A DNA stretch of 46,351 bases from positions 1 through 46,351 of IMG/VR virus record IMGVR_UViG_3300037297_000015. One strand, written 5' to 3'. The stretch is from a virus. Under the pieces are notes generated by a model. That model did not search any database. It saw nothing but the letters and a program-made list of their open reading frames with translations, and was not told where the DNA came from. Positions 1 to 46,351 of the stretch are shown one piece after another. The first letter of the stretch is position 1; every line of letters begins with the position of its first letter. Position numbers and translations under genes: made by a program.

Positions 1-14
1 TTCGCAAGATCCAT
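1..14 (-). CDS. Probable start of the tape measure gene (4 codons, cut by window edge)
   Basis: An ATG at base 14 follows the stop of the T reading frame by a few bases. It has a good ribosome binding site (AAGGA, 8 bases upstream) and begins M-D-L-A before the window ends. By lambda-type gene order the tape measure gene should start exactly here. The body of that gene is at the other end of the window (44021-46351). Joining the two ends directly puts this ATG out of frame with that body, so some sequence is missing between them. Confidence 0.55.
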
Positions 15-17
15 GAA

Positions 18-416
18 TCAGTCCTTGAAACGATCTGTTGGCGCTTTCCTGAGCAAATCAGTTGCTGCGCATTTTTCATCCGCGTAGGCAATGGACATTT
101 CTCTCAGTGCCCGCGCTTCCCACGGCTCAACGATAGCCTGTGTCGCTTGCATGTACGCCCATACGTCCGGCCATTCGAGCGGCAGATCACCGCCCATTGC
201 TCCTGGCTTGTCAGGCCCAGCCTCAAACAGCGCATCGAGAAGGTATCCGCCCGCAGATATTTCCACCACGGGCGGAGCGATGCCTTGATCAAGAAATGAT
301 ACTTTGAGCCGCGGCCCCGGCCAACGTCGGGTTCCGCTTTTGCTTTCGATTTCAGGAACTGAGTGCAGCCAGCCATATTGTCGAGCGGCAAGGATTAGTC
401 GCTCGACGTTAGGTCC
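18..416 (-). CDS. Tail assembly chaperone T domain, made by -1 frameshift (gpGT)
   Basis: This reading frame has no good start of its own and is open from the end of the upstream G gene to base 18 (132 codons). It is joined to G by a slippery T-TTT-TTG run at 416-422, giving a predicted G-T fusion of about 279 residues. The T part contains an L-EWPDVWAYM segment and a W-E-x-RALREMSIAYA segment, like lambda gpT/DUF1799 proteins. In lambda-like phages G coats the tape measure protein and GT recruits the tail tube subunits before tail assembly. The position between tail tube and tape measure genes fits. An internal GTG at 269 is possible but lies in mid-domain. Confidence 0.8.
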   Translation of the reverse strand, partial: GPNVERLILAARQYGWLHSVPEIESKSGTRRWPGPRLKVSFLDQGIAPPVVEISAGGYLLDALFEAGPDKPGAMGGDLPLEWPDVWAYMQATQAIVEPWEARALREMSIAYADEKCAATDLLRKAPTDRFKD

Positions 417-856
417 AAAAAATCTCCGATCTCGCCTGCGTCTTCATCGAGTTGAGCGATGATATTCGGATAGCTGGTGTAGATCAGCATGGCGTTTTCT
501 GCTGAAAACGAAATAGGTTCTCCATCTGGGCCCGGCATATTTTCCCAGTCGATGGTACGGTCTGCCCAGTTTTTCGCGCTGGCGTCTTCGCCTTTTTCGA
601 TCATTTCCTCGATTTCTCCGATAGACATTTTGGAGAAATTCACGGACCCGTTGGTCTCTTTCACCGCCTTGGCGGCACGACGACGCGCGCGCTCCTTGTA
701 GGTCTCACTGTGCGGCCCAAGCACCTTAACCCGCACTGGCTTGTTGCGATCAGGCTTGCCATCATCATCAGGCCAATATGCAGGGCGTCCATTGTCCTTG
801 ATGTGGACCCATGCGCCGTTTTCGGAAAGTGCTTTCGTATCGGTGAACTGGAACAT
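395..856 (-). CDS. Tail assembly chaperone G
   Basis: A 153-residue soluble acidic protein. It lies directly after the tail tube gene and before the tape measure gene, the place of lambda gpG. Its last codons contain the slippery run that gives the GT fusion. The middle is a basic arginine and alanine rich helix (ERARRRAAKAVKE); the end is acidic. In lambda, G binds the tape measure protein and keeps it soluble until tail tube polymerisation, and is absent from the virion. A strong hairpin upstream (890-928) separates it from the tail tube gene, which suits lower expression than the tube protein. Confidence 0.75.
   Translation of the reverse strand: MFQFTDTKALSENGAWVHIKDNGRPAYWPDDDGKPDRNKPVRVKVLGPHSETYKERARRRAAKAVKETNGSVNFSKMSIGEIEEMIEKGEDASAKNWADRTIDWENMPGPDGEPISFSAENAMLIYTSYPNIIAQLDEDAGEIGDFLDLTSSD
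416..422 (-). promoter_or_regulatory. -1 ribosomal frameshift slippery heptamer T-TTT-TTG
   Basis: Read on the minus strand the G frame is GAT TTT TTG GAC, so the heptamer T-TTT-TTG fits the X-XXY-YYZ rule with the correct phase. A slip of -1 leads into the T frame, which stays open to base 18; the zero frame stops at TAA 395-397. No stimulatory pseudoknot was worked out. Confidence 0.8.
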
Positions 857-889
857 TTGAATATCCTTGGTTTCGCGGTTTCTTGAAAC

Positions 890-928
890 GGGGCGCAGGC
901 GATTGAAACCACTTCCCGCCTACGCCCC
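890..928 (-). terminator. Strong hairpin after the tail tube gene
   Basis: GGGGCGCAGGCG (890-901) pairs with CGCCTACGCCCC (917-928), 12 pairs including one G-U, with a 15-base loop. It sits between the tail tube stop and the G start. No clean T-run follows on the minus strand (GTTTC), so it may be a partial terminator or an mRNA end stabiliser rather than a full terminator. Confidence 0.55.
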
Positions 929-948
929 TAACCCTCGAAAGGGATGGC

Positions 949-1404
949 TTATGCCGGTGCGACCTCGATCAGCGCAGCGCCCGCATTACGGACTTCGAAC
1001 GAACGACCATTGTGGCTGTCGGCGTCTTGTGCAGTCGGTCCGAAGCTCATGCAACGGCCTTTCCAGTACCAGGTGCGACCTGCAGAATCGACATACTTCC
1101 ACGCCAGAACTGTCGAGGTGCTGTCATAGCCGCGCAGGGTTTCGATATTGGTATTGTCGCTCTCATCATAGGCGCAGTTCGCCGTGATATTCTCGATGTC
1201 CTTCGCGCCAACAGTGTGTTGTGTCCAGCCTGTTTTGAGCGGCGTAAACGTGGTGTCACCTGTCGCAACCTTCGGCGGGGTCACGTCCAGAAGATTTTCG
1301 ATTTCTGCCCACGACGACAGTGCGCCATAGCTCGATGCGTCTTCTGCGGCAGGCAGAGAAGTGTTGAAGCTCAGCGTTCCGCCGATGCTCGAAATTACAG
1401 CCAT
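949..1404 (-). CDS. Major tail tube protein
   Basis: A 151-residue protein beginning MAVISSIGGTLSFN, rich in T, S and small residues, as expected of a beta-sandwich tube subunit of the lambda gpV type. Segments such as WAEIENL, TFTPLKTGW and TVLAWKYVDS are typical of siphophage tail tube proteins with their set-up against reference states. It follows the tail terminator gene and precedes the G/GT chaperones, the conserved order. It has a good ribosome binding site (AGGAGG) and is followed by a strong hairpin, consistent with high expression. Confidence 0.8.
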   Translation of the reverse strand: MAVISSIGGTLSFNTSLPAAEDASSYGALSSWAEIENLLDVTPPKVATGDTTFTPLKTGWTQHTVGAKDIENITANCAYDESDNTNIETLRGYDSTSTVLAWKYVDSAGRTWYWKGRCMSFGPTAQDADSHNGRSFEVRNAGAALIEVAPA

Positions 1405-1478
1405 GATGGCCTCCTATGCTTTTGGATGTCCCCGGCTCACACCCGCATAGGGCACCGGCCCGCCGGGAAGGCCGGAAT

Positions 1479-1877
1479 TCAGAAACTTGCCAGATATCGG
1501 ATGATGCACGGGACACGGTAATCGTATTCGGTTGTATAACCTCCGCGAATATCCAGCGGATGGGTGACAGTGATGACGCCGCCAGTGAACATGATTTTGC
1601 GACCTTCTGGAAAGAAGGTATCGATCAGGTCGGCTATAGAAAGTGCATCATTTTCGCCGATTCCAGATTCAGTGACGACGACCGCCGACATGCGGCCCGT
1701 TTCATGCTTGAACTGATTTCCTTTTAGCGCTCCTCCGGTTCGATCAGCAACCGGAAATGTGATCTCTACAAACGGACGCGTCCCAGAATAATCCACACCG
1801 GGCCACGCCACGTTATAGCCGCTTAGAGCGTCAGAAAGCGCCGATTTTAGAGCATTGCGAAGGCTTGTCGTATTCAT
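1479..1877 (-). CDS. Tail terminator protein (lambda gpU/DUF4128-like)
   Basis: 132 residues. The amino end (SLRNALKSALSDAL) is a helix followed by W-P-G and a beta-rich body with PFVEITFPV and TFFPEGRKI, the usual look of tail terminator proteins. These form a hexameric ring that ends tube growth and joins tail to head. It lies between an HK97 gp10-like gene and the tail tube gene, the standard place, and overlaps the upstream stop by ATGA. The spacer after it has a CCGGCC/GGCCGG inverted repeat (1455-1475) without a T-run. Confidence 0.7.
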   Translation of the reverse strand: MNTTSLRNALKSALSDALSGYNVAWPGVDYSGTRPFVEITFPVADRTGGALKGNQFKHETGRMSAVVVTESGIGENDALSIADLIDTFFPEGRKIMFTGGVITVTHPLDIRGGYTTEYDYRVPCIIRYLASF

Positions 1878-2341
1878 CCTGTGATCTCCGCTTTTGCCCG
1901 TCGCGTTGCGTCGTCAATATAGCCTTGCCATTTGTTCGCAGCCTCATCGACCCAAAATAATCCAGGCTGGTTATATTTCCGTCCTAGGCTATCCTCACCG
2001 CTAAATCCATAATGGATGCGGCGGGCATATGGAGCATCTGTTCCGCCCCATACAAACTCTGCTACATCACCTGCTTCCATCGAACCAGCAACCAGCACAT
2101 GTGATTCCTTACCGATTTGTGTGATCGATGTACTGCCATAAAGCGATGATTGCAGCGACCCAGCCAGAGCCCCAAGGTCGCGCGGGATTTGACCTTTCTG
2201 CGGATTACCACCACGGGTTTTGCCAGAAACGATATCTATCCCAGCCAAAAGTTCAGTTGTGGCGGTAGATACCACTGCGTTCTGAATCTTTTCTACCTTT
2301 GTGACCCACTCTTCGATCTGTGCAATGAATTCCTTTGCCAT
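1874..2341 (-). CDS. Neck / tail-completion protein, HK97 gp10-like
   Basis: 155 residues, starting with a charged helix (FIAQIEEWVTKVEKIQ) and later a Y-A-R-R-I-H-Y-G-F patch close to G and W residues, as in HK97 gp10-family minor tail/neck proteins. It directly precedes the tail terminator gene, as gp10 usually does, and its ATG overlaps the upstream stop (TGATG). The role is inferred from position and motif: adaptor between head completion proteins and the tail. Confidence 0.65.
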   Translation of the reverse strand: MAKEFIAQIEEWVTKVEKIQNAVVSTATTELLAGIDIVSGKTRGGNPQKGQIPRDLGALAGSLQSSLYGSTSITQIGKESHVLVAGSMEAGDVAEFVWGGTDAPYARRIHYGFSGEDSLGRKYNQPGLFWVDEAANKWQGYIDDATRRAKAEITG

Positions 2342-3459
2342 CAGACCATCGCGGATCTAGCACGCGCCAATTCTTCAGGTGTCAATTGGTCACGCAGACC
2401 CTTGGTAAAGTCGATTCTTGTTCTTATCGCGCAACGACACTGAACAATTTCACTCCCTGGCGCCCCAAGGCTTCTGTCACCCGGGAACCGCATTCTCGCC
2501 CCGTTGATCGTGGTGAACACGCCATCCGGTCCAATAACCTTCTCTCCATCCAGCGCGCGGTGTGAAGACCGTGTTGCGCTATCTTCCGATGCGTCCCATT
2601 CCCGGCTGATCGCATCTGCCTGTACACGTCCGCTATCAACCATCTGCCGCAGCCCTTCGTTCTGCGCATGATGTACGCTGCCAAGAAGCTCGGTGCGCGC
2701 GATGGTCTCTCCGCGATCCTTCAAAAGCCGGTTGCGATACCGCTGTGTGATCGCCTGAGCATCAGCTTTACTTAGCGGCTTTCCTTCTTCAATCGCCTTG
2801 ATAATCTTGCTATCAAATTGGCGATCCGTTCCCTTGTAGCGCGGTTTCCAGCGCCCCGTTTTGCGATCCTTCACAAAATAGGAGCGCGGCCCATCCGGGT
2901 CGGTCAAAATAGAATATACGCTGTCGGCCTGCTCCATGTCTCTGGCGCTGAGACCGATCACGCCGCCCTCTCTCCGTCCGGTAGCTCGGTTGATGCGTCC
3001 CACCAGATTAAGCGCCGCCGTGCGTGGCGAGGTGCCAACCTCCATGCCGCCGGTCAAAACGCGTCGAACATTCTCGCGGATATCGTCCATCAGCCCATCA
3101 GGACCTGTGATAAGCCGCGATGATTGCTCAGTCAGAAATCTTTCAGCCCTGACGTTGCGCCCATCGAAGAACCCGAACACCTTCACGCCCTGCGCCTTGG
3201 CCTGCCGGGCCAGTTCCTCCATCGTCCAGTCGCCCGCCTGCACGTAGGCATCAGAAAACGCCCGATCAAGCGGCGCGAAATAACTGCGGTCAAGGTCAAG
3301 CATCTGCAATACCGCGTTCACGTCGCCGCGCGCGATTGCGTCTTCCAGCGCCCGAAGCTGCACCTGTCCTGTCACGCGGGCGATGGACTGCACGAAGGCA
3401 TCGCGCACGTCTGGGGCCAGCCGGTCAAGAAGATCAAGCAGCGTTTCACGTCTGGCCAT
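2341..3459 (-). CDS. Phage head morphogenesis protein (SPP1 gp7 / Mu gpF-like)
   Basis: 372 residues with the gp7-like signature in the second half: a TIARTELLGSVHHAQN helix, then EWDASEDSATRSSHRALDG, then APGSEIVQCRCAIR with the paired cysteines of this family. The first half is helical. Such minor head proteins bind the portal or prohead and are packaged in small numbers. The usual place is next to the portal gene; here it stands far downstream between connector and neck genes, which is odd. It has a strong ribosome binding site (GGGGGAG) before ATG 3459. Confidence 0.8.
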   Translation of the reverse strand: MARRETLLDLLDRLAPDVRDAFVQSIARVTGQVQLRALEDAIARGDVNAVLQMLDLDRSYFAPLDRAFSDAYVQAGDWTMEELARQAKAQGVKVFGFFDGRNVRAERFLTEQSSRLITGPDGLMDDIRENVRRVLTGGMEVGTSPRTAALNLVGRINRATGRREGGVIGLSARDMEQADSVYSILTDPDGPRSYFVKDRKTGRWKPRYKGTDRQFDSKIIKAIEEGKPLSKADAQAITQRYRNRLLKDRGETIARTELLGSVHHAQNEGLRQMVDSGRVQADAISREWDASEDSATRSSHRALDGEKVIGPDGVFTTINGARMRFPGDRSLGAPGSEIVQCRCAIRTRIDFTKGLRDQLTPEELARARSAMV

Positions 3460-3483
3460 ATGCTCCCCCGATGTTGTTGGTGG

Positions 3484-3620
3484 TTAGCGACGCATCAGCG
3501 CATCGCGGTATGCAATGAAAGCGACCAGCCAAAGCAGATCTCGGTGAAAAGCGACCCGTCCAGCCTGTGCGAAGGCCGCCTCAAGAAAGCGCAGAAGATC
3601 GTTATTATGTTGGCAGGTGT
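3484..3620 (-). other. Short reading frame without a standard start, between connector gene and gp7-like gene
   Basis: The 160-base gap between two genes is open in one leftward frame to TAA 3484-3486 and encodes an amphipathic peptide ending LLWLVAFIAYRDALMRR, which looks like a real short membrane-associated protein. No ATG, GTG or TTG occurs before the hydrophobic part; the frame is the -1 frame of the upstream gene, which stops at 3621. It may be a decayed gene, use a rare start, or be chance. Confidence 0.3.
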
Positions 3621-3971
3621 CTACGATGCCAGATCAATCTCGTACATCACGGCGGTTCCGCCTGGGTTCAGTTCGCGCACTTCACTGATCTCATGTTCAG
3701 TCCCGCCGATGACAACCTTGTCTTCCTTGGACGGCGTGACGCCGGCCACCGTGGACACATAGAGCGTCCGCACTGTCTGCCCTACCAGAGTGCCGGAAGC
3801 ATCACGCACCCGCTGATTGAGGTCAACAACCGTGATCGTGGTGTCGGTCTCTGTGATCGTCGGTGCCCATTCATCGCCGCTGGTGGTGATCTGTCGCAGC
3901 GTGGCAGACTGACCGAAGCGCGCGATCAGACGTGTGGCTGTTGCCGCGGCACGGGTATAATCGAAGGTCAT
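3621..3971 (-). CDS. Head closure / head-tail stopper-like protein
   Basis: 116 residues: an amino-terminal helix (TRAAATATRLIARFG) followed by beta-rich sequence (ATLRQIT, TITVVDLN, VRTLYVSTVAG, DKVVIGGTEHEISEV). This order, size and position match head closure proteins of the SPP1 gp16 / HK97 gp7 type that sit under the adaptor ring. Its ATG overlaps the upstream stop (ATGA). The assignment rests on pattern and position rather than a catalytic motif. Confidence 0.6.
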   Translation of the reverse strand: MTFDYTRAAATATRLIARFGQSATLRQITTSGDEWAPTITETDTTITVVDLNQRVRDASGTLVGQTVRTLYVSTVAGVTPSKEDKVVIGGTEHEISEVRELNPGGTAVMYEIDLAS

Positions 3972-4318
3972 TGGTCACCAAACACCAGCCGCGCCGCCAG
4001 TGTGCGCAGGCCATCGGCATCGTCTGTGTCCTCTACATAGACGCCTTCAAGGTCGTCCTCGGTATATTCTCCGGTCCCGGTGATGATCTCGATCAGTTCG
4101 CTGCGCCGCGCCTTCGCGACGATCTCTCCGGTGATCTCCTGATCCTGCTCAGCATCCGCCACAACAATCGATCCAGACCGGAGCTGCGCGCCGAAATGCT
4201 CATCGTGCAGTCGCAGATGCTGCAGTTTCTCGTCCGCGATATTCACCGATCCGCCCTCCGGGATGGTGATGCCACCGCTCAGACGGCACTCGCTACCGGT
4301 GCTGATGATCTGTTTCAT
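3968..4318 (-). CDS. Unknown small acidic head-region protein
   Basis: 116 residues from ATG 4318, which overlaps the stop of the upstream gene (ATGA); an upstream in-frame start at 4366 would lie inside that gene. The sequence has a beta-rich amino half (CRLSGGITIPEGGSVNI) and a very acidic carboxyl half (TGTGEYTEDDLEGVYVED). It resembles in layout the 128-residue protein at 8105-8491. No family is recognised. It closes the glycan cassette and leads back into connector genes, so it may be structural. Confidence 0.6.
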   Translation of the reverse strand: MKQIISTGSECRLSGGITIPEGGSVNIADEKLQHLRLHDEHFGAQLRSGSIVVADAEQDQEITGEIVAKARRSELIEIITGTGEYTEDDLEGVYVEDTDDADGLRTLAARLVFGDQ

Positions 4319-4872
4319 GCTGCGTCCTTTCGCTGTTCTGGTACGCCAAGCAATATGCGTGACCATCCCGACATGCTGCGCATCCGATTGCGATACTGTT
4401 TATCAAGGTCCAGCATGATCTGCTGGTAATTGTGTGCGTATTTCCACGGATCACCGCCATAGAAGTGCGGTGTATGGGTCATCGGGATGCCGCAAAATAC
4501 AGCGGTATCGAATCCCAAGTCAATCAATGCCACCTTGGCAGCGAACAATCCGCTCGATCCGCTGCGCGTCTGGCCCGGAAAGCGATAATCGGTGAACTCC
4601 ATTCCGGGCGGCAGATTGCCCTTGCTCTCATTAATTCGCCATTCCTCGTGGCCGAAATATCGCTTGGCGTCTGGGTATCCATTGTTTGCCCGCGATTGAC
4701 GCCAGCCTTTTGCCTCGAAATAATTCGGATGCAAGCTCACCCACGCATCCAATTCGCCCGGCCACTCGGCCCCTGCTTCGTTGCATGCGATCACGCCGTC
4801 GATCTGACCAGTATAGGCATCAAGATCAGCATGCAGGCAGTCGGCACCGCCAAGAACAAGACAGGTGGTCAT
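4315..4872 (-). CDS. Sialyltransferase-like (GT42/DUF115-like?) protein of the glycan cassette
   Basis: 185 residues. It opens with a nucleotide-binding-like strand and loop (TTCLVLGGADCLHADL), then CNEAGAEWPGELDAWVSLHP, and later GSSGLFAAKVALIDLGFD followed by AVFCGIPM. The last segment recalls the SG-x-x-A-x-ALGY-x-x-I-x-L-x-GID core of GT42 sialyltransferases and the related DUF115 proteins. That is a resemblance seen by eye, not proof. Its position directly after a GT-B glycosyltransferase, overlapping by ATGA, supports a role in the same sugar pathway. Phage proteins of this kind often lie in structural gene clusters; their function is unproven. Confidence 0.5.
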   Translation of the reverse strand: MTTCLVLGGADCLHADLDAYTGQIDGVIACNEAGAEWPGELDAWVSLHPNYFEAKGWRQSRANNGYPDAKRYFGHEEWRINESKGNLPPGMEFTDYRFPGQTRSGSSGLFAAKVALIDLGFDTAVFCGIPMTHTPHFYGGDPWKYAHNYQQIMLDLDKQYRNRMRSMSGWSRILLGVPEQRKDAA

Positions 4873-5657
4873 GTGATCAGTTCCTCAACAATTTCCCGAG
4901 CGTCGTGGTACTTCTCGACCCACTCCCGGCGGCTACCGGCCTCCATCGCGCGCCCGGCAGCGCCGAGCAGATCGTTTAGCGTCGGATCGATCCCGCAGCG
5001 CCCGCTATAGCTGTTGCGCATCTGCCGATGTAGGTCGTCGTCCATCAGCGGTCCTTGGTACGCTTGACGATGGTCATAGATCACGGTCGGGGCTCCGCAG
5101 GCCATCGCCTCCAGTGCCGCCCGGCCCGATGCGAATACCAACGCCGCCCCGGCTAGAATGTCGCGCGCATCTCCCGGCGTGGCATCCATGATGTGCCGGT
5201 ACGGCATCTCAAGCGCCTCAGCGATAATCGCGCATTGTGTCGGACTGCCCCGGTAGCTGTAGCGCACCACGCCTCGCCTCTGCGCCACTGTGGGCCGCCA
5301 GAACGCCGCGTCGATTGGCTGGCGGATGATCGCGCCATTGCCGCCCCAGTGACCACGCACGCCCTCGCTGACGAACAGCACACGGTCAGCCTCTCCGGGC
5401 CGCTCCGGCTCGATGATGCCATGTGAAACGCAGACGGTGCGCTTGCACAACGCTGCGAGGTGTCCGGTCAGGCCCATGTTGGCGAAGATGCCGAGGTCAA
5501 AGCCGCCAGTTGGCATCGGAAAACCCGGCTGCCATTCCTCGACAATGTTATTTCCCATACGCTCAAGCTCGGCGCGCACCGTGGCTATCCACGACTGCAC
5601 CCCGCCGATGGGGCGCGATCCGGTCGGGACGTACTTCGCGGCTAGGAGGATGCGCAT
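4869..5657 (-). CDS. Glycosyltransferase, GT-B fold (GT4-like)
   Basis: 262 residues from ATG 5657, which overlaps the preceding stop (TGATG). The start MRILLAAKYVPTGSRPIGGV is the typical first beta strand and glycine loop of GT4-type enzymes. The carboxyl domain has VFASGRAALEAMACGAPTV, matching the nucleotide-sugar-binding E-x7-E/G region of GT-B enzymes. It is shorter than usual GT4 proteins (350-400 residues), mainly in the linker between domains. It probably transfers a sugar from a nucleotide sugar; acceptor unknown. It sits in a contiguous cassette with a GT-A enzyme and a sulfotransferase. Confidence 0.75.
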   Translation of the reverse strand: MRILLAAKYVPTGSRPIGGVQSWIATVRAELERMGNNIVEEWQPGFPMPTGGFDLGIFANMGLTGHLAALCKRTVCVSHGIIEPERPGEADRVLFVSEGVRGHWGGNGAIIRQPIDAAFWRPTVAQRRGVVRYSYRGSPTQCAIIAEALEMPYRHIMDATPGDARDILAGAALVFASGRAALEAMACGAPTVIYDHRQAYQGPLMDDDLHRQMRNSYSGRCGIDPTLNDLLGAAGRAMEAGSRREWVEKYHDAREIVEELIT

Positions 5658-5848
5658 CAGCGTTTGCTTCTGCGGTCCAGTCTGATCGACCACGCCAGTA
5701 GTTTTCCGGCCGCTGCCACGACCATTTTCTCCACCCCGTGAAGCCCGCGCAGCCCAAAGAACGTGCTGATGTCAGCGCCCAGCTCAAGGATCAGTCGTGA
5801 ACGAAAGGATCGCGCGCCGAGGTTACCGAGTTTTGTCAGGGTGTCCAT
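5657..5848 (-). CDS. Small basic hydrophobic protein in the glycan cassette
   Basis: 63 residues from ATG 5848, overlapping the sulfotransferase stop by one base; the stop in turn overlaps the next start. The sequence is basic at both ends (ARSFRSRL and RLDRRSKR) with hydrophobic helices in between (VVAAAGKLLAWSI). It could be a peripheral membrane protein that holds the cassette enzymes at the membrane, but nothing direct shows this. No family recognised. Confidence 0.5.
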   Translation of the reverse strand: MDTLTKLGNLGARSFRSRLILELGADISTFFGLRGLHGVEKMVVAAAGKLLAWSIRLDRRSKR

Positions 5849-6357
5849 CAATACCAAGCCTCCATCGCCTGCGACTCGGCCGCCTCGATCCGCCGGCGCA
5901 GTTCCCCGGATATCTTCGACCCGTGCCGAACGTTCTCCCGCGCCCCGGTGATGTGACCGAGGCCATCTTCCAGTCGGTACACCGTGACGCTCTCATAGGC
6001 CCCGGCGTAGGCTGCGAACATGCGGCTCACGTACCCCGAAGCATGGTCAATCACGGCCTCCGCAAAGCGGCTCATGTCGTCGCACCACAGCTGATCAAGA
6101 CGTTTGCGCGGATCAAGCGCGCCTTCGTGGCGGCGCATCTTCCAATAGCTCGACATCCAGTCCGCCGGGTGACGCACCACCGTGAAAATCGTACCCTCGG
6201 GTCGATCTCTGCCGATCCAGTGAAAGCGGTGCCGCGCCGTGGCGTCCTCGCCCATTGGCAACACCTCAGACACCTCCCTGCCCAGCAGTGCGCGCCGTAT
6301 TGACGTGCCTCCGGTCTTGGGAATGTGCAGAAATGTGCCGCGGTCAGTGACTAGCAT
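5848..6357 (-). CDS. Sulfotransferase family protein
   Basis: 169 residues from ATG 6357, overlapping the GT-A stop (ATGA). It carries both PAPS-binding signatures of the sulfotransferase superfamily: the 5'-phosphosulfate loop FLHIPKTGGTSIRRALL near residues 8-24 and the 3'-phosphate motif FTVVRHPADWMSSYW near residues 58-72. Such enzymes move sulfate from PAPS to hydroxyl groups, mostly of sugars. Length is short but like other small bacterial and phage members. Placed between two glycosyltransferases, it likely sulfates the sugar they add. Sulfotransferases are uncommon in phage head modules. Confidence 0.8.
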   Translation of the reverse strand: MLVTDRGTFLHIPKTGGTSIRRALLGREVSEVLPMGEDATARHRFHWIGRDRPEGTIFTVVRHPADWMSSYWKMRRHEGALDPRKRLDQLWCDDMSRFAEAVIDHASGYVSRMFAAYAGAYESVTVYRLEDGLGHITGARENVRHGSKISGELRRRIEAAESQAMEAWY

Positions 6358-6968
6358 CAGAGCCGGTGCCCGATGCCAATTCCAGCCCGGCCCGGCCAGC
6401 ATTTCAGCCCGGTCACGCCGCGTGGCTCCGGCGGATATAGCGCCTTGGACCCTTCGAAGTCACGCCACAGGCGCAGATCGATACCTAGCGCGCCTTGTTC
6501 TGCAGAATGCCGCAGCGCATCCAGTGCCGGGCCCTTTATCGCCGTGCTGCACAGGCTGGCGTGTCTGTCGTTGCCCATCGCCTTTTCAGCGCCTGTCACC
6601 ACGTTTCGATAGAGCGCGTGGCTCTCGCCAACCAGATCAGCCATTTCTAACCATTCATCACAACGCGACAGCCACCACGGCGCATACTGGTCGTCGTCCT
6701 CGATCACCACCACACGCGCCGCCTTTGGAAGCGCCGACAGACCGCAGAGCAGATTAGCGGCCAGTGTGTTCTCGCCCGGCTGCCAGTGCGGCTCCCGGCG
6801 AATATGTAGCACGTCCCAGCCGTCAACCTGCGGCGTCGGCATCGGCTCTGGACCATCATCAACGATGATCCATTGGACCGGTCCGCCACAGTCCTGCATC
6901 CGCATCTGAGCAACGCAGGCGGCGAACGCCTCGGGTCGCGCGCCGGTAGGTGTCATGACATGGATCAT
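6357..6968 (-). CDS. Glycosyltransferase, GT-A fold (GT2-like)
   Basis: 203 residues. The first strand HVMTPTGARPEAFAACVAQM and the WIIVDDGPEP loop are the nucleotide-binding half of GT2 enzymes; VVVIEDDDQYAPWWLS gives the metal-binding D-x-D. A later G-x-RGVTGLKCWPGRAGIGIGH segment ends the domain. It should use a nucleotide sugar with Mn or Mg. It is the first gene of the cassette and overlaps the connector gene upstream (ATGA), so it is expressed with head genes and not as a separately promoted unit. Acceptor unknown: virion protein, host surface or DNA are all possible. Confidence 0.8.
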   Translation of the reverse strand: MIHVMTPTGARPEAFAACVAQMRMQDCGGPVQWIIVDDGPEPMPTPQVDGWDVLHIRREPHWQPGENTLAANLLCGLSALPKAARVVVIEDDDQYAPWWLSRCDEWLEMADLVGESHALYRNVVTGAEKAMGNDRHASLCSTAIKGPALDALRHSAEQGALGIDLRLWRDFEGSKALYPPEPRGVTGLKCWPGRAGIGIGHRL

Positions 6969-7528
6969 GATGGAAGCACAGCCCCGATGGATTGCATGTA
7001 GAGCGACGGACCTTTCAATTCGTGAATCAGGATAGGCGCCAGCAAGTCATTGATCACGGTCAGCATCGGTCGATAGTCCCACGCCGTTCCGGTGCTGCCG
7101 TCCTGATAGGTCACGCTCAGTGGCCCGACCTTCTCTTGCTTGACCACCTCGCTCGGATTGATCTGCGCGTGCAGGGTTCCGGCATTGTTCAACTCGTACC
7201 ATGCCGCCTCTGCAACTGCGCCCTCGACGGACGCCGGGATCGTGTCGGCGTCAATGGCAAGGCCATCTACGTCCTTTGCTCCTGTACGCGGCCAGATGCG
7301 GCGCTGCGATGCGCTTGCCTTCTTTCCCGGCCAGCGGCTGGACAGCCCGGCAGTTGGCCCGCCGACACCCTCTACGAAAACGGTACCGACCCTGATCGCA
7401 GGCTCGATTGCCGTGGTGTCATCGAATCCGGAATAGTCCCAGTTGCGCGCGTCGGCATATGCCTTGAACCCGGAAAGGGTAAGCATGGCATCATCGGATG
7501 CGCCGCCGGGGGTGACGGTCAGTGCCAT
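6965..7528 (-). CDS. Head-tail adaptor (DnaT-like/gp6-type connector)
   Basis: 187 residues. The pattern AMLTLSGFKAYADARNWDYSGFDD at the start, AAIRVGTVFVEG and later AVAEAAWYELNN matches the so-called putative DnaT-like ssDNA-binding family of phage head modules, which by position is the helical adaptor ring below the portal. It lies downstream of capsid genes and upstream of the closure protein, although a five-gene glycan cassette now separates the two. Start ATG 7528 follows the upstream stop closely. Confidence 0.7.
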   Translation of the reverse strand: MALTVTPGGASDDAMLTLSGFKAYADARNWDYSGFDDTTAIEPAIRVGTVFVEGVGGPTAGLSSRWPGKKASASQRRIWPRTGAKDVDGLAIDADTIPASVEGAVAEAAWYELNNAGTLHAQINPSEVVKQEKVGPLSVTYQDGSTGTAWDYRPMLTVINDLLAPILIHELKGPSLYMQSIGAVLPS

Positions 7529-7529
7529 A

Positions 7530-8108
7530 TCAGCCGTCCTCCCCTGTTTCCAGCGACATAATCCTAAACGGCGGAGCGACCCATGAGCTGAACTCGGAGG
7601 CAGCCGTCAACGCGGCATCCAATACATCAGGCGGTGTCAGACTATGCATGTGTTCGTTCTGGCGCAGCTTGCTCATGGTGTACATCGCGCCTTTCGCGAT
7701 GTCCGCGCCGCATCCAACCGCGTTGTAGTGATGCCGGTGTTCTGCGACTTGAAAGTCATCCCCGACTTCGAACAGACGTCCGCGCACGCCGACAAGGAAG
7801 GTTCCTCCGCTCTCGACCTCGTTGTCTTTCCTGCGAAATCCGGCGACGGAGAAGCGATGCCGCACACTGTCGATGAACTCGGTGCACATCCACGCGAATA
7901 CGTCCTCGTCCGCCGCAACCTTCGGCGGGGTCCACCCAAACATGAGAGATTGCCCCATGCGGAAACTGCTGGTGAAGCCGATTAGCAACTCGCCGACGCG
8001 AAACACCTTTGGGTCAACACGGTTCTGAAGATAGTGTCCGGCCGCGCCGACACTATCCCCGCCGATCCAGACGTTGCCATTCTCTGTCAGTCCGACAATG
8101 CAGGTCAC
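7530..8108 (-). CDS. Proteasome/HslV-like Ntn hydrolase in the head module
   Basis: 192 residues starting MTCIVGLTENGNVWIGGDSV. Removal of Met would expose Thr2, and the following GGDS and GFTSSFRMGQ segments, plus AVGCGADIAKGAMYTM late in the chain, are those of 20S proteasome beta subunits and HslV (T1 peptidases). These are N-terminal threonine proteases that form rings. Phage members exist in structural modules but their role is unclear; capsid maturation or degradation of a scaffold or host protein are options. It overlaps the upstream stop (ATGA), so no propeptide is possible, unlike cellular beta subunits. Confidence 0.75.
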   Translation of the reverse strand: MTCIVGLTENGNVWIGGDSVGAAGHYLQNRVDPKVFRVGELLIGFTSSFRMGQSLMFGWTPPKVAADEDVFAWMCTEFIDSVRHRFSVAGFRRKDNEVESGGTFLVGVRGRLFEVGDDFQVAEHRHHYNAVGCGADIAKGAMYTMSKLRQNEHMHSLTPPDVLDAALTAASEFSSWVAPPFRIMSLETGEDG

Positions 8109-8491
8109 TGATCGCCCTCGCGCGCCGCCATCACGGCGCTTGCCACGCCAGGCCAGAGCTGGTTGCGCTCGTCTGCGGTGAACGGCTTAACGTCATCGGT
8201 CAATTCGCGGTTCAGCGCCCGCACGTCAGGCATTCCTGCCGCGTTGAAATCATCGTCGTCCAGCAGCTTGGCCGCCTCTCCCATCAGCGTTTGCCTCTCC
8301 TGCGCCGACATGCCGGGGCCAATTGCGCCTTCGGCTGGGTTGGTTACCTGCACGCGCTGCGGGTCTTTCATGATGCGGGCTTTCCCGACCATGTGTCCGG
8401 GCAATTTGTCGCCAGCGATTTCCAGCGTAGCGCCGACCTCAAGCTTCTTGCCGCCATGATTGACGCCTTTTTCGATGATCTCAATCTTCAT
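8105..8491 (-). CDS. Unknown head-region protein
   Basis: 128 residues with a good ribosome binding site (GAAAGGAA) before ATG 8491. The amino part (MKIEIIEKGVNHGGKKLEVG) has the look of a short beta-barrel seen in many small phage proteins between capsid and connector genes; the rest is helical with EAAKLLDDDDF and DERNQLWPG. It is the first gene after the capsid terminator, so probably expressed less than the capsid. No function recognised. Confidence 0.65.
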   Translation of the reverse strand: MKIEIIEKGVNHGGKKLEVGATLEIAGDKLPGHMVGKARIMKDPQRVQVTNPAEGAIGPGMSAQERQTLMGEAAKLLDDDDFNAAGMPDVRALNRELTDDVKPFTADERNQLWPGVASAVMAAREGDQ

Positions 8492-8522
8492 GGTTGGTTC
8501 CTTTCAGGTTTCGTGGCCTTGG

Positions 8523-8554
8523 AAAAAGGGCCGGCCGGTTTCTGCTCCGGCCCC
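8523..8554 (-). terminator. Rho-independent terminator after the major capsid gene
   Basis: On the minus strand GGGCCGG (8547-8553) pairs with CCGGCCC (8528-8534) around a 12-base loop, followed at once by TTTTT. It lies 12 bases after the capsid stop. It probably ends part of the transcripts and so raises capsid over downstream genes. Confidence 0.8.
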
Positions 8555-8565
8555 TCCTACCAAGA

Positions 8566-9576
8566 TCACGACGTGTGGGCGAGCCCGCACTGATCGGTGG
8601 CGTCGTATTTGATCTCCAATGCCGCGGCCGCCATGGTCGCGAAGTTGTAGTCGTCTTCCGGATTCGCCCGGAACTGCGCCCGCGTTACCATCGGCATGGC
8701 GCTCAGCACCTGCACAACACGGCGGTTCTTCACCACGGCGATGATCTCGTTGGCGCTGACCTTCGAGGCCGGAACAACCGAGCCAACGCCCTCCATCTCC
8801 AGCACACGCTGAGCGATGGTTTTGTTCGGGTAGCTGGTCGAGAAGTCGGTGTTGCCAGCATAGAACCAGTCATCCCAGTTGACATAGAGGGTGGCTGGAA
8901 CGCGGAAGTTGTTGTCGTGCAGCAGCTTCAGCGTTGCCTTGACCTCGGTCAGCCATTCAGCGCCGGTGGCGCCGTTCAGAACCACGCCGGAGGTGATCGA
9001 GCGAGTCTCGCGCTTCGGATGGTTGCGCAGACCATAGAGCTGCGAACCACCGACCACGATGTCGCTGTCGCCGTCGAGCGTCTGGGTTTCCAGTTGCTCG
9101 GCCACCTTGTACATCGCGTTGGTGCGCCCGTCGTCGTCCAGCATGAAGCCCTCTGTACGGGCCGCCTCCATCTGGCGCCAGCCATAGGAGAACGTGCTGT
9201 CGAGAATCGGAACAGGGGTGCCTTGGTAGGTGATCGTCGGCTGATCGGTGCGCGCCTTGGAACGACCATCCAGCGACACGTTCACATTGCCGGAGTCGCT
9301 GATCTGGCGGAAGTGGTGAACCAGCTTGCCGATCGGCATGGGCATTGCGACCGAAGACGCCAGATCGTTGAACACCGACAGCACCTCGCGCTGAATATCA
9401 ACGGCCTCGCGGTCCCAGACGCCCCAGACATCGCGCGGCAGCGGCGATGCGTTGCCGATAAGCGCGCCGTTGGTCTGATCAAGACCGAAGTCACGGACCA
9501 TGGATGCCTGACGGGTATTGAACGCCGTTCGGTTCGCAAGCACGAGGGCCTGCTGTTCTTGAGTGAAACGAAGCAT
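8566..9576 (-). CDS. Major capsid protein (HK97-fold, encapsulin-like/DUF6260 type)
   Basis: 336 residues from ATG 9576, which has the strongest ribosome binding site nearby (AAGGAGGGA); a longer frame to 9735 lies in the upstream gene. Features of this capsid family are visible: DREAVDIQREVLSVFNDLAS, then AEQLETQTLDGDSDIVVGG followed by YGLRNHPKRET (the L-x-G-x-x-x-x-GL-x-NHP pattern), and LYVNWDDWFY with a conserved late RAQFRANPEDDYNF. It assembles as the icosahedral shell. A terminator follows. The protease-scaffold gene just upstream indicates maturation by a prohead protease. Confidence 0.85.
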   Translation of the reverse strand: MLRFTQEQQALVLANRTAFNTRQASMVRDFGLDQTNGALIGNASPLPRDVWGVWDREAVDIQREVLSVFNDLASSVAMPMPIGKLVHHFRQISDSGNVNVSLDGRSKARTDQPTITYQGTPVPILDSTFSYGWRQMEAARTEGFMLDDDGRTNAMYKVAEQLETQTLDGDSDIVVGGSQLYGLRNHPKRETRSITSGVVLNGATGAEWLTEVKATLKLLHDNNFRVPATLYVNWDDWFYAGNTDFSTSYPNKTIAQRVLEMEGVGSVVPASKVSANEIIAVVKNRRVVQVLSAMPMVTRAQFRANPEDDYNFATMAAAALEIKYDATDQCGLAHTS

Positions 9577-9589
9577 GTCAGATCCCTCC

Positions 9590-10042
9590 TTAGCTCGTCG
9601 GCATGGTGAAGGCGTTAGCCCAAACCACGTCTTGCAGTGCGCCAGCAGTGACGGCACCGGCAGTGTCGTCGAAATAGGCATAGACGACATCACCAGCCGG
9701 GCTATCGACGGCCTTCGCCAGATAACCGGAGGCATCCAGCGTCAGCTTGTCGCCCTTGGCGTAGGTATCAGCCGCCAGTCGCACCTGATACACCTCACCG
9801 GGCTTCGGCTCATAGGCGATGCCGGTGTCACCAGAAGTGTAGGCGGTGGTGACATCCTGATCCTTGAACCGGACATTGGACAGAACGAACACACGCTCTC
9901 CCATGTCTGCCGCGGTGGAGACGGTCAGCGTTGTGCCGTCGGACGTGCAGAGGATGCCGGGGCTGTACGCGCCCGCCACCAACTGATTCACGGTCTGCGG
10001 CTCATTGGCCACCGGACCGCGATAGATGACATTGCCTGCCAT
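9590..10042 (-). CDS. Capsid decoration or accessory head protein
   Basis: 150 residues, beta-rich and small-residue-rich, starting MAGNVIYRGPVANEPQTVN and containing KPGEVYQVRLAADTYAKGD. This is the pattern of DUF2190-like or cement proteins that bind the outer capsid surface. It lies between protease-scaffold and major capsid genes, the usual site. Its ATG overlaps the upstream TAA (TAATG) with a GGAGG ribosome binding site. Confidence 0.65.
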   Translation of the reverse strand: MAGNVIYRGPVANEPQTVNQLVAGAYSPGILCTSDGTTLTVSTAADMGERVFVLSNVRFKDQDVTTAYTSGDTGIAYEPKPGEVYQVRLAADTYAKGDKLTLDASGYLAKAVDSPAGDVVYAYFDDTAGAVTAGALQDVVWANAFTMPTS

Positions 10043-10437
10043 TAGTGCGCCTCCTCTTTCTTGTCATCTCCGAAATGCGAGTTCAGGCTGTAGCCTTTCC
10101 ACTCGTCATTGTCTGAATCGCCTGAATTGAACGCCCCATTCAGAGGCGCGGCTTTGCCAGGCTTGGACTTTTCAACCAGCTTGTTCAGCGCCGAGAGCGG
10201 CATGTCCTTCAGCTCGTCCTCTGTCCACTGCGCGGTCTTGGTCAGGGCGTTGATTGCCTCTGCGCGCTTGGCTTCGGTCTCGGCCTTCTGGTTGGCCTCG
10301 ATCTGGTCGACGTGATCCTTGATCGGCTTCACCGCTTCGGTCACCGCGTTGGTGATGGTTTCACTGATCTTGTTCAGGCCTTCCTCGATGGCGTTCACCT
10401 TCGCGGAAAGCTCCGTGAGCTGCTTATCATCAGCCAT
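10042..10437 (-). CDS. Internal-start scaffold protein (in frame within the protease gene)
   Basis: ATG 10437 lies within the protease-scaffold gene and begins MADDKQLTELSAKVNAIEEG, the start of the coiled-coil scaffold domain (131 residues). It is preceded by GGAAAGGAAG with about 7 bases spacing, a better site than many true gene starts here. An independent scaffold made in excess over the protease fusion is the lambda Nu3 arrangement. This is inference from the start signal and domain border. Confidence 0.55.
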   Translation of the reverse strand: MADDKQLTELSAKVNAIEEGLNKISETITNAVTEAVKPIKDHVDQIEANQKAETEAKRAEAINALTKTAQWTEDELKDMPLSALNKLVEKSKPGKAAPLNGAFNSGDSDNDEWKGYSLNSHFGDDKKEEAH

Positions 10438-11352
10438 ATCTGCTTCCTTTCCATTGTTTGCAGAGGTTTCCCCGCCATAGGAGCCAGAGAAGGCTTCCAA
10501 AATCGCGGATTTCATTCGCTCCAACATTGGAGCCTTCTCGCGCTTATCAAGCGCTCGGGCGAGTGATTCCACTGCCCAATCCAGATCACGGTCGGCATCA
10601 GAAAGCGCCGAATTGATGACCTCGATTTCTTCGCCGTCATGGACGGCCTTGTTCACCATCATGCCGACACCCTGATCCGGGGTGGCAGCGCCTTCCTCGT
10701 TCAAGAGAATGGCGTCATGGTCAAAGTTCATGTTGCGGGCGATGTAATCGTAACCATCGCCCTCGCCTGAGGTCTCAGCATCGAGCCACAGCCCGGTTGA
10801 AGTATGTACCGGATCACCGGCGTTGATGGCGGCAAGAACTGCCTTTCCGTCCTCGCTCTGGTTCGCGCGCTCTACATCGATCACCTTGTCGAGCAGGACG
10901 CGGCCGTTCTCGCGGCGAACATTCTCATTCCATGCGCCGATCCATCCGATGTTAATGCCCTCAGGATCAACTGCCGACACGAAACTGTTGCCGACCATCG
11001 GATGACCCAGTGGTGCCGGCGTGCGCTCCAGCGACTTGTAACCCTTCTCGATTTCGTCGGCCGGATACATGATGCCGTTCATCACAACGTTGTCAGGCAG
11101 CGTAGCCGATGGGACGATCAGCACGTCGCGGCCGTTTCGCTTTTCGGTGCGTGCTGCCTTTGAGTTGGCCTGAGACCTGACATTGACGCGGATATGCTTT
11201 GTCATGCTGTTTCCTTTCGGCGAAGCCTTCCAGCGCGATTCACAGAAGGCGTATCTCTGATCTGTATCAGGGAAATCTGATTTCGATTCATCGCTGGACA
11301 TGCAGCGTTCGATCCAGCCTTTGTGGCTTTCTCCGCTCTTCGGCCATGGCAT
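10042..11352 (-). CDS. Prohead protease with carboxyl-terminal scaffold (DUF2213 type)
   Basis: 436 residues with three parts. Residues 1-49 hold a small cysteine-bearing segment (CMSSDESKSDFPDTDQRYA, then FCESRW). Residues about 50-250 are a DUF2213-type protease with LGHPMVG (His117) and VHTSTGLW (Ser185) as likely catalytic residues. Residues 306-436 are a lysine, glutamate and alanine rich coiled coil typical of scaffolds. Two internal in-frame ATGs have good ribosome binding sites: 11205 (residue 50) and 10437 (residue 306), so shorter products are likely, as with lambda C and Nu3. It directly follows the portal stop. Confidence 0.8.
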   Translation of the reverse strand: MPWPKSGESHKGWIERCMSSDESKSDFPDTDQRYAFCESRWKASPKGNSMTKHIRVNVRSQANSKAARTEKRNGRDVLIVPSATLPDNVVMNGIMYPADEIEKGYKSLERTPAPLGHPMVGNSFVSAVDPEGINIGWIGAWNENVRRENGRVLLDKVIDVERANQSEDGKAVLAAINAGDPVHTSTGLWLDAETSGEGDGYDYIARNMNFDHDAILLNEEGAATPDQGVGMMVNKAVHDGEEIEVINSALSDADRDLDWAVESLARALDKREKAPMLERMKSAILEAFSGSYGGETSANNGKEADMADDKQLTELSAKVNAIEEGLNKISETITNAVTEAVKPIKDHVDQIEANQKAETEAKRAEAINALTKTAQWTEDELKDMPLSALNKLVEKSKPGKAAPLNGAFNSGDSDNDEWKGYSLNSHFGDDKKEEAH

Positions 11353-12708
11353 TTATTGATCACCTTCATCCGTGAAGTCATCCAAGAACCGATCCGCATC
11401 ATTGAGTGGCTGCATGTCCACAGCATTGCGGATTTCATCGCTGGTAAAGACGATCTCCCCGCCTTTGGCCGTCTGTTTCTGGTTGATACTTGCCATCTTG
11501 TCGGCGCGGTCGATCTTCTCGCCCATGCTGCTCTCTGTCAGGTCAGTCCAGCTCAGGAACCAGTCACGCTCCGGCAATATGCCGAAACGCTCAAGCCTGT
11601 TCACCATGTTCATGATGTTCGGGACAACGCTATCTGTGCGGCGCCCCATGCAGGTCTGAGCCCACTCGTTCGCATCCTCTGTGCTGGCACGCTCCCCCGT
11701 CTGCATCCCGACGAGAATTTTGGTCGGCATCTCTATCGAAGATGCAAAGTTCTGCAGGGCAACGTTGTAGAAGTGCTCAGGGCTAGGCAAAGTCACGCCT
11801 AGCGTCTTGAACTCCATACCCTGCCCCATCAGCAGCTTGTCGAAACCCTTCTGCCAGTTCTCCACCTGGTCGTTCATCGCATCGACCAGCTCATCCTTGG
11901 CAACGCCCATTGCCTGCGCCATCTGCTCGATCTGCGCTTCCTTGTCGAGCTGGATCACAGGAGCGCTCTTGGCGTTCTTCCAGAACCCCTCTCCGCCAGC
12001 GCCTACGATCTTCTCGATGGTAAGAAGGTCGTTGTATCCGGGCTCCAGCAGAGACCGGCCATGCACCGTGCCATCACCAGACCAGACAATCACGCGGTCT
12101 GGGTGAACCTCGAAACTGCGCGCCTTGGCTTGGTTTTGATCGACAGACGACTCGTTGAAAGTAAACATACGAGGTTGGCCATAGGTCTCGGACGTTTCAT
12201 CCGTGTCCCAGTCCGATACCAGAAGCTGACCCTCCCATGCCGGGATCACCTCAATCAGCCCATCAAGGCCGCCAGATACCGATTCAACTGGCTCCTGAAA
12301 CCTCTTGCTATCAGCCACCCGAAGGATAACGCCGGCATAATCACCAACCATCGATCGGCGGTCAGCCTCGGCCAGATGCCGCCACAGGCGCAGATCTGCG
12401 AACCGCTGCCTGATCTGTGCTTCAAGTTTCGTCTCCGCGTGTTCCTCCTCTCGTTCCATCAGCCATGGGATAGACTGCCATGTCTTGCGCGCCGTCTTGT
12501 TCACCGCTGCCTTGGCCAACGAATTCCGGGTGTACATGGAAAAGAACAGATCGAATGAAAGCTGCGTCGGCCAGCCAAAATCGTTGTAATGGTTGTGCTT
12601 GTATTCCTGAAAATAGCCCGGAAACAGACCAGACAAACGCCGCGTGGTGGCGTTCGCCATGGTAATCATCGCATTCACGATCTGGGCGCGGTCTACGGAT
12701 TTCGTCAT
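11353..12708 (-). CDS. Portal protein (DUF1073-like)
   Basis: 451 residues from ATG 12708 (TGATG overlap with the upstream stop; the codon before it is TTG). Key segments are FFSMYTRNSLAKAAVNKTARKTW, the ADRRSMVGDYAGVILRV strand, RSFEVHPDRVIVWSGDGTVHGRSLLEPGYNDL and the SSIEMPTKILVGMQTGERASTEDANEW patch, all of DUF1073-type portals. The dodecamer ring is the DNA entry point and terminase dock. The gene lies downstream of TerL with one accessory gene between. Confidence 0.85.
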   Translation of the reverse strand: MTKSVDRAQIVNAMITMANATTRRLSGLFPGYFQEYKHNHYNDFGWPTQLSFDLFFSMYTRNSLAKAAVNKTARKTWQSIPWLMEREEEHAETKLEAQIRQRFADLRLWRHLAEADRRSMVGDYAGVILRVADSKRFQEPVESVSGGLDGLIEVIPAWEGQLLVSDWDTDETSETYGQPRMFTFNESSVDQNQAKARSFEVHPDRVIVWSGDGTVHGRSLLEPGYNDLLTIEKIVGAGGEGFWKNAKSAPVIQLDKEAQIEQMAQAMGVAKDELVDAMNDQVENWQKGFDKLLMGQGMEFKTLGVTLPSPEHFYNVALQNFASSIEMPTKILVGMQTGERASTEDANEWAQTCMGRRTDSVVPNIMNMVNRLERFGILPERDWFLSWTDLTESSMGEKIDRADKMASINQKQTAKGGEIVFTSDEIRNAVDMQPLNDADRFLDDFTDEGDQ

Positions 12709-13547
12709 CAAACGTTCTCCGTCCAGCCTATAAACGTGGCATGTAAAGTCGCAGATTTATTGCATGACCCAATAAAACCAACGATACATCCAGGCGGAAA
12801 TGGAAAAGCTAGGCCACTTAGACCCTCACCTCCGTTTTGCATACCAACGGACATGTGCGGGAACAAAACACCTTCTTCGGCCAAATCAGCCTCAAACAAA
12901 CAAGTGGATGCTATCTCTATACTAGACGTTGTATCCGCAGTTGCCGATGTGCTCGATGCTGCCATGGCCGCTATGAACATATTTTTACCACGTGGTACGC
13001 GACGAGTTCCAGATGAGCACCTATTTTTACCGGCCAGTATCTTCGAATATACAACTGCAGGACTACCAGCTTGGGCCGTGATGTCTGCATCTGCTTTATA
13101 CAATGAACCGAAAGACACACCGTGCATACACTGAATGAAGCGGCTATCCTCTGGCATCTCTGCGCCGCTGGTACCATTCATGTTTATTACTGCATATTTC
13201 TGATCAAGATTTACATCTAAGTACGACACGCCTACAGAATTGATTCCTGTGCCTCCTAAAGTATCGTTATCGCTCTCGCTATAAATCGTCATACGTTCTC
13301 CGGCTTCGTCTGGCACGGGAACTCGTAGTGTGTTTTCAATTGGCCATATTAAATTGTCTATTCTGCCTCCAGTAGCTATTAATTTTCCGTGCGCTGATAC
13401 TATTTCTGCCCCCGGATAATTTCCGCGGGCAATCTCAAGAGCCGTCCTTGATTGGATGTCCCCTTCATTGATGACAGACCGATCCTCGCGGATCAACTTC
13501 CCGGTCCTGGGCGTATATGGACGCATTGCGTCTGATGCAGTAGTCAT
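12708..13547 (-). CDS. Virion-associated beta protein between terminase and portal
   Basis: 279 residues, overlapping the TerL stop by ATGA. It contains ALEIARGNYPGAEIV and IDNLIWPIENTLRVPVPDEAG, then repeated S/T/G/N-rich strands. This resembles the widespread phage virion protein family with a G-x-x-PG-x-x-V-x-x-x-G start and a WPPT-like segment, thought to be jelly-roll head or adaptor decorations. The coding sequence is visibly richer in A and T than its neighbours, suggesting separate acquisition. Role in the particle is inferred; it could be a head fibre. Confidence 0.6.
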   Translation of the reverse strand: MTTASDAMRPYTPRTGKLIREDRSVINEGDIQSRTALEIARGNYPGAEIVSAHGKLIATGGRIDNLIWPIENTLRVPVPDEAGERMTIYSESDNDTLGGTGINSVGVSYLDVNLDQKYAVINMNGTSGAEMPEDSRFIQCMHGVSFGSLYKADADITAQAGSPAVVYSKILAGKNRCSSGTRRVPRGKNMFIAAMAASSTSATADTTSSIEIASTCLFEADLAEEGVLFPHMSVGMQNGGEGLSGLAFPFPPGCIVGFIGSCNKSATLHATFIGWTENV

Positions 13548-14917
13548 GCTCGCCTCTTTCTCAGGAACATTTGTGCCTGCGTTTGGTCTTTCAGCATCAG
13601 CTCTGTCAGCGCCCAGACCAGTGCGTCTGCCCGGTCAGGCGATCCTTCTCCGATGAAGCCTGATGCCGTGAAGTTGCACATCTGGTCCTCAAGGTCTGGG
13701 AATATCCCGACGTGGTGGACCCGGCCCTGCTCGTACAGTGCGCTGATCGGCTCTGCTCTAACCGCCTTGCCGCGGCTGGCAACGACCTCCTTGAAGGCCG
13801 CGTCCTTGTCAGCTGTCTTGACTGTGAAGCGCACCATGTCGCCGCCGAAATTTCTCTCGCCGACGATCCGGTCTGCTTCGTGGTGGTGGTACAGATCGAC
13901 AGCGCGACGCCCCCATCCCTCCGGTGACATTTGGCATGTTCCGTCCTCAAGAACGTAGCCTTCTCCATCTATGCCAAGACCGGCCACCACGATGCCGATA
14001 TCATCACCGCCACCGTCGCCCCTAGTGCCTGACGGGTCCACGGCCACCACGATCCTCTGTAGCTGCGGCAACTGCGCAACCCGAAGGCTGTCAATGCCAA
14101 GCATCGTCTTGCCATCTGGCGACTTGCGATCCTCAAGCGCCCAGAGCGCGCCGTTTACCTCGCTGGCCCACTCACCAGCCTCGAACCGAAGGCGCTTTGC
14201 CGCCGACATGCTCGCCAACACATCGAAATATTCAGCCGGCAGATTGTCGGCGTTATCGGCTGGGTTGACTAGCATCTCGACGTAATCGTCAGGGTTCGGC
14301 AGTGCCTCTTTGGTTCCGGGTTTCAGCTTTGAACGGAACATCTGATAGGACCAATGCAACTTCGACGGAGGGTTGCAGTCGAAGTAGGCCTTCAGTGCAA
14401 GGTGTGTCCTCCCGATCACCGCAGCGATTTCCGGTGCCAGTGCGCATTTCTGCGCCAAGCGTGACATGGCCGTTTCGACAGATCCCCAAGGTATTTGACT
14501 GCTTTCGTTGAAATACAGCGTTGCGTATTCCTGCCCGAGGATTTTCTCGACCCGCTCCTTGTCGTCCAGACCTCCAATCCAGATTTGCGAACCATTCGGC
14601 AATTCGACATAGAAATCGGTCTTGTCGAACCTTACCCGCAAGTCCGGGAAGCAGAGCTTCAGCACCTTTGGCAGCGTATCCGACCAGATCGATGTTTTCG
14701 CGTGATTGAACCTGAATCTAAATATCGCATGACGCGATCCAGGCGCGTTGATGGCACGCTGGATGATAGCCCGGATCAGGATGAAGGTCTTACCCGACCG
14801 CGATCCACCCCGAAGCATGATGTTGCGCGCCGTGCTGGAAAGTAGCTTGTTCGCTTCCCGCTGCTTCGGCGTGAGAGTGGCAATTGGAGGGCCACAGTTG
14901 TGCCCAATTCCGCTCAC
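13544..14917 (-). CDS. terL: Terminase large subunit
   Basis: 457 residues. After a GHNCGPP tag come the ATPase motifs: Walker A GGSRSGKT at residues 37-44 and a Walker B strand ATLYFNESSQ with the catalytic glutamate. The nuclease domain shows VVAVDPSGT, DRIVGERNFGGD and PDRADALVWALTEL, giving the acidic metal ligands. It pumps DNA into the prohead through the portal and cuts concatemers. It overlaps TerS (ATGA). The packaging strategy (cos or headful) cannot be told from sequence alone; no repeated ends are visible. Confidence 0.93.
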   Translation of the reverse strand: MSGIGHNCGPPIATLTPKQREANKLLSSTARNIMLRGGSRSGKTFILIRAIIQRAINAPGSRHAIFRFRFNHAKTSIWSDTLPKVLKLCFPDLRVRFDKTDFYVELPNGSQIWIGGLDDKERVEKILGQEYATLYFNESSQIPWGSVETAMSRLAQKCALAPEIAAVIGRTHLALKAYFDCNPPSKLHWSYQMFRSKLKPGTKEALPNPDDYVEMLVNPADNADNLPAEYFDVLASMSAAKRLRFEAGEWASEVNGALWALEDRKSPDGKTMLGIDSLRVAQLPQLQRIVVAVDPSGTRGDGGGDDIGIVVAGLGIDGEGYVLEDGTCQMSPEGWGRRAVDLYHHHEADRIVGERNFGGDMVRFTVKTADKDAAFKEVVASRGKAVRAEPISALYEQGRVHHVGIFPDLEDQMCNFTASGFIGEGSPDRADALVWALTELMLKDQTQAQMFLRKRRA

Positions 14918-15423
14918 AGCTCGGCATCTTCCTTCGTGACGTTCAGGCTGATGCCGCCCTTATGCTCCACCTGCTCACGGAATGCTTGAACATCGACGTG
15001 TTTTCCGATCAGCTCGATTCGCTTGATCCTGTCTGAGAGCTTCACCTTGACTGTCTGCCCCACCTTGGCGCCGTCAACCATCTCCTCGTGCACGTCGATC
15101 CCAGCAACAAGGCCCTGCCGCCAGATCAGCGGCCAGTCCACAACAGGCTTGATAGCACCAGCCTCATCGAGGATGTCGGCAAGGTCTGCATCTGCCTCAT
15201 GAGCAAGCCGAGACAGTACCCAATCTGCATCTACCTTGACCCTCTCAGATCGGCTCTCCTGTGCTGCCGACAGAGCGGAAGAAATGTCAACATTGGTCAA
15301 CAGTCTCGCGCCCTGCTGCTTCGCCGTCTTTGCGCTGTATCCTGCCCTGATAGCAGCCTGCGTTGCGTTGAGGTCGATCATATACTCCTCAACGAAACGC
15401 TCTTGTTTCGCCGTGAGCGCCAT
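14914..15423 (-). CDS. terS: Terminase small subunit (Terminase_2-like)
   Basis: 169 residues starting MALTAKQERFVEEYMIDLNA then TQAAIRAGYSAKTAKQQGARLL, the classical TerS helix-turn-helix that recognises the packaging site. The middle is an oligomerisation coiled region and the end binds TerL. It is directly upstream of TerL and overlaps it. Ribosome binding site AGAGGAAA before ATG 15423. Confidence 0.9.
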   Translation of the reverse strand: MALTAKQERFVEEYMIDLNATQAAIRAGYSAKTAKQQGARLLTNVDISSALSAAQESRSERVKVDADWVLSRLAHEADADLADILDEAGAIKPVVDWPLIWRQGLVAGIDVHEEMVDGAKVGQTVKVKLSDRIKRIELIGKHVDVQAFREQVEHKGGISLNVTKEDAEL

Positions 15424-15450
15424 ATCGATTTCCTCTTGTGATTAGATGCG

Positions 15451-15582
15451 TTACTTGCCTGCCTTGCGCAGTGCATCGTCAAGCTTGGCGATCTGCATGG
15501 GAATCGGATCGTCTTGGTAGTCAGGCACATTGCCTCCAGCGGTCAGAATTTCCTGAACGTATTTGTCGATCATCTTGTTCAT
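15451..15582 (-). CDS. Small unknown protein upstream of TerS
   Basis: 43 residues from ATG 15582, starting MNKMIDKYVQEILTAGGNVP and ending DDALRKAGK. A GGAGG site lies 7 bases before the ATG. A longer frame to 15708 would run through the tRNA gene and is rejected. Charged helical protein, function unknown. Confidence 0.55.
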   Translation of the reverse strand: MNKMIDKYVQEILTAGGNVPDYQDDPIPMQIAKLDDALRKAGK

Positions 15583-15599
15583 GATCTGCCTCCGATGTT

Positions 15600-15675
15600 T
15601 GGTGCTGGAGGCAGGCATAGAACCCGCGACATCCTGATTACAAATCAGGTGCTCTACCGTCTGAGCTACACCAGC
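15600..15675 (-). tRNA. tRNA-Thr (anticodon TGT)
   Basis: A full cloverleaf can be folded on the minus strand: acceptor GCTGGTG/CTCCAGC (one T-T mismatch), D arm GCTC...GAGC, anticodon arm CCTGA-TTTGTAA-TCAGG with TGT anticodon, and T arm GCGGG-TTCTATG-CCTGC. The CCA end is encoded (15600-15602). The T loop has T where a purine is usual, so it is slightly off consensus. Threonine ACA codons are rare in GC-rich hosts; a phage tRNA may ease translation of AT-richer genes. Confidence 0.85.
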
Positions 15676-16158
15676 GAAATAGCTGACGGGTTTACGTGAC
15701 CGCCACACGGCCTGGTGCCTCAGCTTCCGTCACGCCAGCGCGCGAAACCTCATAACCGATCAGAGGCGTTCGTTCCCTTTCAGGACATGTTGAGCGCGGG
15801 CCGGGCGCTACTCCGGCTATCCTGTCTCACTGCCCTTCTCGGTCGCATCCATCAAGATAGCTAATCTTGACTTTCTCCGAGGTTGGCCGTGCTTCTCGTT
15901 CGCTGGAGAGGCAGGATTTGATACACCAATGCGTGTCTCTAAATTCTAGCCCGCTAAGGCCGGATACATTGCTTTCCACGCCGCCGCGCTCAGGAGGTGC
16001 ATAGTCAAGGTTGCGATCCTTACTATCCCGAACCACGCCGGGCACCCATGCACCACCAGAAAGCGGATTGAAGAAAATCGCCAAGCTCCTTCTCAAGTCC
16101 GGGCGCAGTGTCGCTTTGCGATCATAATGCAGTATTCCGCCGATAAATCAAGCCTGCA
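15676..16158 (-). other. Gene-poor stretch upstream of tRNA-Thr
   Basis: About 480 bases with no well supported gene. One leftward frame (15827-16096, 89 codons, TTG start) is open but has a poor start and an odd composition; its tail holds CIKSC. A segment at 15902-15922 resembles the 3' end of a tRNA (T loop and acceptor) but the rest of a cloverleaf is not convincing. It could hold a promoter for the packaging and head genes, a packaging site or a replication origin; none can be shown. Confidence 0.4.
15827..16096 (-). CDS. Doubtful ORF upstream of tRNA-Thr
   Basis: 89 codons from a TTG start, ending KISYLDGCDREGQ. AGAAGGAG lies inside the first codons and would suit a second TTG one base later, which is too close. 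No family recognised. Listed because it fills an otherwise empty stretch. Confidence 0.25.
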   Translation of the reverse strand: MRRSLAIFFNPLSGGAWVPGVVRDSKDRNLDYAPPERGGVESNVSGLSGLEFRDTHWCIKSCLSSEREARPTSEKVKISYLDGCDREGQ

Positions 16159-16800
16159 TCAGCACATCTTGTGCAAATCCTTCATCGCTGCCACAAACCG
16201 TTCCCCGCATGGAGTCACACGTGCTCCGTCGTGCAGGTCTGCCCATCCATAGATCGCAGTCCATATCGCATCTTTCGCGCCCATCGGAAGCTTTGCAATG
16301 CGCCCGCTCCAAATTGCCCAAGCACGCTCTACTGCCTCATCGCGCTCATCTTGTGTGCGGAGATCAGGCGCTGGCGCATCTGCGCTTGTTTCCATCCGGT
16401 CCGGCATCATCTCGATCTTGCCGGACTTCGGATAGACACTGACGCACATTGCCCGCCCTGCCCGCTCATATGCGATGCGAAGTGCGCCGAATGTCTCGAC
16501 AAGCCGCGTGGCACCATCGCGACCCTCTGACAGCACCAGCGCCCGCCCTGCTCCATCAGCTACTGCAGGTGACCGCATTTCGCGCAGGACTGCCGTGTTG
16601 TTCTCGTTCGCTCCGATCTGTCGCGCCCTTGCCTTGAGGGTTGGAATGTCGTGCGCATCCGCTTCGCGCTCTTGCTTAATTTCCTTCATTCTCTGCCGCC
16701 CCTGCTTAACCCTGCGCTTCACAGGTGAGACGCCAGGAAGCTCTATTTTCGCTTTCGATTTTGACTTTGCCGCGCGCCTGCGACGGTCTCCCTTGCCCAT
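16159..16800 (-). CDS. Unknown protein with basic amino end
   Basis: 213 residues. The first 45 are strongly basic (MGKGDRRRRAAKSKSKAKIE and more), which suggests nucleic acid binding. The body has LVLSEGRDGATRLVETFGAL followed by RIAYERAGRAM, and a carboxyl ERAWAIWSGRIAKLP helix. GAGGGG ribosome binding site before ATG 16800. Position between early genes and terminase suggests a regulatory or packaging-linked role, but no family is recognised. Confidence 0.65.
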   Translation of the reverse strand: MGKGDRRRRAAKSKSKAKIELPGVSPVKRRVKQGRQRMKEIKQEREADAHDIPTLKARARQIGANENNTAVLREMRSPAVADGAGRALVLSEGRDGATRLVETFGALRIAYERAGRAMCVSVYPKSGKIEMMPDRMETSADAPAPDLRTQDERDEAVERAWAIWSGRIAKLPMGAKDAIWTAIYGWADLHDGARVTPCGERFVAAMKDLHKMC

Positions 16801-16818
16801 ACCTTGCCCCTCTCGTTT

Positions 16819-17061
16819 TCAGCAGTCGTGGATCGTGTCGCCCGGCCGCGTCATCACGGCAGGTTCGTCTCTCGTCGCGTTGTGATTACAAGGAATGACC
16901 GAACCATCAGCGAAGAACCTTTGTTCCAGTTCGCCGATGAGAAGATCCCCTGGCGCACCGCGGAGCCAGTCCAAGCAAGCCTTCCGAAGCGCATTCTCAA
17001 TTTCCTTCCGGCGCTTTCCTTTTGCCGATTTGATGCGGTCTATGGTTGCTCGGTCTGTCAT
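16819..17061 (-). CDS. Unknown small protein
   Basis: 80 residues from ATG 17061, which overlaps the upstream stop (ATGA); a longer frame to 17172 is less likely. Starts MTDRATIDRIKSAKGKRRKE with a basic helix, then LLIGELEQRFFADG and a carboxyl part with one Cys near the middle and one at the very end. Function unknown. Confidence 0.6.
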   Translation of the reverse strand: MTDRATIDRIKSAKGKRRKEIENALRKACLDWLRGAPGDLLIGELEQRFFADGSVIPCNHNATRDEPAVMTRPGDTIHDC

Positions 17062-17273
17062 CTGGATTCCCTCTGTCCGTATTGCTTCGTTGCCTCGTTG
17101 ATAAATGCCTGCCTGATCCAGTCGTCCAGTATCTGGTCTGGATATATCACGATCAGGCCCATCCGTTGCCATGCATTTGAAAAGGCTTCGTGATTGCGCC
17201 GCTGTGCTTCCTCGCCCACAGGCGCTGGGCCGTTGGCTTGGCTATAGATGCTGCTGATCGGAAAGCGGGTCAT
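17058..17273 (-). CDS. Unknown small protein
   Basis: 71 residues starting MTRFPISSIYSQANGPAPVG and with a helical carboxyl half (AWQRMGLIVIYPDQIL and later INEATKQYGQRESR). It overlaps the next gene. Typical small accessory protein between replication and packaging genes; no function recognised. Confidence 0.6.
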   Translation of the reverse strand: MTRFPISSIYSQANGPAPVGEEAQRRNHEAFSNAWQRMGLIVIYPDQILDDWIRQAFINEATKQYGQRESR

Positions 17274-17306
17274 TCGAAAGCCTCTTTTTGAACAAGATTC
17301 ATGGTA

Positions 17307-17444
17307 TCAGAACACAGGTTCGCCGTCTCGCAGCATCGCCGCCAGGTTCGCTACAACACGTCCGGTGTCGTCGTAGATCCACAGCGCCTCGGTGGTGCTG
17401 AGAATTCCTTGCTGGTGAAGGTGTGCGCTGAGTTGTGGTGTCAT
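17307..17444 (-). CDS. 45-residue accessory protein (MTPQLSA type)
   Basis: ATG 17444 overlaps the stop of the upstream gene (ATGA). The frame gives 45 residues starting MTPQLSAHLHQQGILS and ending MLRDGEPVF. The first codons are repeated at 17715-17742, where a copy of this gene start is joined to a different sequence. Composition looks like a real protein, with EALWIYDDTGRVVANLAAM as a helix-strand unit. Function unknown. Confidence 0.55.
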   Translation of the reverse strand: MTPQLSAHLHQQGILSTTEALWIYDDTGRVVANLAAMLRDGEPVF

Positions 17445-17451
17445 TTGTCGC
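17424..17451. repeat. Direct repeat B, copy 1 (28 bp)
   Basis: Matches 17715-17742 at 25 of 28 positions. It spans the overlapping stop of one gene and start of the MTPQLSA gene. Confidence 0.75.
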
Positions 17452-17671
17452 AAGCTTGTTGAAGCATTTCATGAATGCCACGAGCAGCACTATCGAGATC
17501 ATCGATATCAACACCGATATTTTGATTGAAATCTTCTTGTATGATGTCTTGGATCACTTCCTTGATATCGTCGATGCTCATGTCTTCCTCGAAGTCGCTC
17601 AACTCAACATTAGAGCATTGCGGGCGATAACCGCCACGATATCCATCATTAACTTGCCATTTAATATCCAT
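17441..17671 (-). CDS. Acidic accessory protein
   Basis: 76 residues from ATG 17671, chosen because AAGGAG lies 8 bases upstream, the same spacing as the gene at 18037; an in-frame GTG at 17680 is too close to that site. The sequence is very acidic (FEEDMSIDDIKEVIQDIIQE). Acidic small phage proteins can mimic DNA or inhibit host proteins, but nothing specific is seen. Lower GC than flanking genes. Confidence 0.6.
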   Translation of the reverse strand: MDIKWQVNDGYRGGYRPQCSNVELSDFEEDMSIDDIKEVIQDIIQEDFNQNIGVDIDDLDSAARGIHEMLQQACDK

Positions 17672-17674
17672 CTC

Positions 17675-17714
17675 ATTCACTCCTTCATCTCACATCTCTC
17701 CCGCCACTCGGCGC
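17675..17714. repeat. Direct repeat A, copy 1 (40 bp)
   Basis: Matches 18041-18080 at 38 of 40 bases. It contains the ribosome binding site of the downstream gene and, on the minus strand, the end of an RAEWRARCETKE-like reading frame. Directly abuts repeat B copy 2. Confidence 0.8.
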
Positions 17715-17742
17715 TGCGCTGAGTTGCGGTGTCATCCGTCGC
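17715..17742. repeat. Direct repeat B, copy 2 (28 bp)
   Basis: Second copy of 17424-17451. Here the MTPQLSA start is followed after 7 codons by repeat A and no longer makes the 45-residue protein. Confidence 0.75.
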
Positions 17743-18037
17743 TTTTCAGATACCGATTTTTGTATTTTTCGATTGCATCAACCGCACGCTGCGGATCAAT
17801 ACGAACCCTATCACCATCACCTCGTGCATCAATAAAGAGCAAGAATGCGTTGTCTCTAGTATCGATTCTGATTGTCAGATATTTCAAGTCCATATCTTCA
17901 ATCCACCAAGGATCATCGCGAACGCTTTCAAGAACATCCATGAAGCGACATAGCTCCTTGTTCCAAATATTCGTAGGAACAATAGAATTTTCACAATGTG
18001 GCCATTTCATGTCGCTTCCTAACATATGCTCTGCCAT
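17732..18037 (-). CDS. Acidic accessory protein
   Basis: 101 residues with ribosome binding site AAGGAG 8 bases before ATG 18037. Contains WPHCENSIVPTNIWNKELC, a WWIEDMDLKYLTIRID strand and FLLFIDARGDGDRVRID, ending in a lysine-rich helix. The W-E-D-x-D and DARGDGD clusters make it acidic overall. No family recognised. It lies between the two repeat pairs and is lower in GC than its neighbours. Confidence 0.6.
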   Translation of the reverse strand: MAEHMLGSDMKWPHCENSIVPTNIWNKELCRFMDVLESVRDDPWWIEDMDLKYLTIRIDTRDNAFLLFIDARGDGDRVRIDPQRAVDAIEKYKNRYLKSDG

Positions 18038-18040
18038 CTA

Positions 18041-18080
18041 ATTCACTCCTTCGTCTCACATCTCGCCCGCCACTCGGCGC
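18041..18080. repeat. Direct repeat A, copy 2 (40 bp)
   Basis: Second copy of 17675-17714, inside the 15-codon minigene at 18043-18090. Confidence 0.8.
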
Positions 18081-18090
18081 GGCTTTTCAT
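18043..18090 (-). CDS. 15-codon minigene
   Basis: ATG 18090 overlaps the upstream stop (ATGA) and the frame reads MKSRAEWRARCETKE then TGA. Its last codons supply the AAGGAG site of the next gene. The same carboxyl peptide is coded in repeat A copy 1, but without a start. It may be a coupling peptide or remnant of a longer gene. Confidence 0.3.
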   Translation of the reverse strand: MKSRAEWRARCETKE

Positions 18091-18461
18091 TCCACCAGCT
18101 TCCATTTGTTGAACGACTTGTTGCGCGGATCTGTCTGTTCGATCATACCACGCTGGCGCAGCACCGATAGGCAATATCCTACCGCATCTGATGAAACACC
18201 GGAAGCCTTGACGATTTCGCCATGGTTCATCGGTCCGAATTTGCGCAGAGCGTCGATCACCTTCTTGCGTTTCCTATCAGCTGATTCATTCCGCTTTGAA
18301 CGCGACTTCACGCCTCCCTGATTGATGTTCGGAAATTTCACCTTTCCTGTCGGCTTGCCAGGAACTAGCCCCATCAGCCGCGCCATCGCGTCCTGCCCCT
18401 TGATGGAGACGAAAGCGTCCATCGTGTCACCGGGCCAATCTGTTCTCGGATGCATCGTCAT
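18087..18461 (-). CDS. Winged-helix DNA-binding protein
   Basis: 124 residues from ATG 18461 (GAGGGG 6 bases upstream); a longer frame to 18635 would overlap the replication gene. The carboxyl part KKVIDALRKFGPMNHGEIVK, SSDAVGYCLSVLRQRGMIEQ and FNKWKLVE is a winged helix-turn-helix. The middle is a basic linker (KSRSKRNESADRKRKK). It probably regulates transcription or binds at the origin. It follows directly after the DUF1376 replication gene. Confidence 0.65.
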   Translation of the reverse strand: MTMHPRTDWPGDTMDAFVSIKGQDAMARLMGLVPGKPTGKVKFPNINQGGVKSRSKRNESADRKRKKVIDALRKFGPMNHGEIVKASGVSSDAVGYCLSVLRQRGMIEQTDPRNKSFNKWKLVE

Positions 18462-18471
18462 CGTGCTCCCC

Positions 18472-19185
18472 TCACTGTCCTGCGATCCTTTTCCAGCGCT
18501 GAACTGGATCGTCGCCGTTGTTTTGCTGAGAAAATGCGACTTCATCCTCCCATCCTCTCTGATTGAGCCAGGTGGTCGGGTCGCGGGCGAAGCCTTCGAT
18601 AACGCGCTTGTCATCTCGTGATCGCTTCGCAGCATCGATTATTGTTTGCTCTGAAACTCCGCGCTTCACCGCCGCTCGATATTTCGACTCAGCGTCCTTT
18701 CGCTTTCGCTTCACTCCGTCCCTGTGAGGGTATGAGTTCCAAAATTCATCAAATCGCCCAATAGATACTATTGGTTCTGGTTCTGGTTCTGGTATGGTTT
18801 TATTTGGGTTTTCCGAAACAGAACCATTCGCTTTTTCTATGTCATTGTTTTTTAATGATTTAGGTCTTCCACCCTTGGAACCATTTTCTCTATTCTTTTG
18901 GATTTTTTCTTGCGTATTTTTCCAGATTTTTTGCAGGTTTTTTTGCGTAATCTCGCCATTCTCTATGACAAGGAACTTTTCCAGGCGAGCCTTTACCTTC
19001 ACCCATTTTGCTTTTGTAAGACCTACAATCCTGGCTATGTCCTTGTCATCGTCAGGTACTGCACCATTCCGCCGCCACATGGCCGCAAGCAACAGAAGGT
19101 AAGCTCCGTGCTCTTCTGTTGTCAGGTGGGTTGTATCTGCGATGTAGGCATCCCAGAACATAGGCATAGAAGGCGCCTGGCTCAT
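18472..19185 (-). CDS. DUF1376/YdaU-like replication protein
   Basis: 237 residues. The amino domain, MPMFWDAYIADTTHLTTEEH then GAYLLLLAAMWRRNGAVPDD, is DUF1376, a winged-helix domain of phage replication initiator proteins. A low-complexity linker with K, N and PEPEPEP follows, then a carboxyl domain with FDEFWNSYPHRDGVKRKRKD and FARDPTTWLNQRGWEDE, as in primosomal DnaT-like and YdaU proteins. It likely loads the DnaB encoded just upstream. The linker DNA is AT-rich. Translation is coupled to a 13-codon minigene. Confidence 0.8.
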   Translation of the reverse strand: MSQAPSMPMFWDAYIADTTHLTTEEHGAYLLLLAAMWRRNGAVPDDDKDIARIVGLTKAKWVKVKARLEKFLVIENGEITQKNLQKIWKNTQEKIQKNRENGSKGGRPKSLKNNDIEKANGSVSENPNKTIPEPEPEPIVSIGRFDEFWNSYPHRDGVKRKRKDAESKYRAAVKRGVSEQTIIDAAKRSRDDKRVIEGFARDPTTWLNQRGWEDEVAFSQQNNGDDPVQRWKRIAGQ

Positions 19186-19223
19186 TTATACGCCTCCTCC
19201 AATTTTCTCTTGGTATTTTTCAT
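19182..19223 (-). CDS. 13-codon minigene coupled to the DUF1376 gene
   Basis: ATG 19223 reads MKNTKRKLEEAYK and its TGA overlaps the DUF1376 ATG (ATGA). GGGAG from the DnaB stop region is its ribosome binding site, and the GAGGAGG inside it is that of the next gene. It may serve only to couple translation. Confidence 0.35.
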   Translation of the reverse strand: MKNTKRKLEEAYK

Positions 19224-19229
19224 ATCACA

Positions 19230-20621
19230 TCACTCCCAAATCGCGTTCAGGGCCGGGTTGCACATCACCCTGGCAGTTCCGATAGCGCCCTGCCGCTGCT
19301 TTGCGACGATTATCTCCATGCGATTGTGCGCGGCATTCATTGCCGCCTCCCAAGCCTCCCTGCGCTCCATGTTCGAACCATCCGGTTCTTCGCGCGAGAG
19401 GTAGTATTCATCTCGGTAGCAGAACATCACCGTGTCGGCGTCCTGCTCAAGCTGTCCGCTTTCACGCAGATCGCTCATCATCGGCCGCTTATCTTCTCTG
19501 GATTCGAGCTGCCGTGACAGCTGCGATAAAGCCAAGACTGGCACGTTCAGCTCACCGGCCAGCGCCTTGAGCGCCATGCTTATCTTGGTGATTTCCTCGT
19601 ACCGGCTGTTTGCTTTGGTGGTGAGCAACTGTGCGTAATCCACGATAAGAAGACGCATGTTTTCCTCACCGAGAATTCGCCTAGCCTGTCTGGCGCCGGC
19701 ACGCAGTGCGCCGAGGTCGGAGAACTCGCGCGGCAGGAAAGTGATTGGCAGCTCAGCAACCTCCTGAACAGCCTGCTTGAAGGATTCAATATGTCCTTCG
19801 CTCATGCTTCCTCGCCGCATCGATGCGTATTCGACCGCCATGTTCTGGCGCACCGTCTGTTCCGAAATCGCCCGAAGCGCCATTGCCTCAGGATTCATCT
19901 CCAAGCTGCAGATCACGACGCCGTGGCCTTGTCGCGCTACGTTTAGGCCCATCGACAGCGCCACCGCCGTCTTTCCCATCGATGGGCGTCCGCCGAGCAG
20001 GATCAATTCGCCCGGGAATAAGCCAGAGACAATGCGGTCTAGCGCGTCGATACCGGAATGCACCGCCTGCCCGTCCTCGCCGTTGTGCGCCGCCACGGTT
20101 TGCTCATACGCTATGGTGACGGCATTCATCATCGAAACAGGCTTGGCGCGCTGCGACGGTGCCGCTGCGAGCATTTCCGCCTCAAGTGCGGCCGCGATGT
20201 CAGCAGCCGACCGTTCACCGCGCAAAACGGCAGCCCGTGCCTCCGCGGTGGCATCCAGGATGCGGCGCTTGGCTGCCATGTCGGATAGGATGCCGATATA
20301 ATGATCGAAGCTGCTTTTTCCGGGCGCTGCGCCAGCCAGCCGCGCCAGGTATCTCTGGCCTCCGAGTTCTTCCATGCCTTCGCATCCGCGCGCCCATTCC
20401 GACATCGAAACAGGGCTGACGAATGCACCCGCAAGATCGCGATCTCGCATTGCATCGAACATGGCCGCGTGAACGCCATCATAAAACAGACCCTTGCCGC
20501 CAGCCGCAGCGGTGCGGCCGATCAGTTCCGGCGACAGAAGCATCTGCCCGAGAACGGCCTGTTCTGCCTCCGCGATGTATGGTGCCTGATCTTCCTGCCT
20601 CAGCTGCGCGACTTCATTCAT
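19230..20621 (-). CDS. dnaB: Replicative DNA helicase DnaB
   Basis: 463 residues, the normal DnaB length. The amino domain (AEQAVLGQMLLSPELI, then GQRYLARLAGAAPG) and RecA-like domain are complete: Walker A GRPSMGKT at 211-218, Walker B LLIVDYAQLL near 320-329, then ALSQLSRQLESREDKRPMMS and LRESGQLEQDADTVMFCYRD. It unwinds DNA 5' to 3' at the phage fork. No phage polymerase or primase is visible, so host enzymes are probably recruited. ATGA overlap with the upstream small gene. Confidence 0.93.
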   Translation of the reverse strand: MNEVAQLRQEDQAPYIAEAEQAVLGQMLLSPELIGRTAAAGGKGLFYDGVHAAMFDAMRDRDLAGAFVSPVSMSEWARGCEGMEELGGQRYLARLAGAAPGKSSFDHYIGILSDMAAKRRILDATAEARAAVLRGERSAADIAAALEAEMLAAAPSQRAKPVSMMNAVTIAYEQTVAAHNGEDGQAVHSGIDALDRIVSGLFPGELILLGGRPSMGKTAVALSMGLNVARQGHGVVICSLEMNPEAMALRAISEQTVRQNMAVEYASMRRGSMSEGHIESFKQAVQEVAELPITFLPREFSDLGALRAGARQARRILGEENMRLLIVDYAQLLTTKANSRYEEITKISMALKALAGELNVPVLALSQLSRQLESREDKRPMMSDLRESGQLEQDADTVMFCYRDEYYLSREEPDGSNMERREAWEAAMNAAHNRMEIIVAKQRQGAIGTARVMCNPALNAIWE

Positions 20622-20767
20622 TTTTGTTGCACCTTTTCAGCAATGCGGCGCGCCAGATCACCGATCTGCTGCCAGTTCCCGTTTTCCTGCCGTTGGTTTT
20701 CGGCGCGCTCTGGAATCTCATCCGCGCTCGTGCTGGCGTCCTCGTTGATCCGCTCGTTGAAGGTCAT
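20618..20767 (-). CDS. 49-residue protein between methyltransferase-like gene and DnaB
   Basis: ATG 20767 overlaps the upstream stop (ATGA) and its TGA overlaps the DnaB start (ATGA). The protein starts MTFNERINEDASTSADEIPE and ends RRIAEKVQQK, a hydrophilic helical peptide with WQQIGDLA. The double overlap and clean composition make it a credible gene. Function unknown; it may bind DnaB or simply couple translation. Confidence 0.6.
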   Translation of the reverse strand: MTFNERINEDASTSADEIPERAENQRQENGNWQQIGDLARRIAEKVQQK

Positions 20768-21303
20768 CCCTCCCTCCCGACAAACTCAATCGGCCCGCTG
20801 CCGCGAGCGTCGAACAGGTGCCAGGCGCAATTGTCCTTGCCGCTCGTGGTCGTGCCCTCGATCCAGATCAATCTGCCAACTGATACGACTTTCCGGCACA
20901 GGTGCTGGTACGGCGCGCTCTGCTTTGTGTGAAGCCAGTCCGCGTCGAATAGGAGCCATGTCGGGCGCATGGCCGAGAAATGCTCAATCATCCGGTGCAG
21001 GATTGGGCGCGTCCAAACTGGGTTTGTGATGATGTGCGTTGCGCCGGTACAGTCCAGGTCTTGGAGCGTTACCGTCAGCGCGTCCAGGCGATACACGCAC
21101 TCTACCTCAGGCTCGATATCTGTCGCCACAACGCACTCTGGACCGTATGCCTGAATGCCGCGAACCAGATCACCAGCCGCAGCACACGGCTCCCAGAACC
21201 TGACTCCCCATGGCAAATGAGGTGCTAGGATGGCAGCGGCTCTCGGGTCAAATGTCCTGTATTTGTCTTTCGGCCTGCGCCGAAAGCTGCTCCGCTTTCC
21301 CAT
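20764..21303 (-). CDS. SAM-dependent DNA methyltransferase-like protein
   Basis: 179 residues from ATG 21303, overlapping the upstream stop (ATGA). A basic start (GKRSSFRRRPKDKY) is followed by VRFWEPCAAAGDLVRGIQAY, which fits the SAM-binding motif I (E-x-C-A-x-x-G), and ATDIEPE (motif II). ITNPVWTRPILHRMIEHFS is the NPPY/W position, changed to NPVW. The size and motif order fit small phage adenine methyltransferase-like proteins. The altered motif IV leaves activity in doubt. Confidence 0.65.
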   Translation of the reverse strand: MGKRSSFRRRPKDKYRTFDPRAAAILAPHLPWGVRFWEPCAAAGDLVRGIQAYGPECVVATDIEPEVECVYRLDALTVTLQDLDCTGATHIITNPVWTRPILHRMIEHFSAMRPTWLLFDADWLHTKQSAPYQHLCRKVVSVGRLIWIEGTTTSGKDNCAWHLFDARGSGPIEFVGREG

Positions 21304-21746
21304 CACGCCGCCCTCCGCCAAACCTCAGCTGCGGCGCGCAGCTCTTCAGCCGCCGCCGCCGCCATTTTCTGGGCGAGTTCGCGCTCTCGCCATTGCTCGA
21401 TGGTGATCTTGTTCCAGCGCGTCAGCTCGCGCTTGGGCAGACCGAGGCGCGCCGCGGTCGTGCCGATACGCTGCTCATTGGTCTCGAAATGATCGGCCAT
21501 TTCACGACGGCCAACACCGGACCGCCACATGGACGCGAAATCAGCCTCTTGTCCATGCCTGATCAGATGAAACCGTTCCCGCGGGTAGCTCGGCCGAGCT
21601 GGAAGACCCCGCGCCGCCGCCCGGCACCTGACCGCCTGCTCAGAGATATTCAGCCGCGCCCCGATTTCCGCCAGCGTCATGCCGTAGTCGTTCCACATGC
21701 GCGCGAATTCGGCGCCGGAGACCTTTTTTCCCCTATGCGATTTCAT
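21303..21746 (-). CDS. Double helix-turn-helix DNA-binding protein
   Basis: 147 residues with two similar helix-turn-helix units: FARMWNDYGMTLAEIGARLN with ISEQAVRCRAAARGL, then FASMWRSGVGRREMADHFET with NEQRIGTTAARLGL. The tail is an alanine and arginine rich helix. The repeated unit suggests binding to direct repeats. Probable regulator of early genes; GcrA-like comparison is possible but unproven. Confidence 0.65.
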   Translation of the reverse strand: MKSHRGKKVSGAEFARMWNDYGMTLAEIGARLNISEQAVRCRAAARGLPARPSYPRERFHLIRHGQEADFASMWRSGVGRREMADHFETNEQRIGTTAARLGLPKRELTRWNKITIEQWRERELAQKMAAAAAEELRAAAEVWRRAA

Positions 21747-22099
21747 GGCGACACCTCGATCACGACCAGACCGCCTTTCACCACCTCTGCGAACGCCGGT
21801 GGAAACACGGGACGAAATCCACTGTCATCACAACCCATTGCATCGGCGATTCCGTCGATTGCCGCCTTCATCGGGAAAGCGAGATTTGCCACATCACGTC
21901 GCCGGAGATCCGGCGGGTGATAGGTGAAGCGAAGGGTGGCGTGCGGCATGGACGTTTTGACCCCGGCCGCCAGCGCCATCCAGTGTGCGTTCTGCCGATA
22001 GCTCTTCTTCGCCTTGTGCGCCTTGATCCGGCGGACACGGTGACCGTTGCTGTAATTCGAGGACAGCTCCTTCGGAGGCCACGGCAAGACGACCTGCAT
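21743..22099 (-). CDS. rusA: RusA-like Holliday junction resolvase
   Basis: 118 residues, the usual RusA size. Starts MQVVLPWPPKELSSNYSNG, then Y-x-x-x-A and LRFTYHPPDLRRRDVANLAF with D-x-x-N, followed by KAAIDGIADAMGCDDSGFR; the three aspartates are the metal-binding active site. It cuts four-way junctions to free replicated DNA for packaging. Overlaps GapR-like gene upstream by one base. Confidence 0.85.
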   Translation of the reverse strand: MQVVLPWPPKELSSNYSNGHRVRRIKAHKAKKSYRQNAHWMALAAGVKTSMPHATLRFTYHPPDLRRRDVANLAFPMKAAIDGIADAMGCDDSGFRPVFPPAFAEVVKGGLVVIEVSP

Positions 22100-22377
22100 C
22101 AGACCATCCCCAACGCTTCTTTGTACATTTCCAGCACCGCCTCTTCCTCGGCAATGTCGTCCTTGTTGCGCTTGCGCAGCGCGATCACCTTGCGCATCAC
22201 CTTGGTGTCGTAACCGCGGCCCTTGGCTTCTGCCATCACCTCCTTCTGCTGCTCGGCGATGTTCTTCTTTTCCATCTCCAGCCGCTCGAACCGTTCGATG
22301 AACTGGCGCAGCTCGGCGGCGGTGACGCGGTATGCTGCATCGCGTACTTCTCGGTCAGCATCGGTTTCCTTCATCAT
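22099..22377 (-). CDS. GapR-like DNA-structuring protein (DUF2312)
   Basis: 92 residues from ATG 22377, overlapping the upstream stop (ATGATGA; ATG 22374 is also possible). The whole chain matches the GapR family: TAAELRQFIERFERLEMEKK, IAEQQKEVMAEAKGRGYDTK, VMRKVIALRKRNKDDIAEEE, AVLEMYKEALGM. GapR of Caulobacter clamps overtwisted DNA and stimulates gyrase and topoisomerase IV ahead of forks. A phage copy next to RusA and DnaB fits a replication role and points to an alphaproteobacterial host. Confidence 0.85.
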   Translation of the reverse strand: MMKETDADREVRDAAYRVTAAELRQFIERFERLEMEKKNIAEQQKEVMAEAKGRGYDTKVMRKVIALRKRNKDDIAEEEAVLEMYKEALGMV

Positions 22378-22550
22378 GCCGTATCTCCCTGTTTGATGTG
22401 ATGACCCTCGACAGCCACCAGCGCAGCCTTGGCTTTCTGCCATGCCTTTCGCAGCTTGTTGCTGCGCTGGTGGCGTGCCTTGGCCTGCTCGAATGCCATC
22501 CTGGTCAGGTACTCTCTGGCGCGCGCTTCGATGATGTCCGCGCTGATCAC
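22374..22550 (-). CDS. 58-residue basic helical protein, GTG start
   Basis: GTG 22550 overlaps the upstream TGA (GTGA). The frame reads VISADIIEARAREYLTRMAF and ends EGHHIKQGDTA, a strongly basic, helical small protein; its stop overlaps the GapR-like start. A longer frame up to 22928 passes through two other genes and is rejected. Confidence 0.55.
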   Translation of the reverse strand: MISADIIEARAREYLTRMAFEQAKARHQRSNKLRKAWQKAKAALVAVEGHHIKQGDTA

Positions 22551-22816
22551 GCCATTGCCTCCAAGGCAGTCAGGTCGCGATCGGTCCTCACGCGCATGTC
22601 GACGGTTCCGAACCAGCTTTCGCGGCTGGCAGAAGTCCGGCGATAGTCGGTCCCCCAGCCCCTGGACCGAGCGACACCCGCGCACCTCTGCATGCTCTCG
22701 CCTGTCAGCTCCGCCATATCCTCCAGCGTGCAGTCGCCGCCTGTTTCCTGGATCAGCCAGTGGATTTGATAGGCGATCCGCTCGATACGCGGGCTCTTGA
22801 TCGGGTGGCCCATCAT
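22547..22816 (-). CDS. Small helix-turn-helix-like protein
   Basis: 89 residues, overlapping the upstream regulator stop (ATGATGA). RIERIAYQIHWLIQETGGDC and TLEDMAELTGESMQRCAGVA look like a winged helix-turn-helix with the recognition helix near residues 38-50. Probable early regulator. Confidence 0.55.
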   Translation of the reverse strand: MMGHPIKSPRIERIAYQIHWLIQETGGDCTLEDMAELTGESMQRCAGVARSRGWGTDYRRTSASRESWFGTVDMRVRTDRDLTALEAMA

Positions 22817-23010
22817 GCCGCATCATCCTGTTGATTTTTTGCGATGTAATCGCGAATGCGGTCTGCGGTAGCAAGCGTCGGGCTGGCCTTGCCATCCTTC
22901 CAATCTTGCCATTGACCCCAGCGCGCATTGATCACATCGCGGAGAAACTTTTGCGGGCTGATATCTCGAGCCGTGCAAAAGAGTTCAATTTCTGAGATAA
23001 GCTGTTTCAT
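22813..23010 (-). CDS. Cro/CI-like regulator with leaderless start
   Basis: 65 residues from ATG 23010 (MKQLISEIELFCTARDISPQ, then RWGQWQDWKDGKASPTLATA). A longer frame to 23046 would run through the operator and has no ribosome binding site. The domain is a lambda-repressor-like helix-turn-helix with a divergent recognition region. The predicted transcription start (from -10 at 23017-23022) falls on the A of this ATG, so the mRNA would be leaderless, as for lambda cI from PRM. It is the first gene of the long leftward unit and likely represses its own promoter through the palindrome 23018-23039. Confidence 0.7.
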   Translation of the reverse strand: MKQLISEIELFCTARDISPQKFLRDVINARWGQWQDWKDGKASPTLATADRIRDYIAKNQQDDAA

Positions 23011-23016
23011 GGATAT

Positions 23017-23046
23017 ATTATGGGACAATTGCCCCATAAAATGCAA
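23017..23046 (-). promoter_or_regulatory. Leftward promoter of the early/late unit
   Basis: On the minus strand TTGCAT (23041-23046) and CATAAT (23017-23022) are spaced by 18 bases, a fair sigma70 promoter. Start would be near 23010. The -10 and spacer are covered by the palindrome at 23018-23039. Confidence 0.6.
23018..23039. promoter_or_regulatory. 22-bp palindromic operator
   Basis: The sequence TTATGGG...CCCATAA has 10 of 11 base pairs symmetric about CAATTG (one mismatch, A 23025 with C 23032). It overlaps the leftward promoter and lies between divergent genes, so it is the likely site of the regulator at 22813-23010. Confidence 0.7.
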
Positions 23047-23069
23047 TGGGTATTTTTTCCTTTTTTACG

Positions 23070-23098
23070 TTGACAGGGTTTCTTTACCCAGATACCTT
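23070..23098 (+). promoter_or_regulatory. Rightward promoter of the recombination operon
   Basis: A perfect -35 TTGACA (23070-23075) is followed at 17 bases by TACCTT (23093-23098). The spacer holds a small inverted repeat GGGT...ACCC (23076-23089), and TGGGTA/TACCCA pairs at 23047-23052 and 23085-23090 may form a second operator. Confidence 0.5.
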
Positions 23099-23193
23099 TA
23101 TATCACACCACCCGACGAAGATGCACAGTCCGACCCGGGCATAGACCCAACAGGCAGCAGATCGCGATGGCGCATATGATAAGGGAGAGACGC

Positions 23194-23550
23194 ATGATAT
23201 TCGCAAACCCAACCAGCCCCACGCTGGAAGAGCTGAACAAGATGATGGAGCGCAATGGCGGCTACCTCGATCTGAGCGGCACGTCCATCACAGCTCCGCC
23301 TGATGGCCTCAGCGTCGGCGGCTCCCTCTACCTGGAGGGCACGGATGTCCCTGTGATCTACAGAGATGAGCGCTGCTACGAGCTGCGCCGCATCATGTGC
23401 GGATCGGATGAGTGGTGGGTTGCTGGATGCCGCCTGTTCACCAGCCGAGCCGCCGCACTCGCTCATTGGGGTTCCGACGATTACCAGGTTCAGTCGCGCG
23501 GAAGTGCATTCTGCGAGGCAATTCGCAACACACCGCGCGAGGTGGCGTGA
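23194..23550 (+). CDS. Short leucine-rich-like repeat protein
   Basis: 118 residues from ATG 23194 (GGGAGAG 7 bases upstream, better than ATG 23167). NGGYLDLSGTSITAPPDGLS and VGGSLYLEGTDV are one and a half copies of the 'LDLSGT-ITxLPDGLxVGGSL' repeat found in many copies in related phage and bacterial proteins. The rest (WVAGCRLFTSRAAALAHWG) is the usual carboxyl domain. So this looks like a much shortened member. Function unknown. First gene of the rightward operon. Confidence 0.65.
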   Translation: MIFANPTSPTLEELNKMMERNGGYLDLSGTSITAPPDGLSVGGSLYLEGTDVPVIYRDERCYELRRIMCGSDEWWVAGCRLFTSRAAALAHWGSDDYQVQSRGSAFCEAIRNTPREVA

Positions 23551-23885
23551 TGTGGCTTCCTGAATTCACATATCATGTCATCGCGCGCTGGCCGGACGGG
23601 GACATTCTGACCATCGAGCATGAGCCGACCAAGGACGCGGCATTCGACGCCGCCGCCGATGCCATCACGCAAAACCACTGCGAGGTTCGCGTCGAGATGA
23701 TCGAGAGGAATCCGGAGACCGGCGGCAGCCTCGGTGTTTCCGACGTGACCGCGATGATGCTCAGCGAGCGCGGGATCGATCTGTCGGCGCTCGATGACGC
23801 CGCCTGCGTCGATTGCGGTCATCAGGTCTGCCGGTGCGATGACGCATATGACGACTGGCACGAAAGCCAGGTCGCGGCGGAGTAG
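23550..23885 (+). CDS. Unknown accessory protein with cysteine pair
   Basis: 111 residues from ATG 23550, overlapping the upstream stop (TGATG). Starts MWLPEFTYHVIARWPDGDIL and ends with CVDCGHQVCRCDDAYDDWHE, a C-x2-C-x4-C-x-C cluster that could bind zinc. Function unknown. Confidence 0.6.
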   Translation: MWLPEFTYHVIARWPDGDILTIEHEPTKDAAFDAAADAITQNHCEVRVEMIERNPETGGSLGVSDVTAMMLSERGIDLSALDDAACVDCGHQVCRCDDAYDDWHESQVAAE

Positions 23886-23889
23886 CTAC

Positions 23890-24090
23890 ATGATCAACCG
23901 CTTCATCAGTTCACTCACGGGACGCGACAGCAAGAGCGCGACCGACAGCGCGGGCGAGGTTTCCTCCTCCCTTACCTCGCCCGCGCACCATTTGTCAGAC
24001 GAGGCGCGTATCAACCTGATCTTGCGCCAGTATTACATAAGGAAAGCAATGGCGGCCTTGGACAAGGCTCAGTTTGAGAAGGAATGTTGA
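23890..24090 (+). CDS. Unknown small protein
   Basis: 66 residues from ATG 23890 (GGAG upstream within the previous stop region). Starts MINRFISSLTGRDSKSATDS and ends in a basic helix (ARINLILRQYYIRKAMAALD). No family recognised. Confidence 0.5.
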   Translation: MINRFISSLTGRDSKSATDSAGEVSSSLTSPAHHLSDEARINLILRQYYIRKAMAALDKAQFEKEC

Positions 24091-24091
24091 G

Positions 24092-24331
24092 ATGAGCGCG
24101 CCTAAGACCGCAATTTGTCCTGAATGCAATAAAGTGGTCAGGCAAGGAAAACCAATGAGGCATCATTTGCATGATGCACACGGAATGACTGGCATGAAAG
24201 TGCATTTGATAGCAAATCCGAATGATCGACAGGCTGCAAAAACGAAAACAGCACGACGCGCCAAACCTACTCCTCGGCACGTCGTTGGAATACCTCCATC
24301 AGATGATTTTGACGTGATAGAGGATTTTTAA
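24092..24331 (+). CDS. Small zinc-finger protein
   Basis: 79 residues from ATG 24092. CPECNKVVRQGKPMRHHLHD plus AHG gives a C-x2-C...H-x4-H C2H2-like finger, then a basic linker (KTKTARRAKPTPRH) and an acidic end (DDFDVIEDF). Might be a DNA- or protein-binding regulator; function unknown. Confidence 0.55.
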   Translation: MSAPKTAICPECNKVVRQGKPMRHHLHDAHGMTGMKVHLIANPNDRQAAKTKTARRAKPTPRHVVGIPPSDDFDVIEDF

Positions 24332-24531
24332 TGATGCCAAACGAACCTCGTTTCCTGAACCTTCGCGACGGCGGAAACCTGCCTGAGAAGCCGATGCCGA
24401 TCTGGCCCTTCATCATCGCTCTGGCCTTGTTCATCGCTCTGACGCTGCACTGCATCGATAATCTGATGACTCAGGCCACCTATGACCAGATCAACGCAGG
24501 ACGCAGCGACCATGTCTGCGGAAAATGCTGA
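24331..24531 (+). CDS. Small single-span membrane protein
   Basis: 66 residues (ATG 24331 overlapping TAA; ATG 24334 also possible). One membrane segment PIWPFIIALALFIALTLHCI near residues 23-42, with a polar tail ending CGKC. Function unknown. Confidence 0.5.
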   Translation: MMPNEPRFLNLRDGGNLPEKPMPIWPFIIALALFIALTLHCIDNLMTQATYDQINAGRSDHVCGKC

Positions 24532-24542
24532 AAGGAAATACA

Positions 24543-24782
24543 ATGAGCAATCTAACCAATCCAACGGACAATTTGGAAGCTGCGAAGACTGTAGCAATTA
24601 CTGGCCTAGTCGCTATTCTGGATAACGATGATCCGATGCGCGACGTGCTGAATGCATGGCAGATCATTCGCTTGGCAATATTTGCCGATCTTCGCTCTAA
24701 TGCAGCTCTTTCCGATTTTATCGCTGCGGCAGAAGCCAAGGCCGACGAAATGCAGGAACTTCTTGACGGGATGGAACAATGA
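24543..24782 (+). CDS. Unknown helical acidic protein
   Basis: 79 residues from ATG 24543 (AAAGGAAA site). Starts MSNLTNPTDNLEAAKTVAIT and ends EAKADEMQELLDGMEQ; all-helical, acidic. It overlaps the ERF gene start (ATGA), so may act with it. Confidence 0.55.
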   Translation: MSNLTNPTDNLEAAKTVAITGLVAILDNDDPMRDVLNAWQIIRLAIFADLRSNAALSDFIAAAEAKADEMQELLDGMEQ

Positions 24783-25657
24783 GTGAAGTCACCAAAATTG
24801 ATCGCCACGAGATCGTGCAGGAACAGCAGTCAGCAGATCCGATGGTCTCTATGATCGAGCGCGTCGTGATGAACCCTGATGCCGATCTGGACAAGCTGGA
24901 GCGAATGCTGGCGATGAAAGAACGCATGGACGCTCAGAACGCTAGCCGCGCCTACGCTGCCGCCCTGTCTGCCGCCCGCGCAGAAATACCGCCGATCATC
25001 AAGGATGCCACGGTGGACTTCACCAGCCAGAAGGGCCGCACCCACTACAAGCACGAGACGCTGGCCGGCATCGCCAAGACCATCGACCCGATACTGTCAA
25101 AGCATGGCCTGTCCTATCGGTTCCGCACCGACCAGGGGAATGGCGGCGTCCGCGTCACCTGCATAGTGCAGCACATGGACGGCCACAGCGAGGAAACCAG
25201 CCTGTCCGGCTCCCCGGATGGCTCCGGCAGCAAGAACAGCTTTCAGGCGGTCGGCAGCGCGGTGACGTACCTCCAGCGCTACACGCTAAAGGCCGCTCTC
25301 GGACTGTCTGCCGAGGTGGATGACGACGGACAAGAAGCGGCATCAAGGCAGGAACAGAAGCGCGATGAGCGAGACAGAATTCAGCGCGAAATGTCTCATG
25401 AGACATATGACAGAGCTGGGTATTTCGACGCCAATGCCGCCGCAAAGCGGATCATGGCGAAGTTGAATGGCGCAGACACGATTGATGATCTGGCCGCGCG
25501 CTGGAAATCCGAACAGCTAGTAATCGCCGAAGTGAAGGCTGAGAGCCAGCCGATGTACGACGAAATATGCCACACCAAGGAGGCGCGCAAGACCACGATC
25601 AGCGCAACCGAAAACAGCCAGTCGCCAGACATTGACGAAAACGAAATACCGTACTGA
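24779..25657 (+). CDS. erf: ERF family single-strand annealing protein
   Basis: 292 residues. The ERF core is clear: YAAALSAARAEIPPIIKDAT, GRTHYKHETLAGIAKTIDPI, LSKHGLSYRFRT, CIVQHMDGHSEETSL and FQAVGSAVTYLQRYTLKAAL with the conserved G-S-x-x-TY-x-x-RY. It anneals complementary single strands for phage recombination and end repair. The chain ends DENEIPY, like the acidic tip of SSB proteins. Partners in the same operon: coiled-coil protein, NinB, HNH nucleases. Confidence 0.9.
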   Translation: MSEVTKIDRHEIVQEQQSADPMVSMIERVVMNPDADLDKLERMLAMKERMDAQNASRAYAAALSAARAEIPPIIKDATVDFTSQKGRTHYKHETLAGIAKTIDPILSKHGLSYRFRTDQGNGGVRVTCIVQHMDGHSEETSLSGSPDGSGSKNSFQAVGSAVTYLQRYTLKAALGLSAEVDDDGQEAASRQEQKRDERDRIQREMSHETYDRAGYFDANAAAKRIMAKLNGADTIDDLAARWKSEQLVIAEVKAESQPMYDEICHTKEARKTTISATENSQSPDIDENEIPY

Positions 25658-25668
25658 TGGAGAGAACA

Positions 25669-26364
25669 ATGACCGAAGAAGCACTAGCACCGCGCGACCA
25701 CAATAATCCGCCTGACACTATCGACGAAATCACCGCCGCATTCGAGGCAATCCGCCTTGAGGCCGAAAACTGGCTCGACGGAGAACAGGTCGAGAACGAA
25801 GGCCAGATGAATGCCGTTGACGTGCTGCGCAAGGACATGCGCCGTATGCGTCTTGACCTTGAGGCAGGGCAGAAATCTGCGACTGCACCGCTCTATGACG
25901 CCTACAAGAGCGAACTGGCGCGCTGGAAGCCGACAATCGACGACGCCAAGCGCATCGAGAAGGGGCTTGTAGCAGCGGTTGACACGTTCAAGCGCAAGCT
26001 GGCAGCCGAGAAAGAGGAGGCGGAGCGCAAGGCCCGCGCCGAGGCCGAGCGCAAGCGCCGCGAGGCAGATGAAGCAGCGCGCAAAGCGAACGCTGCCGAC
26101 ATCGAAGCGCAGCGCGCCGCCGCAGCAGCACAGCAGGAAGCAGAGGAAGCGCAGCGCGCCGCAGCCAAGTCCAGCAAGGAACAGGTCAAGGGACTGCGCA
26201 CGGTCACGAAGCACGAGATCGAAGACCACAAGGCGGCGCTTCACTGGATCGCAAAGAATGACCGCGATGCAGTCACTGCCTTCATCGAGGACTACGTGCG
26301 GCGAAATCACAAAGACAAGACCATTGACGGAGTGAAGGTCTGGCAGGAAAAGGCAGCGTACTGA
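25669..26364 (+). CDS. Coiled-coil protein of the recombination operon
   Basis: 231 residues from ATG 25669, with GGAGAGA 5 bases upstream; the in-frame ATG at 25657 contains that site and is less likely. A DHNNPP tag near the start resembles the GHN-PP tag of TerL. Residues about 105-180 are a long E, A, K, R coiled coil. The end (AALHWIAKNDRDAVTAFIED then YVRRNHKD) is a small folded domain seen in phage recombination clusters next to ERF or RecT genes. It may be an accessory for the annealing protein. Confidence 0.7.
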   Translation: MTEEALAPRDHNNPPDTIDEITAAFEAIRLEAENWLDGEQVENEGQMNAVDVLRKDMRRMRLDLEAGQKSATAPLYDAYKSELARWKPTIDDAKRIEKGLVAAVDTFKRKLAAEKEEAERKARAEAERKRREADEAARKANAADIEAQRAAAAAQQEAEEAQRAAAKSSKEQVKGLRTVTKHEIEDHKAALHWIAKNDRDAVTAFIEDYVRRNHKDKTIDGVKVWQEKAAY

Positions 26365-26765
26365 TGACCCAAACAGTCATTCTCCGCACTGACACGCAGC
26401 GCTCTATCGCCAAGCGCATGATCGACTCCGCACCGGAAAACGGAGTGGTCAAGATCAGCGAACCGAAGCGAAACAATGACCAGAATGCCCGCATGTGGGC
26501 GATGCTGTCGGACGTTTCACGCGCCAAGCCTGAAGGACGCATGTGGCCGCCTGAAACATGGAAATGCGCCTTCATGCACAGCCTCGGCCACCAGGTGCAG
26601 TTCGCAGAAGGTTTGGACGGTTCAGGCCCGTTCCCGCTCGGATTTCGCACATCTCGCATGACCGTGCGTCAGATGGCCGACCTGATCACAGTTATTCAGG
26701 AATACGGCGACCGGCACGGCGTTCAGTGGAGCGAACCGAACCCGTATGAACGAGGCGCAGCATGA
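26364..26765 (+). CDS. ninB: NinB recombination protein
   Basis: 133 residues with the NinB pattern: VKISEPKRNNDQNARMWAML followed by SDVS, PPETWKCAFMHSLG, and LGFRTSRMTVRQMADLITVI then QEYGDRHGVQW. Lambda NinB (Orf) binds ssDNA and SSB and can replace RecFOR in recombination. Overlaps both neighbours. Confidence 0.88.
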   Translation: MTQTVILRTDTQRSIAKRMIDSAPENGVVKISEPKRNNDQNARMWAMLSDVSRAKPEGRMWPPETWKCAFMHSLGHQVQFAEGLDGSGPFPLGFRTSRMTVRQMADLITVIQEYGDRHGVQWSEPNPYERGAA

Positions 26766-27124
26766 CCTCACGCCAGACGAAAACATGGATAGGAAAGCGG
26801 CCTGAGACACAGGCACCGGCACGGGTAAAGGCGCGGATCATCATGCGTCAGGACGGTATATGTGCCTGCGGGTGTGGCGTGAAGCTAGGTCTTGCAGGTG
26901 AGCTGATCGAGTTCGACCACGAACAGGCGCTAATTCTTGGCGGGGCCAACGACGAGGACAACATGCGTGCCATGCGCCGACCATGCCACAAGGCAAAGAC
27001 GCGCGATGACGTTGCGCAGAAGTCAGTCGAGGCGAGGAAGCGCAACAAGCACCTCGGTCTGAACAAGCCGAAACGAAAAATGCCGTATCGGAAATTCGAC
27101 GGAACGCCGGTCTGGCCTGAATAA
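26762..27124 (+). CDS. HNH endonuclease
   Basis: 120 residues. VKARIIMRQDGICACGCGVK (zinc cysteines), LIEFDHEQALILGGANDEDN and MRAMRRPCHKAKTRDD give the H-N-H metal finger. Downstream of NinB, as in many phage recombination operons, it probably nicks or cuts DNA for recombination. ATGA overlap with NinB. Confidence 0.85.
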   Translation: MTSRQTKTWIGKRPETQAPARVKARIIMRQDGICACGCGVKLGLAGELIEFDHEQALILGGANDEDNMRAMRRPCHKAKTRDDVAQKSVEARKRNKHLGLNKPKRKMPYRKFDGTPVWPE

Positions 27125-27135
27125 TGGAGGATAGA

Positions 27136-28185
27136 TTGAAAAAGATTGAAAAACTCACCGATGAGCAAAAAGCTGCAATGCCGCGCTATGTCGAAAAGTG
27201 GCTCGGATATGGAATCAGTACCGAGCCTGCTGATAGGCGACGTGCAGAATCTGCAATTCGAACGATGTACGAAATCTCTGAGTTAAAGCCGCCAATCATC
27301 GTTTGGTGTGACAGCCCCCTTTCTATGATTCTTTCCAAGGAGGCAATGGCCAGCGTCGGTTCCAGCGTCAGGGACAGCGTCTGGTACAGCGTCAGGGCCA
27401 GCGTCGGGGCCAGCGTCTGGGACAGCGTCTGGTACAGCGTCTGGTACAGCGTCAGGGCCAGCGTCTGGGACAGCGTCAGGGCCAGCGTCTGGGACAGCGT
27501 CAGGGCCAGCGTCTGGGACAGCGTCTGGGACAGCGTCAGGGACAGCGTCTACGGTCAACATGAAGCAGGCTGGATTTCGTTTTACGATTTCTTTCGCGAA
27601 GAATGCGGATTGCTTTGCCAAACCGACAGGATGCGCGGATTTATCGAACTGACGAAATCATGTGGTTGGATTTTACCATGCGAGAACATCTGCTTTGCAT
27701 CAGAACGTCACTACATCTGCACGGTAGATGAGAACGGTCTGATCCACAATGAAACTGGCCCAGCCGTTGCATATCGTGACGGTTTCGAAATCCACGCATG
27801 GCACGGAACGCGTGTCCCGTCGAAATGGATCATGTCACCTGATGAGGTCTATCCTGAAGAAGTGATACGCTGCGAGAATGTAGAACAGCGCGCCGCCGGA
27901 TGCGCCATCATCGGATGGGCGAAAATTGCCGACAAGCTGAATAGGCGTGTTATAGACGGCGACCCTGATAGCGACATCGGCGCTCTGGTCGAACTGACCA
28001 TGCCTGGCCTGCCTGAACCTGGTCGATTCCTGATGGCGAAGTGCCCGCGCAACGGGACGATATGCGAGGGCGTTCCTCGCACCTCTGATATTGATGGTCT
28101 TCCCATCGATACAGCCATTGCCGCGCAGGCATGGCGGGATTGCTTGCCGCAGGATGAGTACATTCACCCGGAGATTAGGTTCTGA
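27136..28185 (+). CDS. DUF6745-like protein with SV-x-x tetrapeptide repeats
   Basis: 349 residues from TTG 27136, chosen because GGAGGA lies 5 bases before it and inside the alternative ATG-start frame (27124). The start [20 protein letters not shown] then [18 protein letters not shown] and the late [20 protein letters not shown] segment match DUF6745-type proteins. Between residues about 73 and 140 are 17 tandem tetrapeptides SV-[WRGY]-[DASYG]. Function is unknown; the repeats look like a beta-solenoid and can vary in copy number. Confidence 0.65.
27352..27555 (+). repeat. Tandem 12-bp coding repeat (17 units)
   Basis: Seventeen 12-bp units of the type AGCGTC[TA]GGGAC encode SV-W/R-D/A/Y. 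Total 204 bp, in frame. Such arrays expand and contract by slippage. The opposite strand is also open here (PDA repeats), which is a by-product. Confidence 0.9.
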
Positions 28186-28697
28186 TGTCTCCTAAATATC
28201 TTGATCTGACTGAAATGAGGTTTGGTCGTTTAACCGCGAAGCACACCAGCTTTAAGGAAACTGGAAAACACACAAAATGGCTTTGCGTCTGTGACTGCGG
28301 GAATGAGTTAAGTGTGACCGTGCAACGGTTGATGCGCGGAGACACGAAGAGCTGTGGATGCCTGCGCGACGAGAAATGCGCGGAAATAAATAAGACGCAT
28401 GGGCTAACAGGAACGCGGCTTCACCGAATTTGGAAAGGTATTCTGAGCAGAACAAACAACCACGCTCGTCGTTCTTATCCATATTATGGCGGTCGCGGTA
28501 TAATAGTTTGTGATGAATGGGGTGAAAGTTTTGAGGCTTTTCGAGATTGGGCGCTCGATAACGGTTATGCGTCAAATCTATCCATCGATCGCATAGACAA
28601 TGATGGCGACTATTCACCGGAAAATTGCCGGTGGGCCACCGCAAAGGAGCAGGCGGCAAATCGTCGCGCTCGATCTTGCTACCGAAAACAACAGTAA
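28185..28697 (+). CDS. HNH/AP2-like phage endonuclease with zinc ribbon
   Basis: 170 residues. [15 protein letters not shown] and [13 protein letters not shown] form a four-cysteine zinc ribbon, followed by [20 protein letters not shown] and [20 protein letters not shown] then [10 protein letters not shown], the HNH/AP2 fold of free-standing homing-type nucleases. AT-richer than its neighbours, as mobile nucleases often are. ATG overlaps the upstream stop (TGATG). Confidence 0.75.
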
Positions 28698-28721
28698 ATT
28701 CGCACCTGAAGGAGAAAAACC

Positions 28722-29069
28722 ATGCGCGAAGCAATTGCGAACCAAGGCGAAATCCGTATCGATAGTATCGATGTAATGCCAGACGCCGAAACCAAGCCGT
28801 TCGAAGAAAAGAACAGCAAAGGTTTCATCATCAGCCACAGCGAGAGCGGGCATCATCACATTCTCGGCGGGGATGTCGAGGTGATGGAGCGTACCGAAGC
28901 ACCTGCTGGCGCCCGCATCCTCTATGCCATCGTGAAAGAGCCGACGAAGCTGTTTCAGGACGCCGCCGTTCCGCACCAGCCTGTCGATCTCGATCCCGGC
29001 ATCTACGAATTCCGCATCAAGCGCGAATTTGACCCGTTCGCTGAACAGGCGCGGCGCGTGGCAGACTAA
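28722..29069 (+). CDS. Unknown protein with histidine-rich segment
   Basis: 115 residues with AAGGAG site before ATG 28722. Starts MREAIANQGEIRIDSIDVMP; contains SHSESGHHHILGGDVEVMER and later LDPGIYEFRIKREFDPFAEQ. The G-HHH-LGGDV pattern suggests a metal-binding or cupin-like fold, unproven. Confidence 0.6.
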   Translation: MREAIANQGEIRIDSIDVMPDAETKPFEEKNSKGFIISHSESGHHHILGGDVEVMERTEAPAGARILYAIVKEPTKLFQDAAVPHQPVDLDPGIYEFRIKREFDPFAEQARRVAD

Positions 29070-29085
29070 CCATCCACTTCGGTGA

Positions 29086-29104
29086 CCGGCCCCGCGCGGG
29101 CCGG
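29086..29104 (+). other. Perfect GC-rich hairpin between genes
   Basis: CCGGCCC (29086-29092) and GGGCCGG (29098-29104) flank a 5-base loop. No T-run follows on either strand, so it is more likely an mRNA processing or stability element than a full terminator. Confidence 0.5.
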
Positions 29105-29133
29105 CATCCCAAGCGGAAACGAAGGAGAGAGAG

Positions 29134-29328
29134 ATGGAAAATAAAACTGTTGGCGATCTGATCTTTGATGAGCAGGTCGAACGAGGTGCCGCTGCACTGC
29201 GAGCACATCAGATGGCGGGTCGATTCACTGTTTCTTGGGAAAATATACCAAAGGGACAGAAGAAAAAATGGATCACCGCAGCGGCCATCGTTCTTACCGC
29301 CTCGCGCGAGAAAGGCAGTACCGAATGA
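29134..29328 (+). CDS. Unknown small protein
   Basis: 64 residues, GAAGGAGAGA site before ATG 29134. Starts MENKTVGDLIFDEQVERGAA and contains FTVSWENIPKGQKKKWITAA, a helical accessory protein pattern. Overlaps the next minigene (ATGA). Confidence 0.5.
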   Translation: MENKTVGDLIFDEQVERGAAALRAHQMAGRFTVSWENIPKGQKKKWITAAAIVLTASREKGSTE

Positions 29329-29396
29329 CCATCCGCGAGAAACTGGCCGACTGGATCAGCGGCGGCGCCCGCATGTGCGAGGAGGCGATGAAATGA
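29325..29396 (+). CDS. 23-codon small gene
   Basis: ATG 29325 overlaps the upstream stop and its TGA overlaps the next ATG, both ATGA. Reads MTIREKLADWISGGARMCEE then AMK. GAGGAGG near its end is the site for the next gene. Similar short amphipathic peptides occur in alphaproteobacterial phages; function unknown. Confidence 0.4.
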   Translation: MTIREKLADWISGGARMCEEAMK

Positions 29397-29749
29397 GCCT
29401 GATTGACGACATCAAGCGAGACCGTGATGCCGGGACACCGGGTCCGTGGATACAAAATCTTGGAATGCTAACCAAATATGACGGAGATACAACTAAGCCA
29501 ATTGAGGTCGCTGGTCTTGGTATGGCTCACTTCTCAGCTGGATCATTGTCATTTTGCCATCAAATCGCAAATTCCCGTCGCATAGCCCGTGTACCAGACA
29601 TGGAGGCCGCGCTGCTGGCGGCTGAGAATCTCGCGAATGCGGTATCTGTTCTGAGCGGTGCAGCTTGTCTAGACGACGATGGGCCGAGTGACTGGGAGAA
29701 TATGCGCTCCGCCCTAGTCGCCTACCGCGAGGCCACGAAACAGGCCTGA
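29393..29749 (+). CDS. Ead/Ea22-like accessory protein
   Basis: 118 residues from ATG 29393 (GAGGAGG upstream). Starts MSLIDDIKRDRDAGTPGPWI; then ANSRRIARVPDMEAALLAAE. The TPGPW...N-x-RRIARVPDMEA-LL pattern is common in phage accessory proteins of the Ea22 type. Role unknown. Confidence 0.6.
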   Translation: MSLIDDIKRDRDAGTPGPWIQNLGMLTKYDGDTTKPIEVAGLGMAHFSAGSLSFCHQIANSRRIARVPDMEAALLAAENLANAVSVLSGAACLDDDGPSDWENMRSALVAYREATKQA

Positions 29750-29785
29750 CCTACAACCACAACAACGAACAGAAGGATCACAACC

Positions 29786-30154
29786 ATGCCCCACCCCGTA
29801 GACATCCACGTCGGAAAACGCCTTAAATCGCTGCGCCTGCTGCGCGGCCTGACCCAATCAGATGTCGCCAAGGCGCTCGGATTGTCGTTCCAGCAGGTGC
29901 AGAAATACGAACTCGGCCGCAACCGGATCAGCGCCAGCAAGCTCTACATGATCGCAGGCAAGCTCGGCGTGCAGGTCGCCTACTTATTCGAAGGCCTGGA
30001 CGACACCGGCGACGGTGGCCCGGTGATCGAGGCGGAAACCGCACAGATGGCCGGGAAGATCGCCCGCATCGCCGACCCCGCCCACCGCAGCCGCATTATG
30101 GGCTTCGTCGACGCGATCCTCGACCTGCAGCAAGGCGCGGAGGCCGCGGCATGA
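29786..30154 (+). CDS. XRE family transcriptional regulator
   Basis: 122 residues. Helix-turn-helix VGKRLKSLRLLRGLTQSDVA, KALGLSFQQVQKYELGRNRI and SASKLYMIAGKLGVQVAYLF is a classic XRE domain, followed by a helical dimer tail. Common in Alphaproteobacteria. It overlaps the methyltransferase start (ATGA) and may control that gene, as C proteins do beside restriction-modification genes; no restriction enzyme is seen. Confidence 0.85.
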   Translation: MPHPVDIHVGKRLKSLRLLRGLTQSDVAKALGLSFQQVQKYELGRNRISASKLYMIAGKLGVQVAYLFEGLDDTGDGGPVIEAETAQMAGKIARIADPAHRSRIMGFVDAILDLQQGAEAAA

Positions 30155-31413
30155 AGTATGGATCGGTCTGTTCCGGAATTGAGGCGGCAACGCAAGCCTG
30201 GCATCCGCTAGGCTGGACGCCTTCGTTTTTCTCAGAGATCGATCCGTTCCCGCGCGCTGTTCTCGCGCATCATTACCCTGACGTGCCTCTGCATGGCGAC
30301 TTCACAACAATCGAAAGTGGCGACTATGACCCAATTGACCTTCTTGTCGGAGGAACCCCATGCCAATCATTCTCAATCGCAGGATTGCGCGGAGGATTGG
30401 GCGATGACCGTGGCAACTTGGCACTCGAATATCTTAGGCTGGCTGACCGACTGCGGACCAAGTGGCTGGTTTGGGAGAACGTCCCCGGCGTCCTGTCATC
30501 AAGCGGAGGACGGGACTTTGGTTCCATTCTCGGGGGCATGGTCGAACTCGGGTATGGGGTCGCCTACCGAGTTCTTGACGCTCAGTACGTCAGAACACTG
30601 CCATTTCCTTGGGCCATTCCGCAGCGCCGGCGTCGTGTGTTCGTTGTCGGATATCTTGGAGACTGGCGACGTGCCGCAGCGGTACTTTTTGACGGCGAAA
30701 GCATGTCGGGGAATCCTCCGCCGCGCCGAGAAGCGGGGAAAGCAGTTGCCCCCACTATTAGCGCGCGCCCTACAGGCGGTGGCGGGCTAGGCACTGACTT
30801 CGATCTGGACTGGGGATTGGTCGCAAACTCCGGTGATGTAAGCTATTGTCTTGCAGCAAGCGCACAGCAGAGCCTCGACGCCGAGACCGAGACCTTAATC
30901 GCGAGCGCGACTGGCGACGTAAGTCACGCCCTGCGCGCAGAAGGCTTTGACGCCAGCGAAGATGGAACTGGGCGCGGAACGCTGACGATTGCCATTCAAG
31001 AGCGCGCCATCAGCGAAAACCATAATGCTGGACCGGATGGTGCTGGCGTAAGGGATGACGGCGCAAGCTATACGCTTGAAGCTAGGTCTGTCTGTCAGGC
31101 TGTTGCGTTCGATACCACGCAGGTGACCAGCAAGGGAAATTACAGCAACCCGAAGCCCGGCGACCCGTGCCATCCATTGGCAGCAGGAGCGCACCCGCCT
31201 GCCATAGCAACCACATGGGCTGTGCGCCGCCTGACCCCGACAGAATGCGAGCGCCTCCAGGGATTTCCTGACGGCTTCACCGACGTTCCGTGGCGCGGCA
31301 AAGATCACGCGCCAGACGGACGGCGATACAAGGCTTTGGGCAATTCATTCGCTGTGAATGTGGTCCAGTGGATTGGGCGGCGGATAGAAATGGTTGAGGC
31401 GTTCGATGTTTAA
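30151..31413 (+). CDS. DNA cytosine-5 methyltransferase
   Basis: 420 residues. Motif I GSVCSGIEAA, motif IV GGTPCQSFS (catalytic Cys71), motif VI WENVPG, motif VIII IPQRRRRVFVVG and motif X YKALGNSFAVNVV are present. A long variable region between VIII and IX (residues about 180-350) is the target-recognition part. Between DAQY and PQRRRR there are about ten residues (VRTLPFPWAI) in place of the usual F-G-V. It methylates cytosine, probably to avoid host restriction. No paired endonuclease seen. Confidence 0.9.
   Translation: MKYGSVCSGIEAATQAWHPLGWTPSFFSEIDPFPRAVLAHHYPDVPLHGDFTTIESGDYDPIDLLVGGTPCQSFSIAGLRGGLGDDRGNLALEYLRLADRLRTKWLVWENVPGVLSSSGGRDFGSILGGMVELGYGVAYRVLDAQYVRTLPFPWAIPQRRRRVFVVGYLGDWRRAAAVLFDGESMSGNPPPRREAGKAVAPTISARPTGGGGLGTDFDLDWGLVANSGDVSYCLAASAQQSLDAETETLIASATGDVSHALRAEGFDASEDGTGRGTLTIAIQERAISENHNAGPDGAGVRDDGASYTLEARSVCQAVAFDTTQVTSKGNYSNPKPGDPCHPLAAGAHPPAIATTWAVRRLTPTECERLQGFPDGFTDVPWRGKDHAPDGRRYKALGNSFAVNVVQWIGRRIEMVEAFDV
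30326..30790 (+). CDS. Overlapping ORF inside the methyltransferase gene
   Basis: 154 codons in the frame shifted against the methyltransferase, starting MTQLTFLSEEPHANHSQSQD and ending AEKRGKQLPPLLARALQAVA. Composition is protein-like (SLSDILETGDVPQRYFLTAK, CRGILRRAEKRGKQLPP). No strong ribosome binding site. It may be a true overlapping gene or a by-product of a conserved methyltransferase sequence; a codon-substitution test would decide. Confidence 0.35.
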   Translation: MTQLTFLSEEPHANHSQSQDCAEDWAMTVATWHSNILGWLTDCGPSGWFGRTSPASCHQAEDGTLVPFSGAWSNSGMGSPTEFLTLSTSEHCHFLGPFRSAGVVCSLSDILETGDVPQRYFLTAKACRGILRRAEKRGKQLPPLLARALQAVAG

Positions 31414-32002
31414 GTGCAAATCCTGCGGCGAAACAAAGCCGGATTCAGAGTATCGCATCCACAAAAAGGGGTATAGGATTGGCAAGTGCCGCGCTTGCGA
31501 GCGATCATATCAAAGGGATTGGTATGCATCGCGAGGCGATTATGCTCGCAAGATGAAGCGGGACTACATGGCTCGATTGCGCGCATCCAATCCAGATGCC
31601 ACCCGCGAAAAGCAACGTAAATGGCACGCAGCGAACCGTGAGAAGAATACCGCCAAAATGCGCGAATATTACGCCCGCCGATTTTTTTGGGCTAAGGCGT
31701 GCAAGCTGCGCAAGATGGGAGCTGCCAATTATACTGAATTGGCGCGTCTTTGGAAAAAGCAGCGTGGCTTGTGTGCATTAACCGGAAGACGGCTTTCGCG
31801 CGAAAACGCCGAACTCGATCACAAAATACCAAAGTCGCGAGGTGGAGGCGACGAGATTGACAACCTACAGTGGGTGACTGTTGAGGCCAATCGAGCAAAG
31901 CGTGACCTCACTGATGGAGAATTTGCTGAGCTTTGCGGAGATGTCATGCGATGGATCGGAGACCGCATTCAGCTTGTTGAAGAACTGACCAAGGAGGGCT
32001 GA
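31406..32002 (+). CDS. HNH endonuclease with zinc ribbon
   Basis: 198 residues from ATG 31406, overlapping the methyltransferase end by 8 bases. FKCKSCGETK and GKCRACERSYQRDW form a zinc ribbon, then a basic helix (REKQRKWHAANREKNTAKMR), then CALTGRRLSRENAELDHKIP and KSRGGGDEIDNLQWVTVEAN with HNH residues. Nuclease for recombination, packaging or homing; last secure gene of the rightward operon. Confidence 0.82.
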   Translation: MFKCKSCGETKPDSEYRIHKKGYRIGKCRACERSYQRDWYASRGDYARKMKRDYMARLRASNPDATREKQRKWHAANREKNTAKMREYYARRFFWAKACKLRKMGAANYTELARLWKKQRGLCALTGRRLSRENAELDHKIPKSRGGGDEIDNLQWVTVEANRAKRDLTDGEFAELCGDVMRWIGDRIQLVEELTKEG

Positions 32003-32003
32003 C

Positions 32004-32297
32004 ATGAGCGTCACCCGAGACTATCCCCCGAGACTGATGCCCGCACCGCAGACGGCGCATCCAGTGGATCAGTTTGACGACGACCACTTGGCCGCCATGT
32101 GCCAGCCCTTGCGGATCTCAATCGCCTGGCCGAGCTGGCCGCAGGCAGAGCAGCGCATCCGCGGGGCGTCTTCGATCGTTACGCCGGCGATCCACTCCGG
32201 GCCGTCGGCACGTTCAAAAATCGTTTCGTGGTGGCCGCAGAGGCATTCGATGTCGAGGAAAGGGCCAGGGATTCGATCGGTCATGCCGATCAGATAG
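32004..32297 (+). CDS. Doubtful ORF ending the rightward operon
   Basis: 97 codons with an excellent AAGGAGG site before ATG 32004, starting MSVTRDYPPRLMPAPQTAHP. From about 32069 on it is antisense to a better looking leftward gene and its composition worsens. Probably a gene start cut by the junction with the leftward island. Confidence 0.3.
   Translation: MSVTRDYPPRLMPAPQTAHPVDQFDDDHLAAMCQPLRISIAWPSWPQAEQRIRGASSIVTPAIHSGPSARSKIVSWWPQRHSMSRKGPGIRSVMPIR
32069..32284 (-). CDS. Small zinc-ribbon protein
   Basis: 71 residues starting MTDRIPGPFLDIECLCGHHE and containing APRMRCSACGQLGQAIEIRK; ECLC and CSAC are likely zinc pairs. The ATG has no clear ribosome binding site, although AAAGGAGG lies 45 bases upstream. 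It is the last gene of the leftward island and converges with the rightward operon. Function unknown. Confidence 0.5.
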   Translation of the reverse strand: MTDRIPGPFLDIECLCGHHETIFERADGPEWIAGVTIEDAPRMRCSACGQLGQAIEIRKGWHMAAKWSSSN

Positions 32298-32333
32298 AGC
32301 GACCAGCTGCAGCGATCAACGCGGCCTCCTTTT

Positions 32334-32462
32334 TTATATTCCCTCGTACCATTCAGCGAAACTAGGCCAGCGACTGCAGCAATAAATGTGCAACCAGTTT
32401 AGAGCCGCTGCCATGTCCCGCAGGTCGCCAGTGAAATTTTCACCACCTGAGCACTCACGCAC
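32334..32462 (-). CDS. Small protein following an in-frame amber stop
   Basis: GTG 32462 gives 42 residues with TGDLRDMAAALNWLHIYCCS and RWPSFAEWYEGI. The same frame is open back to the TAG (32487-32489) that ends the upstream gene, so the two may once have been, or through readthrough still are, one protein. No good ribosome binding site before GTG. Confidence 0.35.
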   Translation of the reverse strand: MRECSGGENFTGDLRDMAAALNWLHIYCCSRWPSFAEWYEGI

Positions 32463-32486
32463 ACCATCGAATGTAGTTCCGCTTAC

Positions 32487-32765
32487 CTAGAAGAACGGCT
32501 CCGCTTGCAGTGGTGATAGCTCACCATCACCTGACCACATGTTCGCAAAGTACAGATAGAATTCGAAGCGAACGTCGCTGAACTGATGAAGGAAAAACCA
32601 GTAGTCACTTTCACCACACTGCCCCATTTCAACAAAGTCTGGTCTGGCGCGATGTAAGACGTCTATATGACGGAACGAAATATCGTCCTGCTCATATTCC
32701 TTGCGATCAGACCAATCACCATTGGAGAACTCGGAAATATCATAGGTCTCGATGCGATCTACCAT
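32487..32765 (-). CDS. Unknown acidic protein of the island
   Basis: 92 residues from ATG 32765, chosen for AAGGAG 8 bases upstream, the same signal as the preceding gene; ATG 32825 is in frame and overlaps the upstream gene. Starts MVDRIETYDISEFSNGDWSD and contains FFLHQFSDVRFEFYLYFANM. Acidic and aromatic-rich. Function unknown. Confidence 0.55.
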   Translation of the reverse strand: MVDRIETYDISEFSNGDWSDRKEYEQDDISFRHIDVLHRARPDFVEMGQCGESDYWFFLHQFSDVRFEFYLYFANMWSGDGELSPLQAEPFF

Positions 32766-32790
32766 ACCTCGCTCCTTTTTCAGACCAGAA

Positions 32791-32813
32791 ATCTTTGCAC
32801 TTTCTGCAAAGAT
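32791..32813. other. Perfect 9-bp inverted repeat
   Basis: ATCTTTGCA (32791-32799), loop CTTTC, TGCAAAGAT (32805-32813). It lies just before the AAGGAG of the gene at 32765, so an mRNA hairpin could affect its start, or it may be a protein site. No T-run follows. Confidence 0.6.
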
Positions 32814-32817
32814 TTCC

Positions 32818-32994
32818 TCACTCATACTTGGATTCGTTTGAACTGATAGGCCGTAATTGATCGACCCAGCGTTCGCATTTTCCCCAGGCTTCTTCCGTAG
32901 CTTCGCTGTCGTGTTCACGAATGGCACGTCGAAGCTTGTCGAAATCACGCAACATTGTTTCGGCGCGCGCTGCTTGCATGAATAATTCAGCCAT
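32818..32994 (-). CDS. 58-residue helical protein of the island
   Basis: ATG 32994 with AAAGGAG 8 bases upstream. Starts MAELFMQAARAETMLRDFDK and ends VDQLRPISSNESKYE; charged and all-helical, with one Cys. Not homologous to anything recognised. Overlaps the next frame by 8 bases. Confidence 0.55.
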   Translation of the reverse strand: MAELFMQAARAETMLRDFDKLRRAIREHDSEATEEAWGKCERWVDQLRPISSNESKYE

Positions 32995-33009
32995 CTCGCT
33001 CGCTCCTTT

Positions 33010-33198
33010 CTAGGATTCCTCACCGTCATCGACGGTTTCAATCTCGCCGTTGTCCCACCGCTTCTGAAAAGCGTAATAGGCCGCCCGGCTCAGCTTGACC
33101 TCTGACAGCGGCTTGACCGCATCGAGTACTTCCTGACCGCGCTTGCCGGTGCGCAGCATCATATCGGCCACCTCGACACGGGCTGGCGTCATTGCCAC
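33010..33198 (-). CDS. Resolvase-type helix-turn-helix, catalytic domain absent
   Basis: 62 residues from ATG 33198. Read together with the 25 codons before it in the same frame (to 33273), the sequence is FDRIVERTRAGIARARERGE, KGGRPVAMTPARVEVADMML, then RTGKRGQEVLDAVKPLSEVK and SRAAYYAFQKRW. This is the end of a serine resolvase: helix E, the GRP hinge and the HTH domain. The part before ATG/GTG has no start codon and the catalytic domain with its serine is missing. It may work as a small DNA-binding protein or be a remnant. Confidence 0.55.
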   Translation of the reverse strand: MAMTPARVEVADMMLRTGKRGQEVLDAVKPLSEVKLSRAAYYAFQKRWDNGEIETVDDGEES

Positions 33199-33398
33199 CG
33201 GCCTTCCGCCCTTTTCGCCACGCTCACGGGCGCGTGCGATCCCAGCCCTTGTCCGTTCAACGATCCTATCGAAACTTGATCCACTGGTACGTGATGGCCA
33301 TGCCAGCGCTCACTTTCTGGTTTCTTCTCTGGCCTATCGAACAGCCAAACAATGAACGAAAACAGCACCACCAAGGAAGCCAACAGAAAATGAAGCAT
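33189..33398 (-). CDS. Small membrane protein overlapping two frames
   Basis: 69 codons from ATG 33398. Residues 1-22 (MLHFLLASLVVLFSFIVWLF) form a membrane helix, then a charged segment RPEKKPESERW. The last 40 codons overlap the resolvase remnant in another frame and may be a tail without function. Site GGAG is only 3 bases from the ATG. Confidence 0.4.
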   Translation of the reverse strand: MLHFLLASLVVLFSFIVWLFDRPEKKPESERWHGHHVPVDQVSIGSLNGQGLGSHAPVSVAKRAEGRWQ

Positions 33399-33486
33399 CC
33401 GCTCCAAAACCTATAGATTTCGCCCAGTAACCACCAATAGCTGTCAAAATTGCGATAGCAATTCCAGTTCGGATTTCACCAATCAA
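33334..33486 (-). CDS. 50-residue membrane protein, TTG start
   Basis: TTG 33486 follows AAGGAGCG by 7 bases. The frame is hydrophobic: GEIRTGIAIAILTAIGGYWA and FSVGFLGGAVFVHCLAV, two likely membrane spans. It overlaps the 33398 gene in another frame, a nested pair. No function recognised. Confidence 0.45.
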   Translation of the reverse strand: MIGEIRTGIAIAILTAIGGYWAKSIGFGADASFSVGFLGGAVFVHCLAVR

Positions 33487-33497
33487 AACATCGCTCC

Positions 33498-33596
33498 TTA
33501 GCTGGACCGCGCCCGGGACACCCGGACCGCGCTCGCGTTTGCTTCCTGCACCACCATTTCAAGCAGCTCGGTAATGTAGTCACCCACGATTCTCAT
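33498..33596 (-). CDS. 32-residue protein coupled to the RHH gene
   Basis: ATG 33596 lies inside the end of the ribbon-helix-helix gene, in another frame, and reads MRIVGDYITELLEMVVQEAN then ASAVRVSRARSS. A small helix with a basic tail. The second gene after an RHH protein raises the question of an antitoxin-toxin layout, but 32 residues is very short. Confidence 0.4.
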   Translation of the reverse strand: MRIVGDYITELLEMVVQEANASAVRVSRARSS

Positions 33597-33741
33597 CGAG
33601 AAATTTCTCGATTGCCTTGGCAACAACAGCATTCTGCGGCGGCGGGAAGTCCTGCCGCGCGATCCACGCTTTCAGCCGCTCTACCAGTTCAGGTTCGATG
33701 GTGAGCGTCACCATCTGCTTTTTCCGAGCCATATCTTTCAT
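33580..33741 (-). CDS. Ribbon-helix-helix (CopG-like) regulator
   Basis: 53 residues from ATG 33741 (ATG 33732 is second choice). MARKKQMVTLTIEPELVERL then KAWIARQDFPPPQNAVVAKA and IEKFLDEN is a short RHH fold: a beta strand with alternating residues (MVTLTIE) and two helices. RHH dimers bind palindromes and repress their own operon. A perfect 12-bp palindrome lies in the spacer of its promoter. First gene of the leftward island operon. Confidence 0.75.
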   Translation of the reverse strand: MKDMARKKQMVTLTIEPELVERLKAWIARQDFPPPQNAVVAKAIEKFLDENRG

Positions 33742-33749
33742 GGCTCTAA

Positions 33750-33778
33750 TCTATGCTTTACGCGTAAACAAGTGTCAA
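33750..33778 (-). promoter_or_regulatory. Leftward promoter of the RHH operon
   Basis: On the minus strand -35 TTGACA (33773-33778) and CATAGA (33750-33755) with 17 bases between. The start would lie 1-3 bases before ATG 33741, so nearly leaderless. The -35 box is half of the inverted repeat 33773-33792. Confidence 0.5.
33757..33768. promoter_or_regulatory. Palindromic operator TTTACGCGTAAA
   Basis: A perfect 12-bp palindrome located exactly between the -35 and -10 boxes of the RHH promoter. RHH repressors commonly bind such sites to shut off their own promoter. Confidence 0.65.
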
Positions 33779-33792
33779 TACAGTTATTGACA
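33773..33792. promoter_or_regulatory. Inverted repeat giving back-to-back -35 boxes
   Basis: TGTCAATA (33773-33780) and TATTGACA (33785-33792) are perfect inverted repeats with a 4-base spacer. Each arm carries a consensus TTGACA, one per strand, so leftward and rightward promoters may start here. A rightward -10 is weak (around 33811). Confidence 0.55.
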
Positions 33793-33985
33793 AGTAATTG
33801 CATGTTGGTGCAATGTGCCTGCGTGGATGGGGACCAACTGCTGGGGGACGACCACGAAAACGTTAAGGGTCAGCAGTCTGTGTCGAGGAACAGGCCACCA
33901 CGTGCGAACCGTGGGCTGTAAATCTGAGGGAGTGACTGGGCGCTCCTAAAATACCCCCAGTCTTAAAAATCCCCCGGAGGCCGAC

Positions 33986-34432
33986 ATGGCACTACCATAC
34001 GCATCGTCCACCGCTGGACAGGCTCGCGAAAAAGAAATCCGCGACACGCTTCGCAGCGTAGGCGCCAGCGCTGTCGGGTTCATGGTTGACGACGACAGAG
34101 ATCAGATCATCGCGCAGTTTCGACTGCACGGGCGCGAGGTGACAATTCCTGTGCGCGTTGGAGCCTATGCAGATGCTTGGCTTCGCGAGAACAAGAAGGG
34201 CCCGAGAACCAAAGAGGCCGATCACATGGCGAAAGCGCGCAAGATCGCGGAGAGCGCGGCTTGGGCGATTATGGCCGACTGGATCAAGGCGCAGGCAGCG
34301 ATGATGGCCGCCGGGTTCCTCGATACCGACGCCGCTTTCCTTCCCCACATTGCCCTTCCGGACGGCCGGCGGGCGATCGAAGCAATCACCGGTGGCGACC
34401 GGCCGATGTTGCCGCCACCGACAAAGTCCTAA
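33986..34432 (+). CDS. Unknown protein heading the rightward island genes
   Basis: 148 residues with site CCGGAGG before ATG 33986. Starts MALPYASSTAGQAREKEIRD, has DDDRDQIIAQFRLHGREVTI and a helical region ARKIAESAAWAIMADWIKAQ, ending TGGDRPMLPPPTKS. The strand-rich middle with FRLHGREVTIPVRV suggests a small globular fold; similar proteins accompany phage accessory operons. No function recognised. Confidence 0.65.
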   Translation: MALPYASSTAGQAREKEIRDTLRSVGASAVGFMVDDDRDQIIAQFRLHGREVTIPVRVGAYADAWLRENKKGPRTKEADHMAKARKIAESAAWAIMADWIKAQAAMMAAGFLDTDAAFLPHIALPDGRRAIEAITGGDRPMLPPPTKS

Positions 34433-34449
34433 AACCGCCGGAGGAACCC

Positions 34450-34815
34450 ATGGAACTATCGACCGAAGCAAAGCGATCATTGGCGGCGTGGTTCGGCGGC
34501 GGGGATACAGGCTCGTCATCGGAGACGTTGGCGGTGGCCGCCCTGACAGGCTTTGCACCGGATCACGCGAGCTACCCTCACGACCCGAGCGACTTCGGTC
34601 GCTGCGCCCGCCTCATCCATAACGTCCCCGAGGTGAGAGAAGCCGCATTTGCCGCGCTGGCGCAGCACGGGACCGTGTGGCCCCGTCTGATCGAGGCATG
34701 GGATGATATCCACCAGTGCATGGCCGAAGAGTGCGGTATTGCGTGTGAGAAAGGTCGGAGAGCGTCAAAGACCTACGAAGCCATGCAGGCGATCATCTAC
34801 GCGAAGTCCACATAA
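34450..34815 (+). CDS. Unknown accessory protein
   Basis: 121 residues from ATG 34450 (CCGGAGG 6 bases upstream); the longer frame to 34177 lies in the previous gene. Starts MELSTEAKRSLAAWFGGGDT and contains FGRCARLIHNVPEVREAAFA followed by ALAQHGTVW, then a region near DDIHQCMAEECGI. Cysteine-containing helical protein; known only as a hypothetical type in phage accessory operons. Confidence 0.65.
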   Translation: MELSTEAKRSLAAWFGGGDTGSSSETLAVAALTGFAPDHASYPHDPSDFGRCARLIHNVPEVREAAFAALAQHGTVWPRLIEAWDDIHQCMAEECGIACEKGRRASKTYEAMQAIIYAKST

Positions 34816-34830
34816 CCCCAGGAGTCCGAT

Positions 34831-35163
34831 TTGACCTGTATCCTAAAGAAATTTGAAGTGAGCGTTGCAGGCTACGGTTCAGCAACATTCTTCGCCAAGG
34901 ACAAGAACCAGGCCCGCGCCCGGGCATTTCGATCCCTACAGGGCGAAAACGACGCGATCACGTTCAAGCGCTTCCTGCAGATCGTCGGAACCATCGAACA
35001 GAAAGAAATGCCGCATGGATTTGGCGCTCCAATTCTCGTGAATGGAAAGCCAGCTCATTTCCTCGAACACGCAGGCGGCAATTCAATCCGGTTCTGCTAC
35101 CCGGACAGCGATCAGATGCTGATCGTCCATGAGCTGGACGTGAGCCAGCCCGAAACTGTCTAA
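34831..35163 (+). CDS. Unknown protein, TTG start
   Basis: 110 residues from TTG 34831 with CAGGAG 7 bases upstream; no ATG is better placed. Starts MTCILKKFEVSVAGYGSATF and contains KDKNQARARAFRSLQGENDA and HFLEHAGGNSIRFCYPD. Mixed alpha/beta, function unknown. Confidence 0.6.
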   Translation: MTCILKKFEVSVAGYGSATFFAKDKNQARARAFRSLQGENDAITFKRFLQIVGTIEQKEMPHGFGAPILVNGKPAHFLEHAGGNSIRFCYPDSDQMLIVHELDVSQPETV

Positions 35164-35184
35164 CAATCGCCCGGAGGCATCATC

Positions 35185-35337
35185 ATGATCATCAGGAAAA
35201 CATGGGAACGTCTTGCCTATGACCGCAAAGGAATTGGCGGACACAACAGGTCCAGAAACTACCTCGACATCTATACCGGATGGTTCCTGTTCGGAATTTT
35301 CCCGCTCTACATCTCTCGAGATCGCAAACGCCGCTAA
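35185..35337 (+). CDS. 50-residue basic membrane-associated protein
   Basis: ATG 35185 follows CCGGAGG. Reads MIIRKTWERLAYDRKGIGGH, then a hydrophobic stretch GWFLFGIFPLYI and a basic end (SRDRKRR). The shared CCGGAGG-type site with the neighbouring genes marks it as the last gene of this small operon. Function unknown. Confidence 0.55.
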   Translation: MIIRKTWERLAYDRKGIGGHNRSRNYLDIYTGWFLFGIFPLYISRDRKRR

Positions 35338-35356
35338 TCCAGAAACCGCAACTCAC

Positions 35357-35387
35357 GAAAAAGCCCCGCTCGGAATAACCGGCGGGA
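35357..35387 (-). terminator. Rho-independent terminator of the leftward late unit
   Basis: On the minus strand CCCGC-CGG, loop TTATT, CCG-(A)-GCGGG (stem of 8 pairs with one bulge) is followed by GCTTTTT. It lies 95 bases after the last lysis gene and faces the end of the rightward island operon. Confidence 0.75.
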
Positions 35388-35480
35388 CTAACTGTGGGGA
35401 CAGTTTCATATCGAGCACCCACACTGGATGCAATCAAACCTAGACGGGTCTCCTTTCTGTTCTATTGACATTGATGCCGG

Positions 35481-35681
35481 TTAGCGACCGGCGGCGCATC
35501 CAACATCCATAAGCGATAACAGGCTTGCGCCAGCGACCTTAGACTGCGGTCCGCCATCTTCCAGCAGCGCAACGTTCAGATCATTGCGGGCCGATTGTGT
35601 ACCGTCACAGATCGCGCTGTTTATACCGATCGCGCAGGAACTTATCAGCAGCATCGGCGTCATTCGGAGTATCAGCCTCAT
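35481..35681 (-). CDS. Rz1-like outer membrane spanin lipoprotein
   Basis: 66 residues from ATG 35681. A signal peptide with lipobox ends at LISSC (MRLILRMTPMLLISSC), so Cys16 would be lipidated; the mature part is short and serine and alanine rich. It overlaps the Rz-like gene in another frame by 77 bases, the nested Rz/Rz1 layout. O-spanins span the periplasm with i-spanins and fuse inner and outer membranes in the last lysis step. A longer frame to 35762 is unlikely. Confidence 0.6.
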   Translation of the reverse strand: MRLILRMTPMLLISSCAIGINSAICDGTQSARNDLNVALLEDGGPQSKVAGASLLSLMDVGCAAGR

Positions 35682-35844
35682 CCATCCGCTTCCTTGTTTG
35701 CTTGTAATCTTCCAATTCGCGCCGTTCTGCCGCCTGTCGTCCTTCGTGGCGACCATATGCACGGGCCGCGAGGATAGCTGCCAGAAACGTGGCTATGGCG
35801 CTCAGCGCTCTGCCAAGACGTGACGAAACCAACCAGGCGATCAC
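35605..35844 (-). CDS. Rz-like inner membrane spanin
   Basis: 79 residues from GTG 35844, overlapping the upstream stop. One amino-terminal membrane segment (GRALSAIATFLAAILAARAY) is followed by a highly charged helix (ERRELEDYKQTRKRMDEADT). This is the i-spanin topology, though shorter than lambda Rz (153 residues). The nested lipoprotein gene supports the call. Confidence 0.6.
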   Translation of the reverse strand: MIAWLVSSRLGRALSAIATFLAAILAARAYGRHEGRQAAERRELEDYKQTRKRMDEADTPNDADAADKFLRDRYKQRDL

Positions 35845-36041
35845 GACACTGCCCCGCGCAAACCGATCCCTGCTAGGCCCATATTGATCAGCACAGGCGC
35901 TGACAGCCCCGTGGAGTTGCGGAGTGCTTCGGATAGTTCCTGCCAGCCATGAACTGGTTCAAACGCAATCACAAGGCCACATACAAGCGGCGTGACGCTG
36001 GCCCACCATGTGAGCGATCTCGGCTTGAAATATCTGTTCAC
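35841..36041 (-). CDS. Small membrane protein of the lysis cassette
   Basis: 66 residues from GTG 36041 (GGAGG upstream; GTGA overlap). KPRSLTWWASVTPLVCGLVI with VINMGLAGIGLRGAVS at the end gives two hydrophobic spans. Such proteins often sit between endolysin and spanin genes in alphaproteobacterial phages and may be a holin or antiholin. Confidence 0.5.
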   Translation of the reverse strand: MNRYFKPRSLTWWASVTPLVCGLVIAFEPVHGWQELSEALRNSTGLSAPVLINMGLAGIGLRGAVS

Positions 36042-36652
36042 TTCTTACCTCCAAAGATTGTCGCGAAGATTTTCAGTATAGCAGAAAACAGGCTTGGACT
36101 GTCGACTTTTTCAACCACATGATCTGCGACAGGCGGCTTCGGTTCTGATTTTGCGTCGTGAACAGCCTTCATCAGCGCAGAAATCGAAACGTGCGCCTTG
36201 TTGAGCCCATCGCCTGCATAATAGCTTTGTCCGCGCGGCCGCCTGCCGCGACGGTCCTTGATAGTGCATGGCATACTGGCCCATTCCTTGGAGATGTTTT
36301 GTGCAAAGCGAACTGCAGGAATTTCACCGCGCAGATAGTCATTCAGACCGCGGCGCCGCAAGAGAACAAGCGCAACCCTACGCTGGTTTTCTTCGCTGAA
36401 ACGATCAGTCTGTTTCAGACCTGCTCCTAGATATGCGCCGCGCAATGTATCCTCAAGAAACTGCCATTTTCCAACCGCCTCGCTCATATACTTGTGGTCG
36501 ATGGAATCCTGCCACGCCAGAACCTCACCAAACGTCATCGAAGTGACTGGCTGCTTCGGTCGATCAGCCTTATCGATGCGTCCCCAGATCGCATTCGGAT
36601 CGCCTTCGCTTTCCGGCTGCGCAATGAAATCCAAAAGATCGTTCACAGACAT
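36038..36652 (-). CDS. Endolysin, lambda R-like transglycosylase with membrane tail
   Basis: 204 residues. LLDFIAQPESEGDPNAIWG holds the likely catalytic Glu16 in a S-E-G setting as in lambda R; GKWQFLEDTL matches the GRYQ-type motif, NISKEWASMPC the NIWASLPG motif, and GQSYYAGDGLNKAH the end of the domain. It should cut the glycan between MurNAc and GlcNAc. Unlike lambda R, a 45-residue extension ends in a hydrophobic helix (SLFSAILKIFATIFGGKK), so it may be membrane-tethered. Confidence 0.8.
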   Translation of the reverse strand: MSVNDLLDFIAQPESEGDPNAIWGRIDKADRPKQPVTSMTFGEVLAWQDSIDHKYMSEAVGKWQFLEDTLRGAYLGAGLKQTDRFSEENQRRVALVLLRRRGLNDYLRGEIPAVRFAQNISKEWASMPCTIKDRRGRRPRGQSYYAGDGLNKAHVSISALMKAVHDAKSEPKPPVADHVVEKVDSPSLFSAILKIFATIFGGKK

Positions 36653-36653
36653 C

Positions 36654-36893
36654 TTACCGTCCCCTTTCGTCCTGCACGGCCTCGACTCGCGTTATGCGCT
36701 CTCCATGCACTTGCAGAATATTGGTGATTTCTTTCTGGTTGCTCTCGATGGAATCAAGCTTGGACATGATAATCTTGGTCGGGTCTTCATAGCCATTCTT
36801 GACGATCTTCTGCCGCCAATGCCAGATGATCAGGCCGATAAACAGACCCGGAAGCCCATATGCTTGTAGCAGTTCATTTTCCAATGGGGTCAC
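36654..36893 (-). CDS. Holin-like membrane protein with coiled-coil tail
   Basis: 79 residues from GTG 36893. One membrane span (AYGLPGLFIGLIIWHW) then a charged coiled coil (SIESNQKEITNILQVHGERI). The layout resembles XhlA/hemolysin-type lysis accessory proteins. It lies just before the endolysin gene. Confidence 0.5.
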   Translation of the reverse strand: MTPLENELLQAYGLPGLFIGLIIWHWRQKIVKNGYEDPTKIIMSKLDSIESNQKEITNILQVHGERITRVEAVQDERGR

Positions 36894-37308
36894 GGTGCAT
36901 GCCCTCGATCATTAGCCAGAAATGCATAGGAACGAACAGGACACTCGCATAAATTGCGATAACAAACTCACCGCCTGTAAACGCCGCAGAATACGATAGT
37001 AGAGCAAACTGAACTGTCTGGATCAAAGCGCCGAACGTCACCATTTTTCGCATGATTGGCCTGATCAAACCTATAAGCGTCATCGCGCTTGCTGCCATCA
37101 TGATGAAGGCCCAGAATTCAGCATTGAACTGATACGCGAAACTTCCCCATGTCGCCTCAGAATATCCTACCTGATCCGTCATTGAATCTACCCAGAACAG
37201 GCACCCGATACCGAACAGAGCGGCCTCGATCATGCAAAGAATTGGACGATAACGATCGAGCTCATGATCGCGTCCAAGGATTACGTGCAAGACATTAGTG
37301 TCAAACAT
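36874..37308 (-). CDS. Multi-span membrane protein
   Basis: 144 residues with about four membrane segments: CMIEAALFGIGCLFWV, FWAFIMMAASAMTLIGLI, FGALIQTVQFALLSYS and FVIAIYASVLFVPMHFWLMI. Site GAGGGGAAGG before the ATG. Lies between the fibre and lysis genes; it may be a holin but no family is recognised. Confidence 0.55.
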   Translation of the reverse strand: MFDTNVLHVILGRDHELDRYRPILCMIEAALFGIGCLFWVDSMTDQVGYSEATWGSFAYQFNAEFWAFIMMAASAMTLIGLIRPIMRKMVTFGALIQTVQFALLSYSAAFTGGEFVIAIYASVLFVPMHFWLMIEGMHRDPIGK

Positions 37309-37358
37309 ACCTTCCCCTCATTCCACCTAAAACTAGCATGTCAAAGCGAACACGCCAA

Positions 37359-37712
37359 CTAGTTGAGCCATTTCCGCCTCGCATATGCTATCGACCAGAC
37401 GAACAGCGGTCCCACAGGAGCCAATACGCCTATACCTGACACATAACCGCCTGAGATAAGCGCAGCCCACCCACCGACGCCGCTCAGCCACGCCAGCAGG
37501 TCAGCGGTGTAGTCATGTTTTGTAGCGCCTTGGTAGCGAAGCTGAATCCACTCCCAAGCGATGATTCCGAACCCTGCGGCAAATATGGCCAAAACCATTG
37601 GTATGAGCATCGACGAAACACCAACCAAGGCGGCACCGAAGATGCAGTGCATACCTTGGTTATTGCCGCCCCCGTATGGATCACCGGCGAAGTCGTCTGG
37701 TGCGAATATCAT
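37359..37712 (-). CDS. Membrane protein downstream of tailspike
   Basis: 117 residues overlapping the fibre stop (ATGA). Two or three hydrophobic spans (CIFGAALVGVSSMLIPMVLA, IFAAGFGIIAW, GVGGWAALISGGYVSGIGVL). A histidine/aspartate patch around TKHDYTADLLAW. Function unknown; may be superinfection exclusion or lysis-related. Confidence 0.5.
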   Translation of the reverse strand: MIFAPDDFAGDPYGGGNNQGMHCIFGAALVGVSSMLIPMVLAIFAAGFGIIAWEWIQLRYQGATKHDYTADLLAWLSGVGGWAALISGGYVSGIGVLAPVGPLFVWSIAYARRKWLN

Positions 37713-40222
37713 GACAACGTCAGTGTACCAGTGCGTACCACTCCGTCAGATCCTTTCAACTTGAACGTCAGCGTCGTATTATCCGTCGCTTCGATTACCA
37801 CGTCACCGTTATCGACCGGTGTTACGCTGCTGCCAGGGGTGAACCCAAACGTTCCGTTAACGTCGAGGCCGTAATCAGGGACAGTTTCGTTGATAGCCAC
37901 GCGGCCATTAGCGGCCAGCCGCATCGTTTCGGTGTTTCCGGAATGCAGTGCCACGAATCCTGTTTCTGATCGAGCACCTACCCTGAACTCACCACTGTTG
38001 TAATTCCATGACATGATCGCACCAAGGCTATCGCTAGGTGTGGAAAAAGCGATAGCGCCAACGCTCGCATCCGGATGCAGAATGTTTATACCCGTGGCAC
38101 CACTTCCCTCAACCATGATCTGGTCATTAAAGCCATAACCAGTTGCTCCGCTTGCGCCGCTGTAAACGTGAACCAATTTATCCGGTGTAGTCGTACCAAA
38201 CCCGACCCTGTGATTGGTTTCGTCCACATGAAGCGTATCGGTGTCGAAGGACACGTCACCGCCTTCAAAAGAGATGCCACCCGTTGTGGACTTGAGATAC
38301 GCCTTCAATGTGCTTTCTGTGGTAAACGACAGGATAGTTGCATCGTCAGGATCTGCTGCGCCAGTGCGATCTACATAAAGGGACGCAAGATCGTTCCTGA
38401 ACCCGATCTGGCCGTTGTAAGCAGCGTCGTCTGTGCTTGCATTTCCATCTGCGAAGAAAGTGACCCGTGGCTGTGACGTGCTGTTACGTCTCCCCAACTC
38501 AACTATCGGAGAACCTCCGACAACCCTGAAACTGTTATCATATGCGCCAGCGACTTTGGCACGACTAAGGAAGTCGCTATTGGGGGTTCCATCCGTGTAC
38601 GTTTCGTCTGTTCCAATATACCCGGAACTTGATACAAATCCGTCGCTTCCGTCATTGAAGCTAATGCCGTCATAATGGAACCCGATCTTAGCACCGGTAG
38701 TCCTGAAACCAGTAGTCCATTTGGCGTCGGCGCTACCGCGGGCCAAGAATGCATGTCCGCCGCCATTATCTCCAGAATTCGATAGGTCGATCCCGTAGAA
38801 ATGGAACGGATGCTCATTCCGGTTGAAGTCATCATCGGCCTCTGTGCCGGTATTGTTGAAAAACCCACCTTCGAAGAATGAGCCGGACGTATAGCCAAAG
38901 GTTGCGCCGTCTGTTTCCGTCAAGAAAATGTTCGAATTCTGACCCCAGACTTTGTTCAGCGGGTTAATGATGACGTTTGCCCCGTCTCCAGGAGTGCTGG
39001 CAACAGCCGCTGCATATGGGTTAACTGCACTCGCCTTGTACCATTGCTCCACAACGAATGTATCAGGCGCAGATTCCGGCGACCAGCTTACCAGCCGAGT
39101 GGTGTGTCTGGTCGAACCACCGGTTCCATCCATTGTTCCGGATGTGTCGATAAACATCCCGACGCGGAGGTTCCGAGCCTCTGGCTCAGTCAATGGTGTG
39201 GCGATAGTAAAACCAGTCGATGTGAAAGCCGTGGCATTCGTGCCGCCATTGATCTTAACTTGTGTGTTGTCGCCGATGGCTGTGTACAAGGTTGCACTAC
39301 CACGTTCGTGTTGGTACGCCTGCGTCTCTACTGTGTCCGGGTCATAGCCAGAAATTCCCGCCTCACGGTCACCCAGCGCCCCACTGCCCATTGTCACAGA
39401 AAATCCGGCATTGTCTTTCTTGTTTGCGAACCCCCTCATGTGGATGCCACGTTCATTGATTACCGGAGCATTGAGATAGGTCCAGTTCAGGTTCGATCCA
39501 TCTACTGTGCTGCCGATTCGAACACCCCCGTCTACAAGCCATGTCAGGGATCGCTTGCCGACGTCTAGTGCGGATGTGATAACATACCGGCTGCCGTCAG
39601 CCGTCTTGGGGACGAACAACGTATAGCTGGGAAGTTCCCCATCTTCGAGAGTTTCAGGGATTGTGTCGGCATCAGGCAGGCTATCAATCGCCGCTTGGAA
39701 TGCGGTAGTATGGTCTGTTTCACTGCCGGTCAAGAAAGATCCAACCGAGACGAACCCTGCGGAGTTGATGATTTCGAATCCAGGGATATCTGAGACCGAA
39801 GTCGCTCCGCTAGACGCCTTATACCAAACATCATTTGCGGTCACGATATAACCGTCTTGAGATTCGTTTTCATTCGCGATCTGTCGTGCTCGCCATTCCA
39901 CCAGACGCGCCCGGGTGCTGAAATTGGGACCGGCCTCATAGAATTTCACATCGCCTGCCGTGACGCCATGATTATCAGATGCATCGAAGGCCGCGATTTC
40001 ATAAAGCAGACCATCTACGACCAGAAATTCACCTTCTTCAACCGTGTGGACGGTGCCAGTGGTATACGTCAGATTCGTGTCAGCCGTGAGTTCCGAATAA
40101 GTTTGGAATTCCAGACCAGACCGGTTCAAAATAATCTCAAGATCTGATTTTGCGGGCTGATATGCATCGCTGCGCGGGCTTCCGAATAGTGCGAATTCTA
40201 CAGATTTACGGGAAGTTGCCAT
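37709..40222 (-). CDS. Tail fibre / tailspike-like receptor-binding protein
   Basis: 837 residues. The amino part (res. 1-150) links to the tail tip. Residues about 165-300 have a pectate-lyase-like start: FQAAIDSLPDADTIPETLED, then LFVPKTADGSRYVITSALDV, typical of beta-helix tailspikes. The rest is glycine-, aspartate- and threonine-rich beta sequence, ending in a head-domain pattern GRVAINETVPDYGLDVNGTF seen at fibre ends. It likely binds or cuts a surface polysaccharide. No catalytic residues can be assigned by eye. Confidence 0.75.
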   Translation of the reverse strand: MATSRKSVEFALFGSPRSDAYQPAKSDLEIILNRSGLEFQTYSELTADTNLTYTTGTVHTVEEGEFLVVDGLLYEIAAFDASDNHGVTAGDVKFYEAGPNFSTRARLVEWRARQIANENESQDGYIVTANDVWYKASSGATSVSDIPGFEIINSAGFVSVGSFLTGSETDHTTAFQAAIDSLPDADTIPETLEDGELPSYTLFVPKTADGSRYVITSALDVGKRSLTWLVDGGVRIGSTVDGSNLNWTYLNAPVINERGIHMRGFANKKDNAGFSVTMGSGALGDREAGISGYDPDTVETQAYQHERGSATLYTAIGDNTQVKINGGTNATAFTSTGFTIATPLTEPEARNLRVGMFIDTSGTMDGTGGSTRHTTRLVSWSPESAPDTFVVEQWYKASAVNPYAAAVASTPGDGANVIINPLNKVWGQNSNIFLTETDGATFGYTSGSFFEGGFFNNTGTEADDDFNRNEHPFHFYGIDLSNSGDNGGGHAFLARGSADAKWTTGFRTTGAKIGFHYDGISFNDGSDGFVSSSGYIGTDETYTDGTPNSDFLSRAKVAGAYDNSFRVVGGSPIVELGRRNSTSQPRVTFFADGNASTDDAAYNGQIGFRNDLASLYVDRTGAADPDDATILSFTTESTLKAYLKSTTGGISFEGGDVSFDTDTLHVDETNHRVGFGTTTPDKLVHVYSGASGATGYGFNDQIMVEGSGATGINILHPDASVGAIAFSTPSDSLGAIMSWNYNSGEFRVGARSETGFVALHSGNTETMRLAANGRVAINETVPDYGLDVNGTFGFTPGSSVTPVDNGDVVIEATDNTTLTFKLKGSDGVVRTGTLTLS

Positions 40223-40236
40223 TTGATTTCCTCAGT

Positions 40237-42339
40237 TTAGATTGTCACGCTTTCAGGGCCTTCGAGCGTTCCCGCAACCCCGCTTGAATTGATGGGCTCG
40301 GCCCAGTAGCTCCATCCACCAGATCCAACCCCAATGTCCGTCCAGCTATCGGCACTAGATGGGATGCCGTATTCTGTATGAACCAAAATAGCGTCATTGA
40401 AATCGGTGCTGTCATCGGCGCGATAAATCCGCGTTCCGAAATAGTTCGCATCGTTCGGCGCCGTGAAATCGATATCGACATCGAGGCCATTGACCGTGGC
40501 AGTGAATGCCGTCAAATCTCCCGGAGCGGTGCTGTTCGCGATAACGGTGATTGTCCCAGGTGTTGTCGGCGCCCAGTCGCCAACACGATATGATCCTGTT
40601 CGGTTCCGTGCTTGATATTCATAAGTTTCGCCGTCGATCAGACCGGTCACGCGGACTTGGTTTTCACCTTCTGCTGCGGTTACTATCTGCCATTCAGTTT
40701 CACCTTGAACGCGCAACTGCACCTGCTGAACCAGACTTGCGTCCGTTGCTGTCCATGAGAAATCAATTCCGCCCGCATCGACCGTAGATGCGCTGAGACC
40801 TGCGACATCAGGAATATCATCATTGTTTGTTACACTCCCGTAATCCGGCCGGGTCGGTTCCTCGGTCGCCGCAACGAAATCGAAATCCGTGGACGAAACG
40901 GAATTTGCGGTGAGAGTGAATTGAGAAACGTTCTCGCGCACCAGCTCGCCGACTTCAAAATATTCATCGATGCCCATTTCAGCATGAACGAGACGGAAAA
41001 ATCTCTGTCCGATTAGTTCATAACCGTTCATACCGATGGTTGCGCGAAGCTGGTATTGAGATCGCTTCATTTTCGCGATCCGTTTCGCGATCCTTGCGGC
41101 TTGGTTATGATTGTTGATCATGTATAACTGCGGCTCATCACGAACCGGAATTGTCACATCGTTTTCCACCCAAGTTCCGGATGGCGTTTCGCGCCAAGCG
41201 TTTTGGGGTTCGACGTAGGTGACGACCACTTCGTCTACAGCATTAGACCCCCATTGGCCTTCGCTTAGTTCCAGCGCGAAACAATCATCCGCCGAAAGCG
41301 TGACGGTCGGTGTGATCCAGCGACCGAGCTTGAACCCGACTTTGCCATCCGTTCGTTCATAGATGAAAGCATCGCAAGCAGCGGCCATCTGTGCGCGCTG
41401 GCTCTCGAATTCCTGTTCATCAGAAATCACGCCATTGAGCGTCCAAAGAGCTTGCGTTTCGGATTCAGCATTCGTCACCGAAATATCTGCAACATCTGCT
41501 TCATCGCCTACCTCGTCCCAATCGACCTGACGACCAAGGCGATTGACGATCCAATGGGCCAGCACTAGGGCTGCGTTATTGCTGTACCCAGTGGATAAAT
41601 CTCGCGGATCATAGATGTCATTGGCGCCATCGATGACCGGCGCATATGACCACTGGCGACCATTTGGATAAACCTTGCTGAATTCAGACTGTGGCGGCCG
41701 CTTTGCCCAAATCGTTGCGCCAGCCAGACCCTCGAAATCGTGGCTGCTGGTAATCTCTGTGAACGCCGACACAAGGCCTGAATTCGCGGTCTGTCCGCTG
41801 CTGCCGTCGAAGGCATCTACCCGTCCGTATCCTGCGATAGGAGCCGTTGTGATGTTCGTCAGACTGGTATCCGTCTCGCTGTTCAACGTGACGACACGTT
41901 CATCAAGCCAATGTTCAATGAAACCTTCGATCTCATGCGCTGCAAGGATCGGCACATAATATCGCTTGCTGTCAGTGAATCCGGTAAATCCGAGTGGCCC
42001 GCCCTTGCGTGCTCGTCCATAGACATATTCGGCGTATGATTTCGCCTGTGCAAAATTAACCATTCTGTCAGATGGCGGTGGCGTTCCAATCCCTGGAGAA
42101 AATAATTTCGCTGCGAGAAGCGATAGGCCGATGCCTACCACTGTGCGCACGAGAAATCCGCCAACCACAGTCCCTGCGAATGATGCGCCAGCGGCATATG
42201 CTGCAGTTGCCGCAAGTGCTGATCCGCCGGCAACTCCAAGAGCTCCAGCCAACCATCCGACAACTGGCGCGGCGTGCGCCGGTTCCGGAGTTAGCGCTGT
42301 TGTCCCCAGAAGTGCGAGGATCAGTAGTTTACGCCTCAT
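40237..42339 (-). CDS. Tail tip / host specificity protein (J-like)
   Basis: 700 residues. The first 20 look like a signal peptide (MRRKLLILALLGTTALTPEP) and residues 25-85 are hydrophobic, as in lambda I-like or GTA-type tip proteins that carry a membrane-active segment. SKRYYVPILAAHEIEGFIEH begins the hub domain. Residues about 510-610 form an FN3 domain (GGIDFSWTATDASLVQQVQL; VTGLIDGETYEYQARNRTGS). It forms the tip that contacts the receptor. Good GGAG site; 11-base overlap with the peptidase gene. Confidence 0.78.
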   Translation of the reverse strand: MRRKLLILALLGTTALTPEPAHAAPVVGWLAGALGVAGGSALAATAAYAAGASFAGTVVGGFLVRTVVGIGLSLLAAKLFSPGIGTPPPSDRMVNFAQAKSYAEYVYGRARKGGPLGFTGFTDSKRYYVPILAAHEIEGFIEHWLDERVVTLNSETDTSLTNITTAPIAGYGRVDAFDGSSGQTANSGLVSAFTEITSSHDFEGLAGATIWAKRPPQSEFSKVYPNGRQWSYAPVIDGANDIYDPRDLSTGYSNNAALVLAHWIVNRLGRQVDWDEVGDEADVADISVTNAESETQALWTLNGVISDEQEFESQRAQMAAACDAFIYERTDGKVGFKLGRWITPTVTLSADDCFALELSEGQWGSNAVDEVVVTYVEPQNAWRETPSGTWVENDVTIPVRDEPQLYMINNHNQAARIAKRIAKMKRSQYQLRATIGMNGYELIGQRFFRLVHAEMGIDEYFEVGELVRENVSQFTLTANSVSSTDFDFVAATEEPTRPDYGSVTNNDDIPDVAGLSASTVDAGGIDFSWTATDASLVQQVQLRVQGETEWQIVTAAEGENQVRVTGLIDGETYEYQARNRTGSYRVGDWAPTTPGTITVIANSTAPGDLTAFTATVNGLDVDIDFTAPNDANYFGTRIYRADDSTDFNDAILVHTEYGIPSSADSWTDIGVGSGGWSYWAEPINSSGVAGTLEGPESVTI

Positions 42340-42769
42340 ATCCTACGCTCCAGATCGCCTCTGTGCCGTCAGCGCATAGTAGCGGCGATGCAGCACGTCG
42401 GTTGATAGTCGTCGTTCCATTCGGTCCCTTGCAGCCCCATGCCGAGCCCATCCAGATCGCACCACACGGGCTTACACGTCCATCTGCATCCCGTGCCAAG
42501 ATGATAGCCACATCGCCGGGTCGCTGTTCTGTCGTTCGCTCAAGACCGGCTGCAGAAAAATAATGATCGACCACACCGGTCGGATTTCTGAAGAACCCTG
42601 TTTCGCGCTGGCAGCTGCCGCGGCTATCATATGTTCCGCGCACGTTCTCTGCCGGGTCAACGCCGCGAACCTGCATGATCCAATCGCAAACGCAGGTAAT
42701 GCAGTCGCTCTCGCCCCAGATGAACGGAAGCGATGCCCATCTGTGGAGCTCTCGATACAGTGGTGTCAT
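42329..42769 (-). CDS. NlpC/P60-like tail peptidase (DUF6950-like)
   Basis: 146 residues from ATG 42769, which overlaps the upstream stop (ATGA); a frame to 42901 is in the previous gene. SLPFIWGESDCITCVCDWIM gives the catalytic Cys in a GESDC pocket; ERTTEQRPGDVAIILARDAD and CGAIWMGSAW give the later strands and histidine-like site. It is next to tip genes as lambda K or GTA g14 are, and may cut peptidoglycan peptides during DNA entry. Confidence 0.7.
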   Translation of the reverse strand: MTPLYRELHRWASLPFIWGESDCITCVCDWIMQVRGVDPAENVRGTYDSRGSCQRETGFFRNPTGVVDHYFSAAGLERTTEQRPGDVAIILARDADGRVSPCGAIWMGSAWGCKGPNGTTTINRRAASPLLCADGTEAIWSVGYEA

Positions 42770-43353
42770 CCGAATAGTTTCTCTTCCTCGAAATCGCTGG
42801 TCGGCATGTATTCCAATGATGGATTTGCAGATCCGATCAATCTCGCATGACCTTCCGTGTTCAGGATAATCCGCCTGGCCGACTTGCGATCTTCTGACCA
42901 CGATTCAAATGACACAGATATGGATCGGTTCTGCGCGCCGTTCGCCGAAAATGTCATGGTTCTCATGATCCGCTGCATCCATTGAATCGGCGCGATTGTG
43001 GGAGCATAAAATTCCGCTTGTGATCTGATCGGCTGAACATAGAACGTGATGTTCCGACCGGCCACATAATCCAAACCAAGCGATTTGACTTGATCAACCA
43101 AATCTGTGGCATTCGGATCTTGAAAATATGACAGCGTGACAGAACCTGCCGGCGCATTACCGTCCATCGCCAGTTCGAGATTATTCACTGCGATGAGCTG
43201 CGACCCATACCAGACATTGCTATTGCTGTCGGTAAATACGCCATCGGTTCCGATGATGAACCTGGCAGTTCCATCGGCTGTTTCGATCGCGCATAGATCA
43301 AGTGCAGCAATCACATTTTCTGTCTGGTCATATGTTGACGGGAAAAAGCTCAT
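42766..43353 (-). CDS. Distal minor tail protein
   Basis: 195 residues, ATGA overlap upstream. Starts MSFFPSTYDQTENVIAALDL and contains LAMDGNAPAGSVTLSYFQDP and SISVSFESWSEDRKSARRII. Position between a Dit-like gene and the NlpC/P60 gene matches lambda L and GTA g13 (DUF2163/DUF1833-type) proteins, which build the tip collar. Confidence 0.6.
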   Translation of the reverse strand: MSFFPSTYDQTENVIAALDLCAIETADGTARFIIGTDGVFTDSNSNVWYGSQLIAVNNLELAMDGNAPAGSVTLSYFQDPNATDLVDQVKSLGLDYVAGRNITFYVQPIRSQAEFYAPTIAPIQWMQRIMRTMTFSANGAQNRSISVSFESWSEDRKSARRIILNTEGHARLIGSANPSLEYMPTSDFEEEKLFG

Positions 43354-44018
43354 CGGTTGAGAACCTCCCGAAAATTCAACTTGACGATCGAAGCATATGA
43401 TCCAGTGTAAACAGGATTTCCCATACTTTCTTCGACGGCTTCAAACAGGCCGACGCCTTGCAATTCTATCGTGTCATCTGCAGCAATCGCAGATCGCAAC
43501 GGCATTTGAAGCGTGATATCATAGACATATTGCGATACCTGCAGAACGGACGTGACCATGAACGGCCAATCGTTGTGGCTCATGATCTGACCTTCATTCG
43601 GGGCCGCGCCGGTGTCGGTTACATCGATGCGAAGCGAAGTCGCTCCGGCTGCAACTGCCGTTACTGCAGTGCATGTCGGATCGTATGAAAATCCGTAGCC
43701 ATTGCTGAAAAACACACCCTCTGAAAATGGAATTCCGTTCGGAAGATATGTTCCGTTGTACCCAATCGGATCATCCATTTCGATCTTGTATATGCCGACC
43801 ATCCCTTGGGCCTCGGCACGGATAGCCCGCCATTGTGCGAGTTGCTGATCTTGCAGAAAAACGCTAGGAGTTCCGACCCAGCGCGGAAAAGCATTGTAGA
43901 CCGATTGCGTGAATCCGCTGTTCGTTTCACCAACAGATTGACCGCGCCATGCGATGTCCCAGGTGAAATCAAGCGATGTAAGCAGGCTTTGTGGGACGAT
44001 AATGGTCGGACGTTCCAT
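43350..44018 (-). CDS. Distal tail protein (Dit/GTA g12-like)
   Basis: 222 residues from ATG 44018 (AAAGGG 5 bases upstream; GTG 44024 also possible). Early segment VPQSLLTSLDFTWDIAWRGQ, later a W-x-AIRAEAQGMVGIYKI strand and TIELQGVGLFEAVEES end. It follows the tape measure gene, the place of Dit-like proteins (DUF2460 in GTAs). It would form the ring joining tube and tip. Confidence 0.6.
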   Translation of the reverse strand: MERPTIIVPQSLLTSLDFTWDIAWRGQSVGETNSGFTQSVYNAFPRWVGTPSVFLQDQQLAQWRAIRAEAQGMVGIYKIEMDDPIGYNGTYLPNGIPFSEGVFFSNGYGFSYDPTCTAVTAVAAGATSLRIDVTDTGAAPNEGQIMSHNDWPFMVTSVLQVSQYVYDITLQMPLRSAIAADDTIELQGVGLFEAVEESMGNPVYTGSYASIVKLNFREVLNR

Positions 44019-44020
44019 GA

Positions 44021-46351
44021 TCACCCTTTCCGCATAGTGTATTCGTCGATATTCGTGCCAGTGCGCCGATCAGTCGCCCCGATGATGTTCGGTGCAGCCC
44101 GAGCTACCACGTTGCCGCTGACCCGTTCGATGACAGGCACGATGTTGCCATTATCATCTACACGAACGCTCACCTCAACAGTTCCGCCAGATTCGCCGGA
44201 TGACCGCACGCCAAGACGACCACGTCGATCACGCTCAAGCGGCATGATCGCTTCTGGACCGGCCTCCCCCATCAAACCAGCACCATTGCGCATCGGGAAT
44301 ACTGTGGGCCCGGAAACAACACCACCATCAGCGAAAGCCATGACATTACCGCCACTGAAAACATTTCCGTTCGCACTCGCTACCAAAGGACCGAATATTT
44401 TACCAAGTCCTATGCTGCTGAACAGTGATGTGAAAGCATTGCTGAGTATTTGATCGGCAAGATTATCCAGAACGCGACCCACTGCTTCTCCCATGCTTTC
44501 AGCGCCGCGGATCGCACTGGAAAATGCAGCTCCGAAACTTTCATCGATGGATTTTGCGGCATCTACCAGCGCATCTGTTTTCTTTTCGATTTTATCGATA
44601 TTCGTGCCCAGAGATTTGGCAGCTCCGAAACTTTCATCGATGGATTTTGCGGCATCTACCAGCGCATCTGTTTTCTTTTCGATTTTATCGATATTCGTGC
44701 CCAGAGATTTGGTCGTCACTTCGATTTCTGTGCGAAGCTGTTGTTCTTTGGTCATTTGCTCCGACATAGTGCCAGTTACGGCCCTAGCTGCTCGATTACG
44801 TGCCAGTTCCGCTTCGGCCAGAAGGCGTTCTGCTTTCGTCAAATCACGCGTGGCCTCTGCTTCGATGCGTTTTCCCATTTCCGTCCCGAAAGGCATCGCA
44901 GCACCAGCCTCGGCAAGTCGCGCTTCGGCTGTTTCATTCATCGCCTGCACTTTTGCGAGTTCTGCCTTAGCTGCAGCAACAGCGCTATCGGCAAGTTTAT
45001 AATTGCTATTGGCAACATCGATGGCACTGGCGGCTGCGCTTGGTGCAGCAGTTCCATAGAACGCCGCCAATTCGCCGTTCAGAGCAGCAGTGGCAGCGGC
45101 AGCATCATAAGAAGCGGTCTCAGAATCATTCGTGTTTTTCTTGAATACCAAGAAATACGACGCAGCACCGGCCACCAGCCCAGCCAGCAACCCCCATGGT
45201 CCTGTAGCGGCCCATGCCGCCACTCCGAGCGCCCTCAATGCTCCTGCGGCAGCGCCGGCGGCTCCTACAATCGTACCAAGCGAGGCGACGATATTCGGTA
45301 TTTGCGTTGCTGCCAGACCGATCATGGCAGATGCCATAACATCGATGTTCTCGGCCAGATAGGACACCGCCGATACGGAAGCTTCAACCGCCGGAACGAA
45401 CACTGTCAGCAAAGCATTGCCGATGCGCAATCCAATCGTACCAAGTTCGCCAAGCGCCTTATTCAGTCGCTGGGATAGCTGTTTCTGAACCTTGTTCAGC
45501 GCCTCATCGGTTGCCCCAGCCTTGTTCGCCATGTCTGCCATGATACCGGAGAATTTCTCACCAGCGCCGCCAGAAAATGCCAGTGCAGCGTTCAGTGCTT
45601 CGACTGATCCGAACAGTTGCGCCATCGCATCCGTGTTACCGCCGGTCTTGTCGATGATCTGATCGAGAAATTTAGCGAGCCCCATTGCTTCAAGCGACTG
45701 CGCATCAAAAGCAATACCGAGCTGCTTTGCCGCATCTGATGCCTGCTTGGTCGGTGCCACGACACTGGCTATCACCTGCCGTAGGCCGGTCGTCGCCATG
45801 GCGGTTGTTTGACCCTGAGTAGTCAGAGCTGCGACACCTGCAACGATCTCATCAAAGCTCACGCCTGCGGCTGCAGCAATTGGCACAACCTGCCCCAGCG
45901 CAGACCCCAACTCGCCAACCGTCGTTTTACCGGCTTTCATGCCGACAAATAGAGCGTCGGATGCCTGCGCGGCGGTCAGACCTTGGGCGGAATATGCGTT
46001 CATCGCTGTGGTCAGCGCGTCCACGCCTGTCGTCACATCTGTTACGCCGCCAATCGCCAGCTTATTCGCTTGATCCAGAAGTTTCGTCGCTTCTGCAACG
46101 CTGCCAGCGCCAGCACTGATCGCCTGATAATACGCTTGGACCTGAGCCGTTGCAGTTCCTCCATACGCCTTGGTTAGATCAATTGCTCCCTGAGTGAGTG
46201 CGTCAAGTTCTTCAGGCGTTCCTTCAATGAGCGTGGACGTTTCAGCCAATGCAGAATTGAAATCGCGGGCCACGGAAATCGCCCGTCGAGCACCTTCTAT
46301 ACTGGCGTAACCAGCAGCAATAGCTCCGAGGCCACGCGCGATCTTCGATGC
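44021..46351 (-). CDS. Tape measure protein, TP901 family (start missing)
   Basis: 777 codons in the window, open to the edge. The TP901 core is at the start (ARDFNSALAETSTLIEGTPE, ITAMNAYSAQGLTAAQASDA), with a hydrophobic region at about residues 330-400 (GLLAGLVAGAASYFLVFKK) that may enter the host membrane. Residues 525-590 contain a perfect duplicated 31-residue segment. The end AGLMGEAGPEAIMPLERDRR is the usual C-terminal signature. It sets tail length and guides DNA entry. The amino end probably starts at base 14. Confidence 0.9.
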   Translation of the reverse strand, partial: ASKIARGLGAIAAGYASIEGARRAISVARDFNSALAETSTLIEGTPEELDALTQGAIDLTKAYGGTATAQVQAYYQAISAGAGSVAEATKLLDQANKLAIGGVTDVTTGVDALTTAMNAYSAQGLTAAQASDALFVGMKAGKTTVGELGSALGQVVPIAAAAGVSFDEIVAGVAALTTQGQTTAMATTGLRQVIASVVAPTKQASDAAKQLGIAFDAQSLEAMGLAKFLDQIIDKTGGNTDAMAQLFGSVEALNAALAFSGGAGEKFSGIMADMANKAGATDEALNKVQKQLSQRLNKALGELGTIGLRIGNALLTVFVPAVEASVSAVSYLAENIDVMASAMIGLAATQIPNIVASLGTIVGAAGAAAGALRALGVAAWAATGPWGLLAGLVAGAASYFLVFKKNTNDSETASYDAAAATAALNGELAAFYGTAAPSAAASAIDVANSNYKLADSAVAAAKAELAKVQAMNETAEARLAEAGAAMPFGTEMGKRIEAEATRDLTKAERLLAEAELARNRAARAVTGTMSEQMTKEQQLRTEIEVTTKSLGTNIDKIEKKTDALVDAAKSIDESFGAAKSLGTNIDKIEKKTDALVDAAKSIDESFGAAFSSAIRGAESMGEAVGRVLDNLADQILSNAFTSLFSSIGLGKIFGPLVASANGNVFSGGNVMAFADGGVVSGPTVFPMRNGAGLMGEAGPEAIMPLERDRRGRLGVRSSGESGGTVEVSVRVDDNGNIVPVIERVSGNVVARAAPNIIGATDRRTGTNIDEYTMRKG
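44526..44711 (-). repeat. Perfect 93-bp tandem duplication in the tape measure gene
   Basis: Copy 1 is 44526-44618, copy 2 is 44619-44711, identical base by base. Each codes 31 residues (AAKSLGTNIDKIEKKTDALV and DAAKSIDESFG). Exact identity, including third positions, means a very recent event or an assembly artefact. Confidence 0.95.

Follow-up and report, generated by a model that had tools for sequence, protein, structure and literature searches.

Glycans on phage particles and phage-coded sulfotransferases have each been described. The passages of PMC11256854 that deal with mycobacteriophages Che8 and Rita, which cite Freeman et al. (2023), describe glycans on their capsids and link phage-coded glycosyltransferases to the sugars of virion proteins; these passages mention neither a sulfotransferase nor a GT42-fold enzyme, and in Maravista, a relative of Che8 and Rita, the glycosyltransferases are given as lying near the 3' end of the genome. 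At least two glycoproteins have been reported for XacN1 (PMC5852040). Phage sulfotransferases are common, and what they do is described as unclear (PMC10580990). Outside phages, the Maf flagellin glycosyltransferases modify a self-assembling structural protein in the cytosol; a Maf enzyme, of a family with a CstII-like domain, transfers Neu5Ac or Kdo onto Ser/Thr of flagellin (PMC11339370).

The locus described here belongs to a viral record 46,351 bases long, taken whole as the window. Che8 and Rita encode glycosyltransferases, and this virus encodes predicted ones: GTA, the probable enzyme GTB and the ST fold represent this Che8-type feature (Table 1). Here the genes stand between connector genes and are accompanied by a putative sulfotransferase (SULF) and a protein with a predicted GT42 fold (ST). 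The preliminary description regarded a sugar plus sulfation pathway in a structural module as new. As glycosylated virions and phage sulfotransferases have each been reported (PMC11256854, PMC5852040, PMC10580990), this holds for the combination: in the literature searched, which included few subscription journals, no report was found of a glycosylation–sulfotransferase combination, of the ST family, of its head-module fusion or of sulfate on a phage particle. The ST family, its fusion to a head protein and the swappable sulfating cassette therefore look new.

The enzyme block is on the minus strand, where the gene order is terminase (phrog_979), portal (phrog_146), protease-like and more head genes, major-capsid-type protein (phrog_771), two small genes, Ad1, the five block genes, F, Hc1, a head morphogenesis protein and tail genes. 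All five overlapping frames previously placed between the head–tail adaptor and the head closure protein are present, and both flanking assignments were confirmed (phrog_477 and phrog_161). The block had been taken to end at 4318, but ST stops 3 bases further on, at 4315, and a sixth gene, F, had been missed between ST and Hc1. A stop/start overlap occurs at every junction from Ad1 to Hc1, and the start codons of the block genes were set from these overlaps. No intergenic room for a promoter is therefore left, and the block is most likely translated within the late operon. A consensus promoter scan detected 4 promoter-like sites across the entire region, against 1.5 expected, and inside the block a single minus-strand site, within ST. 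These results agree with the earlier view that the block has no promoter of its own, and its position and translational coupling support production together with the structural genes. A second IMG/VR record includes a contig (13,512 bases) in which the region is identical, base for base. DNA and protein searches of an isolated-phage collection gave no match for the DNA region, SULF, GTA or GTB. Homologues of GTA, GTB and ST in the same slot of other phages, together with more than 100 phage relatives of SULF, indicate that these are real genes rather than chance frames.

Table 1. Genes from the head–tail adaptor to the head closure protein in the window.
Gene	Product	Position	Strand	Basis
Ad1	Head–tail adaptor, upstream border	6965..7528	-	phrog_477 E=2.4e-34, PF20557
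GTA	Predicted GT2-type (GT-A) glycosyltransferase, 203 aa	6357..6968	-	VDDG/EDDD motifs, PF00535
SULF	Putative PAPS-dependent sulfotransferase, 169 aa	5848..6357	-	PAPS motifs, phrog_3347, fold
C	Small basic protein, 63 aa	5657..5848	-	Overlaps, codon-position GC
GTB	Probable GT-B (GT4-like) glycosyltransferase, 262 aa	4869..5657	-	GRAALEAMACGAPTVI segment, PF00534 E=0.025
ST	Predicted GT42-fold (sialyltransferase-like) protein, 185 aa	4315..4872	-	AF2 model, Foldseek
F	Small acidic head-module protein accompanying ST	3968..4318	-	ATGA overlap with ST
Hc1	Head closure protein, downstream border	3621..3971	-	phrog_161 E=3.2e-18

In Pfam, PHROGs and NCBIfam scans of the window proteins, the cassette proteins gave weak matches only, and single-sequence PDB searches, like a profile search with ST, gave chance matches only. 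The two GTA motifs are invariant among 4 orthologues. The PF00535 match of GTA itself is under the cut-off (E=0.0055), but three homologues that are 60–63% identical (L007, L021 and L129) pass it, which supports the assignment of GTA as a GT2-type glycosyltransferase and, with it, the initial call of a GT-A enzyme. GTB, with homologues in L021, L090 and L130, is probably a GT-B (GT4-like) enzyme; this call is plausible but weakly scored, the PF00534 matches of GTB and of its L021 homologue (E=0.0048) both being below the cut-off. For C (pI 11.6), no homologue was found except in the identical contig L003, and its support as a real gene comes from the overlaps on both sides and codon-position GC only. 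A role of C as a membrane anchor is unsupported (highest 19-residue hydropathy, 1.04).

The sequences FLHIPKTGGTS and VVRHPADWMSSYW are present in SULF. Across 28 aligned phage relatives, no variation is seen in the core residues of the PAPS motifs HxPKxGG (H11, P13, K14, G16 and G17) and RxPxxxxxS (R62, P64 and S70); these would provide the 5'-phosphosulfate loop and the 3'-phosphate motif of a PAPS-using enzyme. The best PDB matches to the SULF model (pLDDT 82) are all sulfotransferases, with modest scores (E 0.002–0.1, probability up to 0.98, TM only 0.3–0.5), suggesting a sulfotransferase fold. Motifs and predicted fold thus agree with the PAPS-motif sulfotransferase originally proposed. 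SULF has no Pfam match, the Pfam sulfotransferase cut-off not being reached, and its match to phrog_3347 (E=0.0013) places it in the same broad group as the galactose-3-O-sulfotransferase-like phage proteins; here, in contrast, the gene is part of a single block of overlapping genes, glycosyltransferase genes among them, within the head–tail connector region.

The sialyltransferase-like character first ascribed to ST is borne out by its predicted fold. With the AF2 model (pLDDT 93.6), each of the top 16 Foldseek matches in the PDB is a bacterial GT42 sialyltransferase (E 4e-6 to 2e-4, TM (query) 0.52–0.67). The predicted fold of ST is that of Cst-I and Cst-II, although ST is only 12–15% identical to them and has a shorter chain. 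Eight residues are invariant in the 41-sequence ST family (N31, H48, R61, G105, S107, G108, G128 and H136), among which N31 is a candidate CMP-contacting Asn and H136 a candidate catalytic His. At E<=0.05, no sialyltransferase Pfam model was matched by any of the 41 sequences; ST is therefore named a GT42-fold protein and not a GT42 member. Judged from the model, ST represents a sialyltransferase-fold family without a Pfam entry.

For comparison, 80 loci were gathered by using the capsid gene as an anchor. Where the interval is complete, most relatives have Ad1 immediately followed by Hc1 and then by the head morphogenesis gene. A cassette stands between Ad1 and Hc1 in four lineages: the window, L007 (GTA, a class I methyltransferase and ST), L021 (GTA, GTB and ST) and L019 (a DLDxVV-motif enzyme, a sulfotransferase that passes the PF03567 cut-off, a PF13578 methyltransferase and ST). 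Two different sulfotransferases therefore occupy one slot. In two shorter contigs (L028 and L060), a gene for the DLDxVV enzyme directly follows Ad1.

A scan with the ST profile found 44 viral loci and 6 prophages (in Roseovarius, Mameliella (two), Phenylobacterium, Shinella and Aquamicrobium). The prophage of Roseovarius sp. MMSF_3281 (L129) carries GTA, a methyltransferase, ST and F. With Paracoccus phage Pkon1, an isolated phage, 51 loci were examined; these are not independent, some being near-identical, and their gene labels derive from simple ORF calling and clustering. Head genes lie within 3.5 kb of ST in 43 of the 51 loci, and genes near ST include those for the DLDxVV enzyme (18 loci), a methyltransferase (12) and a hexapeptide-repeat acyltransferase-like protein (9). 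The exchangeable partners comprise GT2 enzymes, the family containing PmgQ of phage P1, FkbM, TylF and other methyltransferases, hexapeptide acyltransferase-like proteins and sulfotransferases. ST is thus the constant element of the cassettes, and its partners are swapped at the same place. The gene set whose occurrence in other phages the preliminary description proposed to survey accordingly resolves into ST, found at about 50 loci, mostly close to head genes, and a variable set of partners.

Such variability, with the enzyme set often absent in relatives, would also be expected of an insertion hot spot that gathers passenger genes with no common task, and HNH/AP2 homing endonucleases adjoin ST in several relatives. 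The constancy of ST, the nearly exclusive glycan-related nature of its partners and the repeated occurrence of a small head-module protein as its 3' neighbour or fusion partner make this explanation highly unlikely.

In Pkon1, L097, L099, L100, L103–L110 and L133, ST is joined in frame to a small head-module protein, so termed from its gene position. The partner, an EPHPVS...ELNAQGYK domain of the phrog_16180 type, is C-terminal of ST and occurs as a separate protein in L126; L097 and L100 have the fused order DLDxVV (PmgQ-like) enzyme, ST and EPHPV protein. In six fused ORFs, GGAG is located about 9 bases upstream of an ATG at the domain border, and the linker is constant in length (36 codons), with changes mostly at third codon positions. 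This suggests that fused and free forms may both be made from the fusion ORFs. Of the sequence arguments that ST might act at the growing head or next to it, the fusion is the strongest. All homologues found for F lie in ST-bearing loci, immediately 3' of ST, and F is a candidate acceptor or anchor. For L121 and L111, a tail of ST resembling F seemed plausible by eye, but the similarity was not significant and is left out of the evidence.

From these data, we consider it fairly probable that, late in infection, the cassette uses host donors to build in the cytosol a tailored sugar, sulfated in this virus, onto a protein of the virion. We infer the donors, the order of steps, the acceptor and the glycan on the virion as follows. 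The GT-A and GT-B enzymes would add host nucleotide sugars, ST would transfer a sugar from a host-made CMP-activated donor (CMP-Kdo or CMP-nonulosonate) and SULF would add sulfate taken from host PAPS; the acceptor would be a co-transcribed head or neck protein, for which F or its counterparts are candidates. The PF02348 family includes CMP-Kdo synthetase, and proteins of this CMP-sugar synthetase family, as well as APS kinase for PAPS, are encoded in all five ST-prophage host genomes examined. Maf can serve as a model of how ST might modify a structural protein, the likeness being one of predicted fold; Maf is a three-domain protein whereas ST has a single domain, and no sequence match between the two was found.

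The virion decoration proposed at the outset is thus favoured by the overlaps and gene position, the proximity to head genes, the ST fusions, the glycan-tailoring partners and the donor genes of the hosts. In addition, other relatives encode large repeat or lectin-like proteins in the capsid-to-morphogenesis interval, one with LRR_5-type leucine-rich repeats, and these are likely to be virion-surface proteins. Against decoration of the virion, ST in L090, L091, L130 and L131 is away from head genes, beside lysin or tail-fibre-like genes.

This last location keeps in play the main rival, in which the enzymes would act on the LPS, capsule or EPS of the host envelope, at lysis or late in infection; this might, for instance, keep progeny from sticking to debris or exclude competing phages. 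Enzymes of the GT42, GT4 and GT2 types are typical of surface polysaccharides, and the cassettes vary in the manner of surface-antigen genes. The Gtr serotype-conversion cassettes of temperate phages are likewise phage-coded glycosyltransferase sets. Here, however, the set lies in a late structural operon and no flippase or membrane-anchored transferase was matched among the cassette proteins, the highest 19-residue hydropathy being 1.60 (ST). Translational coupling to connector genes and fusion of ST to head-module proteins also argue against modification of the envelope, which we regard as unlikely. Hypermodification of phage DNA bases has a precedent in phage glucosyltransferases that act on DNA (PMC5852040), but is extremely improbable for this cassette: no base-hydroxymethylating enzyme was recognised among the scanned window proteins, which are a subset of the ORFs, the observed DNA methyltransferase, encoded elsewhere, is of the ordinary C5-cytosine kind, and both the late position and the fusion of ST to head-module proteins point away from DNA.

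Decoration of the virion might be more general. Possibly, although this is doubtful, ST belongs to a widespread phage system that relies on a GT42-fold enzyme to build an exchangeable virion glycan, open to methylation, acylation or sulfation; in some phages this enzyme would share a reading frame, provided with an internal start, with a head-module protein. The outcome would be a variable sugar coat, sulfated in this virus. If so, phages would vary their particle chemistry by swapping the enzyme cassettes that surround a single conserved sialyltransferase-like enzyme, and sulfate would be added to the phage particle. Phage sulfotransferases would thereby gain a testable role (PMC10580990), and enzymes for protein glycosylation in the bacterial cytosol would become available. 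Isolation of Pkon1, with its ST–head-protein fusion, makes a first test practical.

The same reading would offer a lead on the pmgO, pmgP and pmgQ genes of phage P1, which are dispensable for lytic growth (PMC10695390). This dispensability speaks against a role in the virion, yet decoration may be dispensable in the laboratory. In the P1 order pmgO-pmgP-ppp-pmgQ, a phosphatase stands where the ST cassettes have tailoring enzymes. The ST-associated DLDxVV enzyme is homologous to P1 PmgQ (about 30% identical) and P7 HdmD, annotated as glycosyltransferase, and pmgO is annotated as an alpha-2,3-sialyltransferase. Profile comparison of PmgO and PmgP with ST was not significant (probability 8–9%), and orthology is therefore not claimed. 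In Citrobacter phage phiNP, an annotated sialyltransferase adjoins a PmgQ homologue.

In the ORFs in which the sialyltransferase-like protein (ST) is fused in frame to a small head-module protein, the domain border includes an ATG with GGAG about 9 bases upstream, and changes within the 36-codon linker are mostly at third positions (L097, L100, L103 and relatives). From sequence, each ORF could possibly yield two products. In L110 and the other loci with a gene of that cluster, a homing-endonuclease-like HNH/AP2 gene is flanked by the capsid gene on one side and the ST fusion on the other.

The 'putative morphogenetic' genes of phage P1, pmgO-pmgP-ppp-pmgQ, may also be a glycan cassette, because PmgO and PmgP show weak scores for PF01973 (MptE-like) and PmgQ is a member of the enzyme family accompanying ST. 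Small relatives of SULF, the cassette sulfotransferase, are encoded in at least 116 IMG/VR stretches; loci L140-L219 represent such stretches.

In the window, an HslV-like peptidase gene is located within the head module, immediately ahead of the head-tail adaptor gene Ad1. A terminator-like hairpin close 3' of the major capsid gene, upstream of Ad1 and the cassette, may reduce expression of the downstream genes. In four cassette-less relatives, the capsid-to-head-morphogenesis interval contains genes for large repeat or lectin-like proteins, that of L049 including LRR_5. Elsewhere in the window, a C5-cytosine methyltransferase/HNH pair resembles a small restriction-modification or homing unit.

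Coordinates of features in the window and compared loci
Feature	Position	Strand	Details
HslV-like peptidase gene	window 7530-8108	(-)	phrog_1040, E=1.6e-21
Terminator-like hairpin	window 8533-8552	(-)	GGCCGG...CCGGCC, then T-rich stretch
C5-cytosine DNA methyltransferase and HNH nuclease genes	window 30151-32002	(+)	overlapping
Large repeat or lectin-like proteins	L032:4820-6610, L036:5362-7131, L037:4010-5611, L049:4391-5788
HNH/AP2 homing-endonuclease-like gene	L110:7463-7987		genes of its cluster also occur in L103-L109, L133, L134
In-frame ST fusion ORFs	L097:2693-4195, L100:5301-6947, L103:4304-5266		also in relatives
P1 pmgO-pmgP-ppp-pmgQ	L139:3144-5702
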